DNA of 64,000 nucleotides from NCBI RefSeq assembly GCF_033547095.1, contig NZ_CP137852.1, forward strand, positions 4,489,001 through 4,553,000, in the 5' to 3' direction. Position 1 is the stretch's first letter; every line of letters starts with the position of its first letter. Of this stretch, positions 1 to 64,000 are shown one piece after another. The stretch is from Sediminicoccus rosea (GTDB lineage Bacteria > Pseudomonadota > Alphaproteobacteria > Acetobacterales > Acetobacteraceae). Made by a program: the position numbers and the translations under genes. The notes under the pieces are model-generated. The model had not been told where the DNA came from and ran no database searches. It saw only the letters and a list, made by a program, of their open reading frames with translations.

Positions 1-107
1 GCCGCCTCGGCGCCGCAGAGCGTCACGCGCGCACCTCCCTCGGCGGCGCGCAACGCGCAGCGCGTGCCGGCCGGCCCCGCGCCGATGACCAGGACCTGCT
101 GGCTCAC
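1..107 (-). CDS. FAD/NAD(P)-dependent oxidoreductase, N-terminal fragment
   Basis: Only the first 35 codons are in the window; the rest lies beyond base 1. The reading frame starts at a GTG that overlaps the stop of the ABC ATPase gene as GTGA (104-107), so it is translationally coupled to the nitrate transporter. The N-terminus is a hydrophobic strand followed by GAGPAG, the dinucleotide-binding GxGxxG of a Rossmann fold. By position it is probably the flavoprotein of nitrate or nitrite reduction (NirB/NasB-like or a reductase partner). The fragment is too short to choose between these. The coding frame is clear; the exact function is inference from the operon. Confidence 0.6.
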   Translation of the reverse strand, partial: MSQQVLVIGAGPAGTRCALRAAEGGARVTLCGAEA

Positions 108-895
108 GCGGCGGCCGGCAGCGCGTGGCGCTCATGCAAGAAGCGCAGCACCGCCTCGCGCGCCGCCAGGAAGCGCGGCTCGGAGGCCAACGCCAGGCGA
201 TCGCGCGGGCGGGGCAGATCCACCTCAAGCACCTCGCCGATGGTGGCGTTGGGGCCGTTCGTCATCATCACGATTCGGTCGGAGAGCAGCACCGCCTCAT
301 CCACGTCATGCGTGATCATCATGATGGTGGTGCCGAGCCGCGCATGGATCGCCATCACCTGGTCCTGAAGATGCGCGCGGGTCAGCGCGTCCAGCGCGCC
401 GAAGGGCTCGTCCAGCAGCAGCACCTTGGGCTTCATGGCCAGCGCGCGGGCGATGCCGACGCGCTGCTTCATGCCGCCCGAGATCTCGGCCGGGCGCTTC
501 TGAGCGTGCCCCTCCATGCGGACCAGGGCAAGGTTCTCCATGGTCCAGGCATGGCGCTCGGCGCGGGACATATTGCGCCCCACCGTGCGGTCCACCGCGA
601 GCTTCACGTTCTCATAGACGGTGAGCCAGGGCAGCAGCGAATGATTCTGGAAGACCACGGCACGGTCCGGCCCCGGCTCCGTCACCTCGCTGCCTTCCAG
701 CAACACGCCGCCGAGCGTGGCGGGAAGCAGGCCCGCCACCACGTTCAGCAGGGTGGACTTGCCGCAGCCGGAATGGCCGATCACGGCGACGTACTGCCCC
801 TGCTCCACCTTCAGGTCGATGCTGTTCAGCACCAGCGGCGCCGTCGGCCCGAAGCGGACCGAAAGGCGGGAGACTTCGAGAAAGCTGCGGTTCAT
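104..895 (-). CDS. nrtD: Nitrate/nitrite ABC transporter ATP-binding protein (NrtD-like)
   Basis: 263 residues, the usual length for single-domain NrtD/SsuB/TauB-type ATPases. Walker A is GHSGCGKST near residue 43, the signature is SGGMKQRVGIARAL, and Walker B is VLLLDEPFGALDA. The SGGMKQR variant of LSGGQ is typical of the nitrate/sulfonate/taurine subfamily. It would energise import through the NrtB-like permease encoded 13 bases upstream. It lies between a permease/receptor pair and an FAD oxidoreductase in an operon headed by nasT and nasS. That context favours nitrate over sulfonate or taurine, although sequence alone would not separate these substrates. Confidence 0.85.
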   Translation of the reverse strand: MNRSFLEVSRLSVRFGPTAPLVLNSIDLKVEQGQYVAVIGHSGCGKSTLLNVVAGLLPATLGGVLLEGSEVTEPGPDRAVVFQNHSLLPWLTVYENVKLAVDRTVGRNMSRAERHAWTMENLALVRMEGHAQKRPAEISGGMKQRVGIARALAMKPKVLLLDEPFGALDALTRAHLQDQVMAIHARLGTTIMMITHDVDEAVLLSDRIVMMTNGPNATIGEVLEVDLPRPRDRLALASEPRFLAAREAVLRFLHERHALPAAA

Positions 896-908
896 GGCGC
901 GTGCCCCT

Positions 909-1799
909 TCACTGCTCGGTGGTGCCGCGCGTCACCGCGCGACCGGCGAAGGCCATGATCCGGTCCAGCACGAAGCCGACGAGCCCGACATAGATCAGCG
1001 CCACGATGATGTCCGAGAGGTTGGAGCTGTTCCACGCATCCCAGATGAAGAAGCCGATGCCAACGCCGCCGATCAGCATCTCGGCCGCGATGATGGCGAG
1101 CCAGGAGAGGCCGACGCCGATGCGCAGCCCCGTGAAGATGTAGGGCGCCGCCGCCGGCACCACGATGCGCAGGAACCACTCATGCGGGCGCAGGCGGATG
1201 ACGCGCGCGACGTTGCGGTAGTCGGCCGGCACGTTCCGCACGCCGACGGCGGTGTTGATGATGATGGGCCAGACCGCAGTGATGAAGATCACGAAGATCG
1301 CGGAAGGCTGCGCCTCGCGGAAGGCGGCCAGCGAGAGCGGCAGCCAGGCCAGCGGCGGCACGGTGCGCAGCACCTGGAAGATCGGATCCAGGCCGCGCAT
1401 CGCGAGCTTCGAGGAACCGACCAGCATGCCCAGCCCCACGCCCACCACGACGGCCAGCGCGAAGCCCAGCGCCACGCGCTGCAGGCTGGCGGCGAGATGC
1501 AGGCCGAGGCCCTTGTCCAACCCGCCCCGGTCATAGAAGGGGTTGAGGATCAGCTCCTTCGTGTCGCTCCAGACGCGTGAGGGCGGCGGCAAGGTCGCCC
1601 CCGGCCCGGAGCAGAGCCATTCCCAGAGCAGGAAGAGCCCCGCGACGACGAGCAGCGGCGGGATGACCACCGCCAGCGTCTCGTTCACGCGGCGCATGAA
1701 GGCGGAGGCCCAGGCCTTGGATGACCGGGGCGCGGGCGCCGCGGCGGGCGTGGCGAGGGGCGGCGTGGCCGTGACGGCCGGGGGTGTGATCGCGTTCAT
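909..1799 (-). CDS. nrtB: Nitrate ABC transporter permease (NrtB-like)
   Basis: 296-residue inner-membrane permease of the NrtB/SsuC type. A Pro/Ala-rich cytoplasmic N-terminus of about 40 residues precedes the first membrane segment (around 45-65). The EAA coupling loop region reads as RVIRLRPHEWFLRIVVPAAAP, matching the interface that contacts the ATPase. The C-terminal segments are hydrophobic to the end. It begins 2 bases after the nrtA stop and is followed after 13 bases by the ATPase, so the three form one transporter. Substrate is assigned from the NasS/NasT context. Confidence 0.85.
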   Translation of the reverse strand: MNAITPPAVTATPPLATPAAAPAPRSSKAWASAFMRRVNETLAVVIPPLLVVAGLFLLWEWLCSGPGATLPPPSRVWSDTKELILNPFYDRGGLDKGLGLHLAASLQRVALGFALAVVVGVGLGMLVGSSKLAMRGLDPIFQVLRTVPPLAWLPLSLAAFREAQPSAIFVIFITAVWPIIINTAVGVRNVPADYRNVARVIRLRPHEWFLRIVVPAAAPYIFTGLRIGVGLSWLAIIAAEMLIGGVGIGFFIWDAWNSSNLSDIIVALIYVGLVGFVLDRIMAFAGRAVTRGTTEQ

Positions 1800-1801
1800 G
1801 C

Positions 1802-3067
1802 TCAGGCCGCCGAGAGCTTCTTGATGGAGAGCGAGGCGAGATAGGCCGCCGGATTCTCGGGGTCGAAGACCTTGCCGTCGAAGAAGGTCTCGCGCCCGCG
1901 CGAGGTGCCGCTGGGCGTCTCGCCATTCGGCACGCCGGCCCGGGCGGCGGCGGCGCGCCAGATGTCCTCGCGGTTCACCTGTGCCAGCAGCGGCGCCGTC
2001 TCCAGCCCCTCGGGCAGGATGCCCCAGCGCTGATTCTCGGTCAGGAACCAGAGGTCATGGCTGCGGAAGGGGTAGCTCGCGTGGTCGCGCCAGAACTTCA
2101 TGGTGATGTCGGTGTTGGTGGTGGTGCGGCCATCGCCGTAATCCACCTCGCCGCGCATGCGGCCGATGATGTCGTTCACCGGCACGTTGAACCAGGCGCG
2201 GCGACCCAGGATCTCGCACATCTCCTGCTTGTTGGCCGGCGTGTCGCACCAGCGCGCGGCCTCGATCACGGCCGCCGTCAGCGCCTCGGTGGCTCGCGGG
2301 TTCTGCTGCACGAAGTCGGCGCGCAGCGCCAGGCACTTCTCCGGATGGTCCTTCCAGAACTCGCCGGTGACGAGAGCGGTGTAGCCCAGTCGCTGGTTCA
2401 CCAGCTGCGCGTTCCAGGGTTCGCCCACGCAGAAGGCGTCCATGGTGCCGACGCGCATATTCGCCACCATTTGCGGCGGCGGCACGACAATGGTCGAGAC
2501 GTCGCGCTCCGGGTCGATGCCGGCGGCGGCGAGCCAGTAGCGGATCCACATGTCATGCGTGCCGCCGCGGAAGGTCATCGCCACCTTGCTGTCGCTGTTC
2601 AGCGCACGCCGCAGCGGCGAGGCGTCAAGCCGCGCGCCAAGCTGCATGTGCTTGGCAGCAACGCTGATGGCCTGGCCATTGGTGTTGAGCCGCGCCAGCA
2701 GCGCCATGGGCACGGGCTGGTTGTTCTGGGTGATGCGGCCCATGTGGATCAGATAGGCCATGGGTGTCAGCAGATGTGCGCCGTCAATGCCGCCGCGCCC
2801 GCCGCCCAGCACCAGGTTGTCGCGCGTCGCACCCCAGCTCGCCTGGCGGTTCACCTCCACATCCGGCATGCCATGCTTGGCGAAGAAGCCCTTCTCACGC
2901 GCGATGATGAGCGGCGCGGCATCGGTCAGTGCGATGAAGCCGAAGATCGCCTTGCGGACCTCCGGCGTGGTGCTGCCCTGGGCATGCACGCCCGAGCCGC
3001 TCACCGCCTTTGCGGCGGCGAGGAGGGCGGCGGTGCCGGCGATGGCGTTGCGGCGAGAGAGGCTCAT
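1802..3067 (-). CDS. nrtA: Periplasmic nitrate-binding protein (NrtA-like)
   Basis: 421 residues from the ATG at 3067. That ATG overlaps the nasS stop as ATGA (3064-3067), which is why I chose it over an upstream in-frame start. The N-terminus MSLSRRNAIAGTAALLAAA carries an SRR motif before a short hydrophobic stretch, a possible Tat signal. The mature part is of the NrtA/CmpA family: FGFIALTDAAPLIIAREKGFF, then GIDGAHLLTPM, then DAFCVGEPWNAQLV and the pattern RTTTNTD. CmpA/NrtA proteins bind bicarbonate or nitrate; the operon points to nitrate. It delivers substrate to the permease encoded next. Confidence 0.85.
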   Translation of the reverse strand: MSLSRRNAIAGTAALLAAAKAVSGSGVHAQGSTTPEVRKAIFGFIALTDAAPLIIAREKGFFAKHGMPDVEVNRQASWGATRDNLVLGGGRGGIDGAHLLTPMAYLIHMGRITQNNQPVPMALLARLNTNGQAISVAAKHMQLGARLDASPLRRALNSDSKVAMTFRGGTHDMWIRYWLAAAGIDPERDVSTIVVPPPQMVANMRVGTMDAFCVGEPWNAQLVNQRLGYTALVTGEFWKDHPEKCLALRADFVQQNPRATEALTAAVIEAARWCDTPANKQEMCEILGRRAWFNVPVNDIIGRMRGEVDYGDGRTTTNTDITMKFWRDHASYPFRSHDLWFLTENQRWGILPEGLETAPLLAQVNREDIWRAAAARAGVPNGETPSGTSRGRETFFDGKVFDPENPAAYLASLSIKKLSAA

Positions 3068-4029
3068 GCTTGGGTCTCCAGGAGGGGTTCGGGTTCGTTC
3101 AGGCGGGCCGCGGCATCGCGCCACAGCCCGTCATGGAAGGGAGCGAGGGCCTGCGCGTCGGGGATGGTGCCGGGCATGTGCCCGGCCTCGCGCATGGCGG
3201 AGAGCCAGAGGGCCGCCTCCTCTCGGCGCGGCAGGGTGGCGGCGCGGAAGCGGATCCGGTGTGTCGCGTCGAAGGCGCTCTCGATGGTGGCGGGGCTGAG
3301 CTGCCAGAGCGCGCGGCCGGCCATGATGGAGATGGCCTCCACGCGGTTCTCCGGGTCATCGAGCCAGCGCGCGGCAGCGATGACAGCGGCGGTGGCGGCG
3401 ACCGTCTGCTCGCGATGGGTGGCGAGGTATTCCGTGCTGAAGGCGAGCAGTTTCTCGGGGTGCTCGGGCCAGATCTCCGCCGTGCCGGCAACGACCTGGC
3501 CCGCCCCCATCGCCTCGGCCGCCGCCCCCCAAGGCGCGCCGACGCAGAAGCCGTCAATCTCGCCGGCCGCCAGCCGGTGCGCCATGCGCGGTGGCGGCAC
3601 GGCGGTGAGGCGCACATCGCGCTCGGGGTCCACGCCCTGGGCCAGCAGCCAGCGGCGCAGCAGATAGTTGTGCGAGGAGAAGGGAAAGACGACGGCGAGC
3701 GTCGCGGGCGAACGCCGCGCCTTCAGCTTGGCCGCGAGATCGCCGGCCGCCAGTTCGTTCGAGAGGGTGATGCCATTGCCGTTGCGCGAGAGGCCGCAGG
3801 CCACCTGCAGCCTCGCCTCGACGCCGCCGAGCCCGGCCGCCAGGGCGATGGGCATGGGCGCGAGAAGATGCGCACCATCCAGCGCGGAGAAGGCGAGCTT
3901 GTCACGGATCGCGGCCCAGGAGCCCTCGGGCGAGAGCGCCACGCGCAGGCCGACCGTCTCGAAGAGGCCCAGCGCCTCGGCCACCAGCAGCGGCGCCGCG
4001 TCAAAGAGCGGAACGAAGCCCAGGCGCAT
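3064..4029 (-). CDS. nasS: NasS nitrate sensor (cytoplasmic NrtA-like protein)
   Basis: 321 residues from the ATG at 4029, beginning MRLGFVPLFDAAPLLVAEALG. It is homologous to the neighbouring NrtA (same DGAHLLAPMP and GEIDGFCVGAPWG blocks) but starts directly at the first strand with no signal peptide, as expected for NasS. In characterised systems NasS holds NasT inactive and releases it on binding nitrate or nitrite. A longer open frame extends upstream to 4212 but runs through the hairpin leader and encodes low-complexity sequence, so I rejected it. The gene sits between nasT with its leader and the transporter genes. Confidence 0.85.
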   Translation of the reverse strand: MRLGFVPLFDAAPLLVAEALGLFETVGLRVALSPEGSWAAIRDKLAFSALDGAHLLAPMPIALAAGLGGVEARLQVACGLSRNGNGITLSNELAAGDLAAKLKARRSPATLAVVFPFSSHNYLLRRWLLAQGVDPERDVRLTAVPPPRMAHRLAAGEIDGFCVGAPWGAAAEAMGAGQVVAGTAEIWPEHPEKLLAFSTEYLATHREQTVAATAAVIAAARWLDDPENRVEAISIMAGRALWQLSPATIESAFDATHRIRFRAATLPRREEAALWLSAMREAGHMPGTIPDAQALAPFHDGLWRDAAARLNEPEPLLETQA

Positions 4030-4086
4030 GACGCGCGCGGCCGGACGGATGCGGGGGGTGGGGAGGCCAAGCGGGCGCAAGCGGCA

Positions 4087-4107
4087 GGTCCACGCATCGG
4101 GCGGACC
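4087..4107 (-). promoter_or_regulatory. Possible downstream hairpin in the nas leader
   Basis: On the minus strand the sequence folds as GGTCCGC / GTGGACC with a 7-base loop (7 pairs including one G-U). It lies about 35 bases downstream of the second ANTAR hairpin and upstream of nasS. It could be the terminator or an alternative structure that NasT would relieve. No U-tract follows, so an intrinsic terminator is not demonstrated. Confidence 0.3.
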
Positions 4108-4142
4108 GTCATGGGCCACCGGGAGGAGGGCCGGGCTTGCCA

Positions 4143-4195
4143 GGAATGCGCCATTGCATTCCGCCCGTGGGATGCCTCCTATCGCCAGTGAGGGA
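4143..4195 (-). promoter_or_regulatory. ANTAR target RNA: two hexaloop hairpins in the nasT-nasS leader
   Basis: Read on the minus strand, 4143-4162 is a perfect 7-bp stem (GGAATGC/GCATTCC) with hexaloop AATGGC. Fourteen bases upstream, 4177-4195 forms a weaker stem with an internal loop and hexaloop ACTGGC. Both loops have A at position 1 and G at position 4, the known ANTAR RNA signature of paired small hairpins. The element lies 55 bases downstream of nasT, which encodes an ANTAR protein, and about 114 bases upstream of nasS. I infer that NasT binds it to promote read-through into nasS-nrtABD. Confidence 0.75.
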
Positions 4196-4249
4196 CAGGG
4201 CGCAAGCGGCAAAATGCACGCTTGTTAGGCGAACGAACCTGAGTCGCCT

Positions 4250-4885
4250 CTACTCGATCCGAATTGCCGGTTTTTTATTCAGATAGGCCGCCGCCATGGG
4301 CCCCAGCTTCAGCCGCCGCTCCATCGCCATGCGCTGCAGCCGGCGGTGCGCCTCGGGCTCGGACAGGCCCTCATCGCGCATCAGCCGGCGCTTGGCGGCG
4401 GCGATCTGGTCGCGCTCCTCCAGCGTCGCGCGCGCTTCGGCGAGCTGGGCGCGCAGCGCCTCATGCGCCCGGAACCGCCGGATCGCGACCTCCAGCACCG
4501 GCCGCACCCGCGCGGGCGCCAGGCCCTCCACCACATAGGCGGCGACGCCGGCCTCCAGCGCCGCCTCGATCTGCTCGGGCGCGCCGCGCTCAGCGAAGAG
4601 GACGACAGGGCGAGGCTCGTCACGGTGCAGGGCGCGCATGGATTCCAGCGCATCGCGCGAGGGGTCGTCGAGGTCGCAGACGATGACATCGGCCTGGCTC
4701 GCGCGGACGCGCGCCGTCAGGTCAGCCACGTCGGGCGCGATCGCCACGACGGCACAACCGGCCGCTTCCAGACCCAGGCGCACGGCTTCCGCACGCTCAG
4801 GCTCGCCATCCACCAACAAGACCCGCAGCGCTGATGCCCCCTCATTCGGGCCGCGCTGGCGTATTCCCCGCTCCCTGCATGCCAC
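4250..4885 (-). CDS. nasT: NasT, ANTAR-domain antitermination response regulator
   Basis: About 211 residues. Residues 20-130 form a receiver-like domain (LRVLLVDGEPERAEAV, then DVIVCDLDDPSRDAL). A coiled segment leads to a C-terminal ANTAR RNA-binding domain with the typical AAAKRRLMRDEGLSEPEAH and a following helix. NasT binds paired hairpins in nas leader RNA and prevents termination; NasS sequesters it without nitrate. The frame opens with a GTG at 4885 lacking an obvious Shine-Dalgarno sequence, so the true start could be a few codons further in, nearer LRVLLVD. It is the first gene of the operon, and its RNA target lies immediately downstream. Confidence 0.85.
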   Translation of the reverse strand: MACRERGIRQRGPNEGASALRVLLVDGEPERAEAVRLGLEAAGCAVVAIAPDVADLTARVRASQADVIVCDLDDPSRDALESMRALHRDEPRPVVLFAERGAPEQIEAALEAGVAAYVVEGLAPARVRPVLEVAIRRFRAHEALRAQLAEARATLEERDQIAAAKRRLMRDEGLSEPEAHRRLQRMAMERRLKLGPMAAAYLNKKPAIRIE

Positions 4886-5114
4886 GGATGCGGCCGGCGG
4901 GAAAAGACCGGAAGGTTTTGTCTTTCCGATTTGGCATTATTTTCCTATGATACCGGTATGACGAATCCCCTCCCCTCCTCCCTCTCCTGCTCCAGCCGCT
5001 TCCGGCGGGCGGGCGATTTGTCCGAAAGCGGGGTGCTGCGAAAAATGCACGGCGCTGAACTGCCGCGGCCCGGGCGGCCGCGCTAGCCTCGCCGGGTTGA
5101 GGGAGGGAACGACC
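4886..5114. promoter_or_regulatory. Divergent promoter region of nasT and the isomerase gene, with palindrome
   Basis: This 229-base gap holds a locally AT-rich stretch (about 4914-4962) in very GC-rich DNA. It contains a perfect 10-bp palindrome, ATACCGGTAT, at 4950-4959, a candidate operator. A good ribosome-binding site (GGGAGGGAA, 5101-5109) precedes the plus-strand gene. I could not assign -35/-10 boxes with confidence, and no clear sigma-54 site for NtrC control is visible. Confidence 0.4.
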
Positions 5115-5933
5115 ATGCGCTTCGCGCTCTGCAATGAGGTGCTGCGCCATCTGCCCTTCGCCGAGCAGGCGCGGCTCTCCGCCAGCCTTGGCTATGACGG
5201 GCTGGAGGTCGCGCCATTCACCCTGGATGCCGAGACGCCGCACCGGCTGCCCGCCGCACGCCGCGCCGAGTTCCGACGCATAGCGGAAGGGGCCGGCCAA
5301 CCGATCACCGGGCTTCATTGGCTGCTGGTGGCGCCGGCCGGGTTGTCCATCACCGAAGCCGCGCGGCAGCCGGCCACGGTGGATGTGATGCGCGCGCTGG
5401 TGGACCTGGCCGTGGATCTGGGCGCCACCTACCTCGTGCACGGATCGCCAGCGCAGCGGCGTGTGCGCGAGCCGGGCGATGCGGCGCGCGCCGAGGCCGC
5501 CTTCGCCGTGATCGCCGACCATGCCGGCGCGGCCGGCGTCTCCTATGTGCTGGAGCCGCTCGACCCGGGCCAGACCAATTGGGCCTCCTCGCTCGCCGAG
5601 GCGCTGGAGATCGTGATGCGCATCGGCCACCCCGCGCTGCAGACCATGCTGGACACCTGCGCCACCGGGAACGGCGAGAGCGAGAGCGCCGCGGCGCTGC
5701 TGCGCCGCCATGTCCCCGGGGGGCGCATCGCGCATGTGCATCTGAACGACCGCAACAAGCGTGGCCCAGGCCAGGGCGCGGATCTGTTCGCGCCGGTACT
5801 GCGCGCGCTGCACGACACGCGCTACGCCGGCATCTGCGGCGTGGAGCCCTTCGACTACCACCCCGATCCGGTGGCTTGCGCGGCACGGGCCATCGGCTAT
5901 CTGCGCGGGATCCAGGAGGGCATCGCGCCATGA
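5115..5933 (+). CDS. Sugar phosphate isomerase/epimerase (AP endonuclease family 2 TIM barrel)
   Basis: 272 residues from ATG 5115, placed 6 bases after a strong GGGAGGGAA ribosome-binding site. The fold is the xylose isomerase-like TIM barrel: GYDGLEVAPF near residue 30, YVLEPLDP in the middle, MLDTCATGN, then HVHLNDRNKRGPGQG and a terminal GVEPFDYHP. These supply the Glu/Asp/His metal ligands of the family. Relatives include hydroxypyruvate isomerase, tagatose/psicose epimerases and inosose isomerases; the substrate cannot be told. It overlaps the next gene by ATGA (5930-5933), so the two proteins probably act in one pathway. Confidence 0.8.
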   Translation: MRFALCNEVLRHLPFAEQARLSASLGYDGLEVAPFTLDAETPHRLPAARRAEFRRIAEGAGQPITGLHWLLVAPAGLSITEAARQPATVDVMRALVDLAVDLGATYLVHGSPAQRRVREPGDAARAEAAFAVIADHAGAAGVSYVLEPLDPGQTNWASSLAEALEIVMRIGHPALQTMLDTCATGNGESESAAALLRRHVPGGRIAHVHLNDRNKRGPGQGADLFAPVLRALHDTRYAGICGVEPFDYHPDPVACAARAIGYLRGIQEGIAP

Positions 5934-7348
5934 AATTCCGCTTCCTCGAAGCCGAGCGCTTCGAATGGTCCTTCATGCTGCGCATGCCCTTCCGCTTCGG
6001 CGTCATCACCGTGCGCGACGGCATCCAGGCCGTGGTGCGCACGCGCATCCAGGATGAATCGGGCCGCGAAGCCTGGGGCTGGTCGGCCGAGACGCTGGCC
6101 GCCAAGTGGTTCGACAAGGACCCCGCGCTCAGCGACGCCGACAACCAGCACCAGTTGCGCCGCGCGCTCGAGATCGCCGAGGCACAGTCGCTGGCGGCGG
6201 GGTTCAACACCGCCTTTGGCCATTATGCGGATGCCTATGCCGCGCATGTCGCGGCCTGCGCGGCGGAGGGGCTGAACCCGCTGGTCGCGAGCTTCGGCCG
6301 CGCGCTGTGGGACCGCGCGGCGTTCGACGCGCTGCTGCGCCTGACCGGCCTCTCATTCGACGCGGCGCTGCGCGCCAATCTTGGCGGCATGGCGCCGCAT
6401 GCGCTCATTCCGGACCTCGCGGGCTTCGACTTCGCGGCGATGCTGGCCGAGACGCCGCCGCCCGGCCGCATCCATGCGCGCCACACGGTGGGCCTGGTGG
6501 ACCCGATCACCGCCGCCGACCTGGAGGAGCGGGTGAATGACGGCCTGCCCGAGACGCTGGAAGAGGTCGCCACCACCTACGGCCATGCCTATTGGAAGCT
6601 GAAGGTCGGCGGCCATGTCGAAACCGATGTCGAGCGCCTCTGCCGCATCGCCTCCGTGCTCGACCGTCTGCATGGCGGCTACCACGCGACCCTGGACGGC
6701 AATGAGCAATACGAGGATGCGGAGGGCGCGCTGGCGCTCTGGCGCGCCATGCAGGCCGAGCCGCGGCTGAAGCGGCTCTGCGCCTCCATCCTCTTCATCG
6801 AGCAGCCGGTGAAGCGCGCACGCGCGCTGGAGACGGGCATGTCGGCGCTGGCCGCCGCGCGGCCCGTGATCATTGATGAGAGCGACGGCGCGCTGGACGC
6901 CTTCGTGATCGCCAAGGGGCTCGGCTATGCCGGCGTCTCCACCAAGGCCTGCAAGGGCATGTGGCGCTCGCTCATCAATCTGGCGCGCTGCCGCAAATGG
7001 GGCGACGGGCATTTCATGTCGGCCGAGGATCTGACGACGCTGGCGGGCATCTGCGTGCAGCAGGACCTGGCGCTGGTGAGCGCGATGGGCCTGACGCATG
7101 TGGAGCGCAACGGGCACCACTTCATCGATGGATTCAGCGGGCGGCCCAAGGCCGAGGCGGTGCGCTTCATGGAGGCGCATCCCGATCTCTATGCGGACAC
7201 GCCGCGCGGCCCGCGCCTGAAGATCCGCCAGGGCGGGCTGGAGATCGGGAGCCTCGCCGTTCCCGGCTTCGGCAGCGTGGAGACGCCGGATGTATCGGCG
7301 ATGCGCGCGATGGAGAGGGCGGCGTGGCCTCGCCAGGGGCAGCCCTAG
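5930..7348 (+). CDS. Enolase superfamily protein (mandelate racemase/muconate lactonizing-like)
   Basis: 472 residues, starting at the ATGA overlap with the isomerase. The C-terminal barrel carries the superfamily landmarks in order: YWKLKVGG (KxK catalytic lysines), TLDGNEQYED (first metal Asp), LFIEQP (Glu), VIIDESD (Asp/Glu) and STKACKG (second-half Lys). The N-terminal capping part has about 200 residues, longer than usual. Such enzymes abstract a proton alpha to a carboxylate, typically dehydrating or racemising sugar acids. The natural substrate is unknown. It shares a CTAG with the convergent Bug gene: both stops fall within 7345-7348. Confidence 0.75.
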   Translation: MKFRFLEAERFEWSFMLRMPFRFGVITVRDGIQAVVRTRIQDESGREAWGWSAETLAAKWFDKDPALSDADNQHQLRRALEIAEAQSLAAGFNTAFGHYADAYAAHVAACAAEGLNPLVASFGRALWDRAAFDALLRLTGLSFDAALRANLGGMAPHALIPDLAGFDFAAMLAETPPPGRIHARHTVGLVDPITAADLEERVNDGLPETLEEVATTYGHAYWKLKVGGHVETDVERLCRIASVLDRLHGGYHATLDGNEQYEDAEGALALWRAMQAEPRLKRLCASILFIEQPVKRARALETGMSALAAARPVIIDESDGALDAFVIAKGLGYAGVSTKACKGMWRSLINLARCRKWGDGHFMSAEDLTTLAGICVQQDLALVSAMGLTHVERNGHHFIDGFSGRPKAEAVRFMEAHPDLYADTPRGPRLKIRQGGLEIGSLAVPGFGSVETPDVSAMRAMERAAWPRQGQP

Positions 7349-8301
7349 TCCACCGTGATCCGGGCCTCCCGCACGACCCGGCCCCATTTCTCGGTTTCCG
7401 CCTGGAGGAAGCCCGCCAGCGCCTCGGGCGTGCTCGCCTCCGGGTCCACGCCCGCATTGGTCATGCGCTGCATGGCGGCGGGCGTGGCGAGTGCGGCGCG
7501 CAACGCCTCGGAGAGCCGCGCGATGGCTGCGGGCGGCGTGCCGCCGGTCGTCATCACGGCACCCCAGGAGGTGGCCGTGGCCTGGGGGTAGCCCTGCTCG
7601 GCCAGCGTCGGCACATCGGGCATCAGGGGATGGCGGCGTGGGCCGGTCGCGGCCAGGGCACGCAGTCGCCCCTCGCGCACCGGGCCGACCGTCGCCGCGA
7701 TCTGCACCAGCATCATCTGGATGGTGCCGGACATGAGGTCCGCCATGGCACCGCCCGAGCCGCGATACGGCACGTGCAGCAGCTCGATGCCGGCGGCGAG
7801 GCGGAACAGCTCGGCAGCCGTGTGCGTCGAGGCGCCATGGCCTGAGGAACCAAAGGAGAGCTGCCCTGGCCGCGCCTTCGCCAGCGCCACGAAATCCGCG
7901 AGATTGCGGACCGGCAGCGAGGGCGGGACCACGATCACCATGTCGCTCGTGTAGGCCATGCCGACCGGCGCCAGGTCGCGCGCCGGGTTGAAGCCCATGT
8001 TGCGGTAGATATGGATGTTGGTGCTGAGCAGGCCGGTCACGCCCATCAGCAGCGTGTGCCCATCGGGCGCCGCGCGCGCCACCATCTCGCCGCCGATATT
8101 GCCGCCCGAGCCGCCGCGGTTCTCCACGATGACAGGCTGGCCGAGACGCTCGCCCATCGGCTCGGCCACGATGCGCGCGGCCACATCCGTGCTGCCGCCG
8201 GCGACGAAGGGCACGACCATGCGGATCGGCCGGGTCGGCGCCCAGGATTGCGCCAGCGCGGGCGCGGCCAGCGGCGTGGCGAGCAGGGCGCGGCGCAGCA
8301 T
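7345..8301 (-). CDS. Bug/TctC-family tripartite tricarboxylate receptor
   Basis: 318 residues with an N-terminal signal peptide ending around LAAPALAQS. The Bug signatures are all present: PTRPIRMVVPFVAGGSTD, VENRGGSGGNIG, PDGHTLLM, LLHVPYRGSGGAM and the C-terminal EKWGRVVREARI. These periplasmic proteins bind carboxylates or other small polar compounds for TctAB-type transport or for sensing. No tctA or tctB is nearby. It follows a second Bug gene (stop to start 3 bases) at the end of the dehydrogenase/DUF993/isomerase operon, so its ligand is probably that pathway's substrate. Confidence 0.85.
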   Translation of the reverse strand: MLRRALLATPLAAPALAQSWAPTRPIRMVVPFVAGGSTDVAARIVAEPMGERLGQPVIVENRGGSGGNIGGEMVARAAPDGHTLLMGVTGLLSTNIHIYRNMGFNPARDLAPVGMAYTSDMVIVVPPSLPVRNLADFVALAKARPGQLSFGSSGHGASTHTAAELFRLAAGIELLHVPYRGSGGAMADLMSGTIQMMLVQIAATVGPVREGRLRALAATGPRRHPLMPDVPTLAEQGYPQATATSWGAVMTTGGTPPAAIARLSEALRAALATPAAMQRMTNAGVDPEASTPEALAGFLQAETEKWGRVVREARITVD

Positions 8302-8304
8302 GGC

Positions 8305-9276
8305 TCAGTTCACCGTGATGCGCGCTTCGCGGACGACGCGCCCCCATTTCTCGGTCTCGGCGCGGAGATAGGCGGCCAGCTCGGCGGGGCTGGACGTGAC
8401 CGCCTCGGCCCCCACCTGCGTCAGGCGCTCGCGCACCGGCTGCAGGGTCAGCGCCTCGCGCAGCACGGCGTTCAGGCGTTCGATTGCGGCGGGCGGCGTG
8501 CCGGCGGGCGCCATCACCGCACCCCAGGAGGTGGCTTCCGCGGCAGCCAGGCCGATCTCGGCCACGGTCGGCACATTCGGCAGAGCCGGATGGCGGCGGG
8601 CGCCGGTCACGGCCAGCGCGCGGACGCGGCCCGCCTGGATCTGCGGCAGCGCGCTCGCCACCTGGTCGAGCATCACCTGGACATTGCCGGCGACCGTGTC
8701 GTTCAGCGCGGGGGCGGAGCCGCGGTAAGGCACGTGCTGGATGTCGACCTGCGCGACAAGCTTGAACAGCTCCACCACTGTATGGGTCGAGCTGCCATTG
8801 CCGCCCGAACCGTAGGAGAGACGGCCCGGCTGCGCGCGCACCAGCGCCAGGAATTCCTGCGCCGTCTGCGCCTGCACCTGCGGGTTCACGATCAGCACAT
8901 GGTCGGTCGCGAAGGCGAGGCCGATGGGCGCGAGATCCGTCAGCGGGTTGAAGCCCATATTGGCGTAGAGATGCGGATTGATGGTGAGCGTGCCGGTCGT
9001 GCCCATCAGCAGCGTCATGCCGTCCGGCGCGCTGCGGACCACGTTCTCGACGCCCACATTGCCGCCCGCACCGGTGCGGTTGTCCACGGCGACGGATTGC
9101 CCCAGGCGTTCGCCCATCGGGTCGCTCAGCACGCGCGCCACGATGTCGGTGGCGCCGCCGGCCGCGAAGGGCACGACGAAGCGCAAGGGACGCGTCGGCG
9201 CCCATTGGGCGGATGCGAGGCTCGGCAGCAGCAACGCCGGCAGGGCCAGCGCCGCACGGCGGGTGGTGCGGATCAT
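8305..9276 (-). CDS. Bug/TctC-family tripartite tricarboxylate receptor
   Basis: 323 residues. Signal peptide approximately MIRTTRRAALALPALLLP to SLASAQ. Core motifs are PTRPLRFVVPFAAGGATD, VDNRTGAGGNVG, PDGMTLLMGTTG, QHVPYRGSAPAL and the C-terminus EKWGRVVREARITVN, which is nearly identical to the end of the next gene. This suggests the tandem pair arose by duplication and then diverged. It starts 54 bases downstream of an isomerase stop and is probably in the same operon. The ligand is unknown; context suggests a sugar acid or related carboxylate. Confidence 0.85.
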   Translation of the reverse strand: MIRTTRRAALALPALLLPSLASAQWAPTRPLRFVVPFAAGGATDIVARVLSDPMGERLGQSVAVDNRTGAGGNVGVENVVRSAPDGMTLLMGTTGTLTINPHLYANMGFNPLTDLAPIGLAFATDHVLIVNPQVQAQTAQEFLALVRAQPGRLSYGSGGNGSSTHTVVELFKLVAQVDIQHVPYRGSAPALNDTVAGNVQVMLDQVASALPQIQAGRVRALAVTGARRHPALPNVPTVAEIGLAAAEATSWGAVMAPAGTPPAAIERLNAVLREALTLQPVRERLTQVGAEAVTSSPAELAAYLRAETEKWGRVVREARITVN

Positions 9277-9330
9277 CTCGTGTTTCCTCCGGTTCTTGGG
9301 CGCCGTTCTACGCGGCTTGCCCAGCGTGGT

Positions 9331-10140
9331 TCAAGAAATCGCGGCGTGACGCTCCTTCATCACGCGCAGCACGTGATCCGGCTCCTCCGCCCACCAGCGG
9401 CGGGAGAGGAGTTCGACCTCGGTGAAGCCGTTGTAGCCCGCAGCCTCGGCCATACGGCGGATGGCCGCGATGTCGATGACGCCATCGCCGGGCATGCCGC
9501 GGTCGAAGACGAGATCGGTCGTCGGCACCAGCCAGTCGCAGGCGTGGAAGGCGGCAATGCGGCCCTCGGCCCGGCGCATCTGGCGCGCGAGATCGGGGTC
9601 CCACCAGACATGATAGACATCCACGGCGACGCCGACGCCCTCCCCCAGCGCCTCGCAGAGATCGAGCGCCTGGCCGAGGGTGGAGAGCACCGAGCGATCC
9701 GCGCAGGTCATGGGGTGCAGCGGCTCCAGCGCCAGTGTCACGCCAGCGGCACGCGCTTCGGCCAGGATGGCGGAGAGCCCATCGCGCACCATGGCGCGCG
9801 CGCCAGGCAGGTCCTTCGAGCCCGCGGGCAGGCCGCCGCAGACCATGACGAGGCATTGCGCGCCGAGCTTGTGCGCCTCCTCGATGGCGCGGCGGTTGTC
9901 CTCGATGGCAGCGGCGCGGCCCGCGGCGTCCGGCGCGGGGAACATGCCGCCGCGGCAGAGGCCGGTGACGGTCAGGCCCGCATCTCGGATCTTCCGCGCG
10001 GCGCCATCCACGCCCATGGCGTGCAGCACGTCACGCCAGGGCGAGATGCCGGGAATGCCATGCCGCGCGCAGCCCTCGATGCAGTCGGCGAGGCCCCACT
10101 TCTCCTTGACGGTGACGGTATTGAGCGAGAGCGGAATCAC
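9331..10140 (-). CDS. Sugar phosphate isomerase/epimerase family protein
   Basis: 269 residues of the xylose isomerase-like TIM-barrel family: GIPGISPWRD near residue 30, LALEPLHPM in the middle, VAVDVYHVWWDP, AFHACDWLVP and the terminal GFTEVELLS. These carry the expected metal-binding Glu, Asp and His residues. It overlaps the DUF993 gene by ATGA (10137-10140). Together with the Gfo/Idh/MocA dehydrogenase this gives the classic oxidise, isomerise and cleave set for a sugar or cyclitol. The exact reaction is not deducible from the sequence. Confidence 0.8.
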   Translation of the reverse strand: MIPLSLNTVTVKEKWGLADCIEGCARHGIPGISPWRDVLHAMGVDGAARKIRDAGLTVTGLCRGGMFPAPDAAGRAAAIEDNRRAIEEAHKLGAQCLVMVCGGLPAGSKDLPGARAMVRDGLSAILAEARAAGVTLALEPLHPMTCADRSVLSTLGQALDLCEALGEGVGVAVDVYHVWWDPDLARQMRRAEGRIAAFHACDWLVPTTDLVFDRGMPGDGVIDIAAIRRMAEAAGYNGFTEVELLSRRWWAEEPDHVLRVMKERHAAIS

Positions 10141-11294
10141 GCGACACCATGCAGGGCGAGCAGTTGCTTCATCCGGCTCGCCGCACGCTCCGGGTCGCTC
10201 AGCAGGCCCGCCGCATCCGCGAGGCGGAACAGCTCGGCGAAGTGCTGGATGGAGCGCGTGCTCTGTTGCCCGCCGACCATGACGAAGTGGTCCTGATGCC
10301 CGTTCAGCCAGGCCATGAAGACCACGCCCGTCTTGTAGAAGCGGGTTGGCGCCTTGAAGATGTGGCGGCTGAGCGGCACCGTCGGCGCCAGGATCTCGTG
10401 GAAGGTGCTGAGATCGTTCTTCGCCAGCGAGGCCAGAGCACCACCCACCGCCGGTGCGATGGGGTCGAAGATGCCGAGCAGCGCGTCGGAATAGCCCTCG
10501 GCATCGCCCGCGATCAGTTCGGCGTAATTGAAGTCGTCGCCCGTATACATCCGCACGCCTTTCGGCAGGCGGCGGCGCATCACGATCTCCTTCTGGTCAT
10601 CCAGGAGCGAGATCTTCACGCCATCCACCTTGGCGGCATGCGCGTGTATGACGGCGAGCGCCGTCTCCATCGCCGCCATGTGGTCGTGGTTGCCCCAGTA
10701 GCCTTCGAGCGCGGGGTCGAACATCTCGCCCAGCCAATGGATGATCACCGGCTGCTTCACGCCGCCGAGGATGCGCGCATAGACGCGCTCATAATCGGCC
10801 GGGCTGTTCGCCGCCTTGGCCAGCGCACGCGACGCCATGAGGATGATGCGCCCGCCCATCTTCTCGACGGCTTCGCATTGCTCCTCATAGGCACGGATCA
10901 CGTCATCCACCGTGACATCCGGCCCGGGGGTCAGGTGGTCCGTGCCGGCGCCCGAGGCGATCACCGCACCCGGGTGATCCTTCGCCGCATCCAGGCTCAG
11001 GCGGATGAGCTGCTGCGCCGCCTTCCAGTCGAGGCCCATGCCGCGCTGCGCCGTGTCCATGGCTTCCGCGACACCAAGGCCGAGCGACCAGAGGTGCTTG
11101 CGGAAGGCGATGGTGCGGTCCCAATCCACTTTGGCGTCGAGCCAGGGATCCTGCTCGGCCAGCGTGTCGGCCACCACATGCGCGGCGGCGAAGGCCACGC
11201 GCGGATAGGGCGGCAGCGCCTTCGCGAATTCGCGCGGCGGGCTGGTGGTGAAGTCCTCGAGGCCGTTGGCCGTCGGCAGGCGCAGGGTCGCCAT
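10137..11294 (-). CDS. DUF993 dihydrodipicolinate synthase-like protein
   Basis: 385 residues. The sequence matches what I know of the DUF993 group, distant relatives of the DHDPS/NAL aldolase barrel: LGLGVAEAMDTAQRGMGLDW near residues 70-90, VIASGAGTDHL, VIIHWLGEMFDP around 200 and GVKISLLDD. A Schiff-base lysine is plausible in VDGVKISL, as in DHDPS enzymes, but I have not aligned it. It lies between a Gfo/Idh/MocA oxidoreductase (3 bases upstream) and an isomerase (overlapping). A retro-aldol or dehydratase step on a keto-sugar is a reasonable guess only. Confidence 0.7.
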   Translation of the reverse strand: MATLRLPTANGLEDFTTSPPREFAKALPPYPRVAFAAAHVVADTLAEQDPWLDAKVDWDRTIAFRKHLWSLGLGVAEAMDTAQRGMGLDWKAAQQLIRLSLDAAKDHPGAVIASGAGTDHLTPGPDVTVDDVIRAYEEQCEAVEKMGGRIILMASRALAKAANSPADYERVYARILGGVKQPVIIHWLGEMFDPALEGYWGNHDHMAAMETALAVIHAHAAKVDGVKISLLDDQKEIVMRRRLPKGVRMYTGDDFNYAELIAGDAEGYSDALLGIFDPIAPAVGGALASLAKNDLSTFHEILAPTVPLSRHIFKAPTRFYKTGVVFMAWLNGHQDHFVMVGGQQSTRSIQHFAELFRLADAAGLLSDPERAASRMKQLLALHGVA

Positions 11295-11297
11295 CGT

Positions 11298-12464
11298 TCA
11301 GACCTCCAGCCTCGGCAGATCGATCCAGCGGCGCTCTTCCCAGGATTGCAGCCCGGCCATCGCCATCTGCACGCCCTTGGCGCCCGCCAGCAGATCCCAG
11401 GGGTAGTCCTTCACCTCGCCCACCACATGGCGCAGGAAGAGCTCCCACTGGACGCGGAAGCCGTTGGGGTAGGGCTGCGTGTCGGGCACCTTCTGCCAGC
11501 CCTCGTAGAAATTGATGGTCTGCGGCACGTCGGGGTTCCAGACGGGCTTGGGCGTGGCCACGCGCGGCTGCACCCAGCAATCCGTCAAGCCGCAGACGGC
11601 CGATCCATGCGTGCCATCCACATGGAAGGTGACGAGGTCATCGCGCCGCACGCGCGTCGCCCAGGAGGAATTGATGTGGGCCACGATCGGCTCCCCCTTG
11701 GCACCCTCCAGCTGGAAGGTGGCATAGGCCGCGTCATCCACGTCGGCATCGTACCAATTGCCCGCCTCGTCCTTGCGCTTCGGAATGTGGATAGCGCCGA
11801 GGCAGGAGAGCGACTTCACCGCGCCGAAGGTGTTGTCCAGCACATAGCGCCAATGGCAGAGCATATCGAGGATGATGCCGCCGCCCTCGGCCTTCTTGTA
11901 GTTCCAGGAAGGGCGCTGCGTCGGCTGGAGATCGCCCTCGAAGACCCAGTAGCCGAACTCCCCTCGCACCGAGAGCAGGCGGCCCAGCTGCCCGCTGTCG
12001 ATCACCATCTTCAGCTTGCGAAGGCCAGGCAGGAACAGCTTGTCCTGCACCACGCCGTGCTTGATGCCGGCGGCCTTCGCAACGCGCGCGAGGTCCAGCG
12101 CATCGGCCAGATTGTCGGCGGTCGGCTTCTCGCAATAGACGTGCTTGCCGGCGGCGATGGCCTTGCGGACGAGGCCCGCGCGCATCTGCGTCGTTGCCGC
12201 GTCGAAGAAGATCTCGTCCTTCGGGTCGGCGAGGCAGGCGTCGAGGTCGGTGCTGACGCGCTCCACATTGTGCGCGCGGGCCAGCGCCTCCAGCTTCGCC
12301 CGGTTGCGCCCGACGATGATCGGGTCCGGCATCAGGATGTCGCCATTGGCGAGCGGCAGGCCGCCATCGGCGCGGATCGCGGCGATGGAGCGGATGAGGT
12401 GCTGGTTCATGCCCATGCGCCCGGTGACGCCGTTCATGATGATGCCGATGCGCCGTTGCGCCAT
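11298..12464 (-). CDS. Gfo/Idh/MocA family NAD(P)-dependent oxidoreductase
   Basis: 388 residues with an N-terminal Rossmann domain. RRIGIIMNGVTGRMG contains the glycine motif, FFDAATTQMR follows, and GKHVYCEKPTADN carries the conserved EKP lysine. The C-terminal substrate domain includes GGGIILDMLCHWRYVL with a His in the catalytic position. Such enzymes oxidise sugars, inositols or their derivatives with NAD(P). It is the first gene of the five-gene operon ending at 7345, and a perfect palindrome 18 bases upstream of its start (12483-12498) is a likely operator. Confidence 0.8.
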   Translation of the reverse strand: MAQRRIGIIMNGVTGRMGMNQHLIRSIAAIRADGGLPLANGDILMPDPIIVGRNRAKLEALARAHNVERVSTDLDACLADPKDEIFFDAATTQMRAGLVRKAIAAGKHVYCEKPTADNLADALDLARVAKAAGIKHGVVQDKLFLPGLRKLKMVIDSGQLGRLLSVRGEFGYWVFEGDLQPTQRPSWNYKKAEGGGIILDMLCHWRYVLDNTFGAVKSLSCLGAIHIPKRKDEAGNWYDADVDDAAYATFQLEGAKGEPIVAHINSSWATRVRRDDLVTFHVDGTHGSAVCGLTDCWVQPRVATPKPVWNPDVPQTINFYEGWQKVPDTQPYPNGFRVQWELFLRHVVGEVKDYPWDLLAGAKGVQMAMAGLQSWEERRWIDLPRLEV

Positions 12465-12482
12465 GGTCGTTTCCCCGTTTAA

Positions 12483-12498
12483 GTAACCGTCTGGTTAC
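12483..12498. promoter_or_regulatory. Candidate TetR operator: GTAACC-N4-GGTTAC
   Basis: A perfect inverted repeat, GTAACC GTCT GGTTAC, lies between the tetR stop side (12522) and the start of the Gfo/Idh/MocA gene (12464). Its position 18 bases upstream of that start suits repression of the catabolic operon by the adjacent TetR protein. The link is inferred from location and symmetry. Confidence 0.55.
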
Positions 12499-12521
12499 CT
12501 ATCGCCCCGCGGGGCTCCGGG

Positions 12522-13145
12522 TCAAGGCCGCAGATAGCCCAGCACCATGGCCACCACATGCGCCTCCCGCGCATCCAACGCCGCCTCGCTGCCCAGGTCG
12601 GTGCCGAAGATGGTGGAGAGGGTGTGCATGTTCGCCACCGTGAAATGGCCCAGCGCCACGATGGAGAGGTAGAGCTGCAAAGGGTCCGCATCGCGCCGGA
12701 AGATCCCGGCCGCGGCACCGCGCGCCAGCACCTCGCGCAGGCGTTGCGTCAGCGGCGAATAGAGCGCCGGCACATCGGCCGAGCGGCGCAGATAGGCGGC
12801 ACGGTGGATGTTCTCCTGGTTCAGCAGCGCCACGAATTCCGGGTGCCGCGCCGTGTAGCGCAGGTTGAAGGCGACCAGCCGCGCCATCGCCTCAGCCGGC
12901 GGAAGGTGCGAGACCTCGACCTGCTCCTCCTCCGCGCGCTTGGCGGCATAGGCGGCCTCGAGCACGGCCAGCCAGAGATCTTCCTTCGCGCCGAAATAGG
13001 CGTAGAGCATGCGCTTGTTCGCACCCGCCCGCGCCGCGATCTCGTCCACCCGCGCGCCCGCCAGGCCATGCGCGGCGAATTCCGCCAGCGCGGCATCGAG
13101 AATGCGCGCGCGCGTCGCCTCGGCGCGGGGGGAAAGCGCGCTCAC
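12522..13145 (-). CDS. TetR/AcrR family transcriptional regulator
   Basis: 207 residues. The N-terminal helix-turn-helix (residues 8-55) reads TRARILDAALAEFAAHGLAG, then VDEIAARAGANKRMLYAYFG, a textbook TetR domain. The ligand-binding part includes NQENIHRAAYLRRS and resembles TetR_C proteins of the RutR/NemR type. It starts with GTG, overlapping the FAD oxidase stop as GTGA (13142-13145), so it is the last gene of the transporter/oxidase operon. It lies just upstream of the palindrome before the Gfo/Idh/MocA gene. Likely role: local repressor of the catabolic operon and possibly its own. Confidence 0.8.
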   Translation of the reverse strand: MSALSPRAEATRARILDAALAEFAAHGLAGARVDEIAARAGANKRMLYAYFGAKEDLWLAVLEAAYAAKRAEEEQVEVSHLPPAEAMARLVAFNLRYTARHPEFVALLNQENIHRAAYLRRSADVPALYSPLTQRLREVLARGAAAGIFRRDADPLQLYLSIVALGHFTVANMHTLSTIFGTDLGSEAALDAREAHVVAMVLGYLRP

Positions 13146-14404
13146 AGGCCCAGGCGGTCGCGCAGCCGGCCTTCCAGCACCTTGGCCGCGACGCCGATGC
13201 GCCAGAAGCGATGAAAGGCGATGGGACGGATGGGCGTGACCGGCATGTCCACCCGCTCGCCCAGGATGCGCCGCGCCAATTGCCGCCCCATGGCGGTGCC
13301 CATGGCCACGCCGCGGCCGTTATAGCCGAGGCCCGCCAGCAGGCCCGGCGTGGGCTCATGCAGATGCGGGTAATGATCCTTCGTCATGGCGAGTTGACCG
13401 TTCCAGCCATGCGTCCAGGCCACACCCTTGATCTCCGGCCAAAGGCGCAGCGCGTAGTCCTTCAGGTATTGGATGGGCTGCGTGTCGCTGATCGGCCGCT
13501 GCGGGCCACGCCCGCCCATGAGCAGGCGATTCTGCTGATCCAGCCGGTAATAGACGGTGATGTTCCCGGCCTCATAGAGCGAGGCGCGCAGCGGCATGAT
13601 CTTTCGCGCCACGGCCTCATCCAGCGGCGCCGTGGCGGCGATGGAACTGAAGACCGGCACCACACTCTGCCGCAGCCCGGGCCAGAGATCGCCCGTATAG
13701 CCATTGGTGGCGAGCACCACATGCGCGGCCGTGATGGCGCCCTGCGGCGTGGTCACGCACCACGCGCCCGCTGCCTCCGCAAGCGAGGTGGCGGGCGTCT
13801 TTCCATGCACCCGCGCGCCCGCCTGCATCGCCGCACGCGCCAGGCCCCGCGCATAGGAGAGCGGCTGCACATCGCCGCCGCGCCGGTCGAGCATGGCACC
13901 CGCATAGCGCGTGGTGCCCGTCAGCTTCGCGATGGCGGCGGCATCCAGATACTCCACGGGCCAGCCGCGCTTCGCGCATTGCTCGGCGGTGCGGCGCACA
14001 TCCTCGGCGTTGCTGCCATCAATGGCGGCACGGATCGTGCCCTCCTGCCGCGCCTCGCACAGGATCTGGTGGCGACGGATCAGGTCGAAGACGGCATCCG
14101 GCGCGCCGTAGGAGAGTTCCAGCATGCGCCCACCCAGATCCTCACCGTGATCGGCGATCACCTGGTCCGGGTCGGGCTTCAGGCCGGGATTCACCTGGCC
14201 GCCATTGCGGCCGGAGGCACCCCAGCCCGGCTCCTCCGCCTCGATCAGGATGACGTCGCGCCCCGCTTCCGCCAGATGCAGCGCGCAGGAGAGGCCGGTG
14301 AAGCCGCCGCCGATGATGCAGACCTCGGCGCGCGTCTCGCCGGCCAGAGGCGGCGTCGGCATCGCGGGGATGGCGGTCTCGGCATAGAGGCTCGGCGGCA
14401 GCAT
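13142..14404 (-). CDS. FAD-dependent oxidoreductase (DAO family, gamma-glutamylputrescine oxidase-like)
   Basis: 420 residues. The N-terminal FAD site is EVCIIGGGFTGLSCALHLAE followed by the Glu of VILIEAEEPGWGASGRNGGQ. This GASGRNGGQ block is typical of PuuB/OrdL amine oxidases in the DAO superfamily. Toward the C-terminus LGYNGRGVAMGTAMGRQLA is the second FAD contact. These enzymes oxidise secondary or primary amines and release an aldehyde, ammonia and hydrogen peroxide. It is downstream of a polar amino-acid ABC transporter in one operon, so the imported compound is probably an amino acid or amine that this enzyme oxidises. Confidence 0.8.
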   Translation of the reverse strand: MLPPSLYAETAIPAMPTPPLAGETRAEVCIIGGGFTGLSCALHLAEAGRDVILIEAEEPGWGASGRNGGQVNPGLKPDPDQVIADHGEDLGGRMLELSYGAPDAVFDLIRRHQILCEARQEGTIRAAIDGSNAEDVRRTAEQCAKRGWPVEYLDAAAIAKLTGTTRYAGAMLDRRGGDVQPLSYARGLARAAMQAGARVHGKTPATSLAEAAGAWCVTTPQGAITAAHVVLATNGYTGDLWPGLRQSVVPVFSSIAATAPLDEAVARKIMPLRASLYEAGNITVYYRLDQQNRLLMGGRGPQRPISDTQPIQYLKDYALRLWPEIKGVAWTHGWNGQLAMTKDHYPHLHEPTPGLLAGLGYNGRGVAMGTAMGRQLARRILGERVDMPVTPIRPIAFHRFWRIGVAAKVLEGRLRDRLGL

Positions 14405-14407
14405 GGG

Positions 14408-15142
14408 CTACTCCAGGGGGCGCAGGACGCGGCGCAGGAAATCCTGCGTGCGCGGCTCGCGCGGGGCGGTGAGGATTTCCGCGGGAGGGCCTTCCTCGAC
14501 GACGCGGCCCTTGTCCATGAAGACCACGTGATCCGCGACCTCACGCGCGAAGCCCATCTCATGCGTCACCACGGCCATGGTCATGCCCTCGCGCGCCAGG
14601 TCGCGCATGACGGTCAGCACCTCGCCCACCAGTTCGGGGTCGAGCGCGCTGGTCGGCTCGTCGAAGAGCACGGCCTTGGGGCGCATGGCGAGCGCGCGGG
14701 CGATCGCGACACGCTGCTGCTGGCCACCCGAAAGCTGGGAGGGATAGGCGCTCTCCTTCCCGGTCAGGCCCACACGGGCCAGCAATTCGCGCGCATGCCG
14801 CTCCGCCGCCGCACGGTCCTCGCCGGCGGCGTAGATCGGGCCCTCGGTCACGTTCTCCAGCGCGGTGCGATGGGGAAACAGGTTGAAGCGCTGGAACACC
14901 ATCGTCACCTGCTGGCGCGTGGCGCGGATCTCGGGGCTGTTACGGTCCACCCGCCTGCCCAGCACCCTCACCTCGCCGCCCTCATAGGATTCGAGGCCGT
15001 TCACGCAGCGCAGCAGCGTGGACTTGCCCGAGCCCGACGGCCCGATGACGCAGACCACCTGGCCCTGGCGGATGTTCAGCGAAATGCCATCCAGTACGCG
15101 ATTCGTGCCGAAGGATTTCTGCAGCTTGTCGATCTCGATCAT
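14408..15142 (-). CDS. Polar amino acid ABC transporter ATP-binding protein (GlnQ/HisP-like)
   Basis: 244 residues from the ATG at 15142, which overlaps the permease stop as ATGA. Walker A is [18 protein letters not shown], the Q-loop is [10 protein letters not shown], the signature is [17 protein letters not shown] and Walker B is [16 protein letters not shown]. The length and the RCVNGLE phrase are characteristic of the amino-acid (PAAT) subfamily. It pairs with the permease and receptor directly upstream. A longer in-frame opening to 15637 lies over the permease gene and is not real coding. Confidence 0.9.
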
Positions 15143-15798
15143 CGCCGGCCGAACCGCTTTTCCAGCCGCGCCACCAGGATGATCAGCGGGATGGACAGGC
15201 ACAGATAGAGCAGCGCCGCCATGGTCCAGACCTCCTGGTTCTTGAAGGTGGAGGAGGCGATGAGGCGCGCCTGCGTCGAAAGCTCGGCGACCGTGATGAC
15301 GCTGGCCTGCGAGCTGTCCTTCAGCAGCATGATCAGGTTGTTGCCATAGGGCGGCAACACGATCCGCACCGCCTGCGGCAGCACCACGCGCGTCAGGATG
15401 CGCGCGCGGCTCATGCCCAGGCTCTCCGCCGCCTCGATGGTGCCGGCATCCACGGCGAGGATTCCCGCGCGGAACACCTCGCCCATATAGGCGGAATAGG
15501 CGACGCCAAGGCCGATCACGCCCGCCTGGAAGGCGTTGAGGTCCACGCCCAGCTCGGGCAGCACGAAATAGATGTAGAAGAGCTGCACCAGGATCGGGAT
15601 GCCGCGGATCGTGTTGGTGAAGAGCATCGCCGGCCATTCCAGCCAGCGCTTGCCCGAGGTGCGCATCAGCGCCCAGACGATGCCGAGCGCCGTGGAAAGC
15701 AGCAGCGCGCAGAGGGTGACGGCGATCGTCACCCAGACCCCTTGCAGCAGGATGGGCAGAAATTGCTGCCCGTCCCGCAGGAAACCCGCCCAGGTCAA
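15139..15798 (-). CDS. Polar amino acid ABC transporter permease (HisM/GlnP-like)
   Basis: 219 residues if it starts at the TTG at 15798, which gives the usual N-terminus [20 protein letters not shown] and clears the receptor gene. An in-frame ATG at 15864 would overlap that gene by 56 bases and add an Arg-rich head, so I think it less likely. Membrane segments lie around residues 20-40, 55-75, 85-105 and 185-205 of the short form. The EAA loop is [19 protein letters not shown], and [16 protein letters not shown] is a PAAT permease hallmark. It forms the membrane channel for the adjacent receptor and ATPase. Confidence 0.85.
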
Positions 15799-15808
15799 GC
15801 GCCGCCGC

Positions 15809-16567
15809 TCACGCGGCCGAAGGCGGCAGGTTCCACTTGGTAACCAGCGCGGTGAAGGCGCCATCGGCCTTCATGCTGGCCAGCCCCGCATTGATCCGCG
15901 CCATCACCGGATCGCCCTTGCGGGTGCCGATGGCGATGCTACCGACGATCGAGGGGCGATACTCCGGCAGCAGCCGCACGCCGCGGAAGGTGCCCTGCGC
16001 GATCTGGTAGGAGACGATGGGCGCATCGCCGAAGCCCGCCGCGATGCGGCCGAGCGAGACGTCGCGCATGATGTCGGCCACGCTGTCATAGGTGCGGACA
16101 TCGAGGCCGGCCGCGCGCAGCGGCTCGATATAGACGGTGCCGATCTGCGCCCCTGCCGCCACGCCGCGCATGTCGGCCAGGCTGCGCCAAGGGCGCTGCT
16201 CGCCCTCGCGCACCGCGACGCCTTCCCCATAGGCATAGACGGGGTCGGAGAAATCGATCTGCTCGCGCCGCGCGGGCGTGGCCAGCATCGCCGCCGCGAT
16301 CAGGTCGATGCGGGAGGAGGTGAGCGAGGCGATGAGCGCCGCGAAGGGGGTGGCCTGCACATCCACGGCGAAACCCTGGCGGCGGCCGATCTCGGTGATC
16401 AGCTCCACCATGAAGCCGGTGATCGTGTTGCGGCTGGTGTCGAGGAAGGTGAAGGGAATGCCCGTCGGCGTGGAGCCGACCCGGAGCGTCTGGCCCTGCG
16501 CCAGCGCGGTGCCACCGGAAAGCGCCAGCGCGGCGCCGCCCCCCAGAACATGACGACGGTTGAACAT
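15809..16567 (-). CDS. Amino acid ABC transporter periplasmic binding protein (SBP_bac_3)
   Basis: 252 residues from ATG 16567. The signal peptide FNRRHVLGGGAALALSGG ends near ALAQ. The mature protein begins TLRVGSTPTGIPFTFLD and continues GFMVELITEIGRRQGF, SSRIDLIAAAM and REQIDFSDPVYAYGEG, the standard order of SBP family 3 motifs. It is the first gene of an operon with permease, ATPase, FAD amine oxidase and TetR. The ligand is likely a polar amino acid or amine; the exact one cannot be read from the sequence. Confidence 0.9.
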   Translation of the reverse strand: MFNRRHVLGGGAALALSGGTALAQGQTLRVGSTPTGIPFTFLDTSRNTITGFMVELITEIGRRQGFAVDVQATPFAALIASLTSSRIDLIAAAMLATPARREQIDFSDPVYAYGEGVAVREGEQRPWRSLADMRGVAAGAQIGTVYIEPLRAAGLDVRTYDSVADIMRDVSLGRIAAGFGDAPIVSYQIAQGTFRGVRLLPEYRPSIVGSIAIGTRKGDPVMARINAGLASMKADGAFTALVTKWNLPPSAA

Positions 16568-16742
16568 GCCCACCTCTCCTCTGTTTGCCTTGCCTGGACG
16601 GGATGAGGGCACGGCTGCGCGGAAGGTTCAAGCGGCCCCCCGCCCCGGAACCGATGCCGAAAAGCCACATTGTGGCCGGCAACTGTGGTGAACAGACCAC
16701 GCCCCATGGTGCGGCACCCCCTCGCATGCCTACATTCCATCC

Positions 16743-18452
16743 ATGCGCGAGAGACGCCTGCCACCCCGGCTCCTGCTCCTGGGCCTGACCATGCTTGCTG
16801 CCTGCGCGGCGGGCGGGCCCAATGTCGTGGACCGGGCCGGCCGCTCGGCGCCGAGCCGAGGGGAGGTCGCGGCCAGCGGCAGCGTCTTCGGCAACTACCT
16901 CGTCGGCCGCTTCGCGGGCGAGGAGCTGGATACCAAGGTGGCGGCCGACAGCCTGCTCGCGGCCCTGCGCGCCGATCCGGACCAGCCCGACCTCATCCAC
17001 CGCGCCTTCATCGCCACCCTCATGGATGGCCGGCCGGATGCGCTGCGCCTCGCCCGCCGCCTGCCGGACAACGCCTCGGCGCAGCTTGTGCTCTTCGGCG
17101 CCGAGGTGGCGGCCGGGCGCTGGGCGGGGGCGGAGGCGCGGGCGCGCAACCTGCACCGCCAGGGGCCGGTCTCGGCCCTCCAGCCCGTACTGCTGGCCTG
17201 GACCCAGGCCGGACGCGGCCAGACCGACCAGGCGCTGGCCACGCTGCGCCCCCTGGCCGAGCAGGGCCGCTTCCGCGCGCTGAACGCGCTGCACGGGGCG
17301 CTCATCGCCGACGTCGCCAACCGCCCGCGCGAGGCCGAGCGCTTCGTCCGCCTCGCCCTGGCCGACCAGCCCGAGCCGACGCTGCGCCTTGCGATGCTCG
17401 CCGCCGGCATCCTCGAGCGTGCCGGGCGCCCGGCCGAGGCGGCGCGGCTGCTCGACGAGCTGGCCGGCTCCAATGACGACCTGGCGCTCGCCGTCCTGCC
17501 GCCCGCGCGCCGCCTGGTGCTCACCCAGCGCGCCATCGAGGGCCCGGCCGACGGCATCGCGGAGGCCTATGTGGCGCTGGGCAGCGCCCTGCGCGGCCAG
17601 GGCCTGGAGGAGATGGCGACGCTGATGGCGCGCCTCGCCCTGCGTCTGCGGCCGAGCTTCGCCCCCGCCCTGCTGCTGCTGGCCGATACCCTGACCGAGG
17701 GCGAACGCCTGGAATCGGCGCGCGAGACGCTGCTGCTGGTGCCCGAGGGCGACCCGCTTTTCGGGCCGGCCCAGCTCCGCCAGGCCAACCTGCTCGACCG
17801 GCTGGGCCGCGCACCGGAGGCGGAGGCGCTGCTGCGCCGCATGGCCGACGCACAGCCCAGCCTGCCGCAACCGCTGACGCGCCTCGGTGACCTGCAGCGC
17901 CGGCGCGGCCGCTTCGCCGAGGCGGTGCAGGCCTATGACGGCGCCATCGCCCGCAGCCAGCCCATCCGCGCTGCCGATTGGCCGCTCTTCTACGCACGCG
18001 GCATCGCGCGGGAACGCTCCGGCAATTGGCCAGGCGCTGAGGAGGATTTCCTCCAGGCGCTGGCGCTCTCGCCCGAGCAGCCCTTCGTGCTGAACTACCT
18101 CGCCTATACCTGGGCCGACATGGGCGTGAACCTGGAACGCGCGAAGGCCATGCTGGAAGGCGCCGCGGCCCAGCGCCCGCAGGATGGCAACATCGCCGAC
18201 AGCCTCGGCTGGGTGCTGTTCCGCATGGGGCAGATCCAGGCCGCCATCACGCAGCTGGAGCGCGCGGTGGAGCTGGAGCCACGCAGCGCCACCATCAACG
18301 ACCACCTGGGCGACGCCTATTGGGCCGCCGGGCGTGAGCGCGAGGCGCGCTTCCAGTGGCAGCGGGCACTCACCATGGACCCGGAACCTGCCGAGGCGAC
18401 CCGCCTGCGGATGAAGATCGACAGCGGCCTGCCCCGGCCCGCCCGCCGCTGA
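16743..18452 (+). CDS. TPR-repeat lipoprotein
   Basis: 569 residues. The N-terminus [18 protein letters not shown] is a lipoprotein signal with lipobox LAAC, predicting attachment to a membrane, probably the outer one. The rest is helical tetratricopeptide sequence. Recognisable repeats become clear in the C-terminal third ([76 protein letters not shown]). It resembles alphaproteobacterial TPR proteins encoded directly before ispE and probably acts as a scaffold. It lies 1 base before ispE, implying co-transcription. Confidence 0.8.
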
Positions 18453-18453
18453 C

Positions 18454-19305
18454 ATGACGACGCTGGAGGAGGCCGCCCCGGCCAAGGTCAACCTGTTCCT
18501 GCACGTGACCGGCCGCCGCGCCGACGGATACCACCTGCTGGACAGCCTCGCCGTCTTCGGCCCCGCCGCCGATCGCCTCGCCGCGGCCCCGGCCGATCAG
18601 CTGAGCCTGACGCTGGCCGGCCCCTTCGGCGAGAGCCTGGCCGCCGAACCCGACAACCTGGTGCTGCGCGCCGCCCGCACCCTCGCGGCCGAGGCCGGGG
18701 TGACGGCGGGCGCGGCGCTGCGGCTGGAAAAGCATCTGCCGGTCGCGTCCGGCATCGGCGGCGGCTCGGCCGACGCGGCCGCCGCGCTGCGCCTGCTCAA
18801 CCGCCTCTGGGGCTGCGCGCTGGAAGAGACGGTCCTGACGCGACTCGCCGCCCCGTTGGGCGCCGACATCCCGGTCTGCGTCGCCTCGCGCCCCGCCCGC
18901 ATGCAGGGCATCGGCGAGCAGATCAGCCCGGGCCCCACCCTGCCGGAATGCGGGCTTCTGCTGGTCAATCCGCGCGTGCCGGTGGCCACCCCCGCCGTCT
19001 TCCGCGCGCGCCAGGGTGGCTTCTCGCCATCGGCCACCCTCCCCGGCGCCTGGGGCAGTGCGGCGGCCATGGCGGCCGATCTCGCGCGGCTGACCAATGA
19101 CCTGGAGGCGCCGGCACTCTCCCTCTGCCCGGTGATCGGCGAGGTCCTGGCCGCGCTGCGCGCCGCGCCCGGCTGCCTGCTGGCGCGGATGAGCGGCTCC
19201 GGCGCCACATGTTTCGGCATCTTCGCGACACCGGCCGAGGCGGCTGCCGCCGCGCGCGGCATGCCCCCCGCCTGGTGGGCCGCGGGCGGCGCCCTGATCA
19301 CTTGA
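18454..19305 (+). CDS. ispE: 4-diphosphocytidyl-2-C-methyl-D-erythritol kinase
   Basis: 283 residues, a normal IspE length. The substrate-binding lysine block is [20 protein letters not shown] near the N-terminus. The GHMP-kinase ATP loop is [20 protein letters not shown] around residue 105, and GADIPVC follows. The C-terminal [12 protein letters not shown] is the third GHMP motif. It phosphorylates CDP-ME in the non-mevalonate isoprenoid pathway in the cytoplasm. It starts 1 base after the TPR gene stop. This is a housekeeping gene and a good anchor that the region is chromosomal. Confidence 0.95.
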
Positions 19306-19355
19306 CGGGCGCAGCGCTTCCGCCACAGCTTGTCCGGACATCGAAGGAGCCCGTC

Positions 19356-20402
19356 ATGATCGCCTCCCGCCGGACCATCCTTGCCGCCAGCGCCCTGTCG
19401 CTGCCCCTCAGCGCGCCCTGGGTCACCAGCCGCGCGCAATCCGGCGGCACGCTGACCGTGGTGCTGAACCAGGGCCTGCTGGCCCGCCTCTGGATCGACG
19501 AGCTGCATCCGGCCTTCGAGCGTGAAACGGGCGCGCGGCTGAACGTCCAGCAATCGGTCACGGCGAACATGCTCGCCATGCTCCGCACCCAGCGCGACAA
19601 CCCGCCCGACCTGATGCAGTTCTCCGAGGCGGGCGTCTTCGCCGCCGCCCAGGCCGGGCTGCTGCGCCCGCACAATCCGGCGAATATCCCGAACTGGGCC
19701 TTCCTGCGCGATGCCTTCAAGCTGGCCGACAACTACTCGGCCGGCGTCATCGATGCGGTGCACACGCTCTACTACAACACCCGCGCGCAGACGACGCAGC
19801 CCACCGCCTGGGCGCAGCTCTGGGATCCCTCCTCGCGCCGGCGTGTCGCCATCCCGCCCATCACCTGGAACAGCGGCGTGCGCATGGTGACGACGGCGGC
19901 GCAGATCGCCACCGGCAAGCCCTTCGCCGAGGCGCAGCGGGACCTCGATGCCGGCATCCGGCATCTCGCACGGCTGAAGGAGAATGGCGCCATTGCCTAT
20001 ACCGGCGCGCCGCAGGCCATCCAGATGCTGCAATCGGGCCAGATCCCGCTGGTGCCCTTCTACGGCATCTTCATCAACCCGATCATCGAGCAGGGCGCGC
20101 CCATCAAGCCCGCCGTGCCGCTGACCGAGGGCATCCATGGCGAGATCGTCGGCCTCAACATGCCGGTGAATGCACGCAACGTGGAACTGGCCGAGCGCTA
20201 CGTGAACATGAGCCTTTCGCGTGAGTTCCAGAGCAAGATTGACAGCGTGCTGCATTCGCGCGCTGCCAACCGCGAGGTGAACCCGTCACCGCGGACGATG
20301 GAGCTGCTCGGTCCGCCGGAGAACATCCTCTACGCCGACTGGCGCTTCCTCTCCGAGCAGCGCGGCCGGCTCACCGATGCCTGGAACAACGTGTTCGGCT
20401 GA
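19356..20402 (+). CDS. ABC transporter substrate-binding protein, polyamine/iron type
   Basis: 348 residues from ATG 19356, preceded by GAAGGAG. Signal peptide ASRRTILAASALSLPLSAPW, cleaved near SRAQS; the RR start hints at Tat export. The mature part (GTLTVVLNQGLLARLWIDEL, ETGARLNVQQS, DVNMPV-like stretch VGLNMPVNARN, then ELAERYVNMSLSREFQSK) fits the spermidine/putrescine and thiamine/iron SBP family. It is the first gene of a six- or seven-gene operon continuing into two permeases, an ATPase and a CTLCSC-type hydratase, so the ligand may be a nitrile, amide or thiocyanate-related compound. Confidence 0.8.
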   Translation: MIASRRTILAASALSLPLSAPWVTSRAQSGGTLTVVLNQGLLARLWIDELHPAFERETGARLNVQQSVTANMLAMLRTQRDNPPDLMQFSEAGVFAAAQAGLLRPHNPANIPNWAFLRDAFKLADNYSAGVIDAVHTLYYNTRAQTTQPTAWAQLWDPSSRRRVAIPPITWNSGVRMVTTAAQIATGKPFAEAQRDLDAGIRHLARLKENGAIAYTGAPQAIQMLQSGQIPLVPFYGIFINPIIEQGAPIKPAVPLTEGIHGEIVGLNMPVNARNVELAERYVNMSLSREFQSKIDSVLHSRAANREVNPSPRTMELLGPPENILYADWRFLSEQRGRLTDAWNNVFG

Positions 20403-21262
20403 TGCAGGGCGCTTCCCCGCGCCTCACCGGGCTGTTGCTGATTGCGCCCGCGCTGGTTTTCCTCGCGGCCTTCTACCTCGTGCCGCTGGGATACATGGTC
20501 GAGGAAAGCCTGCGCTCCGCGCCGGCCGACCTGGAGCCGCGCGCGGGGCTGCACCTCTTCCAGTATGACCGCGTCTGGAATTCCGGGCGCTCATGGCGGG
20601 CGCTGGAGCGGACGGTGCGGATCTCGGCCATCTCCACGCTGCTCACGCTGCTCATCGCCTATCCGATCGCGCTGTTTCTCTTCCAGGTGCGGACCTTCTG
20701 GCGCACGGCGATCCTCATCACGATCTTCGTCTCCCTCGCCTCCAGCCTGATCGTGCGGAACTATGGCTGGCTGGTGACGCTGGCCGACGCGGGACCGGTC
20801 AACCAGCTCCTGCTGGCGCTCGGCCTGACCGAGGAGCCGTTGCGGCTGGTCTACAGCGAAGGTGCGACCATCGTGGCGCTGGTGCATTACGCGCTGCCCT
20901 TCATGATCCTGCCGATCTACGGCGCATTGACGCGCATCCCACCCTCCTTCGTCGAAGCCGCGCAATCGCTCGGCGCCGGGCCCTGGCGGGCGCTCTTCGG
21001 CACGGTGCTGCCGCTCTCCATGCCGGGGATCTTCGGCGGCACCACGCTGACCTTCGCCATTTGCATGAGCGCCTTCGTGACACCCCTCATGCTCGGCTCG
21101 CCCGCGACGGCGATGATCAGCCAGGTGGCGGCCGAGCAGTTCCTGGTGCAGCTGAACTTCCCCTTCGGCTCGGCCATGATCGTGGCGCTGACGCTGGTCA
21201 CCTTCGGCATCCTGCTGGCCTATACGCTCCTCATCCGCCTGGTGTTCCGCCACCATGCCTGA
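20402..21262 (+). CDS. ABC transporter permease (PotB-like)
   Basis: 286 residues; its ATG shares one base with the receptor stop (TGATG). Six hydrophobic segments are visible, beginning with LTGLLLIAPALVFLAAFYLV at the N-terminus. The EAA loop is EAAQSLGAGPWRALFGTVLP followed by SMPGIFGGTTLTF, as in PotB/PotH-type permeases of the polyamine/Fe3+ group. It forms a heterodimer with the permease encoded next, whose start it overlaps by 8 bases. Confidence 0.9.
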   Translation: MQGASPRLTGLLLIAPALVFLAAFYLVPLGYMVEESLRSAPADLEPRAGLHLFQYDRVWNSGRSWRALERTVRISAISTLLTLLIAYPIALFLFQVRTFWRTAILITIFVSLASSLIVRNYGWLVTLADAGPVNQLLLALGLTEEPLRLVYSEGATIVALVHYALPFMILPIYGALTRIPPSFVEAAQSLGAGPWRALFGTVLPLSMPGIFGGTTLTFAICMSAFVTPLMLGSPATAMISQVAAEQFLVQLNFPFGSAMIVALTLVTFGILLAYTLLIRLVFRHHA

Positions 21263-22055
21263 CGCGAAGAGCTTCCGCGCCGTGGTGGCGCTGCTGGCCA
21301 GCCTCGGCCTCGCCTTTCTCATCTTTCCGGTGATCTTCACCGGGGTGGTGGCCTTCGGCGGCTCGATCTTCATCGAGTTCCCGCCGCAAAGCCTCTCGCT
21401 GCGCTGGTTCGAGAATATCAGCCGCATCAACCGCATCTGGGATGCGACCATCACCAGCCTCTACATCGGCGTGATCACCGCCGCGCTCGCCACCGCCATG
21501 GGGGCAGCCGCAGCCCTCGCCCTGGTGCGCAGCCCGCTGCCGGGCAAGGCCATGCTGACCTCCCTGCTGCTCTCGCCCATCGCGCTGCCCATCGTGGCCA
21601 TCGGCATCGCGCTGATCCAGTTCTTCATCCTGCTGGGCGTCGCCTTCACCTGGTGGAGCCTGGTCATCGGCCATCTCGTGCTGGTCATCGCCTATCCGGT
21701 GCGGACCGTGGCGGCGGCCCTCACCCTCTCCAACCCCTCGCTGGAGGAGGCGGGCGCCTCGCTCGGCGCCTCGCCCTGGCAGGTCTTCCGCACAGTCACG
21801 CTACCGCAGATGGCGCCGGGCCTGGTCAGCGGCTTCCTCTTCGCCTTCCTCATCAGCTTCGACAACTATCCGATCAGCGTCTTCCTCGTGCGTGGCGACC
21901 TCACGACCCTGCCGATCGAGCTGTTCAACTACATCAGCCAGAACCTGGACCCGACGCCGGCGGCCTTCTCCTCCGCCTATGTCGCCGTGGTCGCGCTGCT
22001 CATCCTGCTGGCCGAGCGGCGCTGGCGCATCATCTCCCTCTCCATCCCGCGCTGA
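21255..22055 (+). CDS. ABC transporter permease (PotC-like)
   Basis: 266 residues; the start overlaps the preceding permease by 8 bases. The first membrane segment spans residues 8-33. The EAA loop reads EEAGASLGASPWQVFRTVTL, followed by APGLVSGFLFAFLISFDNYP, a strong match to PotC/PotI permeases where SFDD or SFDN is conserved. It completes the membrane part of the transporter with the PotB-like partner and the ATPase 9 bases downstream. Confidence 0.9.
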   Translation: MPDAKSFRAVVALLASLGLAFLIFPVIFTGVVAFGGSIFIEFPPQSLSLRWFENISRINRIWDATITSLYIGVITAALATAMGAAAALALVRSPLPGKAMLTSLLLSPIALPIVAIGIALIQFFILLGVAFTWWSLVIGHLVLVIAYPVRTVAAALTLSNPSLEEAGASLGASPWQVFRTVTLPQMAPGLVSGFLFAFLISFDNYPISVFLVRGDLTTLPIELFNYISQNLDPTPAAFSSAYVAVVALLILLAERRWRIISLSIPR

Positions 22056-22064
22056 GGAGACCCC

Positions 22065-23117
22065 ATGGCCCGGCTTGAGCTCGATCGCGTCGAGGTGACC
22101 CTGGGGGGCAACCGCATCCTGCACGGCGTCAGCCTCGACGTGGCGGATGGCGAATGCGTGGCGCTGCTGGGCCCTTCGGGCTGCGGCAAGACGACGACGC
22201 TGCGCGCCATCGCAGGCTTCACGCCGGTGAGCGGGGGGGAGATCCGCATCGCCGGGCGCTCCGTGCTCGGCCTGCCGCCGCACCGGCGCAACCTCGGCCT
22301 CGTCTTTCAGGATTATGCGCTGTTTCCGCACATGACGGTGGCGCAGAACATCGGCTACGGGCTGCGCATGCGCGGGCAGGACCGCGGCACCATCGCGAAG
22401 CGCGTGGAGGAGGCGCTGGACCTGGTCCGCCTGGGCGAGATGGCCGATCGCTACCCAGCGCGCCTCTCGGGCGGCCAGCGGCAGCGCGTGGCGCTGGCGC
22501 GCGCGCTCGTCATCAAGCCCGACATCCTGCTGCTGGACGAGCCGCTGGGCGCGCTGGACCGCAAGCTGCGTGACGCGATGCAAGTGGAACTGAAGCGCAT
22601 CCATCGCGAAGTCGGCGTCACAACCATCATCGTCACGCATGACCAGGAGGAGGCGCTCTCGCTTGCCGATCGCGTGGCCGTCATGTTCACCGGCGACATC
22701 CGCGAGGTGGAGCGCCCCGCGACCCTCTATGCCCGCCCGCGCAGCCGCGAGGTGATGGATTTCCTGGGCGAGGCCAATCTCATCCCGGCCGATGTCACGC
22801 CGGAGGGCGCACTGCGCCTGCCGGGCGGTGGCGAAATCCTGCACGCCGGTGCCAGCCCCGGCGCGGTGCGGATCGGCATCCGGCCCGAGCACATGACGAT
22901 CCTGCGCGAGGCCGCGTCCGGCAGCATCGCCGCGCGCGTGACCGAAATCGTCTTCAAGGGCGCGCATGCCTCGCTCTATGCGGAGGGCCCGGCTGGCCTG
23001 GCCCTCTCGGCGAGCCTGCCGCCCGCGGCGCTGGCGGCGCCGCCCGCCATCGGCGAGACTGTCCATCTGCGCCCCGACCCCGCGCATCTCATCCTGTTCG
23101 AGGAGGACAAGGCATGA
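22065..23117 (+). CDS. ABC transporter ATP-binding protein (PotA-like)
   Basis: 350 residues. Walker A GPSGCGKTTTLRAIAGF, Q-loop VFQDYALFPHMTVAQNI, signature LSGGQRQRVALARALV and Walker B ILLLDEPLGALDRKLRD, with the switch His in VTHDQEEAL. A C-terminal TOBE-type domain (about 240-350) includes GIRPEHMTIL. It energises the polyamine-type importer. Its stop overlaps the first hydratase gene as ATGA (23114-23117), which ties transport directly to the hydratase. Confidence 0.9.
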   Translation: MARLELDRVEVTLGGNRILHGVSLDVADGECVALLGPSGCGKTTTLRAIAGFTPVSGGEIRIAGRSVLGLPPHRRNLGLVFQDYALFPHMTVAQNIGYGLRMRGQDRGTIAKRVEEALDLVRLGEMADRYPARLSGGQRQRVALARALVIKPDILLLDEPLGALDRKLRDAMQVELKRIHREVGVTTIIVTHDQEEALSLADRVAVMFTGDIREVERPATLYARPRSREVMDFLGEANLIPADVTPEGALRLPGGGEILHAGASPGAVRIGIRPEHMTILREAASGSIAARVTEIVFKGAHASLYAEGPAGLALSASLPPAALAAPPAIGETVHLRPDPAHLILFEEDKA

Positions 23118-23437
23118 CCAGCGAACGCGCCATGCATGACATAGGCGGGCTCGACCTCGGCCCGATTGATCGCACCGAGCATCCACGCACGCTCTATGAG
23201 CTGCGGGTGGACGCCATGCTCATGCTGCTGACAGGCCCGGCCTGCGGCGCCTTCAAGACGGATGCACTGCGGCGTGCCATCGAGGAATTCTCGCAGGAGG
23301 ATTACGACCACCTGCCCTACTATGACCGCTGGCTGCAGGCGATCACCAACCTCCTGGTCGAGCAGCAAGTGCTGACGCGCGAGGAGATCGAGGCGCGGGT
23401 CGCCGCCATCACGAAGGAGCTGGCCGATGCCGCCTGA
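23114..23437 (+). CDS. Nitrile hydratase beta N-terminal-like subunit (thiocyanate hydrolase beta-like)
   Basis: 107 residues. HDIGGLDLGPIDRTEHP near the N-terminus is the DxGG-GPI opening of nitrile hydratase beta subunits. It is followed by the helical LRRAIEEFSQEDYDHLPYYD, matching the region where beta has ALERMNPAEYL-type sequence and a YY pair. Only the N-terminal half of beta is present; the C-terminal SH3-like half is the next gene. A separate half-subunit of this kind is the arrangement known in thiocyanate hydrolase (SCNase). Nitrile hydratase activators lack the DxGG-GPI opening, so I do not think it is an activator. Confidence 0.75.
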   Translation: MTSERAMHDIGGLDLGPIDRTEHPRTLYELRVDAMLMLLTGPACGAFKTDALRRAIEEFSQEDYDHLPYYDRWLQAITNLLVEQQVLTREEIEARVAAITKELADAA

Positions 23438-23717
23438 GCCGCGCTTCGTGCCCGGCACGCCAGTCCGCGTCGCCGACCGGCCGGTGCGCGGCCATTGCCG
23501 CACGCCCTTCTACCTGCGCGGCCATCGCGGCGTGGTGACGGAATATGCCGGCCGCTTCCATGACCCGTCCCAGCTGGCGCAGCACCGCCCGGGCCTGCCC
23601 AAGCTGTTTCTCTACCGCGTCCGCTTCCCGCATCTCGGCCCCGACGGCCAGCCGACGCGGGACGAGATCGAGGCCGACATCTACGAGGATTGGCTGGAAA
23701 GCGAGGCCGCCCCATGA
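23427..23717 (+). CDS. Nitrile hydratase beta C-terminal SH3-like subunit (thiocyanate hydrolase alpha-like)
   Basis: 96 residues overlapping the previous gene by 11 bases. RFVPGTPVRVADRPVRGHCR is the start of the SH3-like barrel of nitrile hydratase beta (FxxGDxVRV, HxRxPxYxRG). YLRGHRGVVTEYAGRFHDP and LFLYRVRFPH follow, and the domain ends DIYEDWLES. The conserved Arg and His residues that bridge to the catalytic subunit's oxidised cysteines in the family are visible. It is a free-standing half, complementary to the preceding gene. Confidence 0.75.
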   Translation: MPPEPRFVPGTPVRVADRPVRGHCRTPFYLRGHRGVVTEYAGRFHDPSQLAQHRPGLPKLFLYRVRFPHLGPDGQPTRDEIEADIYEDWLESEAAP

Positions 23718-24370
23718 GCACGCCGCATCACCACCATCATGATCACGACCACGATCACGATCATGACCACGCGCCCATCGAGGATGGCGAGGGCCCGCCC
23801 GGCCCCTTCCAGATCCTGGAGCGCGCGCTGCGCGAACTGCTCATCGAGAAGGGCATCCTCACCGCCGAGCAGATCACCCGCCAGATCGAGCTGCAGGAGG
23901 GCCGCACGCCCGAGCTCGGCGCCAGCGTCATCGCCAAGGCCTGGGCCGATCCGGAATTCCACGCGGAGTTAAAGCGCGACGCGCGCGCCGCGGTGGCGAG
24001 GCTCGGCATCACCATCCCCGATGCGCCGGAGCTGATCGCGCTCGAGAATGAGGAGGGATTGCACCACGTCATCGCCTGCACCCTCTGCTCCTGCTACCCG
24101 CGCATGCTGCTGGGCGTGCCGCCCGCCTGGTACAAGAGCAAGGCCTATCGCTCGCGCGTGGTCCTCGACCCGCGCGGCGTGCTCGCGGAATTCGGGTTGA
24201 CCCTGCCGGAGGAGACGCGCATCCGCGTCGTGGATAGCACGGCCGATCTGCGCTACCTTGTCATCCCCCGCCGCCCGGAGGGCACGGAAGGCTGGGACGA
24301 GGCGCGGCTCGCGGCCCTGGTGACGCGCGATTCGATGATCGGCACCGCTGTGGCGTTGGCGCCGGACTGA
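23714..24370 (+). CDS. Cobalt-type nitrile hydratase alpha / thiocyanate hydrolase gamma-like catalytic subunit
   Basis: 218 residues from the ATG in the ATGA overlap at 23714. The metal site is C122-T-L-C125-S-C127, followed by YPR and then [15 protein letters not shown]. The Thr between the first two cysteines is the cobalt (non-corrin) version; iron enzymes have Ser. The N-terminus is remarkable: five His and then alternating Asp-His (residues 5-19), a probable metal-binding tail. Nitrile hydratases convert nitriles to amides; SCNase hydrolyses thiocyanate to carbonyl sulfide and ammonia. The split beta favours an SCNase-like architecture, but substrate is unproven. No nearby cobalt activator gene is seen. 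Confidence 0.8.
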
Positions 24371-24377
24371 GTGGGGC

Positions 24378-24452
24378 TGGTTGGGGTGCTAGGATTCGAA
24401 CCTAGGAATGGCGGTACCAAAAACCGCTGCCTTACCACTTGGCTACACCCCA
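24378..24452 (-). tRNA. tRNA-Gln (anticodon TTG)
   Basis: On the minus strand a complete cloverleaf is seen: 7-bp acceptor TGGGGTG/CACCCCA, D-arm with AGCCAAGTGGT, anticodon stem GCGGT/ACCGC with loop TTTTGGT (anticodon TTG), T-arm CTAGG TTCGAAT CCTAG, discriminator A and encoded CCA. Without CCA it spans 24381-24452. It lies 7 bases beyond the hydratase stop, convergent to it. No integrase or attachment duplication is visible beside it. Confidence 0.95.
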
Positions 24453-24499
24453 GCCGTGCAGCCCTTTAGCGAGGCACCGCCGGGGTCGTAAAGCCCCCC

Positions 24500-25474
24500 T
24501 CAGATCCGGATATTCGCGTCACGCACCAGCTGCTGCCAGCGGGCCAGGTCGGTGCGCAGGATGTCGGCCAGCCGCTCCGGCCCGCCCGGCGGCGCAGCCT
24601 CCACATTCTGCTGGGCGAGGCGCCGGACGAAGGCGGGGTCGGCCAGCAATTCGTTGAGGACGCGATTCCAGTAGAGCGTGATGGCCGGCGGCGTGCCGGC
24701 CGGGCCGAGCAGGCCAGCCCAGGCCAGGCTCTGGAAATCCACCACCTCCGGCACGCCCGATTCGCGCATGCTCGGCACATTCGGCAGGATGGGCGAACGC
24801 GCCTGCGCCAGCACCGCCAGCGCCTTCACGCGGCCGCCGGTCACCTGCGGCATGGCGCTCGTCATCGCGTCGATCATGAAATGCACGCGCCCGGCCGAGA
24901 GGTCGAGCAGCGCCTGGGCCGAGCCGCGATACGGCACCTGCTCCATCGGCACCCGCGCGAGCCGGGAGAACATCTCCGTCGTCAGGTGCCCCGCCGTCCC
25001 CATGCCCGGGTTGGCCGCGATGTAGCGGCCGGGATTGGCCCGCATCAGGGCCACAAGCTCGGCCAGGTTGTTGGCGGGCAGGTCGGGCGGCACCACGATC
25101 AGGAATCCGGTCCAGCCGATCAGCGACATGGGCACGAGGTCGCGCAGCACGTCGAAGGGCAGGTTGGGCGTGACCGCCGGATTCACCGCGACGGGCGAGT
25201 TGCTGGTCAGCAGCAGCGTATGCCCATCGGGCGGCGCGCTGGTCACCGCCTGCACGCCGATCGCCCCGGTGGCGCCCGCCCGATTGTCCACGACGATCTG
25301 GACGTTGTGCCGCGTCTGCATCTCCTCGGTCAGCACGCGTGCGATCAGGTCGCTCATATTGCCCGGTGGGAAGGGCACGATGATGCGCACCGGGCGTGTC
25401 GGATAGCCTTGCGCGAAGGCCGGCGCGGCGAGCGCGAGCGCGGGCGTGGCGAGCAGATGGCGGCGTTGGATCAT
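24500..25474 (-). CDS. Bug/TctC-family tripartite tricarboxylate receptor
   Basis: 324 residues. Signal peptide MIQRRHLLATPALALAAPAF, cleaved near AFAQG. Core motifs PTRPVRIIVPFPPGNMSD, VDNRAGATGAIG, PDGHTLLLTS, EQVPYRGSAQAL and VFA-type end LARWQQLVRDANIRI. The usual GG of the first loop is PPGNMSD, as in many LLM-linked Bugs. It overlaps the monooxygenase gene by ATGA (25471-25474) and is the last gene of an operon with MmgE/PrpD. The ligand is unknown and no TctAB membrane genes are adjacent. Confidence 0.85.
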   Translation of the reverse strand: MIQRRHLLATPALALAAPAFAQGYPTRPVRIIVPFPPGNMSDLIARVLTEEMQTRHNVQIVVDNRAGATGAIGVQAVTSAPPDGHTLLLTSNSPVAVNPAVTPNLPFDVLRDLVPMSLIGWTGFLIVVPPDLPANNLAELVALMRANPGRYIAANPGMGTAGHLTTEMFSRLARVPMEQVPYRGSAQALLDLSAGRVHFMIDAMTSAMPQVTGGRVKALAVLAQARSPILPNVPSMRESGVPEVVDFQSLAWAGLLGPAGTPPAITLYWNRVLNELLADPAFVRRLAQQNVEAAPPGGPERLADILRTDLARWQQLVRDANIRI

Positions 25475-26841
25475 GCGGCGGGAGTCCTTTGCCAGTCGAA
25501 GGGGGCGGCGCGCGGCAGGCCGAGATTCTCGCGCAGGGTGGTGCCTGTGAATTCGCGGCGGAACACGCCGCGACGTTGCAGTTCGGGCACGACCAGGCGC
25601 ACGAAATCCTCATAGGCGCCGGGCATGTGCGTGGCAGCGAGCACGAAGCCGTCGCAGGCCTCGCTCTCGAACCATTCCTGCATCTCGTCCGCGATGGATT
25701 GCGGCGTGCCGGTGAAGCAAGGGAACTCGCGGATGGTGCCGCGGCCGCTGATCTGCACGAAGTCGCGCAGCGTCGGGTTCTGCTTGCCCGAGCCGGCGAC
25801 GACGCGGTCGCGGATCGCCTGCAGGCCCTTGATGCCGGCGAGTTCCTCGTCGGTGAAGGCATCGTCCATGCCCTTGCTGGCGAAGTCGTAGTTCAGCACC
25901 TCGGAGAGCAGTGCGAGGCCGTCCACCGGCTTGGCAAGGCTTTCGATCAGCGCGCGCTTCTCCGCCGCCTCATCCTTGCTGTTGCCCACGATCGCGTAGA
26001 CGGCGGGGCAGACGCGGACCTTGGCGGGATCCCGGCCCGAGGCGGCGACCTGCGCCTTGAACTCGGCATAGACCTTCTGGCCGGCCTTGAGGTTCGGATA
26101 GATCACGAAGATCAAGTCGCCCCAGGCGGCGGCGAAGGTCTTGCCGCGACCGCTCTGGCCGGCCTGGATCAGCACCGGCCGGCCCTGCGGCGTGCGCGGC
26201 ACGGTGAAGGTGCCCTGGCTCTTGTACCAGCGGCCCTCATGGTTCAGGCGGCGGACCTTGCTCGGGTCGGCGAAGATGCCCGAGGCTCGGTCGTTGATGA
26301 TCGCGTCATCGCCCCAGGCATCCCAGTGGCTGAGCACGATCTGCATGAACTCATCCGCGCGGTCATAGCGCAGGTCATGCTCGGGGTGCTCGGCGCGGCC
26401 CATGTTGTGCGCCTCGCTGTCGTTCAGCGAGGTGACGACGTTCCAGGCGACGCGCCCGCCCAGCATGTGGTCCAGCGTCGCGAAGACGCGGGCCACATGA
26501 TAGGGCTCGTAATAGGTGGTCGAATAGGTGGCGCCGAGACCGAGCTTCTCGGTCGCCAGACCCATCGCGGTGAGGATCGAGATGAGGTCGAGCTTCACGA
26601 CACGGATGCCGTTCGTCACCGCCTGCGCGTGGTCATGACCCAGGATGTCCGGCAGGGCCAAGCGGTCGTCGAAGAAGGCCATGTGGAAGCGGCCATCCTC
26701 GAGGTTGCGGGCGATGCGCTGGTAATACTTCGGCGAAAGGAAGTCCTGCATCGTTTCCGGATGCCGCCAGGACCCCGGGTAGTTCGAGCAGTTCTGCGCC
26801 TGAAGAAAGGCGACCATGGCCATTTCGCCGCGTCGTGACAT
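25471..26841 (-). CDS. LLM-class flavin-dependent monooxygenase (NtaA/SnaA/DszA family)
   Basis: 456 residues from ATG 26841, chosen because GAGGAAAA precedes it. The family marks are FHMAFFDDRLALPD near residue 55, GLGATYSTTYYEPYHVARVF around 105, GRVAWNVVTSLN, and VLIQAGQSGRGKTFAA, all typical of two-component FMNH2-dependent monooxygenases acting on nitrilotriacetate, pristinamycin or dibenzothiophene sulfone. A separate flavin reductase would be required, and none is adjacent. It follows an MmgE/PrpD gene (31 bases) and precedes a Bug receptor, suggesting uptake plus oxidative breakdown of one compound. Confidence 0.85.
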   Translation of the reverse strand: MSRRGEMAMVAFLQAQNCSNYPGSWRHPETMQDFLSPKYYQRIARNLEDGRFHMAFFDDRLALPDILGHDHAQAVTNGIRVVKLDLISILTAMGLATEKLGLGATYSTTYYEPYHVARVFATLDHMLGGRVAWNVVTSLNDSEAHNMGRAEHPEHDLRYDRADEFMQIVLSHWDAWGDDAIINDRASGIFADPSKVRRLNHEGRWYKSQGTFTVPRTPQGRPVLIQAGQSGRGKTFAAAWGDLIFVIYPNLKAGQKVYAEFKAQVAASGRDPAKVRVCPAVYAIVGNSKDEAAEKRALIESLAKPVDGLALLSEVLNYDFASKGMDDAFTDEELAGIKGLQAIRDRVVAGSGKQNPTLRDFVQISGRGTIREFPCFTGTPQSIADEMQEWFESEACDGFVLAATHMPGAYEDFVRLVVPELQRRGVFRREFTGTTLRENLGLPRAAPFDWQRTPAA

Positions 26842-26872
26842 CAATCTTTTTCCTCGACCGTGTGGCGCGTCC

Positions 26873-28279
26873 TCAGCCATTCAGGGCTTCAGTGAGCGCC
26901 ATCACATTCGACGCCGCATCCAGGCCCATGACAAGGTCAAGGATGCGCCGGGCCTGCGCCGCGGAGATCTGGCGGCCCGCGTTTTCCATGAACTTCCGTT
27001 CCACATCGGCCATGGTCAGCGGATTGCCGTCGGAGCCGCGGTTCATCTCCTCGCGATGGCGCAGAACGCGGCCATCCATCGTCTCGATCACCAGCTCGCC
27101 GCCGTAGTAGCGCGGGAAGTTCAGCGTGGCGTCGGTCTCGTAGCTGGTGCGCGCACAGAGGGCGAGCGCGCGCGGATCACGGATCATCTCCTCCTCCAGC
27201 TCGTCGAGCGAGAGGCGTCCGCGCAGCAGGCAGGAGGCGACGGCATAATGCACGCTGAACTGCGCGTCATACGAGTTGGCCGGCACCTTCTTCGCCGCCT
27301 CCGGCTCGCACACCACCTTCACCTGGCCCGGATGGATCCGGACCGTGATGTGTTTGATGTCCTCCGGCCGCAGCCCGTGCGCCGCGCGCAAGGCCAGCGC
27401 GGCATCGGCGAAGACGTGGTTGAAGTGGCAGCAGGGATAGGGCTTCAGCGCGTTGTTGCGCATCTCCCACAGTTCGCCCAGGCGCTCGGTGCAGCGCGAG
27501 AGGTCGGAGGGCGCCTTGTCCTGCATGTGACTGCGGAACAGACCGAAGCGCCCCTCATAGGCGGCGGGCGGCGCCTTGAAGCCGTTGCGCGCCAGGGCCG
27601 TCGCGGTGATCGCGGCGAAGCCCGCCCAGCCGGGATGGATGCGCTTGGTCCAGGAACCATCCTCCAGGAACTCCAGCGAGCCCGCGGCCATGGAGAGCAG
27701 AATGCCCTGCGCCGCCCCGATCTGTGCGGGCGTGGCGCCGGCCAGGCGCCCCGCCGTCAGCGCGCAGCCAAAGGCGCCGACCATGCCCGTCGGGTGGAAG
27801 CCCACCTGGTGGAATCCACCCTGCGCGGCGGCGCCGATGCGCGAAGCCGCCTCGACCCCGAGGATATAGGCAAGCAGCGCCTCCGCACCGCTCGCGCCAT
27901 GCTCGCGCGCCATGTGCAGCGCCGTCGGCACCGTGCTCGATGACGCGTGCACGATCGCGTCCGAATGCGTGTCGTCATAATCGAGGCCGTGGATGAGCGC
28001 GCCGTTCATCATCACGGCATCGCGCAGCGGCAGGCGGTAGGGCATGCCGATCACGGGATGGCTGCCTGCCCCGGCCATGCCATGGATCGCGCCGATGGTC
28101 CGCCGCGCATAATCGAAGCCCGAGGCAGCAATGGCGATACCCAGGCTGTCCAGCATGTGGCGCTTGGCCTGTTCCATCACGTCGGCGGGAATCTCCTCCA
28201 CCCGCAGGGCGGTGGCGAACTCGCCCAGCTGCAAGGAAATCGGCGTGCGCGTGGCAAGCTCGGTCGGCAGGCTGTCCAT
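26873..28279 (-). CDS. MmgE/PrpD family protein
   Basis: 468 residues from the ATG at 28279, preceded by GGGAG. The helical N-terminal domain has AKRHMLDSLGIAIAASGFDY and the signature LIHGLDYDDTHSDAIVHASS (residues about 80-100). Later blocks are GAFGCALTAGRLAG and PCCHFNHVFADA. Members are 2-methylcitrate dehydratase or cis-aconitate decarboxylase relatives, dehydrating or decarboxylating tricarboxylic and other acids. It is the first gene of an operon with a flavin monooxygenase and a Bug receptor, and divergent from a CoA-ester lyase gene. Confidence 0.85.
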   Translation of the reverse strand: MDSLPTELATRTPISLQLGEFATALRVEEIPADVMEQAKRHMLDSLGIAIAASGFDYARRTIGAIHGMAGAGSHPVIGMPYRLPLRDAVMMNGALIHGLDYDDTHSDAIVHASSSTVPTALHMAREHGASGAEALLAYILGVEAASRIGAAAQGGFHQVGFHPTGMVGAFGCALTAGRLAGATPAQIGAAQGILLSMAAGSLEFLEDGSWTKRIHPGWAGFAAITATALARNGFKAPPAAYEGRFGLFRSHMQDKAPSDLSRCTERLGELWEMRNNALKPYPCCHFNHVFADAALALRAAHGLRPEDIKHITVRIHPGQVKVVCEPEAAKKVPANSYDAQFSVHYAVASCLLRGRLSLDELEEEMIRDPRALALCARTSYETDATLNFPRYYGGELVIETMDGRVLRHREEMNRGSDGNPLTMADVERKFMENAGRQISAAQARRILDLVMGLDAASNVMALTEALNG

Positions 28280-28405
28280 GACGTTTGTCTCCCTTTCCGG
28301 AAGGATGGGCATGTCCGGGCGACCCTGTCAAACATACGGACAAATCCATCTGGACGCCGCCCGGCGCCCCGCCTATCAGCGAAGGAACATCGCAGGAGAC
28401 GCCGC

Positions 28406-29299
28406 ATGACCGCCCCGAACCGCACCTTCCTCTTCGCCCCCGGCGACCATGCCCGCCGCGCCGAAAAGGTGCTGACCGCCGGCGCCGATGCCTGCATCCT
28501 CGACCTCGAGGATGCGGTGGCGATCTCGGCGAAGGTCGCGGCCCGCGCGCTGGTGAATGCGGCGCTGGAGCGCCCCCGCACCTGCCGCGGCTTCGTGCGT
28601 GTCAACGCCTTCGATACGGAATTCTGCCCCGGCGACATCCAGGCCGTGATCGGCCCGCGACTCGACGGGCTGGTGCTGCCCAAGCTGGAGGACCCGGCCC
28701 AGCTCATCGCCGTGGATTGGCTGATTTCGGCGCTTGAGCGCGAGCGTGGCCTGCCCCATCGCGGCATCGAGGTGATGCCCATCATCGAGACGGCGCGTGG
28801 CATGGCGGGCCTGGGCGCACTCACCGCCTGCGCCGCCTCCCTCGGCAGCCGCGTGCGGCGCTTCAGCTTCGGCGCCGGCGACTACACGCTCGACCTCGGC
28901 ATCACCTGGGATCTGGCGGAGACGGTGCTGGAAGGTGCGCGCGAGAAGATGGTGCTGCACAGCCGCGCCGCGGGGCTGGAAGCGCCCATCGACACGGTCT
29001 GGATCGAACTGCGGGAGATGGAGGCCTTCACCGCCTCCTGCGCGCGCGGCGTGGCGCTGGGCTTCCAGGGCAAGCTCTGCATTCATCCGGACCAAGTGCC
29101 CGTCGCCAATGCCGCCTATTCCCCGGCGGAGGCGGAGGTGGCCCGCGCCCGGCGCATCATAGCCGCCTTCGCCGAGGCCGAGGCACAGGGCCTGGCCTCC
29201 ATCCAGGTGGAGGGACGCTTCGTGGACTACCCGATCGTGGACCGCGCGCAGCGCATCGTGGCGCTGGCCGAGCGGATCGGCCTCACACCTCGCGCTTGA
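28406..29299 (+). CDS. HpcH/HpaI-type CoA-ester lyase (CitE-like)
   Basis: 297 residues from ATG 28406, preceded by CAGGAGAC. The TIM-barrel CitE fold is evident: RTFLFAPGDHARRAEKVLTA at the start, ACILDLEDAV (metal Asp/Glu), LVLPKLEDP, VMPIIETARGM (metal Glu), FSFGAGDYTLDLG and QGKLCIHPDQV. These cleave or form malyl-CoA, citramalyl-CoA or related thioesters using Mg2+. It is divergent from the MmgE/PrpD operon across 126 bases, and the two probably belong to one pathway. The last 17 bases overlap the convergent GntR gene. Confidence 0.85.
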   Translation: MTAPNRTFLFAPGDHARRAEKVLTAGADACILDLEDAVAISAKVAARALVNAALERPRTCRGFVRVNAFDTEFCPGDIQAVIGPRLDGLVLPKLEDPAQLIAVDWLISALERERGLPHRGIEVMPIIETARGMAGLGALTACAASLGSRVRRFSFGAGDYTLDLGITWDLAETVLEGAREKMVLHSRAAGLEAPIDTVWIELREMEAFTASCARGVALGFQGKLCIHPDQVPVANAAYSPAEAEVARARRIIAAFAEAEAQGLASIQVEGRFVDYPIVDRAQRIVALAERIGLTPRA

Positions 29300-30077
29300 G
29301 CGTCGCGCGATAGGTGAAGCGGGGGGCAGGGTGGCAGCCCTCCGACACCTCGAAGACACGGCCATTCTGGTCGAGGTAGCGCCGGCGGATCATCAGTGCC
29401 GGCGCGCCGGGCTCGACCTCGAGCAGCGCGGCCTGGGCCTCGGGCACGCCGCCCGCCGAGAGATCCACCTCGACCGAGGACAGCTGCAGCCCGAAGCGGC
29501 GTTCGATCAGGGCATAGACCGAGCTGGGCTGCTGGCCGATCTCTTCGATCACTCCGGCATATTCCGTCGGAATGTGGACCACCGTGAAGCAGATCGGTGC
29601 CGTGGTGAGGCGGACGCGGCGGATGCCCTCGACGCGCAGCCAGGTCTCGCCCTCCGGCACGCCGGGCACTTCGCTCGCCGGCACCTCGCGTGCCCGCAGC
29701 ACGGTCAGGCGCGTCTCCTCCGGGTATTGGAGGAGACCTCCCATGCTGGTCAGGTCCTGCACGAAGCGGCCGCGATTCTCATGCGCGATGACGGTCGTGC
29801 CGCTGCCCTGGCGGCGCGCGACCAGCCCCGCCTCCTCCACCAGGCGCAGCGCCTCGCGGATGGTGTGGCGTGACGCGCCGTAGAGGGCACAGAGCTCGGT
29901 CTCGGTCGGCAGCATGCTGCCGATGGCGTGCTGGCCGCCGCGGATCTGGGCGAGCAGCTCGTCGCTGATCTGGCGATAGCGTGGGCGCGGATCGGCGCCG
30001 GAATTCGTGATGTCGCGTCGGCCCGTGCCGTCGCCCCTGGTTATGTCGCCCTTGGTCACGGCGCCCCCCGATTGCAT
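29283..30077 (-). CDS. GntR family regulator (HutC/UTRA type)
   Basis: 264 residues. The winged helix lies around residues 35-100 (RYRQISDELLAQIRGGQHAI, MLPTETELCALYGASRHTIR, LVARRQGSGT), followed by a UTRA ligand domain ending TYRATLKREV. The start is uncertain: the ATG at 30077 has AAGGA immediately against it, while a GTG at 30059 has a better-spaced G-rich site; the first 30 residues are poorly conserved in type. It is convergent with the CoA-ester lyase and 10 bases downstream of the isochorismatase gene. It plausibly controls the MmgE/lyase region. Confidence 0.8.
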   Translation of the reverse strand: MQSGGAVTKGDITRGDGTGRRDITNSGADPRPRYRQISDELLAQIRGGQHAIGSMLPTETELCALYGASRHTIREALRLVEEAGLVARRQGSGTTVIAHENRGRFVQDLTSMGGLLQYPEETRLTVLRAREVPASEVPGVPEGETWLRVEGIRRVRLTTAPICFTVVHIPTEYAGVIEEIGQQPSSVYALIERRFGLQLSSVEVDLSAGGVPEAQAALLEVEPGAPALMIRRRYLDQNGRVFEVSEGCHPAPRFTYRATLKREV

Positions 30078-30087
30078 TCCTTTCTAG

Positions 30088-30633
30088 TTACCCGGGGTCC
30101 TTCACCAATGCCAGCAGGGAACGCCAGCGTGGGTCCGCGGCATCCTCGGCCCATTCGAAGCCGGCCATCTCGGTGGTGATGATCGTGGACCCGGCGCCGG
30201 CCAGGCGGGCCAGCGCCGCCTCGCGGTTCGCAGCGCGGCGCGAGCCCATCGCGTCCCGCACCGCCCAGACGCGGCGGCCCAGGCCCAGCAGGCCCAGCGC
30301 CGTCTGCATCACGCAGACATGCGCCTCATAGCCGCAGACCACGATGTCGGTGCGCTCGGCCGGCAGGGCGTCCCGGAAGGCGGGCGTGCGGCAGGCATCG
30401 AAGCTCGTCTTGTGGAAGGTCGCCTCGCTCAGCGCGGCGAGTTCCGGCAAGAGGGGCCCGATGCGGTCCGGGCAATGCTCGGTGGCCCAGACCGGGATGT
30501 CGAAGAGCCTGGCGAGGTTGGCGAGGCGCAAGGCCTCCCGCACCACGGCCGGCCCGCCCTCGATGGCGGGGTGCAGCTTGCCCTGGAGGTCCACGAGGAG
30601 CAGCAGGGAGGTCCGGCGGTTCAGGGTCAGCAT
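30088..30633 (-). CDS. Isochorismatase family cysteine hydrolase
   Basis: 181 residues, alpha/beta Rossmann-like. The catalytic Asp is in LLLVDLQGKLHPAI, the Lys is likely in TFHKTSFDAC, and the nucleophilic Cys is in VVCGYEAHVCVMQTALGLL. The overall layout resembles YcaC/hydrolase members that act on amides or unknown substrates rather than true isochorismatases. The 3' partner of a TetR gene (overlapping 7 bases) and next to a divergent HpaB-type hydroxylase, it may process a product of that hydroxylase pathway. Confidence 0.8.
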   Translation of the reverse strand: MLTLNRRTSLLLLVDLQGKLHPAIEGGPAVVREALRLANLARLFDIPVWATEHCPDRIGPLLPELAALSEATFHKTSFDACRTPAFRDALPAERTDIVVCGYEAHVCVMQTALGLLGLGRRVWAVRDAMGSRRAANREAALARLAGAGSTIITTEMAGFEWAEDAADPRWRSLLALVKDPG

Positions 30634-31190
30634 GGCATGCGCTCCAGCAGGCGTTGCATCAGGCCGCGCGCGGGCAGCCCAAACAGGCGCAGGCGACGGG
30701 TTTCGGACAGCACCAGGAGGCCCACCGCCTGGGCGAAGACCTCCGCGACCAGCGCATCGGGCTCAGGCACGGTGGCGGCTGCGCGGATGGGTGCCAAGGC
30801 CTCCAGCAACAGGGCGTTCAACTCGGGGTCCACCCCCTGCCCGAGCCCGCGCGGCGCAGGACCGCCAGGGCCGAGATAGAGGCCCAGCGCCAATTCCTGC
30901 GGACGCGCGGCGTAGAAATCGAACAGCGCCATCGCGCCCTGCCGGAAGGCGTCCGGCCCCTGCGCGGCGGCGGCGATGGCAACCGTGAGATCGGCGAGCG
31001 AGGCGCGCAGCAGTTCGGCATAGATCGCCTCGCGGCTGTCGAAGTGGAAATAGAGCGCGGCCGGCGTGTAGCCCGCACGCGCCGCGATGGCCCGCAGGCT
31101 GGCGCCCTCCAGCCCCTGCTCGGCGAAGACCTCGCGCGCTGCATCGAGGATGCGCTGCCGGCCCAGTTCCTTTTTCGTCGAAGCGCTCAT
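30627..31190 (-). CDS. TetR/AcrR family transcriptional regulator
   Basis: 187 residues. N-terminal HTH: GRQRILDAAREVFAEQGLEG, then LRAIAARAGYTPAALYFHFD and REAIYAELL. The C-terminal domain is a short ligand-binding bundle. It is divergent from the HpaB-type hydroxylase gene and shares a 68-base spacer containing the palindrome at 31201-31219. It overlaps the isochorismatase gene by 7 bases, so one operon. Likely an autorepressor that also controls the hydroxylase. Confidence 0.85.
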   Translation of the reverse strand: MSASTKKELGRQRILDAAREVFAEQGLEGASLRAIAARAGYTPAALYFHFDSREAIYAELLRASLADLTVAIAAAAQGPDAFRQGAMALFDFYAARPQELALGLYLGPGGPAPRGLGQGVDPELNALLLEALAPIRAAATVPEPDALVAEVFAQAVGLLVLSETRRLRLFGLPARGLMQRLLERMPC

Positions 31191-31200
31191 TGACCCCGAT

Positions 31201-31219
31201 AATCGAACAGCGTTAGATT
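31201..31219. promoter_or_regulatory. Candidate TetR operator between tetR and the hydroxylase gene
   Basis: The sequence AATCgAAC-AGC-GTTaGATT is an inverted repeat with 7 of 8 positions symmetrical in each arm around a 3-base centre. It starts 10 bases upstream of the tetR ATG and lies 40 bases before the hydroxylase start. This is the usual place and size for an operator of a divergent TetR regulator. Function is inferred. Confidence 0.55.
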
Positions 31220-31258
31220 TTTCGCAAGCCCAAGGGAATGAGAGAGGGAAACGCCACC

Positions 31259-32788
31259 ATGCTGATGTCCGCCGAGGCCTATCGCGACTCGCTCCGCGCG
31301 CTTTCGCCGCGCGTCTTCGTCAATGGCCAGCAGGTGAAGAGCGTGGCGGATGAACCGCTGCTGGCGCCGGGCATCAACGCGCTGGGCGTGACCTATGACT
31401 TCGCGCTGCGCCCCGAATACGAGAAGCGCATGGTGGCCACGCAGCAGGGCTCGGGCCGCGTCACCAATCGCATGCTGCATGTGAATGGCAGCACGGATGA
31501 CCTGCTGACCAAGCTGGAGGCGGTGCGTCTGCTCTGCCGCGAATCCGGCTGCGCCCAGCGCTACCTGGCGCATGACGCGCTGAACGCGCTGCACCAGGGC
31601 ACGAAGCGCGCCGATGATGAGCATGGCGGCGAGCGCCATGCGCGCTTCCTCGCCTACCTCGATGATGTGCAGGCGCGCGACCTCTCGCTCGGCATCGCGA
31701 TGACGGATGCGAAGGGCGACCGCTCCAAGCGCCCCGGCCAGCAGGTCAATCGCGACGTGCATGTGCACATCAAGGAACGCCGTGCGGATGGCATCATCAT
31801 TCGCGGCACCAAGGCCATCGTCACCGGCGCGCCCTACATGCACGAATTCCTCGTCATGCCGTGCCGGACCATGACGCCCGAGGATGCCGATTTCGCCGTC
31901 TGCTGCGCGGTGCCGGTGGATGCGGAGGGTGTCACCATCGTCTCCCGCCCCGCCGGCCGCCCGGGCGAGGCCGCGGCCCGCTTCAGCAACACGTATGGCC
32001 AGTCCACCGGTGTGGTGATGTTCGAGGATGTCTTCGTGCCGTGGGAGCGCGTCTTCTTCGCGGGCGAGACGGTCGAGGCCGGCTTCATGACGACCAGCTA
32101 CGCGACGCATCACCGCCATTCCTGCATCGCCGCCCGCGCCGGCTTCGGTGACCTGCTGATCGGCGCCGGCGCCCTGATGATCGAGGCGAACGGCCTGGAC
32201 ACCGACCGCCACGCCCATGTGCGGGATGCGATGGTGGACCTGATCAAGATCGTCGAGGGATTCTACGCCTGCGGCGTCGCCGCCAGCGTCTATGGCACGC
32301 GCGACCCCTCGGGCGCGGTGATGCCCGAAACGGTGTTCAGCAACATCGGCAAGCTGCTGCTGGCGACGCAGATCTACGACATGCATCGCCTGGCCCACTA
32401 CGTCTCGGGTGGCCTGATCGTCGCCCTGCCCGGCCCGGATGAGGACCACAACCCCGAGACAGCCGCCTCACTCTCCGCCGTGCTCGCCGGTCGCCCCGAC
32501 ATCCCGGCGGAGAAGCGCCTCGACGTGGCGCGCTTCATGGAGGACCTCACGGCCTCCAACCAGGGCGGCTGGTATTCCGTGATCTCGCTGCATGGCGGCG
32601 GCAGCCCGGAGGCGATGAAGCGCGAGATCTGGCGCAACTACCCGGTGGAGGAACGCAGCGCGCTGGTTGAAAGGCTGCTCGACCGCGGCATCCTGGACGA
32701 AGGGAAGCGCACCTCGAAGCAGCCCGGCCGCTGCTGCGAGACGGGCTGCGAACCACCCGCCCTGCCCGCCCGCAACGCGGCCGAATAG
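31259..32788 (+). CDS. 4-hydroxyphenylacetate 3-hydroxylase (HpaB) family protein
   Basis: 509 residues from ATG 31259, preceded by AGAGAGGGAA. Family blocks include LGVTYDFALRPEY, RDLSLGIAMTDAKGDRSKRP, FEDVFVPWERVFF, HHRHSCIAARAGFGDLLIGA and the C-terminal FYACGVAASVYGT. The related 4-hydroxybutyryl-CoA dehydratase needs a His-x6-Cys iron-sulfur ligand pair in the HRxSxxxC stretch; here the Cys position is Ala, so an FADH2-using hydroxylase is more likely. An unusual tail ends with a GRCCETGCEPP cysteine cluster. Divergent tetR and isochorismatase suggest an aromatic or amine degradation step. Confidence 0.75.
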   Translation: MLMSAEAYRDSLRALSPRVFVNGQQVKSVADEPLLAPGINALGVTYDFALRPEYEKRMVATQQGSGRVTNRMLHVNGSTDDLLTKLEAVRLLCRESGCAQRYLAHDALNALHQGTKRADDEHGGERHARFLAYLDDVQARDLSLGIAMTDAKGDRSKRPGQQVNRDVHVHIKERRADGIIIRGTKAIVTGAPYMHEFLVMPCRTMTPEDADFAVCCAVPVDAEGVTIVSRPAGRPGEAAARFSNTYGQSTGVVMFEDVFVPWERVFFAGETVEAGFMTTSYATHHRHSCIAARAGFGDLLIGAGALMIEANGLDTDRHAHVRDAMVDLIKIVEGFYACGVAASVYGTRDPSGAVMPETVFSNIGKLLLATQIYDMHRLAHYVSGGLIVALPGPDEDHNPETAASLSAVLAGRPDIPAEKRLDVARFMEDLTASNQGGWYSVISLHGGGSPEAMKREIWRNYPVEERSALVERLLDRGILDEGKRTSKQPGRCCETGCEPPALPARNAAE

Positions 32789-32808
32789 GCCGCGCGGCCG
32801 GGCCCGCC

Positions 32809-34887
32809 TCAGGCCGCGCGGATCGCGCCCAGGAAGCCATCCACCTTGCCGCGCAGCGCGATGGCCTGCTGCGACAGCCCAGCGGAGGCATCGCGCAGCT
32901 CTGTGGTGGCCGCCGCCGTCACTTCCGCTCCTTCGCGCACCTGCGCGGTCTGGCGCGAAACCTCCTCCGTGCCGCTGGCCGCACGCGAGACAGCGCGGCC
33001 AATCTCCTTGGTCGCGGCCGCCTGCTCCTCCGCCGCCGCGGCCACCTGCTCGGCGATGGCGCTGACCTCCGCGATGGTGCGCCCGATGCCGCGCACCGCT
33101 TCCGCCGCCCGGCCCGTCTCCTGCTGCATCGTGCCGATCTGCTCGCGGATCTGCTCGGTGGCCTTCGCGGTCTGCGCTGCCAGCGCCTTCACCTCGCCCG
33201 CCACCACGGCGAAGCCCTTGCCGGCATCGCCCGCGCGCGCCGCCTCGATCGTGGCGTTGAGCGCGAGGAGGTTGGTCTGCGCCGCGATGGAATTGATCAG
33301 GCCGACCACGTCGCCGATGCGCTGCGCGCCTTCAACCAGGACGCCCACGGCGGCATCCGTCGCGCGCGTGTCCTCGGCAGCCTTGGCGGCGATGCGCGCG
33401 CTCTCCGCCACCTGGCGCGCCACATCGGCGATGCTCGCCGCCAGTTCCTCCGTCGAATTGGCCACCAGGCCCACCTCCTCGAAGGCGCTGCCCGCGGCGC
33501 GGGCCATGTCCTCGGCCCGGTCGCGCGCATCCGTGGCGGCGTGGCCCAGGCGATCGGCCGTGTCGTCGAGCGGCGCGGCGGCGGCGGCAAAGGCGCCCAG
33601 CGTCTCCGCCACCTCGACCTCGAAGGCGCGGACCAGGCCTTGCGTGCGTTCGCCCTCGGCCAGCTTCGCGGCCTGCGCGGCGGCGGCCGCCGCTTCGGTG
33701 GCGCGGGCGACCTCGGCCTTTCGCCGCAGCACTTCCAGCGCGCCGGCCATCTGGCCGATCTCGTCCCGACGTCCCTCATGCGGGATCTTCCGCGCAAGGT
33801 CACCCTCGGCCAGATGCTGCACGCTGCCGGTCAGGTCCAGCACGGGCGTCACCACGCGCCGGCGCAACAGCACCGCGAGGCCCGCCAGCAACAGCCCGAC
33901 CACCAGCGCCCCGGTCAGCACCATGGCGAGGCTCCACCAAGCCGCGGCTTCCGCGGCGCCGGCTGCGGAGACCGCTTCCTCAAGCGCGGCGTCGCGCAGC
34001 AGCAGGAGCTGCTGCAGCGCGGGCGTCGCCCAGGCGGTGAAGGCGTCACCGCTCAAGGGATAGGCGGAGCCCGCGCGGCCCGCCGCGATCAGCGCATCCG
34101 TCATGCGCATCGCCTCGCCGAAATAGCGCGTCTGCACTTCGGCCAGGGCCTGTGCCACGCGTGGCGGCTCACCGAGCATGCGGGCCACCATGCGCGCACG
34201 GTTCCACCCGCTCTCCACCGCGAAGCTCGCGCCGGCGATCGTCTCCAGTTCGGCCGGCGTCAGCGCGCGGCCGCTGTTCAGCGCCGTGCCCACGGCGACG
34301 ATCCGGCGACTGGCCGCGTCGCGGACATCCCAGGTGATACGCGCGACGAGCAGCAGGCCCTCAAGCCCGCCGCCTGCCTCGGCCACGGCTCGGTGGCTGC
34401 CATCCAGCAGCTGGCTGACGCTCGAAAGCATCGCGGTATAGGCCGCCTGCGGCCGGCCGCGGATGGCTGCCTCGCGCGCGGTCAACGGCTGCTCCGCCGC
34501 GGGGCGCAGCTGCGCACGCAGGGCGGTAAGTTCGGCCGGGATGCTCTCCAGTCGCCGCAGGCCGGCCTCCAGACCGGCGGCGCGCAGCGCGTCCAGCGTC
34601 CGCTGGAGAGCGGCATCGGTCTCGGTCTCCAGCGCGCGCAGCCGCTGCATGACGCCGGAATCCGCCGCGCCGGCCGCGTTCATGCGGATGACGTAGTTGC
34701 CGCGTTCGATCACCAGCCGCTCGGTCAGGCGCAGCAGATCGGCCGAGACCGCGACATGCCCGGCCGCCTCACGCGCACCCTGCGCCTTGCGCCACTCGCT
34801 CCAGGCCAGGCCGCCCGCAACCAGCGTTGCGACGCAGCCAATGGACAGCATTGCCAGGTTGAACAGGGTTCTCACGCGCATCGTCAT
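32809..34887 (-). CDS. Methyl-accepting chemotaxis protein
   Basis: 692 residues. Membrane segment 1 at about 8-28, a periplasmic sensing region of roughly 285 residues, membrane segment 2 at 316-342, a HAMP domain (about 343-395, [20 protein letters not shown]) and a long signalling coiled coil. The hairpin tip [20 protein letters not shown] (about 528-547) then [20 protein letters not shown] is the universal MCP core. The ligand is unknown. It is divergent from cheZ across 131 bases; no cheA/cheW is in this window. It ends convergently 20 bases from the hydroxylase gene. Confidence 0.9.
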
Positions 34888-35018
34888 GCATCCTCTTCGA
34901 CGAGATGCCGGCAGACTTAGGTCAGAGGTCTTGCCGATGCGTGAATCCCGCCGTTAACCGCGATTTCATGCCCGCCGGCCTATTGCCGCCTGGTTTGCCG
35001 ATGACGAGGTCCCCGAGC

Positions 35019-35642
35019 ATGTCGAACGAGATCACGCCTGCCCTGCAGGACGCCCTGGCCGCTGCCGTCGGTGCGGCCGTCCGGGCCGAGTTCCAGCCGC
35101 TCTTCACTGAAATGAACCGCTTCCTCGACCGTCGCATCGCGGAACTGAGCGCGGAGCTGCACGCGAGCGTCCAGCTCGCCGACATGAGCGAGGAGCGCAT
35201 CACGCAGGAATTGACCCAGATGCATGAGCGCATCGCGAACCTCGTCGCCGCGCCGGCCGAGGCCAGCCGCAACAGCGGCGTGGAGCTGGAGGCCGTGGTG
35301 ATGGCGACGGAATCCGCCGCCAACGTCATCCTCGAAGCGGCGGAGGCGATCCAGGACTGGATCTCGAGCGGCCAGCGGGACGCGGCGGGCATGCAGGACC
35401 TGGCCGAAAAGGTGAACGCCATCTTCGAAGCGTGCAGTTTCCAGGACGTGACTGGCCAGCGCATCCGCCGCGCGATCCAGCACCTGCAGCAGGTAGAGAC
35501 CATGCTGGAACGCGTGCTGCCCGGCCAGGCGCGGGCGGCCGAAACCAAGGTGGTGGTCCGCACGCAGATGCAGACCGTGGCCGCCGCGCCCAACGCCGCC
35601 GACCTCGCGCAGGCCGACATCGACGCGCTGCTCAACGCCTGA
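35019..35642 (+). CDS. cheZ: CheZ-type CheY-phosphate phosphatase
   Basis: 207 residues from the ATG at 35019 (GAGG 10 bases upstream); in-frame earlier ATGs lack such a site. The protein is almost wholly helical. The core motif IFEACSFQDVTGQRIRRAI holds the catalytic Gln-containing DxTGQ. The C-terminus DIDALLNA is the CheY-binding tail. CheZ dephosphorylates CheY-P to end the chemotactic signal. The adjacent divergent chemoreceptor fits. The last 11 bases overlap the convergent permease gene. Confidence 0.85.
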   Translation: MSNEITPALQDALAAAVGAAVRAEFQPLFTEMNRFLDRRIAELSAELHASVQLADMSEERITQELTQMHERIANLVAAPAEASRNSGVELEAVVMATESAANVILEAAEAIQDWISSGQRDAAGMQDLAEKVNAIFEACSFQDVTGQRIRRAIQHLQQVETMLERVLPGQARAAETKVVVRTQMQTVAAAPNAADLAQADIDALLNA

Positions 35643-36405
35643 GGCGCAGCATCCAGGCGATCAGGCCAAGGCCGCCGGCCACGGCCAGCATGACCACCGC
35701 CAGCGCATTCGCCTCGGGCGTCATGCCCAGGCGAAGCTGTGAGAAAAGATAGACCGGCAGCGTCGTCGCTCCCGGGCCGGAGACGAAGCTCGCCAGCACC
35801 ACATCGTCCAGCGAGAGCGTGAAGGCGAGCAGCCAGCCCGCCGCCAGGCTAGGCGCGATCAGCGGTAGGGTGATGGTGCGGAACACCACGGCCGGGCTGG
35901 CGCCGAGGTCCGAAGCGGCTTCCTCGAGCGATGGATCGAGGCCCGCGAGCCGCGCCTGCACCAGCACGGCCACATAGGCCATGCCGAGCGCGGCATGCGC
36001 CAGCCAGACGGTGACGGCACCACGCTGCGCGGGCCAGCCCGTGAGCGCCTGAAGGCCGACGAAAAGCAGCAGCAGGGCCAGACCCATCACCACCTCGGGC
36101 AGCACGAGCGGCGCGCCGGCCAGCACGCCGAAAAGCGGCCGCCCCGCAAAGCGCCCATGCCGCGCCAGCACCCAGCCCAGCGCGAGACCCAGCAACGTCG
36201 CCAGCGTGGCGGAGGCCGCGCCGATGCGCAGCGACAGCCATGCCGCCTCCAGCAGCCGCTCATTGGCTGCCAACGCCTGGAACCAGCGCAACGAGAAGCC
36301 GCCCCATTCGAAGGGCACGCGGCTGCCCGAGAAGGCATAGGCCGACATGAGCAGGATCGGCGCCCAGAGGAAAAGCAGCCCGAGCGTGAGCAGAGCCCGC
36401 CTCAT
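35632..36405 (-). CDS. Polyamine-type ABC transporter permease (PotC/PotI-like)
   Basis: 257 residues from ATG 36405, which overlaps the preceding permease stop as ATGA. The first membrane helix is ALLTLGLLFLWAPILLMSAY, and FSLRWFQALAANERLLEAAW follows as in PotC/PotI. EAA loop: EEAASDLGASPAVVFRTITL. FTLSLDDVVLASFVSGPG is the SLDD block conserved in this subgroup. It is the last gene of a four-gene importer and its stop lies inside the convergent cheZ 3' end. Confidence 0.9.
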   Translation of the reverse strand: MRRALLTLGLLFLWAPILLMSAYAFSGSRVPFEWGGFSLRWFQALAANERLLEAAWLSLRIGAASATLATLLGLALGWVLARHGRFAGRPLFGVLAGAPLVLPEVVMGLALLLLFVGLQALTGWPAQRGAVTVWLAHAALGMAYVAVLVQARLAGLDPSLEEAASDLGASPAVVFRTITLPLIAPSLAAGWLLAFTLSLDDVVLASFVSGPGATTLPVYLFSQLRLGMTPEANALAVVMLAVAGGLGLIAWMLRLRR

Positions 36406-37238
36406 CGCGCCACCGAAAGCCGCTGGTAGAGCGCGATGGGCAGCAGCAGCAGCGCCAGCAGTGCGGTGGAGAGCGCAGCCGCCGCCGGCCAGTCGCGCGT
36501 CTGGAAGAACTCGCCCCAGATGGCGCGGCCGAAGAGCACGGAATCCGGCGCGCCGAGCACCTCGGGGATCACCACCTCGCCCGCCGCGGGAATGAAGACC
36601 AAGAGGAAGGCGGCGCCGGCGGCAGGCGCGGCGAGCGGCAGGGTGATGGTGAAGAACACCGTCCAGCGCCCGGCGCCGAGATCGGCCGCCGCCTCCTCCA
36701 GCCGCCGGTCGCGCCGGGCCAGCGTGGCGGTCAGCGGCAGCACCGCGAAGGGCAGGTACCCATGCACCATGCCGAGCAGCATGGCGCCCTCGCTGTAGAG
36801 CAGTGGCATGGGCTCGGCGATCAGCCCCACATGGAGGAGCGTCGCGTTGATCCAGCCGCCATCGCGCAGCAGCCCGACCCAGGCGGCGAGGCGCAGCACG
36901 AAGCCGGACCAGAAGGGCAGCAGCACCAGGGCCAGCAGGGGCGCCTGCCAGCGCGGCGCGGCCGAGGCGATGCCGAGCGCCATGCCGAAGCCCAGCACAA
37001 GGCAGAGCCCCGCCGTGATGGCCGCAAGCCGCAGCGAGCGCAGCGCGGCATCGAGGTAGTAGGTGTCGGCAAACAGCAGACCCCAGGCCTCGAAGCTCCC
37101 CTGCCAGCCCTCCCGCCCGATGGGCGGGATGACAGGCGGCACGCCGGGCGCCGAGGTGCCGAAGCCCATGCCCAGCACGATGGCCAGCGGGGCCGCCACC
37201 AGCAGCAGGAGCGCAAGCCAGGCGCCGGCGCGGATCAT
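36402..37238 (-). CDS. Polyamine-type ABC transporter permease (PotB/PotH-like)
   Basis: 278 residues from the ATG at 37238, chosen for the ATGA overlap with the ATPase (37235-37238); a farther upstream start would sit within the ATPase gene. The N-terminal helix is AWLALLLLVAAPLAIVLGMG, and EEAAADLGAGRWTVFFTITL forms the EAA loop. AFLLVFIPAAGEVVIPEVLG is characteristic of PotB/PotH. It pairs with the next permease to form the channel. Confidence 0.9.
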   Translation of the reverse strand: MIRAGAWLALLLLVAAPLAIVLGMGFGTSAPGVPPVIPPIGREGWQGSFEAWGLLFADTYYLDAALRSLRLAAITAGLCLVLGFGMALGIASAAPRWQAPLLALVLLPFWSGFVLRLAAWVGLLRDGGWINATLLHVGLIAEPMPLLYSEGAMLLGMVHGYLPFAVLPLTATLARRDRRLEEAAADLGAGRWTVFFTITLPLAAPAAGAAFLLVFIPAAGEVVIPEVLGAPDSVLFGRAIWGEFFQTRDWPAAAALSTALLALLLLPIALYQRLSVAR

Positions 37239-38224
37239 GCCAAGAGCGGCGCCAGCGCGGCGGCGTCCCATGCGAGGAAGATCTCCGCCCCTGGCACGGG
37301 CAACGCCGCGCCGGCCGGCAGGACGAGACGCAGCCCCTGCCCCTCCGCCTCGGCCAGCAGCAGGACATCGCCGCCGCGGAAGGCGATGTCGGTGACGGTG
37401 GCACGCGTCCCATTCACCTCCGGCAGGCTCTCCGTGATGCGGATGCGCTCGGGACGCAGCGCATAGGCGGGCGCGGTCGCGTCCGTCCGCAAGCGGAAGC
37501 GCCCGGCCTCCAGGACATTGGCCGCACCCAGGAAGCGCGCGACGGAGCGCGTGGTCGGGCGCTCATAGAGCTCGCGCGGCGCCGCCACCTGCGCGATCCG
37601 CCCGCCCTCCAGCACTGCCACCCGATCCGCGAGCGAGAGCGCCTCCGCCTGGTCATGCGTGACCATCACGAAGCTGGCGCCGAGCCGGCGCTGCAGCGCG
37701 CGCAATTCCAGGCCCGTGCGTTCCCGCAGGCCGGAATCGAGCGCGCCCAGCGGCTCGTCCAGCAGCACCAGCGGCGGCCGGCGTGCCAAGGCGCGGGCCA
37801 GCGCCACGCGCTGCTGCTGCCCGCCCGAGAGCTGCTGCGGGCGCCGCGCCTCCAACCCTTCCAGCCCCAGCAGCGCCACCAGCTCCGCGACACGCGGCGC
37901 GGGGTCGCGTTCGCCCGCGCGGCGCAGGCCATAGGCGATGTTCTCGCGCACGCTCATATGCGGGAACAGCGCGTAGGACTGGAACATCATCGCGAGGTCC
38001 CGCCCGGGCGGCGGCAGGTGGGTAATGTCGCGCCCGCGCAACGTGACGCGGCCCGCATCCGGCGCCTCGAAGCCGGCGATCACGCGCAGCAGCGTGGACT
38101 TGCCCGAGCCCGAGCCACCCAGCAGCGCGAAGAACTCGCCCGCGCCGATCTCGAGCGAGAGGGCGTCCAGCGCCAGGGTGGCGCCGAAGCGCCGCGTCAC
38201 GCCCTCCAGCGCGAGCAGCGTCAC
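37235..38224 (-). CDS. Polyamine-type ABC transporter ATP-binding protein (PotA/PotG-like)
   Basis: 329 residues. Walker [20 protein letters not shown]-loop MFQSYALFPHMSVRENI, signature [16 protein letters not shown], Walker B LVLLDEPLGALDSGLRE, switch VTHDQAEAL. The C-terminal TOBE region has YALRPERIRITE. It overlaps the receptor gene upstream (38221-38224) and the permease downstream, each by ATGA. It is a second complete polyamine-type importer, distinct from the one at 19-23 kb. Confidence 0.9.
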   Translation of the reverse strand: MTLLALEGVTRRFGATLALDALSLEIGAGEFFALLGGSGSGKSTLLRVIAGFEAPDAGRVTLRGRDITHLPPPGRDLAMMFQSYALFPHMSVRENIAYGLRRAGERDPAPRVAELVALLGLEGLEARRPQQLSGGQQQRVALARALARRPPLVLLDEPLGALDSGLRERTGLELRALQRRLGASFVMVTHDQAEALSLADRVAVLEGGRIAQVAAPRELYERPTTRSVARFLGAANVLEAGRFRLRTDATAPAYALRPERIRITESLPEVNGTRATVTDIAFRGGDVLLLAEAEGQGLRLVLPAGAALPVPGAEIFLAWDAAALAPLLA

Positions 38225-39309
38225 CGGCCGGCCTTGAACCGCGCCCAGAGCCGCGCCCGCGCGCGTTCGCCGGCCTGGGCCGGCGTGCCGGCCACGAAGC
38301 TCAACGCCAGCGCTTCGGCCGGGGGGAACACGCTCGGATCGTTCGCCACCTCGGGCGGCAGCAAGGCGCGCGAGGCGGGGACGGCGTTGGGATAGCGCAC
38401 CTGGCGGGTGATGCCGGCCATGACGTCGGGCTGCAGGATGAAGTTGATGAAGGCATGGGCGGCATCGGGGTTCGGCGCATCAGCCGGGATCGCCATCATG
38501 TCGAACCAGAGCTGCGCGCCCTCGCGCGGCATCACATAGGTCACCTCATGCGTGCGCCGTGCCTCGCGCGCGCGAGCCGTCGCCTGGATCACGTCGCCCG
38601 AATAGCTGAAGGCGAGGCAAATCTCGCCCGCCGCCAGCGCATCGATGATGGCGGGTGGCGAGGGGATGGAGCGCAGGAAGGGGCGGATCGCGAGCAGCGC
38701 GCGCTGGGCGGCATCGAGATCGGCCTGGGTGGTGCTGTCGGGATGCCGGCCCAGATGGCGCAGCACGGAGGGCAGCACATCCACGGCGCTGTCCATCACC
38801 GCGATGCCGCAGCGCGCGATGCGGCGCGCATGCTCGGGATTCAGCAGCAGGTCCAGGCTGTCGAGCGGCGCATCGGGCGCGAGTTCGCGAATGCGCGCGG
38901 CGTTCATGCCGAGGCCGACCGTGCCCCAGAGGTAGATCACGCCATGCCGGTTCTCCGGATCCACGCTCGCGATCCGCGCCATCAGCGCCGGGTCGAGGTT
39001 GGCGGCATTGGGCAGCCGGGCACGGTCCAGCGGGCGCAGCGCGCCGGCGCGGACCAGGCGATTGAAGGCGGGTTCGCTGGTGGGGACCACAATGTCATAG
39101 CCGGAGCGCCCTGCGGATAATTTTCCTTCCAACGTCTCCAGCGTGTCATAGACGTCATAGCGGACGCGGATCCCCGTCTCGCGCTGGAAGCGCTCGATCG
39201 CGTAGGGATCCATGTAGTCGGCCCAGTTGTAGATGTTCAGCGTGGGTTGCTGCGCCTGGGCGTTGAGGCCAGTGAGCAGCAGGACCAAGGTCAGCAGAAA
39301 TCGGCGCAT
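38221..39309 (-). CDS. Periplasmic polyamine-binding protein (PotD/PotF-like)
   Basis: 362 residues. Signal peptide RRFLLTLVLLLTGLNAQAQQ. The mature start PTLNIYNWADYMDPYAIERF is the classic PotD/PotF opening (LxxYNWxxYI). YDIVVPTSEP, IYLWGTVGLGMNAARI and CLAFSYSGDVIQA follow. The Trp/Asp residues that bind putrescine or spermidine in the family are in these blocks. It is the first gene of the importer operon and delivers a polyamine to the permeases encoded next. Its promoter must lie in the 226-base gap shared with the tail-fibre module. Confidence 0.9.
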   Translation of the reverse strand: MRRFLLTLVLLLTGLNAQAQQPTLNIYNWADYMDPYAIERFQRETGIRVRYDVYDTLETLEGKLSAGRSGYDIVVPTSEPAFNRLVRAGALRPLDRARLPNAANLDPALMARIASVDPENRHGVIYLWGTVGLGMNAARIRELAPDAPLDSLDLLLNPEHARRIARCGIAVMDSAVDVLPSVLRHLGRHPDSTTQADLDAAQRALLAIRPFLRSIPSPPAIIDALAAGEICLAFSYSGDVIQATARAREARRTHEVTYVMPREGAQLWFDMMAIPADAPNPDAAHAFINFILQPDVMAGITRQVRYPNAVPASRALLPPEVANDPSVFPPAEALALSFVAGTPAQAGERARARLWARFKAGR

Positions 39310-39383
39310 GGGGCGGGCTCCGCATCAGGGTGCTGTGCCTAATGGCGCAGGCGCGTCGGTTCCACAATATCCGCTTTTTTTCC

Positions 39384-39412
39384 TTGACGTTCTTTATTTG
39401 TTCTCGTAAAGA
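39384..39412 (+). promoter_or_regulatory. Candidate sigma-70 promoter of the tail-fibre-like module
   Basis: TTGACG (39384-39389), a 17-base spacer and TAAAGA (39407-39412) lie in a markedly AT-rich patch (about 39358-39415) of otherwise GC-rich DNA, 124 bases before the first gene. The -35 is 5/6 matched; the -10 is weak. The same gap (39310-39535) must also carry the minus-strand promoter of the polyamine receptor. Confidence 0.4.
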
Positions 39413-39535
39413 AGGCGGGCCAAGGGGTGAACTGCGTCCAGTGCCGCGCCCCGGGCCGCACCCCTCCCTCCCCTTCCGATGCACCCCGCGCGCCCGCGCG
39501 GCTTGCCGCCCTCATGGCTTAGGAGACGCACGCCC

Positions 39536-40192
39536 ATGCCCTTCATCGCTAGCGACCTCGTGCCGCTGATCCAGACCGCGCGCTTCAACCTCTGGCACTA
39601 CCGCAGCACGGATCTGCAGGCCGCCATCACGACGGCCGGCTATTTCGCACCCGCCGCCGCCACGCTCCGCGCGGGCGACCTGATGATCGTGCAATCGGCC
39701 GATGCCATGGCCATGCTGCCGGTGCGCAGCAATGCGGCGACCGGCCCCGGCGTCACGCTCGACGGCGCGGTGGCGCCCATCGCGCTCACCCGCTCCATCG
39801 CGCAGACGCTGCGCATGGTGCAGGCGGCGGGCGCCGTGGTCTCGACCATCATCCTCGCGCCGCTCATGGCCGGCATCATCGTCGGCACCTCCATCCCGGT
39901 GCAGGCGCAGGTGACCGGGCCGATCCAGCAGGTGGTGATCACGCTGCGCAACGCGCAGAACCAGATCATCCCTCCCGCGGTGCTGGTGAATGTGGATCAG
40001 GGCTATGTCACGGCCACCCTGCCCACGCCGCCGGTCGGCACCGGCTACCGCATCCGGATCGAGGATGCGCTGGACACCGGCGTCGTCGCCACCTCGCGCA
40101 GCTTCAACATCCTGCCCGACCTCCGCCTGATCCTGATCGAGGACGGCGCGAAGCTGCTGCAGGAGGACGGCTCCGCCATCTCCCAGGGCTGA
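39536..40192 (+). CDS. Phage-virion-like protein of unknown function
   Basis: 218 residues from ATG 39536, preceded by TAGGAGACG. The first 75 residues (FNLWHYRSTDLQAAITTAGY and LRAGDLMIVQSADAMAMLPV) resemble a small domain common in phage structural proteins, in which a W-Y pair is followed by GDLI/MIV. A hydrophobic middle (about 95-120) and a beta-rich C-terminal part (130-218) follow; the end LILIEDGAKLLQEDGSAISQ looks like a repeated short motif. No enzyme motif is seen. It heads a four-gene plus-strand set with a tail-spike-like protein. Confidence 0.5.
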   Translation: MPFIASDLVPLIQTARFNLWHYRSTDLQAAITTAGYFAPAAATLRAGDLMIVQSADAMAMLPVRSNAATGPGVTLDGAVAPIALTRSIAQTLRMVQAAGAVVSTIILAPLMAGIIVGTSIPVQAQVTGPIQQVVITLRNAQNQIIPPAVLVNVDQGYVTATLPTPPVGTGYRIRIEDALDTGVVATSRSFNILPDLRLILIEDGAKLLQEDGSAISQG

Positions 40193-40238
40193 GCCACCGC
40201 GCCGCCCCCACACCTTCCCCCAGACCGGACGGAGCCCC

Positions 40239-42722
40239 ATGCCCGACCTCAAGATCAGCGAATTGCCCGCGGCGACGGCCGTCGCGGATGCCGACCTCAC
40301 GCCCTTCGTGCAGACCTCGCCCACGGCGGCCACGCGGCGTGCCACCCTGTCGCAGATGCGGCGCGCGGTGCTGGCCGACCGCGGCGTGGACGTGCGCGAC
40401 TTCGGCGCACTCGGCAACGGCACGACCAATGACGCGCCCGCGATCCAGGCCGCGATCAATGCGCTCGGCACCGCCGGTGGCGTCGTGCAGTTCGGCCCGC
40501 GCACCTATCGCCTCGCCACCGCCATCACCATCAGCAGCGGCGCCGTGCGGCTGCAGGGCGCGGGCTTCAGCGAAGGCGGCAGCCCCGGCCAGGGCACCTG
40601 GCTCACCGTGGACCAGACGGGCTTCACGCCCTTCACCTTCACCGGCGTCGGCGCCCGCGGCTCGGCCGTCTGCGACATGGCCTTCCGCCAGAACCACACC
40701 GCCGCGCTGAACGCGAGCTGGGCGCCCACGAACTATGACTGGCTGTTCCGCGTCACCGACTGCCTGGGCGGCGTGGATTTCGACAACATCATGCTCTCGG
40801 CCGTCAATCGCGGCATCTTCGTGCGGAATTCGGGGCGCACCGATTTCCGCCGGATCCGCGGCCAGGTCTTCACCGCGGGCATCGAGATCGACGAGGGCTA
40901 CGACACCTCGCGCATGCTGAACCTCCATTTCTGGCCCTTCTGGTCGGCCGACGACAATGTGGTGCGCTGGCAGCAGGCGAATGGCGACGCGCTGATCTTC
41001 CGCCGCTGCGACGGCGTCTTCGTGGACCAGGCCTTCGTCCTCGGCTACCGCTCGATGTTCCGTTTCACGTCCTCCGCGGCGGGCTTCACGCAGAAGTTCA
41101 GCATCGGGCAGGCCTATGCGGATTTCGTGCGGCACGGGATCTGGATCGACGCCGCGGGCACCGACGGCCAGGTGGATGCCATGACGGTGCAGTGCGAGAT
41201 CTTCAACGCCGGCGGCGCGCCGCTGCCCGGCTCCATCGGCATCTACGTCAACACCAATGCCAGCCGCGTGCAGATCGGCACGCTGCGCATCGACGATGCC
41301 GAGGATAATCCGATCCGCATCGAGGGCAGCGGCAACCGCATGGACGTCGGCGCCCTGCGCTGCGTGAACTTCAACCTGCGGAACAATGGCGCGGCAGCGC
41401 TGCACATCGCCAATGTCGCGAGCGGCACGCCCAACCGCGTGAACCTCGCGAGCCCGCCGCTGCTGGAGACCGCCAATCCGGGTCCTGTCTTCAACGCCGG
41501 CAGCAATGGCTCCGTCGGCCTCCAGGCGCCGGCGGGCGAGGCGGCGCGACCCGGCCTCTCCCTCGCGCAGTCCGATACGGGCCTCTTCCTCCCGGCGGCC
41601 GCCACGCTCGGCGTCAGCGCGGGCGGCGTGGAGCTGGCCCGCATGGCGAGCGGCACGGCGAGCCTCGGCGCGGTGAGCGGCGCCCATGGCCTCGAGGTGA
41701 CGACGCCGGCCAGCACGGTGAACCGCCCCGAGATTCTCGGCGGCGTGACCGGCACCCCCGCACGGACCGGCTGGCGGGCGAAGGGATCGGACGCGAACAT
41801 CTCGGCCATCATGCAGCCCAAGGGCACGGGGGCCGTGCTCGCCCAGTTCCCCGACAATGCGGTGGCAGGCGGCAATGCACGCGGCGCCTCGGCCACCGAT
41901 TGGCAGACGACGCGCACGGCGGCGGGCCAGGTGGCCTCCGGCACGCAGAGCACGATCGGCGGCGGGGCCAACAACACGGCCAGCGGCCTCAACAGTGTCG
42001 TCTCGGGCGGCACGACCAATGTCGCGTCCAGCACCAACACGGCGATCGGCGGCGGCAGTTCCAACACGGCCTCCGGCAACAGCGCCTATGTGGGCGGCGG
42101 CAACTCGAACATCGCGAGCGGCGGCTTTGGCTGCACCGGGGGCGGCTTCACCAACACGGCCAGTGGCGCATCCGCGACGGTCGCGGGCGGCAGCACCAAC
42201 ACGGCCGGCGGGTCACGCTCCTGGATTCCGGGCGGCGGCCAGGCGACGACGCGCGGCATCGCCGGGCGCGGGGCCTGGGCGGGCTCGCAGATCGCCAGCC
42301 AGGGAGATGCCCAGGCCGGCGAGCACGTGCTCTGCCGCCAGACGACCGACGCGACCGCGACGCGACTGACCTCCGACAACGCCGCGCAGGGGGCCACCAA
42401 CCAGATCATCCTGCCGAACTTCAGCAGCTATGCCGGCACGCTCACCGTCGTCGCCAAGGCGACGGGCAGCACGGCGGCGGCGACATGGCGGCTGAATGTC
42501 TCGGCGGTGCGCGGCAACGGCGCGGCGACCACGACCCTCTATGAGGGCGCGGGCAGCGCCATCGCCCCCACCGCCAGCAGCGGCACCGGCAGCGCATGGC
42601 GCCTCGACGTCGGCGCTGACACGGCCAATGGCGGCATCGCCGTCACCGTCACGGGTGCCGCCGCCACCACCATCAACCACTCGGCGCGCTTCGCGAATGT
42701 CGAAGCCACGACCGCCAGCTGA
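40239..42722 (+). CDS. Tail-spike/tail-fibre-like protein with pectate-lyase-3 domain and collar repeats
   Basis: 827 residues, no signal peptide. The N-terminus PDLKISELPAATAVADADLT is a common tail-fibre opening. Residues about 50-330 begin VRDFGALGNGTTNDAPAIQA, the start of a right-handed beta-helix (pectate lyase 3 superfamily). A Gly/Ala-rich stretch and then Gly-Asn-Thr-rich repeats (about 573-657, IGGGANNTASG type) resemble the YadA-head or tail-fibre beta-roll. A final beta domain (about 690-827) follows. It probably trimerises and binds or cuts a surface glycan. It lacks export signals, so a virion, tailocin or gene-transfer-agent role is more likely than a secreted adhesin. Confidence 0.65.
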   Translation: MPDLKISELPAATAVADADLTPFVQTSPTAATRRATLSQMRRAVLADRGVDVRDFGALGNGTTNDAPAIQAAINALGTAGGVVQFGPRTYRLATAITISSGAVRLQGAGFSEGGSPGQGTWLTVDQTGFTPFTFTGVGARGSAVCDMAFRQNHTAALNASWAPTNYDWLFRVTDCLGGVDFDNIMLSAVNRGIFVRNSGRTDFRRIRGQVFTAGIEIDEGYDTSRMLNLHFWPFWSADDNVVRWQQANGDALIFRRCDGVFVDQAFVLGYRSMFRFTSSAAGFTQKFSIGQAYADFVRHGIWIDAAGTDGQVDAMTVQCEIFNAGGAPLPGSIGIYVNTNASRVQIGTLRIDDAEDNPIRIEGSGNRMDVGALRCVNFNLRNNGAAALHIANVASGTPNRVNLASPPLLETANPGPVFNAGSNGSVGLQAPAGEAARPGLSLAQSDTGLFLPAAATLGVSAGGVELARMASGTASLGAVSGAHGLEVTTPASTVNRPEILGGVTGTPARTGWRAKGSDANISAIMQPKGTGAVLAQFPDNAVAGGNARGASATDWQTTRTAAGQVASGTQSTIGGGANNTASGLNSVVSGGTTNVASSTNTAIGGGSSNTASGNSAYVGGGNSNIASGGFGCTGGGFTNTASGASATVAGGSTNTAGGSRSWIPGGGQATTRGIAGRGAWAGSQIASQGDAQAGEHVLCRQTTDATATRLTSDNAAQGATNQIILPNFSSYAGTLTVVAKATGSTAAATWRLNVSAVRGNGAATTTLYEGAGSAIAPTASSGTGSAWRLDVGADTANGGIAVTVTGAAATTINHSARFANVEATTAS
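41955..42211 (+). repeat. In-gene degenerate repeats encoding GGG(S/A)xNTAS units
   Basis: About six degenerate 42-48-base units recur in frame, each encoding a glycine-rich turn then N-T-A-S-G. The protein period is 14-16 residues, as in YadA-like head repeats that build a left-handed beta-roll. The DNA copies are diverged, so expansion is old. They lie near the 3' third of the tail-fibre-like gene. Confidence 0.6.
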
Positions 42723-42737
42723 CCGCAGGAGAACCCC

Positions 42738-43037
42738 ATGGCCTTCCTCATCCCGATCGAGATCAACGACACCGGCGCCTTCGCCGAATATTGGCGCCTG
42801 ACCCATGTGCAGGTGGACCGCGTGGCCGGCGTCGTCGAGGCGCAACTGCACGGCTATCGCGACGAGGCGGCCCGCCGCGCCGGCAAGGCGCCGCTCGACC
42901 GCCTGAGCTTCCGCTTCGACCAAGCGACGCTGGAGGACCCCTACACCCTCGCGGTGGAGGACCTCTACCGGACCATCCGCCTGCAGCCCGAGGCGGGCGG
43001 CGCGCCGTCGCGCTTCGCCACCGCCACCGACATCTGA
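42738..43037 (+). CDS. Small protein of the tail-fibre module, unknown function
   Basis: 99 residues, 15 bases after the tail-fibre stop, preceded by AGGAG. FLIPIEINDTGAFAEYWRLT opens a compact, probably beta-rich protein; LDRLSFRFDQATLEDPYTLA lies in the middle. No signal peptide, no cysteines. Small proteins of this size follow fibre genes in phages as chaperones or additional baseplate parts. I do not recognise the family with certainty. Confidence 0.6.
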   Translation: MAFLIPIEINDTGAFAEYWRLTHVQVDRVAGVVEAQLHGYRDEAARRAGKAPLDRLSFRFDQATLEDPYTLAVEDLYRTIRLQPEAGGAPSRFATATDI

Positions 43038-43061
43038 CCCTGAGCGAGAAGGAACGATCCC

Positions 43062-43436
43062 ATGAGCTCCCTCACCGATTACGCGAAGAACGTTCTCACC
43101 CGCGCGTTGTGCGGCCGCTCGCCGGTGCTGCCCACCGCGGTCTTCCTCGGCCTCGGCACTGGCGGCAGCGATCCCACGGGGATCAGCGGCGAGGCGGTGG
43201 GCAATGGCTATGCCCGCCAGCGCGTGACCTTCACGGGCACCGGCGTGCAGCAGAACGCGGAGGCGGTTCGCTTCACCTTCACCGCCGCCGCCGGCAGCTT
43301 CTCCCATGTCGGGCTGTTCGATGCGGCGAGCGGCGGCAACGCCCTGACCTGGTCCCCGCTGACCTCGCCCGTCGCCATCGCCGGGCCGGGCACGGTGACC
43401 ATCAACCCGGGCGCCTTCACCATGACCGGGGACTGA
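43062..43436 (+). CDS. Phage tail fibre-like small protein
   Basis: 124 residues with TSLTDYAKN-like start SSLTDYAKNVLTRALCG. The block VFLGLGTGGSDPTGISGEAV then YARQRVTFTGTG matches a small phage tail-fibre protein type I know from tailed phages. It is 24 bases after the previous gene and preceded by GAGAAGGA. It is the last gene of the module; the next gene is an FNR-type regulator 91 bases downstream. Confidence 0.65.
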   Translation: MSSLTDYAKNVLTRALCGRSPVLPTAVFLGLGTGGSDPTGISGEAVGNGYARQRVTFTGTGVQQNAEAVRFTFTAAAGSFSHVGLFDAASGGNALTWSPLTSPVAIAGPGTVTINPGAFTMTGD

Positions 43437-43445
43437 CAAGATGGG

Positions 43446-43527
43446 TTGACAGGAGTTGTGTCACCAAGCTTGCAACTCGGAGAATGTCAGGCTTATTCTC
43501 TGCCTCGGTTGAGGGAGAGAATAAGCC
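43446..43527 (+). promoter_or_regulatory. FNR-type gene leader: TTGACA box and a long hairpin covering the ribosome-binding site
   Basis: A perfect TTGACA (43446-43451) is a candidate -35 box with a weak -10. Downstream, GGCTTATTCTC (43490-43500) is exactly complementary to GAGAATAAGCC (43517-43527). An inner CCTC/GAGG stem with GGTT loop can extend the hairpin. Its right side includes the GGGAGAG ribosome-binding site and ends right against the GTG start. A second GAGAAT (43480-43485) can pair with the same ATTCTC (43495-43500), so two mutually exclusive folds exist. Confidence 0.55.
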
Positions 43528-44274
43528 GTGAACCCGCTCGACGCCACCCATAGCCTGGTCCGCGACACGCAGCCGGCGGAGCCGTGCTCCACCTGCGGGA
43601 GCCGGGTGGCAGGCCTGTGCCACAGGCTCGACGCTTCGGCGCTGGACGATATCTCGGCCGATTCGCAGCGCTTCCACCTGGCGGCCAAGAGCGTGCTCTT
43701 CCGCGAGGGCGATCCGGCCCAGCGGGCCTATTCCATCGTGGAGGGCGTCGTGAAGCTCTCCCGCCTGTTGCCCGACGGGAAGCAGCAGGTGGTGGGCTTC
43801 CGCTTCGCTGGGGACATCCTGGGCTATGGCGCGGGCCAGACCTATCCCTTCGACGCCGAGACGCTGACCGGCGGCCATTTCTGCCGCATCGAGCGCGGCC
43901 GCCTGGATTCCCTCCTGCGGCTCTACCCGCAGATGGAGCGTCGCATGCTCGACCTCTGCCTGCGCGAATTGTCGAACACGCAGGACCAGCTGGTCTCCGT
44001 CGGCCGCCGCTCGGCCGAGGCGCGGGTCGCGAGCTTCCTGATCGGCCTGGTCGAGGCCTACCGCCAGCGCGGGCCGCTCCCGACCGACCTTCCCATGCCG
44101 ATGACGCGCAGTGACATCGGCGATTTCCTCGGCCTCACCCTCGAGACGGTGAGCCGCAGCTTCGCCTCCTTCAAGCGCCAGAAGCTGATCAGCGAGCCCG
44201 GGCACCAGACGGTGCGGATCCTCGACATGGAGGCGCTGCTCCGGCTGACCGAGGGCGAGACGGCCGGCATGTGA
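43528..44274 (+). CDS. FNR-type Crp family transcriptional regulator (oxygen sensor)
   Basis: 248 residues from GTG 43528. Cys20, Cys23 and Cys31 in the N-terminus (PCSTCGSRVAGLC) and Cys119 (GGHFCRI) give the four ligands needed for an oxygen-labile [4Fe-4S] cluster, as in FNR/FnrL. The cyclic-nucleotide-like fold spans about 40-150. The C-terminal HTH is MTRSDIGDFLGLTLETVSRS with the ExxSR recognition residues of FNR, predicting TTGAT-N4-ATCAA sites. The leader hairpin suggests additional translational control. It is alone in its operon. Confidence 0.9.
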   Translation: MNPLDATHSLVRDTQPAEPCSTCGSRVAGLCHRLDASALDDISADSQRFHLAAKSVLFREGDPAQRAYSIVEGVVKLSRLLPDGKQQVVGFRFAGDILGYGAGQTYPFDAETLTGGHFCRIERGRLDSLLRLYPQMERRMLDLCLRELSNTQDQLVSVGRRSAEARVASFLIGLVEAYRQRGPLPTDLPMPMTRSDIGDFLGLTLETVSRSFASFKRQKLISEPGHQTVRILDMEALLRLTEGETAGM

Positions 44275-44353
44275 TCCGGGAGCGGCACGGTGGCGCTTGC
44301 CCTGGGCATGGCGCTTGCATTCAACTGGGCATGTCTCTCAAGGAAACTCGCCC

Positions 44354-45322
44354 ATGAATCGCCGCCAATTGCTCGCCGCCACCCCCCTCCTGGCCACCCC
44401 GGCCCTGGTGCAGGCGCAGCCGGCCTGGCCCAATCGCTCCGTGCGGGTGATCATCCCCTTCACGCCCGGCGGCGCCTCGGACCTCATGATGCGGCCGGTG
44501 GCCGAGCGGCTGGAGCGGATGCTCGGCCAGTCCTTCGTCATCGACAACCGCCCGGGCGGCGGCGGCGCGGTGGGTGTCGGCGCCGCGGCCAATGAGCGGC
44601 CGGACGGCTACACGCTGCTGATGTCCACCGCCGGGCCGCTCGTGCTGCTGCCCTCGATGATGGCAAACCTGCCTTACAATCCGGCACGCAGCTTCACCTA
44701 CATCTCCCTGATGGGGGGCGCGCCCATTGTCTGCGCGGTGAAGGGTGACAGCCCGATCCGCAGCCTGGCCGACTACGCGACGGCGGCGAAGCGCGCGCCC
44801 GATGCGGTGAGCTTCGGTTCCTCCGGCATCGGCTCGATGGGCCACCTGACCGGCGTGCTCTTCGGCATGGAGGCGGGCGCCCAGCTCTTGCATGCTCCCT
44901 TCCGCGGCGCGCCCGAGGCGCAGACCGCCGTGCTCGGCGGCACCACCACCTCGCTGTGGGACACGGCGGCGGCCAATGTGCAGGCGATCCGCGCCGGCAC
45001 CATGCGCGGGCTTTGCGTCTCCTCGGCCCAGCGCGCGGCCATCCTGCCCGACGTGCCGACGGCGCGGGAAGCGGGCTTCGCCAATGTGGTGAGCCTCAAC
45101 TGGTTCATGCTCTGTGCGCCGGCCGGCCTGCCGCCGGCCATCGGGGAGCGCCTGGGCGCCGCCGTGCGCGAGATCCTGGCCGAGCCCGCCATCCGCGAGC
45201 GGATGGACTCCATCGCCTTCGTGCCGGGCGAGAATGTTCCGCAGGCGGGCCTGGCCGCCTGGGTGCAGGGCGAGCAGCAGCGCTGGGCGCCGGTTGTGCG
45301 TGCCTCGGGCGCCAGCATGTGA
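44354..45322 (+). CDS. Bug/TctC-family tripartite tricarboxylate receptor
   Basis: 322 residues from ATG 44354. Signal peptide MNRRQLLAATPLLATPALVQ, cleaved near AQP. Core motifs NRSVRVIIPFTPGGASDLMM, IDNRPGGGGAVG, PDGYTLLM, LLHAPFRGAPEAQ and the C-terminal QQRWAPVVRASGA. Fourth of five Bug genes here; monocistronic, with a hairpin just beyond the stop. No TctA/TctB genes are near. The ligand is unknown. Confidence 0.85.
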   Translation: MNRRQLLAATPLLATPALVQAQPAWPNRSVRVIIPFTPGGASDLMMRPVAERLERMLGQSFVIDNRPGGGGAVGVGAAANERPDGYTLLMSTAGPLVLLPSMMANLPYNPARSFTYISLMGGAPIVCAVKGDSPIRSLADYATAAKRAPDAVSFGSSGIGSMGHLTGVLFGMEAGAQLLHAPFRGAPEAQTAVLGGTTTSLWDTAAANVQAIRAGTMRGLCVSSAQRAAILPDVPTAREAGFANVVSLNWFMLCAPAGLPPAIGERLGAAVREILAEPAIRERMDSIAFVPGENVPQAGLAAWVQGEQQRWAPVVRASGASM

Positions 45323-45330
45323 GGGAAACG

Positions 45331-45355
45331 GATGGCCGGGTCCCACCCGGCCATC
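45331..45355 (+). terminator. Hairpin terminator after the Bug gene
   Basis: GATGGCCGGGT / ACCCGGCCATC form a perfect 11-bp stem with a CCC loop, starting 9 bases after the Bug stop. It is followed by a C-run rather than T-run, so it is a strong-stem terminator lacking the usual U-tract. Confidence 0.6.
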
Positions 45356-45466
45356 CCCCCGCCGCGGGTATTCAGGAGGTATTGTGCTCGCCCGGCCGCA
45401 TCAGAAGCGCCCGCAGTTGCAAGCAACCCCCACTACTCGCCGGCGAGAAGACCATGGCACCCCCCG

Positions 45467-45661
45467 TCATCGCGGGGCTTTGGCGCTCCATTCGATCAAC
45501 CGCTTGGCCGGAATCACCCAGATGATGCCAGCGGTGACGTAATACACCAACTGTATTGCCCAATGTCGGTGGACAACAAAATCTCCTAACGCGACCACAA
45601 CGGCGATATAAACGATAAATCCGACCACGCCGATCAGGAACGCAACCTTACCTCGTGACAT
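45467..45661 (-). CDS. DUF2842 small membrane protein
   Basis: 64 residues. Two membrane segments: VAFLIGVVGFIVYIAVVVAL (about 6-25) and AIQLVYYVTAGIIWVIPAKR (about 35-54), ending LIEWSAKAPR. The second segment with GxxWVxPxxxLIxW is the mark of DUF2842, common in alphaproteobacteria. Function unknown, inner membrane. The gene and flanks have noticeably lower GC than their surroundings. It is divergent from apt. Confidence 0.75.
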   Translation of the reverse strand: MSRGKVAFLIGVVGFIVYIAVVVALGDFVVHRHWAIQLVYYVTAGIIWVIPAKRLIEWSAKAPR

Positions 45662-45828
45662 AGGAACGACATGGCCTCCTCTGGCAATCTCGTCCCGTGA
45701 GCGGGAGAGAAGCTTGCTAAATATTGCCCGAAGGGACTAGGCTTCAAGCCGTTCGAGCGAACCCGGCGTCACTCCAGGCGCCCTTCCGCCCGAATCATCC
45801 CATCGGCCAGATCGCAGCAAAGAATCCC

Positions 45829-46456
45829 GTGACGCAAAACGACCTCAAGCGCCACATCCGTGGCATTCCCGATTTTCCCAAGCCGGGAATCCTCTTTTAC
45901 GACATCTCGACCCTGCTTCGGCACGGGCCGGCCTGGAAGGCCGCCATGGCCGAGATGGCGGCGCGGATCACCCCCTACCAGCCCCAGTTGCTCGCCGGCA
46001 TCGAAAGCCGCGGCTTCCTGCTCGCCGCCCCGCTGGCGCTTGAGCTCGGCCTGGGCTTCATCATGCTGCGCAAGCCCCTACCAGCCCCAGTTGCTCGCCG
46101 GCATCGAAAGCCGCGGCTTCCTGCTCGCCGCCCCGCTGGCGCTTGAGCTCGGCCTGGGCTTCATCATGCTGCGCAAGCCCCGCAAGCTGCCCGGCGCGAC
46201 CGTCGGCCTCGACTACGCGCTCGAATACGGCACGGACCGGATCGAGATGCAGGCCGATGCCGTGGAACCCGGCCAGCGCGTGATCCTGCTCGATGACCTG
46301 CTTGCCACCGGCGGCACCATGCGCGCCGGGCTCGATCTGCTGCGCCAGTCCGGCGCCGTGGTGCCCGCCGTCGCCGCGATGATCGAACTCACGTTCCTCG
46401 GCGGAAGGAAACGCCTCGATGTCCCCGTCGAAACTCTCCTCACCTATGACGAGTAG
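45829..46456 (+). pseudogene. apt: Adenine phosphoribosyltransferase, disrupted by a 103-bp tandem duplication
   Basis: Removing one copy of the repeat restores a 174-codon apt from GTG 45829 ([20 protein letters not shown]) to the stop at 46456. It then has the PRPP-binding motif [14 protein letters not shown] and a normal Apt length. With both copies, the frame shifts (103 is not a multiple of 3) and a stop is reached at 46146. The second half stays open in another frame from 45860. Apt salvages adenine to AMP. The gene is either inactivated, reversibly switched, or the duplication is an assembly error. The 3' end overlaps the LOV kinase start. Confidence 0.85.
45972..46181 (+). repeat. Exact tandem duplication, 103-bp unit, in apt
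   Basis: 45972-46078 and 46075-46181 are identical over 107 bases, the copies sharing a CCCC junction (46075-46078), so the unit length is 103. The CCCC at both ends is the microhomology expected for slippage or unequal recombination. No base differs between copies, so the event is recent or artefactual. Confidence 0.95.
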
Positions 46457-48491
46457 GGCTCCGCCCGTCGACAAGGCCCGCATCATCCGTGACGCGGGCG
46501 GCAATGCCTATCTGGAGGGCGGGGACGGTGCGGTCTCCGCCGCCGGCCTCAACGGCGTGCTGGCACTCGCCATCGCCTCGGCCCCCACCGGCATCACCGT
46601 GGCCGATCCCTCGCTGCCCGATTGCCCGCTCGTCTTCATCAACCCGGCCTTCACCCAGCTCACCGGCTATCCGCCGGAGGAGGTGCTGGGCCGCAACTGC
46701 CGCTTCCTCCAGGGCCGCGGCACGGAGAAAGAATCCGTCCGCGCGCTGCGGCTCGCCATCGCCGGTGGCAAGCCCATCACCCTCGAATTCACGAACCATC
46801 GCCGCGACGGCCGCCGCTTCGTGAACGAGCTGCGCATGGCCCCGGTGATGGACGAGAAGGGGCAACTCGTCGCCTATATCGGCATCCAGCACGACGTCAC
46901 CGCCCGCAAGCGCGCCGAGCGCGAGGCGATCAAGGCCCGTCGCGCGGCCGAGCGCGCCAACCAGGAAAAGAGCGACTTCCTCGCCTTCATGTCGCATGAG
47001 GTGCGCACACCGCTGCACGGGGTGATGGGCACGCTGGCCCTCCTGCTCGACACCGCGCTCGACGCCGAGCAGCGCGCCTATGCCGAGACGGCGCAGCGCT
47101 GCGGCGCCACCCTGCTGCACACCGTGAACGAGCTGCTGGACCTCAGCCGCATCGAGGCCGGCAAGCTCGGCATCCATTCCGACCCCTTCTCGCTGGCCGA
47201 CATCGTGAAGGACGTGCTGGACCTGCTGGCGCCTGCCGCCGCCGAGAAGGGCATCGAGCTCTCCGCCAGCCTCGACCACCTGCTGCCCGGCCAGCTGGTC
47301 GGCGATCCGAGCCGCATCCGCCAGGTGCTGATCAACCTGACCGACAACGCCGTGAAGTTCACCCATCGCGGCAGCGTGGAACTGCGCATCGCGGCCCTGC
47401 CCGACGGGCATGTGGGCTTCGCCGTGACCGACACCGGCATCGGCATCCCGCCCAAGCTGCGCCAGAGCCTCTTCACTCGCTTCGCCCAGGCCGATCCGGC
47501 GGGCGAGCAGATCGGTTCCGGCCTCGGTCTTGCCATCTGCAAGCGGCTTGTCGCGCTCATGGGTGGGCAGATCGCGGTGGACAGCACGCCCGGGCGCGGC
47601 AGCACCTTCTTCTTCGACCTGCCACTCGCGCATGTGCCGGAATCGGGCACGCCGCCGCCCCGCATCGCGCCGCAGCCCGTGGTGGTGCAGCCGCTGGCCG
47701 GAGCGCATGGCCGCATCCTGCTGGCCGAGGACGGCAAGGCGAACCAGCTCGTCGCCGCCGCGATCCTGCGCAAGGCCGGCTACACGGTCGAACTGGCGCG
47801 CGACGGGGCGGAAGCCGCCGCCGCCGCCGAATCCTCCGACTATGACCTGATCCTGATGGACATCCGCATGCCGCTCATGGACGGCTATGCCGCCACGCGC
47901 GCCATCCGCGCCGTGCCGGGCCCCCGCGGCCGCGTGCCCATCATCGCCATGACGGCGAGCGTGATGCCCGGGGATTCCGAGCGCTGCACCGCGGCCGGCA
48001 TGGATGGGCACCTCGCCAAGCCGCTCGGCAAGGTCGAACTCCTGGCCGCCGTCCAGCGCGTGCTGGATGCCCGGCCGCGCCGCCCCCGCGTGCCGATTCC
48101 GGAAGCCGAGCCCGGCGCCACCGCCCCCCTGCTCGACCGCGAGACGCTGGAGGAGCTGCGCGCCGCCGTGGGTCCGGGGCGCTTGCCGCGCCTGATCAGC
48201 GTCTTCACCGCCGAAACGAAGGAGCGCGTGCGTCGCATGCACGCGATGACCGACCCGGTCCGCATCGAGGACGAGGCGCACAGCCTGAAGGCGGCCGCCG
48301 CCACCTTCGGCGCCATCGCCCTGCGCGATGCCGCCCGCGCGCTGGAGGATGCCTGCCAGGGCGGCCAGCCTGAGGAGTGGCGCCGCATCCTGGACCTGCT
48401 ACCGGGCCTCGCGGACCGCAGCATCGCCGCTTTCCCGCTCGCCCGCGCCGAGGTGCGCGCCAAGCAGGATCGCGAGCAGAAGGGGCGCTGA
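46419..48491 (+). CDS. LOV-domain hybrid histidine kinase (LOV-HisKA-HATPase-REC-Hpt)
   Basis: 690 residues from ATG 46419, which has GGAAGG 10 bases upstream and overlaps apt by 38 bases. A LOV/PAS domain (about 45-165) carries GRNCRFLQG with Cys94 as the flavin-adduct cysteine of blue-light receptors. Then HisKA with phospho-His in [15 protein letters not shown] (His193), a HATPase ([31 protein letters not shown]), a receiver ([24 protein letters not shown]) and a C-terminal Hpt ([15 protein letters not shown]). It is a complete soluble phosphorelay likely driven by blue light. Its output partner is not in the window. Confidence 0.85.
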
Positions 48492-48494
48492 ACC

Positions 48495-48869
48495 TCAGAG
48501 CCGGCGCAGCGCCACCGCGATCGCGTCCAGCTCGGCCAGGATCTGCGCCAGCGCACTATCCTCCTGGGCGGGTTCGCCCAGCGGAAGCTCGGGCTCACCC
48601 TCGTCCAGAAGACGCTGCACGCCCTTGATCGTGTAGCCTTGCGTGTACAGCAGGTCGGAGATGCGCTTGAGCAGCGCGAGGTCCTCCGGCCGGTAGTAGC
48701 GGCGGCCGCCCGCGCGCTTCAAAGGCTTGAGCTGCGGGAATTTCGTCTCCCAGAAGCGCAGGACGTGCTGCGGCACGTTGAGCTGCTCCGCCGCCTCGCT
48801 GATGGTGCGGAAGGCCTGCGCGGATTTGCGCAACCGCGGGCGATCCTCTAGACCAGCTTGCCCGCTCAC
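48495..48869 (-). CDS. MerR family transcriptional regulator
   Basis: 124 residues. The N-terminal winged helix [20 protein letters not shown] leads to [20 protein letters not shown] and [16 protein letters not shown], a standard MerR domain. The short C-terminal part is acidic and helical with no cysteines for metal binding. A MerR gene directly after ihfA, overlapping by ATGA (48866-48869), is a conserved alphaproteobacterial arrangement. Its targets are unknown. Confidence 0.85.
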
Positions 48870-49177
48870 TCCTTGCCGCCATTGGCCGGGGTGGTGCCAT
48901 TGATCCGTGCCTTCAGCACCTGGCTCGGCCGAAAGGTCAGCACACGCCGGGGCAGGATCGGAACTTCAACGCCTGTCTTGGGATTGCGCCCGATGCGCTG
49001 CCCCTTCTGACGGATGAGAAAGGTGCCAAAGCCAGAAATCTTCACGGATTCCCCGGTCTCCAGCACGCTGGAGACGCGCTCGAGCACCGCCTCCAGAAGG
49101 GCGGCTGATTCGTTGCGGGAGAGCCCGACCTCCGCATAGATGGCCTCAGCGAGGCCGGACCGCGTCAGCGTATCCAT
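48866..49177 (-). CDS. ihfA: Integration host factor alpha subunit
   Basis: 103 residues. [20 protein letters not shown] opens the helical dimerisation part. [20 protein letters not shown] and the DNA-minor-groove arm [18 protein letters not shown] follow, with the Pro that intercalates at the NPKTG turn. The C-terminus QVLKARING is typical of IhfA. IHF bends DNA as an alpha/beta heterodimer. Its start region is divergent from an SGNH hydrolase gene. Confidence 0.9.
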
Positions 49178-49368
49178 CGTCGACTCTCCGTCATGGCCGG
49201 CCCCGCAACACGATGCGAGGCCCGCAAGTCTCTGAACCGGCAGGAAAGCCGGGAAGAGCAGGCCACGTCAACCATGTTTCGCCGCGCTCCCCCCAAAACC
49301 GCGTTTACCGCGCTTTCACCCCGGGTCTGGCACCTCGCGTGCCGACCCCAGGACGGAGTCCCTTGCCC

Positions 49369-50001
49369 ATGCCGCCTCGCCGCTGGCCTTTCCTGGCCCT
49401 TCTGGCCGCCCTCGCCCTGCCCTTCGCCGCAGCCCCGCTGGCCCCGGCACGGGCCGAGACCGCCTGCCCCGACATCCTGCTGGGCGACAGCCTGGCCGTT
49501 GGCCTCGCCCCGCATGCCCGAGCCCTGGGCTTCACCGTCATCGCGCAACAGGGCGCGGGCATCGCCTGGCTGCGCCAGCAGGAGCCGCGCTGCGCCCGGC
49601 GCCTCATCCTCGTCTTCGGCACCAATGACCTGCGCGGCATGACCGCCGCGGAGGCCGAGGCCTATCCGCTGCGCATCGCCGCCGTGATGGAGGCGTGGGA
49701 GGCGCAGCAGGCCATCTGGGCCACGCCCGGCTGCTTCCAGGATGCTGCGCTGGAGCGTGGAAGCGCCGCGCTCGATGCCGCCCTCACCCGCCATCTCCGC
49801 CGCGCGAGCGACCGGCTGCGCGACCTGCCCGCCATCCATAGCGGCCGCCTCGCGCGCTGCGTCTATCCTTCGCATGACGGCATCCACCCGACGGGCCTTG
49901 GCTACCAGGCCTGGTGGGCGGGGCTTTCGCAATGGCTGGAGCGTGCCGCCGTGGCCGGGCTGCAGCCGGCCAGCGCACAGCGCCAGAGCATGATCCGCTG
50001 A
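49369..50001 (+). CDS. SGNH/GDSL-type hydrolase, exported
   Basis: 210 residues from ATG 49369; a longer upstream opening is non-coding leader. Signal peptide WPFLALLAALALPFAAAPLA, cleaved near RAET. Block I ILLGDSLAVGL holds the Ser nucleophile, block III is VFGTNDLRG, and block V is SHDGIHPTGLGY with the catalytic Asp and His. SGNH enzymes here are probably esterases or acyltransferases on surface glycans, given the O-acetyltransferase gene 355 bases away and two further SGNH genes. Confidence 0.75.
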   Translation: MPPRRWPFLALLAALALPFAAAPLAPARAETACPDILLGDSLAVGLAPHARALGFTVIAQQGAGIAWLRQQEPRCARRLILVFGTNDLRGMTAAEAEAYPLRIAAVMEAWEAQQAIWATPGCFQDAALERGSAALDAALTRHLRRASDRLRDLPAIHSGRLARCVYPSHDGIHPTGLGYQAWWAGLSQWLERAAVAGLQPASAQRQSMIR

Positions 50002-50044
50002 GGTGACATCACGAGGGTGGGGAAGCCCCATCCCCGCCAGGCAA

Positions 50045-50344
50045 TCAGGCGCGGCCCCAGGAGAGCACCGCCCGCAGACGCTGCGTCAGCGCCGGGACGC
50101 CAAGCGCCTCCATCCCCGCGTGCCAGGCCTCGGCCAGCGCGATCAGCGCCTCGGTTCCCGGCAGGATGGGCAGCCCATAGGCGGCGTCGAGGATGGCGCC
50201 GGAGCGGCCCATCAGCAGCAGCAGCCAGACCGCCCCCAGCACGACCAGCGCGGCCCCCACCGGCAGCGTCGCCGACGCGCGGGAAAAGTCGTCGGGCACG
50301 CCGGGTTGCGGCGGCGGGGCATCGGGCATCCAGGGTTGCTGCAT
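50045..50344 (-). CDS. Small predicted membrane protein
   Basis: 99 residues: a Pro-rich head (QQPWMPDAPPPQPGVPDDF), one clear membrane segment (LPVGAALVVLGAVWLLLLMG, about 27-46) and a soluble C-terminal helix region (LIALAEAWHAGMEALGVPA). Not recognised as a known family. It follows the MBOAT gene by 11 bases on the same strand and may assist that O-acetyltransferase. Confidence 0.55.
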   Translation of the reverse strand: MQQPWMPDAPPPQPGVPDDFSRASATLPVGAALVVLGAVWLLLLMGRSGAILDAAYGLPILPGTEALIALAEAWHAGMEALGVPALTQRLRAVLSWGRA

Positions 50345-50355
50345 CGCGTGCTCCC

Positions 50356-51744
50356 TCAGAACTGGAAGTAGATGAAGGGCGCGACCCCCTCGGGGCCGGC
50401 GAGCAGGATCAGCAGCAACGCCACGCCGCAGAGCGCACCGAGTGCCAAGGGCGGCAGCCGGCGCAGCGCGCGCTCGGTCCGCTCACGTAGATCGGCCGGC
50501 CAGAAATGGAAGGAGAGGCCGAGCAGCGTGAGCGCCAGGAGGCGCCAGGTGATGCTCTCGTTCGGCAGGTCGAACTGCACGAGGCCGGCCATCATCGCCC
50601 AGAAACCCGCCATGTCATGCGCGCGGAAGAGCACGAAGGCGATGACGACGATGTGGAAGGTGACGAACCAGCGCAGCAGGCGCCCCGCCGTCGTGACCGG
50701 CGCCGCGTTGCCGCCCAGCGCCCGCTCGATCCAGAGGGCGACGCCATGGATCACGCCCCAGAGCACGAAGGTCCAGGCCGCACCGTGCCAGATGCCGCCC
50801 AGCACCATGGTCGCCATCAGCGCCAGGCCGACATTGCCGCGATTGCCGCCGAAGCAGCGGATATAGACGTAGTCCCGCAGCCAGGTGGAGAGCGAGATGT
50901 GCCAGCGCCGCCAGAACTCCGAGAGGGTGACGGCGCGGAAGGGCTGGTCGAAATTCTTCGGGAAGTGATAGCCGAGCAGCGCCGCGAAGCCGATCGCCAT
51001 GTCCGAATAGGCCGAGAAGTCGCAGAAGATCTGGATGGTGTAGCCGTAGCTGGCCAGCAGGATGTCCAGCGCGCCATGCGCGGCCGGGTCGCGGAAGACG
51101 GGATCCACGATGCCGGTCGCGAGTTCGGACGCGATCACCACCTTCTTGAACAGGCCGCCCAGGATGAGAATGCAGGCCATCGCCACGGGGATGCGGAAGC
51201 GGTCCGGCGGCGCGTGCAGCTGCGGCAGGAAGCGCGCGGCGCGCACGATGGGCCCGGCCGCCAGATGCGGGAAGAAGGTCAGGTAGACGAGGACGTTGAG
51301 CGGCGATGGCTCGGGCTCGGCGGCGCCTTCATAGGCATCCACCATGTAGGAGATTGCCTGGAAGACGTAGAAGGAGACGCCGACCGGCAGCACGATGTCG
51401 AGCAGCGGCATGGGCCCGAGGCCAAGCCAGTCGAGCCGGCCCACCACCTCCTGCAGGAAGAAGTTGGTGTATTTGAAGTAGAACAGCCAGGCGAGCGTGC
51501 CGGCGATGCCGGTCCAGAGCCAGGCGCGCGAGCGCCCGCGCCCGGCCAGCAGGCCGATGCCCCAGGTCCAGGCGCCCACCAGCAGCAGCGCGGCGCAAAG
51601 CTCCACGCTCCAGAAGGCGTAGAAGGCAAGGTTGGCGGCGAGCAGGAAGGGCTTGTGCCAGGCCGGCCGGAAGCGGACGAGCGACCAGTGGCCGAGGAAG
51701 ACCACCGCGAAGAAGATCGCGAAGATGCCAGTCGGGAAGAGCAT
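50356..51744 (-). CDS. MBOAT family polysaccharide O-acetyltransferase (AlgI-like)
   Basis: 462 residues with about ten or more membrane segments. The opening MLFPTGIFAIFFAVVFLGHW is AlgI-like (LFxSxxFxxFF), and the core contains LSEFWRRWHISLSTWLRDYV plus YIRCFGGNRG, both hallmarks of AlgI/PatA. The active His lies in LGGIWHGAAWTFVLWG. AlgI moves acetyl groups across the inner membrane for polysaccharide O-acetylation, with AlgJ/AlgX-type SGNH partners. The overlapping neighbour upstream is an SGNH lipoprotein, consistent with such a pair. Confidence 0.9.
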   Translation of the reverse strand: MLFPTGIFAIFFAVVFLGHWSLVRFRPAWHKPFLLAANLAFYAFWSVELCAALLLVGAWTWGIGLLAGRGRSRAWLWTGIAGTLAWLFYFKYTNFFLQEVVGRLDWLGLGPMPLLDIVLPVGVSFYVFQAISYMVDAYEGAAEPEPSPLNVLVYLTFFPHLAAGPIVRAARFLPQLHAPPDRFRIPVAMACILILGGLFKKVVIASELATGIVDPVFRDPAAHGALDILLASYGYTIQIFCDFSAYSDMAIGFAALLGYHFPKNFDQPFRAVTLSEFWRRWHISLSTWLRDYVYIRCFGGNRGNVGLALMATMVLGGIWHGAAWTFVLWGVIHGVALWIERALGGNAAPVTTAGRLLRWFVTFHIVVIAFVLFRAHDMAGFWAMMAGLVQFDLPNESITWRLLALTLLGLSFHFWPADLRERTERALRRLPPLALGALCGVALLLILLAGPEGVAPFIYFQF

Positions 51745-53049
51745 TCAGGTGGCGGTGGTTCGCGTGGCGAGGCCCATGCCGCGCAGGAGATGCGCCTGCA
51801 ACCGCTCCGCCGTCAGGCGATAGCCGTCCGGCGTGAAATGCACGAGGTCGGGCCGCATGAGCGGCGCATCCCCGCGCGCGAGTTCCGGCAGGCGGCAGGG
51901 GCTGCGCGTCACCTCGGCACTCCAGTCGAAGAAGCCCACGCGCTGCGCCTGGGCCACGCTGCGCTGCGCCGCGCGCACCCGGAGCAGCGCTGGCAGGGGC
52001 GAGACGGCGGCGCAGCCCTGCGGTGGGCGGCCACGCCGCGTGGCGCGCACCGGGCGGCCGGCATCGGGCACGCCCATCACCATGATGCCGCTGCGCGGCA
52101 GCGTCTGGCGCAGGCGCTGGATCTGGCGCGTCAGCTGCACCGCATAGGCGGCCTCGTCAAAATCGGCATCCACCGCCTCATTCGTGCCGAAGGCAAGGAT
52201 GACCAGGGCCGGCGGCTGGTTCGTCAGCTCGCGGGCGAAGATGGTCGGGTCGCGGTTGTCGAGCGAGGCGAGGGTGGCGCCATTGATGCCGAATCCCTCG
52301 ACCAGCACGCCGCGCCCGCTCCGGTCCACGCCCCAGCCCAGGAGTTCGACCGGGCCATCGCCCGTCACCTCGATGGCCAGCTCCCGGCTGCGCGGCGGCG
52401 CGTCCAGCGTGAGTGGGCGGAATTCCGGACCGGCGCTGCGCAGCGTGACCGGACCCACCGCCAGCTCATCCACGCGCAGGCGGAAGCTGCCGGCCTCGGG
52501 CCCGGCCATCAGGCCGAGATGCACGCGGTCGAAGCCTGCCGCCTCGCTCGAGCGGAGCGTGATGACATCGCCCGCCCGGGTTCCGGTCAGGCGGAATCCG
52601 GTCAGGCCGAAGGGGCCGGGATTGCTGGCGCGGAGCGCGCTGCGCGCCGTCCATTCGCCGCTTTGCGAGGCCTCGACCAGCTGGTTCGCATTGATCGGCC
52701 GTTGCGCGCGGCCAGGCGGCAGGCGGCCGGGACCGGCGGCGCCGAAGCGCGCCTGCATCAACTCGCGCAGGTGCCCCACCATGACCGGGCCCGCGGTGTG
52801 GCTGTCGCCCAGGATGAGGATCAGGGCGCGCGAGGCCTGGCCCCGCCCGGCGGCGCGCAGCGCGTTCGCCAGCGGCTCATAGGGATTGTCGCCAGCGCGC
52901 GCGGGCAGCACCGATTCAAGCCCGGTATCCGGTCGCGCCTGCGCGAGGATGAGCGGCCCGCCCACCTCGCCCGCCAGGGGTTCCGGCCGCGCGCCGCAGC
53001 CGCCGAGCAGGGCGGCGGAGCCCAGGAACAACGCGCGGCGGTTCAGCAT
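51745..53049 (-). CDS. SGNH hydrolase-type lipoprotein (AlgJ/AlgX-like partner candidate)
   Basis: 434 residues from ATG 53049. Lipoprotein signal RRALFLGSAALLGGCGARP with lipobox LGGC. Block I LILGDSHTAGPVMVGHL carries the Ser; block III is LAFGTNEAVDADF; block V DLVHFTPDGYRL carries Asp and His. A beta-sandwich-like insert of about 200 residues separates blocks I and III, longer than in typical GDSL lipases. It abuts the MBOAT gene (stop at 51745, ATG of MBOAT 51744), so the two very probably act together in O-acetylation of an exported glycan. Confidence 0.8.
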   Translation of the reverse strand: MLNRRALFLGSAALLGGCGARPEPLAGEVGGPLILAQARPDTGLESVLPARAGDNPYEPLANALRAAGRGQASRALILILGDSHTAGPVMVGHLRELMQARFGAAGPGRLPPGRAQRPINANQLVEASQSGEWTARSALRASNPGPFGLTGFRLTGTRAGDVITLRSSEAAGFDRVHLGLMAGPEAGSFRLRVDELAVGPVTLRSAGPEFRPLTLDAPPRSRELAIEVTGDGPVELLGWGVDRSGRGVLVEGFGINGATLASLDNRDPTIFARELTNQPPALVILAFGTNEAVDADFDEAAYAVQLTRQIQRLRQTLPRSGIMVMGVPDAGRPVRATRRGRPPQGCAAVSPLPALLRVRAAQRSVAQAQRVGFFDWSAEVTRSPCRLPELARGDAPLMRPDLVHFTPDGYRLTAERLQAHLLRGMGLATRTTAT

Positions 53050-53070
53050 TTCGTGCGGGCCGGGGACTTC

Positions 53071-53095
53071 ATTGTGACAATCTGCATGGTATAAA
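53071..53095. promoter_or_regulatory. Divergent promoter region with ATTGT-G-ACAAT palindrome and TATAAA
   Basis: Between the two SGNH genes lies a perfect 11-base palindrome ATTGTGACAAT (53071-53081), 8 bases before TATAAA (53090-53095), a plausible -10 for the plus-strand gene at 53131. The patch is AT-rich relative to flanks. The palindrome could bind a regulator shared by the divergent genes. Tentative. Confidence 0.35.
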
Positions 53096-53130
53096 TCCCC
53101 CAATCCCCCGCTGTCCCGGAGAAAACCCGC

Positions 53131-53928
53131 GTGGCGTTCCGCGCCCTACCCGCATCTCGCTCGCGGCGATGCCTTCTCTATGGCGCAATGGCGCTGCTGT
53201 CATCGGGCGGGATCGCCCTGGCGCAACCCGCCATCCTGCCCAACCCCCTCCCCGAGCGCCCGGCGCCCGAGCGGGTGAACCTGCTCTTCTGCGGTGATTC
53301 CCTCGCCCAGGGCATGTTCCTCGCGCTGAACGGGCAGCTCCGCCGGCGTGAGACGGTGCGCGTGACGAACGGCACGCTGCACGCCACGGGCGTGACCCGC
53401 AGCGACGAGCATGACTGGCCCACCGTCTCGCGAGATCTCGTCGCGCGGCACCGGCCGAACCTCACGCTCTTCTGGGTGGGCGCCAATGATTTCCGCCCGC
53501 TGGTGGTGCGCGAGACGCGCTCGCGCTTCGCCTTCGGCACCCAGGCCTTCGCCGAGGGCTATGGCCGCCGCGTCGGCGAGATGGTCAGTCATGCGGTGCA
53601 GGCCGGCTCGCGCGCCGTCTGGTTCGGGCTGCCCAATGTGCGCGATGCGCAATTCGCCAATGCGGTGCGCCAGCTGAACGAGATCCAGCAGAATGCCGCG
53701 CTGGCCGCCGGCGCCGTCTGGATCCCGACCTGGGAGGCGACGAGCGATCCGCAGGGCCGCTTCAAGTCCAGCGTGAGCCTGGAGCGCGGCCCGCGCGGCT
53801 TCCGCGCGGAAGACGGCGTCCACTTCACCGAATGGGGCTATCGCCGGATCGCGGCCCTCTTCTTCGACGAGGTGGAGAACATCTTCCCCGAACTCGCCGA
53901 AGGGCTGGGCCGGCTCTCGGATACCTGA
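53131..53928 (+). CDS. DUF459-like SGNH hydrolase, exported
   Basis: 265 residues from GTG 53131 (CCGGAGAA 10 bases upstream). Signal-like segment RRCLLYGAMALLSSGGIALA, then AQP. Block I NLLFCGDSLAQGMF, block III FWVGANDFRP and block V EDGVHFTEWGYRR define the SGNH triad; the layout matches DUF459 proteins. It is divergent from the SGNH lipoprotein/MBOAT operon, and is the third SGNH enzyme in 5 kb. Probably works on cell-envelope glycans. Confidence 0.75.
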   Translation: MAFRALPASRSRRCLLYGAMALLSSGGIALAQPAILPNPLPERPAPERVNLLFCGDSLAQGMFLALNGQLRRRETVRVTNGTLHATGVTRSDEHDWPTVSRDLVARHRPNLTLFWVGANDFRPLVVRETRSRFAFGTQAFAEGYGRRVGEMVSHAVQAGSRAVWFGLPNVRDAQFANAVRQLNEIQQNAALAAGAVWIPTWEATSDPQGRFKSSVSLERGPRGFRAEDGVHFTEWGYRRIAALFFDEVENIFPELAEGLGRLSDT

Positions 53929-53934
53929 GGCGCG

Positions 53935-54894
53935 TCAGGAATCGGCGGTGATGTTCGCCCGGCGGATCACCTCCCGCCAGCGGCTCAGCTCGGCCCGCTG
54001 GAAGTTCGCGAGGTCCTCCGGGCTGCCGCCCATGCCCTCCACGCCGTTGCGCGCGAAGGCCGCGCGCGTCTCGGGCTCGGCCAGGGCCGCGTTGAAGATG
54101 CCGTTCAGCCGCTGCGTCAGCGGCGCGGGCAGCCGCGGCGGCGCATACAGCGCCCACCACGCCTCGATGTTGATGGCGGGCAGTCCAGCCTCGCCGAAGG
54201 TCGGCACGCCCGGCAGCACGTCGCTGCGCGTGGCGCCGGTGATGCCGAGGCCCAGCATCGTCCCCGCCTCGATGTGCGAGCGGACGAATTGCGTGTGGTA
54301 GAACATGGAATCGATCTGCCCGCTCAGCAGGTCGGTCACCGCGCGGGCGCCATCCCGGTAGGGGACATGCGTCGTGGTGATGCCGGTCGCCTCGCCCAGC
54401 AGCGCCTGCGCCAGGTGACCCGTGGTGCCGGTGCCGGAGGAAGCGACGGACAGCGGCCGGGTGCGGGCAAGGGCCACGAATTCCGCCATGCTCCGCACGC
54501 CGAGCTGCGGGCGGACCACCAGCAGGATCTTGGTCTTGGAATGCGCGATGATGGGCGTGAAGTCGCGCATCGGATCATAGGGCAGGTTCGGCATCAGGTG
54601 GGGGTTCACCGTGTGCGTGCCGATGGTGCCGAGCAGCAGCGTGAGCCCGTCGGGCGCCGCCTGCGCCACGTAGTGCGAGCCGATGGTGCCGCCCGCGCCC
54701 GCGCGGTTGTCGATCACCACGGTCGCGCCGTTCAGCCCGCGCGAAAGCTGCTGCGCCGCGATGCGGCCCAGGATGTCGGTGCTCGACCCGCCCGGGAAGG
54801 GCACGACGAGGCGGATGGGCCGGTCGGGCCAGGCTTGGGCGCGGGCGATGCCCGGAGCGAGCAGGCTTGAAGCCAGCAAGGCGCGGCGCTTCAT
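53935..54894 (-). CDS. Bug/TctC-family tripartite tricarboxylate receptor
   Basis: 319 residues from the ATG in the ATGA overlap with the deacetylase (54891-54894). Signal peptide MKRRALLASSLLAPGIARAQ. Core motifs PDRPIRLVVPFPGGSSTDIL, VIDNRAGAGGTIG, PDGLTLLLGTIG, THVPYRDGARAV and FQRAELSRWREVIRRANI. Fifth Bug gene of the window. Its co-transcription with a deacetylase and a gamma-glutamyltransferase is unusual and hints at a peptide- or amide-type ligand, which is inference. Confidence 0.85.
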   Translation of the reverse strand: MKRRALLASSLLAPGIARAQAWPDRPIRLVVPFPGGSSTDILGRIAAQQLSRGLNGATVVIDNRAGAGGTIGSHYVAQAAPDGLTLLLGTIGTHTVNPHLMPNLPYDPMRDFTPIIAHSKTKILLVVRPQLGVRSMAEFVALARTRPLSVASSGTGTTGHLAQALLGEATGITTTHVPYRDGARAVTDLLSGQIDSMFYHTQFVRSHIEAGTMLGLGITGATRSDVLPGVPTFGEAGLPAINIEAWWALYAPPRLPAPLTQRLNGIFNAALAEPETRAAFARNGVEGMGGSPEDLANFQRAELSRWREVIRRANITADS

Positions 54895-55541
54895 GGCGCG
54901 ATATCCTCCCGTGAAATCGCTGCAAGGTCGCACAGGGGGGCACCCTCCCGCAATGCGAGGCAGGCTTCGGGGAATTCGCCGAGGAAGCGCGCCCCCTCCC
55001 CCGTCAGCCGATCCAGGACGGCATCGAGGTGCCGCATCGCGCCATTGGGCAGGTCATGCAGCACCATCAGCACCGGGGCACTGGCCGCGCGGCATTGCGC
55101 GAGGGCGGTGGCGGGCCAGCCCTCGGGGTCGCGGAAGTCGCCGGGAACGGCGTTCCACAGCACCACCGTATAGGCCTGGGCGCGCAGGTGCCGGAGCGCG
55201 CTGGCGTTGAGCAGATGCGGCCCCAGCGCACCGCCGCCGCCATTGGGCCGGAACAGGCGCCCCGCATTCAGCGGGCCGAGCAGCGCCTCGGCCTCCGTGA
55301 TCTCGGCCACGGCCTCCGCGCCGCCGCGCAGGCCGAGCGGCGCGCCATGCGTCAGCGTGTGGTTGCCGATGCGGTGGCCCTCGGCCAGCGCCCGCTCGGC
55401 CAGCGCGCGCCGCGCCGGGTCGCGCAGCTTCCGCGCGATGGGGAAGAAGGTGGCGGTCAGGCCGCGCCGCCCCAGGGCCGCGAGCACCAGCGGCGTCGCC
55501 TCCGGCTCAGGGCCGTTGTCGAAGCTGAGGCAGACCTCCAA
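54891..55541 (-). CDS. Polysaccharide deacetylase family protein
   Basis: 216 residues from a TTG at 55541, 4 bases after the gamma-glutamyltransferase stop. The NodB-homology fold is visible: LSFDNGPEPEATP replaces the usual TFDDGP, so the first metal/base Asp is kept but the second is Asn. The metal His pair is in GNHTLTHG, then RPNGGGGALG and VLWNAVPGDFRDPEG, with LHDLPNG near the end. The Asn change may alter metal binding. It removes N- or O-acetyl groups, or is a relative that acts on other amides such as formyl or allantoin groups. Confidence 0.75.
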   Translation of the reverse strand: MEVCLSFDNGPEPEATPLVLAALGRRGLTATFFPIARKLRDPARRALAERALAEGHRIGNHTLTHGAPLGLRGGAEAVAEITEAEALLGPLNAGRLFRPNGGGGALGPHLLNASALRHLRAQAYTVVLWNAVPGDFRDPEGWPATALAQCRAASAPVLMVLHDLPNGAMRHLDAVLDRLTGEGARFLGEFPEACLALREGAPLCDLAAISREDIAP

Positions 55542-55544
55542 GCC

Positions 55545-57281
55545 TCACCACCCCACGGCATAGCTGGCGCGGCGCGGATCGGCGCCGGCCGTCAGGATGC
55601 CGCTGCGCTGGTCCGCCTGAACCATGCAGACCGCACCGGCGCGCCAGATGCGGTCAGGCCACCAGCTCACCTGGTGGCCGCGTGCGGCCAGGGCCTCGCC
55701 CGTCGCGCGCGCGATCCGGCCTTCCAGGCAGATGCGACCGGGATGGGTCACATGCGGCTCGAAGCTGTCGGGGAAGCTGTAGGTGGCCGCGCGCGGGTGC
55801 TCCACGGCGTCCTGCGGATCCATCCCGAAGAGCAGCATGTTCAGCATCACCTGCAGCATCGCCTGGGACTGCACATCGCCGCCCGGCGTGCCCAGCGGCA
55901 TCACGAATTCACCCGTGCGCTCCAACATGATCGGGTTGGGCGTGAGCCGCGGCCGCTTGCCCGGCGCCATGCGGCTCGGATGGCCCGGCGCGGTGAAGGA
56001 TTGCGAGCCGCGCGAGGAAGGGCAGAGCCCGGTGCCGGGAATGACCGGCGTGTCGCTTGAGACATCGCTCGGCGTGGCCGAGACCGCATTGCCCCAGCGA
56101 TCCACCACCGAGATGTAGGAAGTGTCGCGCGGCGGGCCGGAGGGCGCGCCCGGGACGTTCAGCGGCGCGCCCGCAGCGATGGGCGCGGCCCCACGCGGCT
56201 GGCCCGGCGGCGGCATGTCGGGCCAAGCGCGGGCGGGGTCGATCATGCGGGCGCGGGTGGCGGCATAGGCGGGGTCGAGCAGGCCTTCCAGCGGCACATT
56301 CACGAAGTCCGGATCGCCATAGAAGGCCTCGCGATCGGCAAAGGCGAGCTTCATCGCCTCGATGATCTGGTGCAGGTAGTCGGCACTGTTGTGCCCCGCT
56401 GCCTTCAGCGCCGCCGGGTCCAGCAGCGCGAGGGCCTGGTGCAGCACCGGCCCCTGGCACCAGGCGCCGCAGGTATGGACATCCACGCCGGCGAAGCGCG
56501 TCGTGATCGCGCGCTCCACGGGCGACCGGTAGTCGGCCAGGTCCTCGGCCGCGAGCCAGCCGCCCGCCTCGCGGTGGAAGCGCAGGATGGCTTGCGCGAT
56601 GTCTCCCCGGTAGAAGGCGGCGCGGGCGGCCTCGAGCCCGGACGCGCGGTCCCCGCCGCGGGCCAGCGCGGCGCTTTCCTCGTCGGCCATGTAGCGCAGG
56701 CTCTTGGCCAGATCCGATTGCACGAAGATCTCCCCCACGCGTGGCGGCCGGCCGCCCGGCAGGAAGATCGCGGCGTTGGACGGCCAGCGGGCATATTTCT
56801 CCCGATAGCCCGCGATGGTGTCCGCCATCAGCGGATGCACTGGAAAGCCCTCAGCGAAGCGGATCGCGGCCTGGACCACCTCGGAAAAGCGCATGGTCCC
56901 GAAGCGTGCCAGCGCCGTGATCCAGGCATCGGGCGCGGCCGGCACCACGGTGCGAAGGATGCCCTCGGGGATGGTGCCGCCGCAGTTGCGCAGGACATGC
57001 TCGGGGTCCGTCGCGCGCGGCCAGGGGCCGAGGCCCGCGATGGTCCAGACCGCGCCATCAGCCATGCGGATCATGATGGGGGCGACGCCCGCGACATTCA
57101 CGATGTCGGGCTGCACGACGCCGAGCGCGATGCCGCCGGCCACCGCCGCATCCACCGCATTGCCGCCCGCCTCCAGCACGGCGAAGGCGGCATGCGCGGC
57201 GCCGTAATGGCCGGCCGAAGCCATGTGCCGCGTGCCGCGCAGGGCGGGGCGCTGGGCGTAGGGCTCGGCGGGGTCAGGCAT
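55545..57281 (-). CDS. Gamma-glutamyltransferase family protein
   Basis: 578 residues from ATG 57281; no signal peptide is seen, so it may be cytoplasmic. Early blocks RHMASAGHYGAAHAAFAVLE and GGNAVDAAVAGGIALGVVQP are typical. The autoproteolysis and nucleophile site is DTSYISVVDRWGNAVSATPS (Thr of DTS), and GGDVQSQAMLQVMLNML lies near the C-terminus. Family members transfer or hydrolyse gamma-glutamyl bonds or act as acylases. It is first in an operon with deacetylase and Bug receptor. Substrate not determined. Confidence 0.85.
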   Translation of the reverse strand: MPDPAEPYAQRPALRGTRHMASAGHYGAAHAAFAVLEAGGNAVDAAVAGGIALGVVQPDIVNVAGVAPIMIRMADGAVWTIAGLGPWPRATDPEHVLRNCGGTIPEGILRTVVPAAPDAWITALARFGTMRFSEVVQAAIRFAEGFPVHPLMADTIAGYREKYARWPSNAAIFLPGGRPPRVGEIFVQSDLAKSLRYMADEESAALARGGDRASGLEAARAAFYRGDIAQAILRFHREAGGWLAAEDLADYRSPVERAITTRFAGVDVHTCGAWCQGPVLHQALALLDPAALKAAGHNSADYLHQIIEAMKLAFADREAFYGDPDFVNVPLEGLLDPAYAATRARMIDPARAWPDMPPPGQPRGAAPIAAGAPLNVPGAPSGPPRDTSYISVVDRWGNAVSATPSDVSSDTPVIPGTGLCPSSRGSQSFTAPGHPSRMAPGKRPRLTPNPIMLERTGEFVMPLGTPGGDVQSQAMLQVMLNMLLFGMDPQDAVEHPRAATYSFPDSFEPHVTHPGRICLEGRIARATGEALAARGHQVSWWPDRIWRAGAVCMVQADQRSGILTAGADPRRASYAVGW

Positions 57282-57340
57282 GGGCGTTCTCCGGTGGCCA
57301 GGGCGGCTCGCACCGTGATCCCGCGAAAGCGCGTCCCGGT

Positions 57341-58321
57341 CTAGCCGTGGTAGCGCCGCCACCATTCGACGAAGCGCGTCAGCCCCGTGCGCAGATCCGT
57401 GGTGGGCTTCCAGCCGAAATCGCGCTCCATGGCCGAGACATCGGCGAAGGTCGCCGGCACGTCGCCGGGCTGCATGGGCTTCAGTTCGCGAATCGCGGTG
57501 ACGCCAAGCAATTCCTCCAGCAGCGCCACCATGCCGAGCAGCGGTTCGGGCCTGCTGTTGCCGATGTTGTAGAGCCGGTGGCCGCCATCGGCCGGCGGGG
57601 TGTCCAGCGCGGCCATCACGCCCTGGACGATGTCATCCACGAAGGTGAAGTCGCGCATCATGCGGCCCTCGTTGAAGAGGGAGATGGGGCGGCCCTTCAG
57701 CATCGCGTCGGTGAAGAGCCAATAGGCCATGTCGGGCCGGCCCCACGGGCCATAGACGGTGAAGAAGCGCAGCCCGGTGAGCGGCAGCTTGTAGAGGTCG
57801 CTGTAGGTCCGGCTCATCACCTCGCCCGCGACCTTGGTCGCGGCGTAGAGGGAGGCCGGGTGATCCACGCGGTCGGTCTCGCGGAAGGCGCCATCCGTGC
57901 GCGCGCCATAGACCGAGCTGGTGGAGGCATAAACCGTATGGCGGATGCGGCCCTCCGCCCGGCGGATCGCCTCCAGCACCGAGAGATGGCCGGTGACATT
58001 GGCGGCGGTGTAGGCGAATGGCGCCTCGAGCGACCAGCGGACGCCGGCCTGCGCGCCAAGATGCGCCACGCGGTTGATCTCCGGATGCGCCCGCATCAGG
58101 GCGAGCACCGCCTCATGGTCGGCCAGGTCCAGCTTCTCGAAGCGGAAGCGCCCCGCCGGTGCGTCCCCGGTGAGCGCGGCGAGGCGCGCGCGCTTCAATG
58201 AGGGATCATAATAGGCATTGAGATTGTCGAGCCCGATGACGTGCTCGCCGCGCGCCAGGAGCGCCTGGCAGAGATGCGCGCCGATGAAGCCGGCCGCCCC
58301 GGTGACGAGGACGCTACCCAT
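57341..58321 (-). CDS. NAD-dependent nucleotide-sugar epimerase (UDP-glucuronate 4-epimerase-like)
   Basis: 326 residues from ATG 58321. Rossmann start VLVTGAAGFIGAHLCQALLA, then VIGLDNLNAYYDPSLKRARL, the phrase typical of UDP-glucuronate 4-epimerases. The catalytic set is ASTSSVYG and YAATK (Tyr/Lys of YxxxK). FRFFTVYGPWGRPDMAY-like block RFFTVYGPWGRPDMAYW follows. It interconverts UDP-glucuronate and UDP-galacturonate. It lies next to glycosyltransferases and supplies sugar donors for surface polysaccharide. Confidence 0.8.
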   Translation of the reverse strand: MGSVLVTGAAGFIGAHLCQALLARGEHVIGLDNLNAYYDPSLKRARLAALTGDAPAGRFRFEKLDLADHEAVLALMRAHPEINRVAHLGAQAGVRWSLEAPFAYTAANVTGHLSVLEAIRRAEGRIRHTVYASTSSVYGARTDGAFRETDRVDHPASLYAATKVAGEVMSRTYSDLYKLPLTGLRFFTVYGPWGRPDMAYWLFTDAMLKGRPISLFNEGRMMRDFTFVDDIVQGVMAALDTPPADGGHRLYNIGNSRPEPLLGMVALLEELLGVTAIRELKPMQPGDVPATFADVSAMERDFGWKPTTDLRTGLTRFVEWWRRYHG

Positions 58322-58662
58322 GCCGGAAGCCTGCCCCGCGGCGGGACGCATCTGGATCACATCGGCGCCGTGGCTTCATCACCGCCTCGAGGGTCTGCCA
58401 GGAGAAGCTCGCGAACGGCCCAGCCTTGGCTTCGGGGTTATCAGGTCTCGACAGGGGAGGCTGGTTGGAACGACCCCGCTGGGGATCAGGGGATGGGATA
58501 TTTGGATCGGGGATGCAAGTACCTCGACGCACAGGTCCCCGCGGCAGGACGAAGCGCCCGCCCCATCCTGGCCGCCTCGCCATGGAAGCCCCCCGTAAGA
58601 CAAGACGGGACCGGCCTGGCTCGCATCGAGCGAGCGGGAGCCGGCCTGGGCGCGGCGGTCGG
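58322..58662. other. Intergenic stretch without recognised gene
   Basis: 341 bases between the epimerase start and the glycosyltransferase stop. Short open frames exist on both strands but none has a ribosome-binding site with plausible coding. It contains a partly repeated GATC-GGGGATG pattern around 58475-58515. It must hold the epimerase promoter, which I could not pinpoint. No RNA gene or mobile element recognised. Confidence 0.5.
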
Positions 58663-59667
58663 TCAGGCCTTGACGGCCGTAGCCTGGCGGTATTCACGCC
58701 CCGCCTTCAATCGCGGCCCCAGTCTGCCGAGGAAGTCGACGAACATGCCCCGCTGCTGCTCGGAGAAGAACTCGATCGGGGCACCGCCCCGTATCCGGAC
58801 CTGCCCGGACTGAAGCTTGTCCCGGCGCGCGGTTCCCTTCGGGGAGCGGCCGGCGAGCATATGGATCTCCCTGATCCATTGGCGTGGATTGCCCGGCCGC
58901 ATCTCCTGCCAGGACATCTGCAGCGCCTTTTCCACGCCCTCCGTGGGGGACAGGACGCTGTATTGGCGGAGCTTCTCGACATTCACGCGCATGCGCTGGG
59001 CGGGAAGCAGGTTCTTCATGTGAAGAAGCAGCAGCGCCCCGGGCGCGACGCGGCTCAGATCCGGTCCGTCCAGCTGGAAGTTGTGGCCATAGATGCCCCG
59101 AAGCGCCGCAGAGCGATGCACGGCCGACTTGCCGCTCATCAGGCCGGAGGGCGTCACCGCCTCATCCTCGAAGAGGGTGAAACGGTCTTCGCGGTCGCCG
59201 TAGTTGTTGAGCCAGATGCCTGCCAGGATGTCAGCCGGCGGCAGCGCCTTGATTTCAGGAACGATCGCGGGACCAAAGAAGACCTCAGCGCTGGAATTGA
59301 CCCAGCAGACGAATTCATCGGTGTCGAGCAGGATGAAATATTCACTGGTGCCGCGTATCGCGTCGTACAGATCCGGATACTGCGCCGGGCGGTGCAGGCC
59401 GTTATGGAAGCCGGTGAACTGTGCCACCGTCGCGTGCTCCGCCGTGCGGCGCAGCGTCGCCAGCACGTCGGGGTCATCGGAGTCATTGTCGAAGATGATC
59501 AGGTTTTCCATGCCCACGATGGCGGCATGATGATCGATCCAGCGCTGCAGGAAATGCGCCTCGTTCTTCGTCTTGAGCAGAATCTTCAGAGGAGACGAGC
59601 TACGGCGGATGCGTTCGCAGATCTCAGACTGCTGCGTGGTCCATTGCAGGAGCATTGAATCCGTCAC
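58663..59667 (-). CDS. Glycosyltransferase family 2-like protein
   Basis: 334 residues. LKILLKTKNEAHFLQRWIDH near residue 28 is the K-NE motif of the GT2-like family with PF13704-type features. IIFDNDSDDPDVLATLR and YFILLDTDEFVCW provide the DxD (DTDE) metal motif. SGKSAVHRSAALRGIYGHNF is the later acceptor region with HNF. The protein lacks membrane segments. It probably transfers a sugar onto a surface glycan or protein and is followed by an epimerase. Confidence 0.75.
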   Translation of the reverse strand: MTDSMLLQWTTQQSEICERIRRSSSPLKILLKTKNEAHFLQRWIDHHAAIVGMENLIIFDNDSDDPDVLATLRRTAEHATVAQFTGFHNGLHRPAQYPDLYDAIRGTSEYFILLDTDEFVCWVNSSAEVFFGPAIVPEIKALPPADILAGIWLNNYGDREDRFTLFEDEAVTPSGLMSGKSAVHRSAALRGIYGHNFQLDGPDLSRVAPGALLLLHMKNLLPAQRMRVNVEKLRQYSVLSPTEGVEKALQMSWQEMRPGNPRQWIREIHMLAGRSPKGTARRDKLQSGQVRIRGGAPIEFFSEQQRGMFVDFLGRLGPRLKAGREYRQATAVKA

Positions 59668-59700
59668 GACAAAGCCGTTCCTCTCACGACGCGCGGTGCT

Positions 59701-60507
59701 TCAAGAATGCTTCTTGACCGAAACAAAAGCCAAGGCGGAACGCACTGGCCTCTCGTTATACGGATAAGAAAAGATCGTCGTCGTGGTAGCAAGCTTTTCT
59801 AGCTCGTCCAGCATATCCATGCCGAAGTCGTTGTAGACGAGCGAGCGCCCCCCCTTCCCGTCGCCGTGATAGACCTCAGGCAAGAGAAAAACATCTTCGT
59901 CGCCATCCACATCCACACGCTTCACGGTCTTCGGCGCGAGGGGAGATGCGGTCGGGATGGTGAAGATATGAGCCCCGCCGGGCTTCAGCACGCGACTGAT
60001 CTCCGCGAAGGCCCGATAGGGGTGGCGGACATGCTCGAAGATGTCGGAGGTGATGACCAGGTCGACCGAAGCGTCAGCCAGGCTCAACGCCATCAGGTCC
60101 TGGTTGGTCACTCCGTCACGCATCGCGCCGCTCGCGAGATCGCTCCAGTAGAATGACTTGGTGTAATGCGGCAGGCCCTTGAAGATGGCCCGAAAGGGAC
60201 CGGAAATCCCCGGCTCGAAGATCACGAGGTTCCGAAACCCGGGCATCTTCACCAGGGATGTGAGGTCAGGCGCTGCAAGGGATGAGTAATGATTCAGTAT
60301 TGCCTCGGCTTGGACGCGGTAACGCAACGTCGAGCGGCATGACTGGCAAGGATAGGTCTCACGGATCGACCGCTTCTGACGGACAAACATGCCCTTCCAA
60401 CCACAAACGCGACAGGTCGACGCGTAGGAATGCGGGGGGAACGTGCTGTCGGTGGGCGTGTCTGACAAGGAATTTGTCCGCGCTATGGTAAAGTTTAGAA
60501 CGCCCAT
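59701..60507 (-). CDS. Zinc-ribbon SAM-dependent methyltransferase
   Basis: 268 residues from ATG 60507, which clears the upstream gene by 25 bases; an earlier start would overlap it. An N-terminal zinc ribbon is CRVCGWKGMF ... YPCQSCRSTL (two CxxC). The Rossmann domain follows: IFEPGISGPFR, LALSLADASVDLVITSDIFE (methyltransferase motif) and EISRVLKPGGAHIFTIPT. Probable acceptor is a sugar or glycan. It is noticeably lower in GC than neighbours, hinting at transfer. It belongs to the same surface-glycan cluster. Confidence 0.75.
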   Translation of the reverse strand: MGVLNFTIARTNSLSDTPTDSTFPPHSYASTCRVCGWKGMFVRQKRSIRETYPCQSCRSTLRYRVQAEAILNHYSSLAAPDLTSLVKMPGFRNLVIFEPGISGPFRAIFKGLPHYTKSFYWSDLASGAMRDGVTNQDLMALSLADASVDLVITSDIFEHVRHPYRAFAEISRVLKPGGAHIFTIPTASPLAPKTVKRVDVDGDEDVFLLPEVYHGDGKGGRSLVYNDFGMDMLDELEKLATTTTIFSYPYNERPVRSALAFVSVKKHS

Positions 60508-60532
60508 CGGGCAGGCGTCCGCGCGGTCCCCC

Positions 60533-61240
60533 CTAGTCGAGCAACCGCACTTCGACCTTCGTTGCAAGAATCCGACGAACCCATCGAAAATCTTTCGTCA
60601 CGATATAGACGAGATCATCATCGGCCGTCACGGGGTCCACCGCCTTTACCGCGAGCACATGCGCCCCCGCCGTGCAGACCGACAATTCCGGCTCGAAATC
60701 CCGGCCGAGAATACGGTAGCTGCCATGCTGCTTTGGGTCGGGGGCCCCCCAGTCCGTCGTCTCGGCACGCGTCGCCGGCGAGGGATAGGCAAGGACCAGA
60801 AGCCCATCCGGTGAGAGGATGCGCGTCAGTTCGCCGAGCGCCTTGCGATGATCGGGCACGCGCGTCAGCACATGGTAGCAGATGATGAAGCCGTAGCTGC
60901 CGTCCGGCCGGTCAATCGCCTGCGGATCAATGGCACCAGGCGAGCCGAAGGCGCTCGTCTCGATGCTTCGGAACCAGCCCCCCGCCACCACCCGGATGTC
61001 GCCGAAGTCGAGCAGGGAGAATTCCTTGAAGGCGGCGCGGTCGCGGATCGTGTCGATCAACTGCCGCCCTGCCCGGTGCCGCTCAAGCGAGCCGCATTGC
61101 AGGCAGGTGGGCGGCCGCCCGCGGCGGCTCATCCGGCCACCCGGCCCCGGTCCGAAGCGCGTTCCACCGCAGCACGGGCAGACGGGCGGCGCCTTGCCCC
61201 CGGCGGCGACCTGTGTCGTGGACTTGGGATCGACTGCCAT
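60533..61240 (-). CDS. Zinc-ribbon SAM-dependent methyltransferase
   Basis: 235 residues from ATG 61240, which shares its A with the glycosyltransferase stop. Zinc ribbon VCPCCGGTRF ... CLQCGSLERH (CxxC pairs), then a methyltransferase domain: LLDFGDIRVVAGGWF, FIICYHVLTRVPDHRKALGE and LSPDGLLVLAYPSP. The nucleotide-binding glycine motif near LLDFG is weak, so catalytic competence is uncertain. The second zinc-ribbon methyltransferase in tandem with the previous gene. Confidence 0.7.
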   Translation of the reverse strand: MAVDPKSTTQVAAGGKAPPVCPCCGGTRFGPGPGGRMSRRGRPPTCLQCGSLERHRAGRQLIDTIRDRAAFKEFSLLDFGDIRVVAGGWFRSIETSAFGSPGAIDPQAIDRPDGSYGFIICYHVLTRVPDHRKALGELTRILSPDGLLVLAYPSPATRAETTDWGAPDPKQHGSYRILGRDFEPELSVCTAGAHVLAVKAVDPVTADDDLVYIVTKDFRWVRRILATKVEVRLLD

Positions 61241-64000
61241 CACGAGGTTCCTTCCTCAAGAACCCGCCAGATCTGGTTCACGCGCGTTTCCCACGACACG
61301 TCGTTCAGCACGGCGGCGCGGGTGGCGGGGTCCACCTTGGGCCCACGGCCGGCAAGGGTCGCATCAATCGCGGCGATGAATTCCTTCTGGCTCGCCGCCA
61401 CGCTGACATAGGGGCCGATGTCCTGGATGTTCGCGACATCGGTGGTCACCACCGGGACGCCGACGGCGAAATAGACGTAGAGCTTCAGCGGATTCATCCG
61501 GTCGCTCTGGTCGCTCTTCAGGTGCGGGATCATGGCGACATCGAAGCCGCGCATGATCCGCAGCGCCGTCTCATAGGGCCGGACGCCCAGCAGATGGATG
61601 TTGGGGCAGCGGGCGCTCATTTCCGCCACCTCGGGCCGGCCATGCGCCGAGCCGACCAGGGCGATGCTGCCATGCGGATAGCGCCGCGCGACCGCCTCGA
61701 TGAGCTCGAGATCCACGCGGTCCCGCATGTTGCCGACATAGCCGATGATCGGGCGCGGCAGCCCACGCAGCTCGGGCGGCATCCCCCAGCTCTCGACATC
61801 GGGCAGGATTTCGGCGCCGTTCGGGACGACATGGATGTCCGGCCGGAGGCTGGCGAAGGCGTCACGGACGGGGGCGCAGTTGCTGAAGACGGTGTCCGCC
61901 TCCGTCAGGATCGTCTGGTAGGCCCGCTCGATCTGGCGCGTATAGGCCTCGCTGCTGCCGGGGAAGGTCCGCTGGTCGTCAATCAGGTCCGCCACCACGA
62001 AACCGGGCCGCACGGCGTCGGCGACCTCGGGATATTCGAAGATGACGGGCGACACCCAGAGCATCGGCGCCTCGTCGCAACCGACCTCCGCCAGCACCTC
62101 CCGGACGAAGTCGGGATAGGCGCTGGCCGGCCGCAGCTCCTGCCCGAAGGCGCGCGCGGCCCGCGGGCCCGCCCGGTGGAGGAAGGTGCGCCGGATGAAG
62201 TCGGGGGCGTCGGCCGTGCGGAGGATCCGCTTCACGGTGTTGACGTAGACAAGGCTGCCCTGGTGGGCCGCTTCGCCGGCCGCGAGCTCGGCCTGGCGCT
62301 CCAGGTCCACCACGCTGATCGGACGGTCCAAGTGGATGATGCGGCGGACGCGCCCGGTCTCCAGCATGTATTTCGCCAGCATGTCGGACCGCCGGCCATA
62401 GACGTCCGAATCATTCTGCTTCCACAGGAAGACGAGATCACGCGGGCGCTCGCCCTTGACCAGCGGGGCGCGAAGCTCCTGCCTTGGCTTCTGCGCCACG
62501 AGGCGCGGCAGCGCCACGCCGGAGAGTTCCTCGAGGATGCGGAAGGTCTGCTCGAACAGATGCGGCTCGACCAGCTGGCCGCGTCGCGCCGTCGAATAGG
62601 CGAGGTCGAGCCGCGCCGCATTCACCTCGTAGCTGAGCTCCGAAAGGAAATAGGAGCGCGTGCCCTTGCCCCCGCCCCGCGCGGGTGCGGCGGCGACACG
62701 GCGGAGCGCGGCGTCGAGCGAGGCATCGTCGGTCACCACCTCGAAGGCATTGGCCAGCGCGAGGTCCAGCAGCGGCGGCACGGCCCGCGCCAGCACCGGC
62801 ACGTCCATGGCGAGCGCATCGGTCAGCTTCGCCGGAATCTGGTATTGCGAGATTGGCTCGCTCGGATCCTGCAGGATCGCCACCGCGTCGGCCAGGTTCA
62901 CGAGCTCGGGCAGGCGCTTCCAGGGCTGGTCGGGATTGAGCGATATCCGCGCCTTCTTGTAGGAGGCGAAGCGGTTCGCCGTCCGCTTGTCGGTCACGGT
63001 GCCGATGATGCAGAGGACCAGGCGATCATCGCCCAGCCGCTCAAGCGCATCGGCGATATCGAAGATACCCTTGTGCGGGCGGGGCGTGCCGAGGAAGAGG
63101 ATGACCCGGTCCGCATCCTTGAAGCCATATTCGGCGCGCACCGCGCGGCGATCATAGAGCGCCGGGTCGAAGACACGCTCGTCGCGCCCATGGCGCACGG
63201 TGATCCCGCCGAAACGCCGCCGCAAGGCGACGTTGGAGACGGTGACCAGCTCACCCTCGGTCACGAGGGTCTCGCCGAAGCGGGTCCAGAGCTCGCTGTA
63301 GGGGCTGGCGAGTTCCTGCGGGTTGTCCCGCACCGCCGAGCGGATCTCCTCGATGGAGGCGGGCGCGTTGGACTTGGTGAAGGCCAGCTCGTGGTCGTCG
63401 ATGTCCACGACCATCGGGCAGTCGTTGAAATGCCGGATCAACGCGCCGAGGACGAGGCTCGGCAGGCGCGGCTTGCCCACATGGACGACGTCGCAGCGGG
63501 TGTTGCGTGCGAGTTCGATCGCGCCGGTCAGGAAGCTCTTGAGATCGGTCGCGGGGAAGCTTCGCATGGGAAGCTTGCCGTCCGCGATGGGCGGCCAGAT
63601 CCGCCCCCCATAGAAGGCGAAGATCGGCCCGACCAGCTCCGCATCATGACGCTTGGCGGCCATGTCGGCGAGGAGGAAGGCGCGCCCGACGGGGTTGTGC
63701 GCCATGTCCCAGGCCACCACCGCCACCTTCAGGGGGTTGGCCGCCCCTTCCGCCGTGGCCGGACGACCGGTGGTGCGGACGGATGCACCCTCCTTCGGCC
63801 GGGCCTCGGCCGGAGGCGCCTTGGGGGCCGGCGACGGCTTCGGGGCCTGGGGGGCGGGCGCCCGCGCAACCTCGCGCTTGGGGAAGCGGATACGGAGATT
63901 CTCGGCCCGCAGCCGCCGTCCGGTGGCGCCGCAATAGAAGGCGACCGAGTGCAGCTCGGCATCAAGGACATGCGCGGGCAGCGGAACGAGGAAGCCATGC
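61240..64000 (-). CDS. Large two-domain glycosyltransferase, 5' end beyond the window
   Basis: The frame is open from the stop at 61240 to the window edge (920 codons here), so the true start lies beyond 64000. From the edge: HGFLVPLPAHVLDAELHSVA, a Pro/Ala-rich linker, then a GT4-type domain starting VAVVAWDMAHNPVGRAFLLA. It contains LFLGTPRPHKGIFDIADAL and ISQYQIPAKLTDALAM. A second GT domain (C-terminal) has VVADLIDDQRTFPG, NCAPVRDAFASL, GYVGNMRDRVDLELIEAVAR and MNPLKLYVYFAVGVPVVTTD. A possible internal start (ATG/GTG near 63726) would omit the upstream coding, so I favour a longer protein. Confidence 0.8.
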   Translation of the reverse strand, partial: HGFLVPLPAHVLDAELHSVAFYCGATGRRLRAENLRIRFPKREVARAPAPQAPKPSPAPKAPPAEARPKEGASVRTTGRPATAEGAANPLKVAVVAWDMAHNPVGRAFLLADMAAKRHDAELVGPIFAFYGGRIWPPIADGKLPMRSFPATDLKSFLTGAIELARNTRCDVVHVGKPRLPSLVLGALIRHFNDCPMVVDIDDHELAFTKSNAPASIEEIRSAVRDNPQELASPYSELWTRFGETLVTEGELVTVSNVALRRRFGGITVRHGRDERVFDPALYDRRAVRAEYGFKDADRVILFLGTPRPHKGIFDIADALERLGDDRLVLCIIGTVTDKRTANRFASYKKARISLNPDQPWKRLPELVNLADAVAILQDPSEPISQYQIPAKLTDALAMDVPVLARAVPPLLDLALANAFEVVTDDASLDAALRRVAAAPARGGGKGTRSYFLSELSYEVNAARLDLAYSTARRGQLVEPHLFEQTFRILEELSGVALPRLVAQKPRQELRAPLVKGERPRDLVFLWKQNDSDVYGRRSDMLAKYMLETGRVRRIIHLDRPISVVDLERQAELAAGEAAHQGSLVYVNTVKRILRTADAPDFIRRTFLHRAGPRAARAFGQELRPASAYPDFVREVLAEVGCDEAPMLWVSPVIFEYPEVADAVRPGFVVADLIDDQRTFPGSSEAYTRQIERAYQTILTEADTVFSNCAPVRDAFASLRPDIHVVPNGAEILPDVESWGMPPELRGLPRPIIGYVGNMRDRVDLELIEAVARRYPHGSIALVGSAHGRPEVAEMSARCPNIHLLGVRPYETALRIMRGFDVAMIPHLKSDQSDRMNPLKLYVYFAVGVPVVTTDVANIQDIGPYVSVAASQKEFIAAIDATLAGRGPKVDPATRAAVLNDVSWETRVNQIWRVLEEGTS

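Follow-up and report, generated by a model that had tools for sequence, protein, structure and literature searches.

The 64,000-nt window, by which we mean the whole stretch of DNA analysed here, carries near one edge a gene for a receiver-ANTAR protein, nasT, followed on the same strand by nasS and the genes of a nitrate transporter (Table 1). The co-oriented nasT and nasS are separated by 169 nt and have the composition of a NasS–NasT two-component system, with a receiver-ANTAR NasT adjoining an NrtA-like NasS. The PF03861 match of the NasT product (1.8e-12) is the sole ANTAR-family match at E ≤ 0.001 in the whole genome. The nearest named relative among the 80 fetched loci is Roseococcus sp. 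SDR, whose NasT is 97% identical. Ahead of the alternative ATG of nasS the reading frame is open in the window and in loci L032 and L033, where it encodes nearly the same peptide, and contains stops in L034 and L036. Upstream of nasT, at 4936–4964 on the minus strand, there is a sigma-70-like promoter, TCGTCA-17-AATAAT (one found, 0.1 expected).

Past the window edge, the same genome continues with co-oriented genes for a NirB-like FAD protein (score under the cut-off of the model), a nitrite/sulfite reductase, a product that matches sulfite reductase subunit alpha, a molybdopterin oxidoreductase whose closest models, Fdh-alpha and NasC/NasA, are matched under their cut-offs, and a sirohaem synthase. 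The row of nasS, nrtABC and reductase genes looks like an assimilatory nitrate gene row and is a candidate operon.

Table 1. Genes and leader elements of the nasT–nasS region, in window coordinates
Feature	Position	Strand	Basis and remarks
nasT	4250..4885	-	Receiver + ANTAR domain protein; Pfam PF00072 and PF03861
nasS	3064..4080	-	NMT1_2 (NasS-like); start probably the TTG at 4080, with the ATG at 4029 as alternative
nrtA-like nitrate transporter substrate-binding protein	1802..3067	-	PF13379; name from position beside nrtB and nrtC
nrtB, nitrate ABC transporter permease	909..1799	-	TIGR01183
nrtC, nitrate ABC transporter ATPase	104..895	-	TIGR01184
Possible sigma-70 promoter TTGCGC-18-TAGGAG	4176..4205	-	p = 0.65 alone; just upstream of P1
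P1 of ANTAR-target RNA	4143..4162	-	GGAATGC[AATGGC]GCATTCC; covariation and covariance-model match
Linker P1–P2	4121..4142	-	22 nt
P2	4100..4120	-	GGTGGCC[CATGAC]GGTCCGCC, or GGTGGCCC[ATGAC]GGTCCGCC with a 5-nt loop; located by alignment to relatives
Alternative (OFF) hairpin GGTCCGC-CCGATGC-GTGGACC	4087..4107	-	P2 3' arm with nasS SD region; excludes P2
SD-containing segment GTGGACC	4087..4093	-	GGA ends 8 nt before start codon

Comparison of the nasT–nasS gap across relatives drew on 30 loci of the same family, the locus of the window included, and on 80 named loci. Of the latter, 75 yielded a gap of usable length; the five left out were L061, which has an inserted gene, L079 and L107, for which the filter gave no NasS match, and L110 and L111, where nasS precedes nasT. 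Two of the 75, L108 and L109, are Zoogloeaceae and were handled as an outgroup, so that 73 named loci and the window make up a set of 74 leaders. The outgroup loci, both from metagenome-assembled genomes (MAGs), have the order nasT–leader–nasS and an ANTAR-like motif, the second hairpin of which overlaps a long hairpin. All 74 leaders have the order nasT–leader–nasS; the initial annotation, which placed the element downstream of the ANTAR gene and ahead of nasS, was thus correct on this point.

Between the ANTAR gene and nasS, the window contains a hairpin with a perfect 7-bp stem and a hexaloop, AATGGC, carrying A1 and G4. It had been picked out in the initial annotation, is confirmed here and is referred to as P1. 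In each leader, P1 was taken as the best-scoring A1/G4 hexaloop hairpin within 100 nt before the second hairpin, P2. Its score has a median of 18.5 over the 74 leaders, compared with 4.0 in dinucleotide shuffles, and reaches p ≤ 0.05 in 68 of them; P1 is weak (score <13) in seven (L045, L047, L089, L092, L093, L099 and L105). Only A1 and G4 had been required of the hexaloop, and yet the loop is AAYGGC in 50/74 leaders, against 1.8% of null winners. A2 and the closing C:G pair, neither of which was selected for, are invariant in 40 aligned rows (C:G in 39/39 distinct rows), and over all 74 leaders loop position 2 differs only in L066 and L076.

The P1 stem covaries strongly in Acetobacteraceae. 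In the 40 aligned copies, 39 of them distinct, there are 89 double-change cells, compared with 32.2 ± 3.9 in column shuffles (0/500) and at most 26 in slid controls, and 90.8% of cells are paired, a share that falls to 56.1% in shuffles and does not exceed 49.5% in slid controls. The number of pairs changed on both sides (6/7 in P1) is non-discriminating as a measure of covariation, since shuffles average 5.9. Covariation in homologous leaders had been proposed as a check on the element; run on the corrected hairpins described here, this check was passed.

The correction concerns the partner of P1. The initial annotation had paired P1 with a hairpin at 4177–4195 (minus strand), 14 bases away. 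That candidate was rejected: it has only two contiguous base pairs, tc[ACTGGC]ga, below the 3-bp minimum for ANTAR hairpins of Ramesh et al. 2012 (PMC3369931). It is not conserved: in the 75 nt upstream of P1 in the seven nearest relatives, L032–L038, there is no A1/G4 hexaloop hairpin of at least 3 contiguous bp, and the two matches in L037 are of 2 bp and lie elsewhere. The rejected hairpin overlaps the sigma-70-like promoter candidate of Table 1. One of the two proposed ANTAR hairpins therefore stands and the other does not. The true partner, P2, lies downstream of P1, so the linker in the window is that given in Table 1 rather than 14 bases.

P2 of the window has a stem of four contiguous base pairs including one G-U when read with a hexaloop, or of 2 + 5 bp around a mismatch when read with a pentaloop, so that in both readings it joins P1 as a second hairpin of at least 3 bp across a linker. 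The family form is GCGGTCC[AATGGC]GGYCCGC, usually with an internal mismatch. P2 was picked by likeness to this consensus with a bonus for A1 and G4 (in 5/74 leaders by a second pattern), and the resulting counts, A1 in 65/74 and G4 in 74/74 leaders, are biased for this reason; the C:G pair closing the loop, found in 74/74, is likewise from P2 copies picked by consensus. A C:G pair also closes each loop in NasR SELEX (PMC7496416). Scored together, P1 and P2 have 86 double-change cells, compared with 31.8 ± 4.0 in shuffles. Covariation within P2 is limited: both sides change in only three pairs, and the third row, counted from the loop, is unpaired in 23/34 rows. The P1–P2 linker spans 18–50 nt over the 74 leaders, with a median of 25 nt, and so lies outside the 5–12 nt of the Enterococcus faecalis eut leaders, where lengthening to 14 nt drastically cut induction (PMC3369931).

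The hexaloop of P2 in the window, CATGAC, has C1 and G4. C1 occurs in eight leaders, the window and L032–L038, which are Roseococcus, Rubritepida, Sabulicella and MAGs; L093 has G1. The Roseococcus-type P2 departs from the A1/G4 rule. Next to the P2 of L049, GCGGCCC[AATGAC]GGTCCGC, the window form looks like the product of the loss of one A from the loop. Mutation of A1 of P2 lowered induction in the EutV system (PMC3369931), and the Roseococcus-type clade is a natural test of the A1 rule.

A covariance model, R1, was built from 34 leaders. On the window, itself a training member, it finds P1 and P2 together at 52.5 bits, and it recovers 36/37 held-out nasT–nasS loci at E ≤ 0.011, missing L093; the loci tested and those used for training are related. 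In the window's genome there is one confident match (5.9e-7), the next best being at 0.13; of the nine further matches (E 0.13–7.7), the four inspected by eye, L113–L116, are not leader-like. A class-wide search under stricter filters gave matches in 6/289 genomes at E ≤ 0.01. Besides the window's own genome, only L123 among these has NasT and NasS matches, in the order nasT–nasS–leader; the other four, L124–L127, have neither. Rfam at gathering thresholds finds only a tRNA in the window, and the whole leader folds with an unremarkable minimum free energy (z = −0.28). The corrected, covarying hairpins uphold the ANTAR-target RNA placed between nasT and nasS by the initial annotation, and we regard the leader as almost certainly a target of NasT.

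Analysis of the sequence that follows P2 reveals a second fold. In the window, the 3' arm of P2 (GGTCCGC, 4107–4101) is complementary to the segment containing the nasS Shine–Dalgarno (SD) sequence (GTGGACC, 4093–4087), and this pairing and P2 are mutually exclusive. The unpaired probability of the SD is 0.01 in the alternative, OFF, fold and 0.51 with P2 forced. The SD is weak (−3.0 kcal/mol, with a TTG start), and for the window alone its pairing does not differ significantly from that in shuffles (p = 0.12).

Among the 74 leaders, nasS starts were sought 17–55 nt after P2, and a start with an SD-like match was found in 71, at a median of 32 nt after P2; L046, L068 and L096 were dropped. For 34 leader clusters at 80% identity, the expected number of pairs between the P2 3' arm and the SD is 7.21, compared with 3.28 in plain shuffles and 4.09 when the SD is left in place during shuffling (0/200 sets each). 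Swapping the downstream parts among loci gives 6.63 ± 0.30 expected pairs (P = 0.025), a result that favours co-evolution over an effect of composition alone. The first start-codon rule had given implausible starts at a few loci, and the tests were repeated with the 17–55 nt rule; under the first rule, with 37 clusters, the swap gave P = 0.020 and its Wilcoxon version P = 0.079. The pairing reaches p ≤ 0.05 for single leaders in only 22/74. With P2 forced, SD accessibility goes up by at least 0.1 in 33/74 leaders, changes by less than 0.1 in 31 and drops by at least 0.1 in 10, and the mean rises from 0.26 to 0.37; the close relatives L035, L037 and L038 show no gain. Overall, there is a tendency for the nasS SD region to be masked in the alternative fold, and we lean towards a mechanism in which formation of P2 frees the SD of nasS.

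The initial annotation had assigned the element to antitermination. On this account the hairpin overlapping P2 would be a terminator, with a poor U-tract or assisted by Rho, whose formation NasT binding prevents. The overlap topology matches such a scheme, which is the established mode for NasR, EutV, AmiR and NasT (PMC3369931, PMC7496416), and the many leaders in which P2 formation brings no gain in SD accessibility are consistent with it. No intrinsic terminator overlapping P2 was found in the window region: the terminator scan returned no terminator-like site at 3900–5000, though shuffles average only 0.3. That scan also overlooked the terminator-like hairpins of L108 and L109, for which reason the count of T residues is the better evidence. 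Between P2 and the nasS start, no 8-nt stretch contains more than 4 T in 71/74 leaders, and the maximum is 5 in the remaining three; in L108 and L109 it is 7, a value reached even inside the first 40 nt past P2, and the T-tract immediately follows a long hairpin of which the P2 3' arm forms part. At the same leader position, these two loci thus have a textbook-like terminator design, unlike the 74 leaders. Their shared gene order, overlapping hairpin and T-rich tract lend antitermination some weight, but the lack of a terminator-like site in the window region and the low T counts of the 74 leaders leave it unsupported as the mechanism, and pairing of the SD exceeds that in shuffles. We consider antitermination here unlikely.

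On one reading, the terminator-like hairpin at this position in two betaproteobacteria would mark an exchange of the output part with retention of the ANTAR docking part. The broader proposal, that the leader is a natural ANTAR switch activating translation with nasS as the first gene, that its output part was exchanged in betaproteobacteria, and that the Roseococcus-type P2 works without A1, is put forward tentatively; we place it close to an even chance, and if anything slightly on the doubtful side.

The leader of the nasS row probably has its own promoter, to judge from motifs upstream of P1. The best −10 element ends 8–16 nt before P1 in 29/74 leaders, compared with 12.0 ± 3.2 in mononucleotide shuffles, and TTGA[CT] occurs 33–50 nt before P1 in 24/74, compared with 1.7 ± 1.4; the window itself has TTGCG, and a sigma-70 match reaches p ≤ 0.05 alone in only 4/74 leaders. 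In 12 leaders, all among L090–L106, a strong sigma-54-type site (TGGCAC-N5-TTGCW) 28–45 nt before P1 replaces the sigma-70-like site, which suggests direct nitrogen control in that lineage; L085 has a thirteenth, weaker site. At 4201–4219 the window has a GTGCATTTT-like stretch followed by CGCTTGCG, and by eye the pattern can be seen again ahead of P1 in most Roseococcus-type leaders, of which there are eight.

Variants of the gene order bear on which genes the leader serves, since its position before or after nasS determines whether the controlled unit includes or excludes nasS. In L027 and L030, from the same family, nasT adjoins nasS and the R1 match follows nasS, ahead of a gene that by eye is transporter-like; with L123, this makes three loci in which R1 matches after an adjacent nasT–nasS pair, two of the three in the same family. 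In L079 (Roseomonas pecuniae) nasT and the leader are kept and nrtB comes directly next. The 12.6-kb locus has no NasS or NrtA match at E ≤ 1e-10, and NasT there may therefore be without its inhibitor.

The leader could serve only the distal nrt and reductase genes by polarity, its control of nasS being incidental and nasS being expressed by read-through from nasT. Such an arrangement is in keeping with the common orientation and the gap of nasT and nasS in the window, and nasTS are co-transcribed in Paracoccus (PMC5424462). It is nevertheless improbable, as the leader directly precedes nasS and its SD, and as in L061, where an unrelated gene (6723–7586, glycosyltransferase-like by eye) has been inserted between nasT and the leader, the leader remains with nasS. 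Repression of translation by NasT bound beside the ribosome site, a mode reported for ANTAR RNAs of mycobacteria (PMC8164766) and one that the 20 nt from the end of P2 to the window start codon might allow, is very improbable, because the mutual exclusion of P2 and the SD-pairing hairpin predicts activation and because repression by nitrate would turn off nitrate-use genes while nitrate is present.

As the best explanation of the whole we favour, with modest confidence, an ANTAR leader of the nasS–nrtABC–reductase row through which NasT frees the nasS SD and NasS feeds back on NasT. When nitrate is lacking, NasS would hold NasT, the P2 3' arm would pair with the SD segment, and nasS would be poorly translated, as would, through polarity, the genes that follow. 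Once nitrate or nitrite is present, NasS would let NasT go, a step modelled on Paracoccus denitrificans, where NasT binds the nasA leader RNA and the NasS–NasT complex dissociates with nitrate (PMC5424462, PMC3795266). The freed NasT would bind both loops and stabilise P1–P2, exposing the SD of nasS. Newly made NasS would then recapture NasT in a self-titrating negative feedback, NasT driving the output of its own inhibitor because nasS is the first gene controlled. The suggestion of the initial annotation that NasT controls nasS and the genes behind it is thus supported as a reading of the nasT–leader–nasS arrangement. With nasS under NasT, there would be a simple, testable nitrate-sensing feedback circuit in Roseococcus, Roseomonas, Belnapia and their relatives.

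If the preferred reading is true, a conserved family whose ANTAR fold exposes a ribosome site represents a second ANTAR output. The two outputs would parallel those of riboswitches, which use either terminators or SD-sequestering folds. An ANTAR domain is also carried by NmPAL. In the NmPAL riboptoregulator (PMC11381354), protein binding likewise relieves a cis-repressed translation start, but that system is engineered and light-controlled. ANTAR RNAs close to ribosome sites have been on record since 2012 (PMC3369931), but among the results listed by searches of open-licence papers we saw none that described an ANTAR leader ahead of nasS or natural activation of translation by an ANTAR system.

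The leader resembles the dual-hexaloop ANTAR RNAs of eutP, nasF and amiE (PMC3369931) in having two small hairpins with a C:G closing pair, an A1/G4 loop in P1 and in most family copies of P2, a P2 that overlaps a mutually exclusive fold, and an association with nitrogen genes and an adjacent cognate ANTAR protein. It differs from them in that there is no terminator T-tract and the alternative fold tends to cover the SD, in its linker of 18–50 nt rather than 5–12, and in the loss of A1 from the Roseococcus-type P2. The NasT–NasS pair is shared with the nasTS system of P. denitrificans (PMC5424462, PMC3795266). There the nasA leader follows nasS, which lies outside the controlled unit, whereas here nasS would be the first controlled gene; the order in L027 and L030 is that published for Paracoccus (PMC5424462). 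Antitermination is the role for which ANTAR proteins are chiefly known; in the natural translational examples that we found with a reported effect, that effect is repression (PMC8164766). With those actinobacterial RNAs, which overlap the ribosome site, the present leader has in common a proposed action at translation initiation. In those RNAs, however, the hairpins themselves contain the SD or the start codon, and for mycobacteria binding is reported to be repressive (PMC8164766); here, by contrast, the SD lies outside the hairpins and the ANTAR fold should free it.
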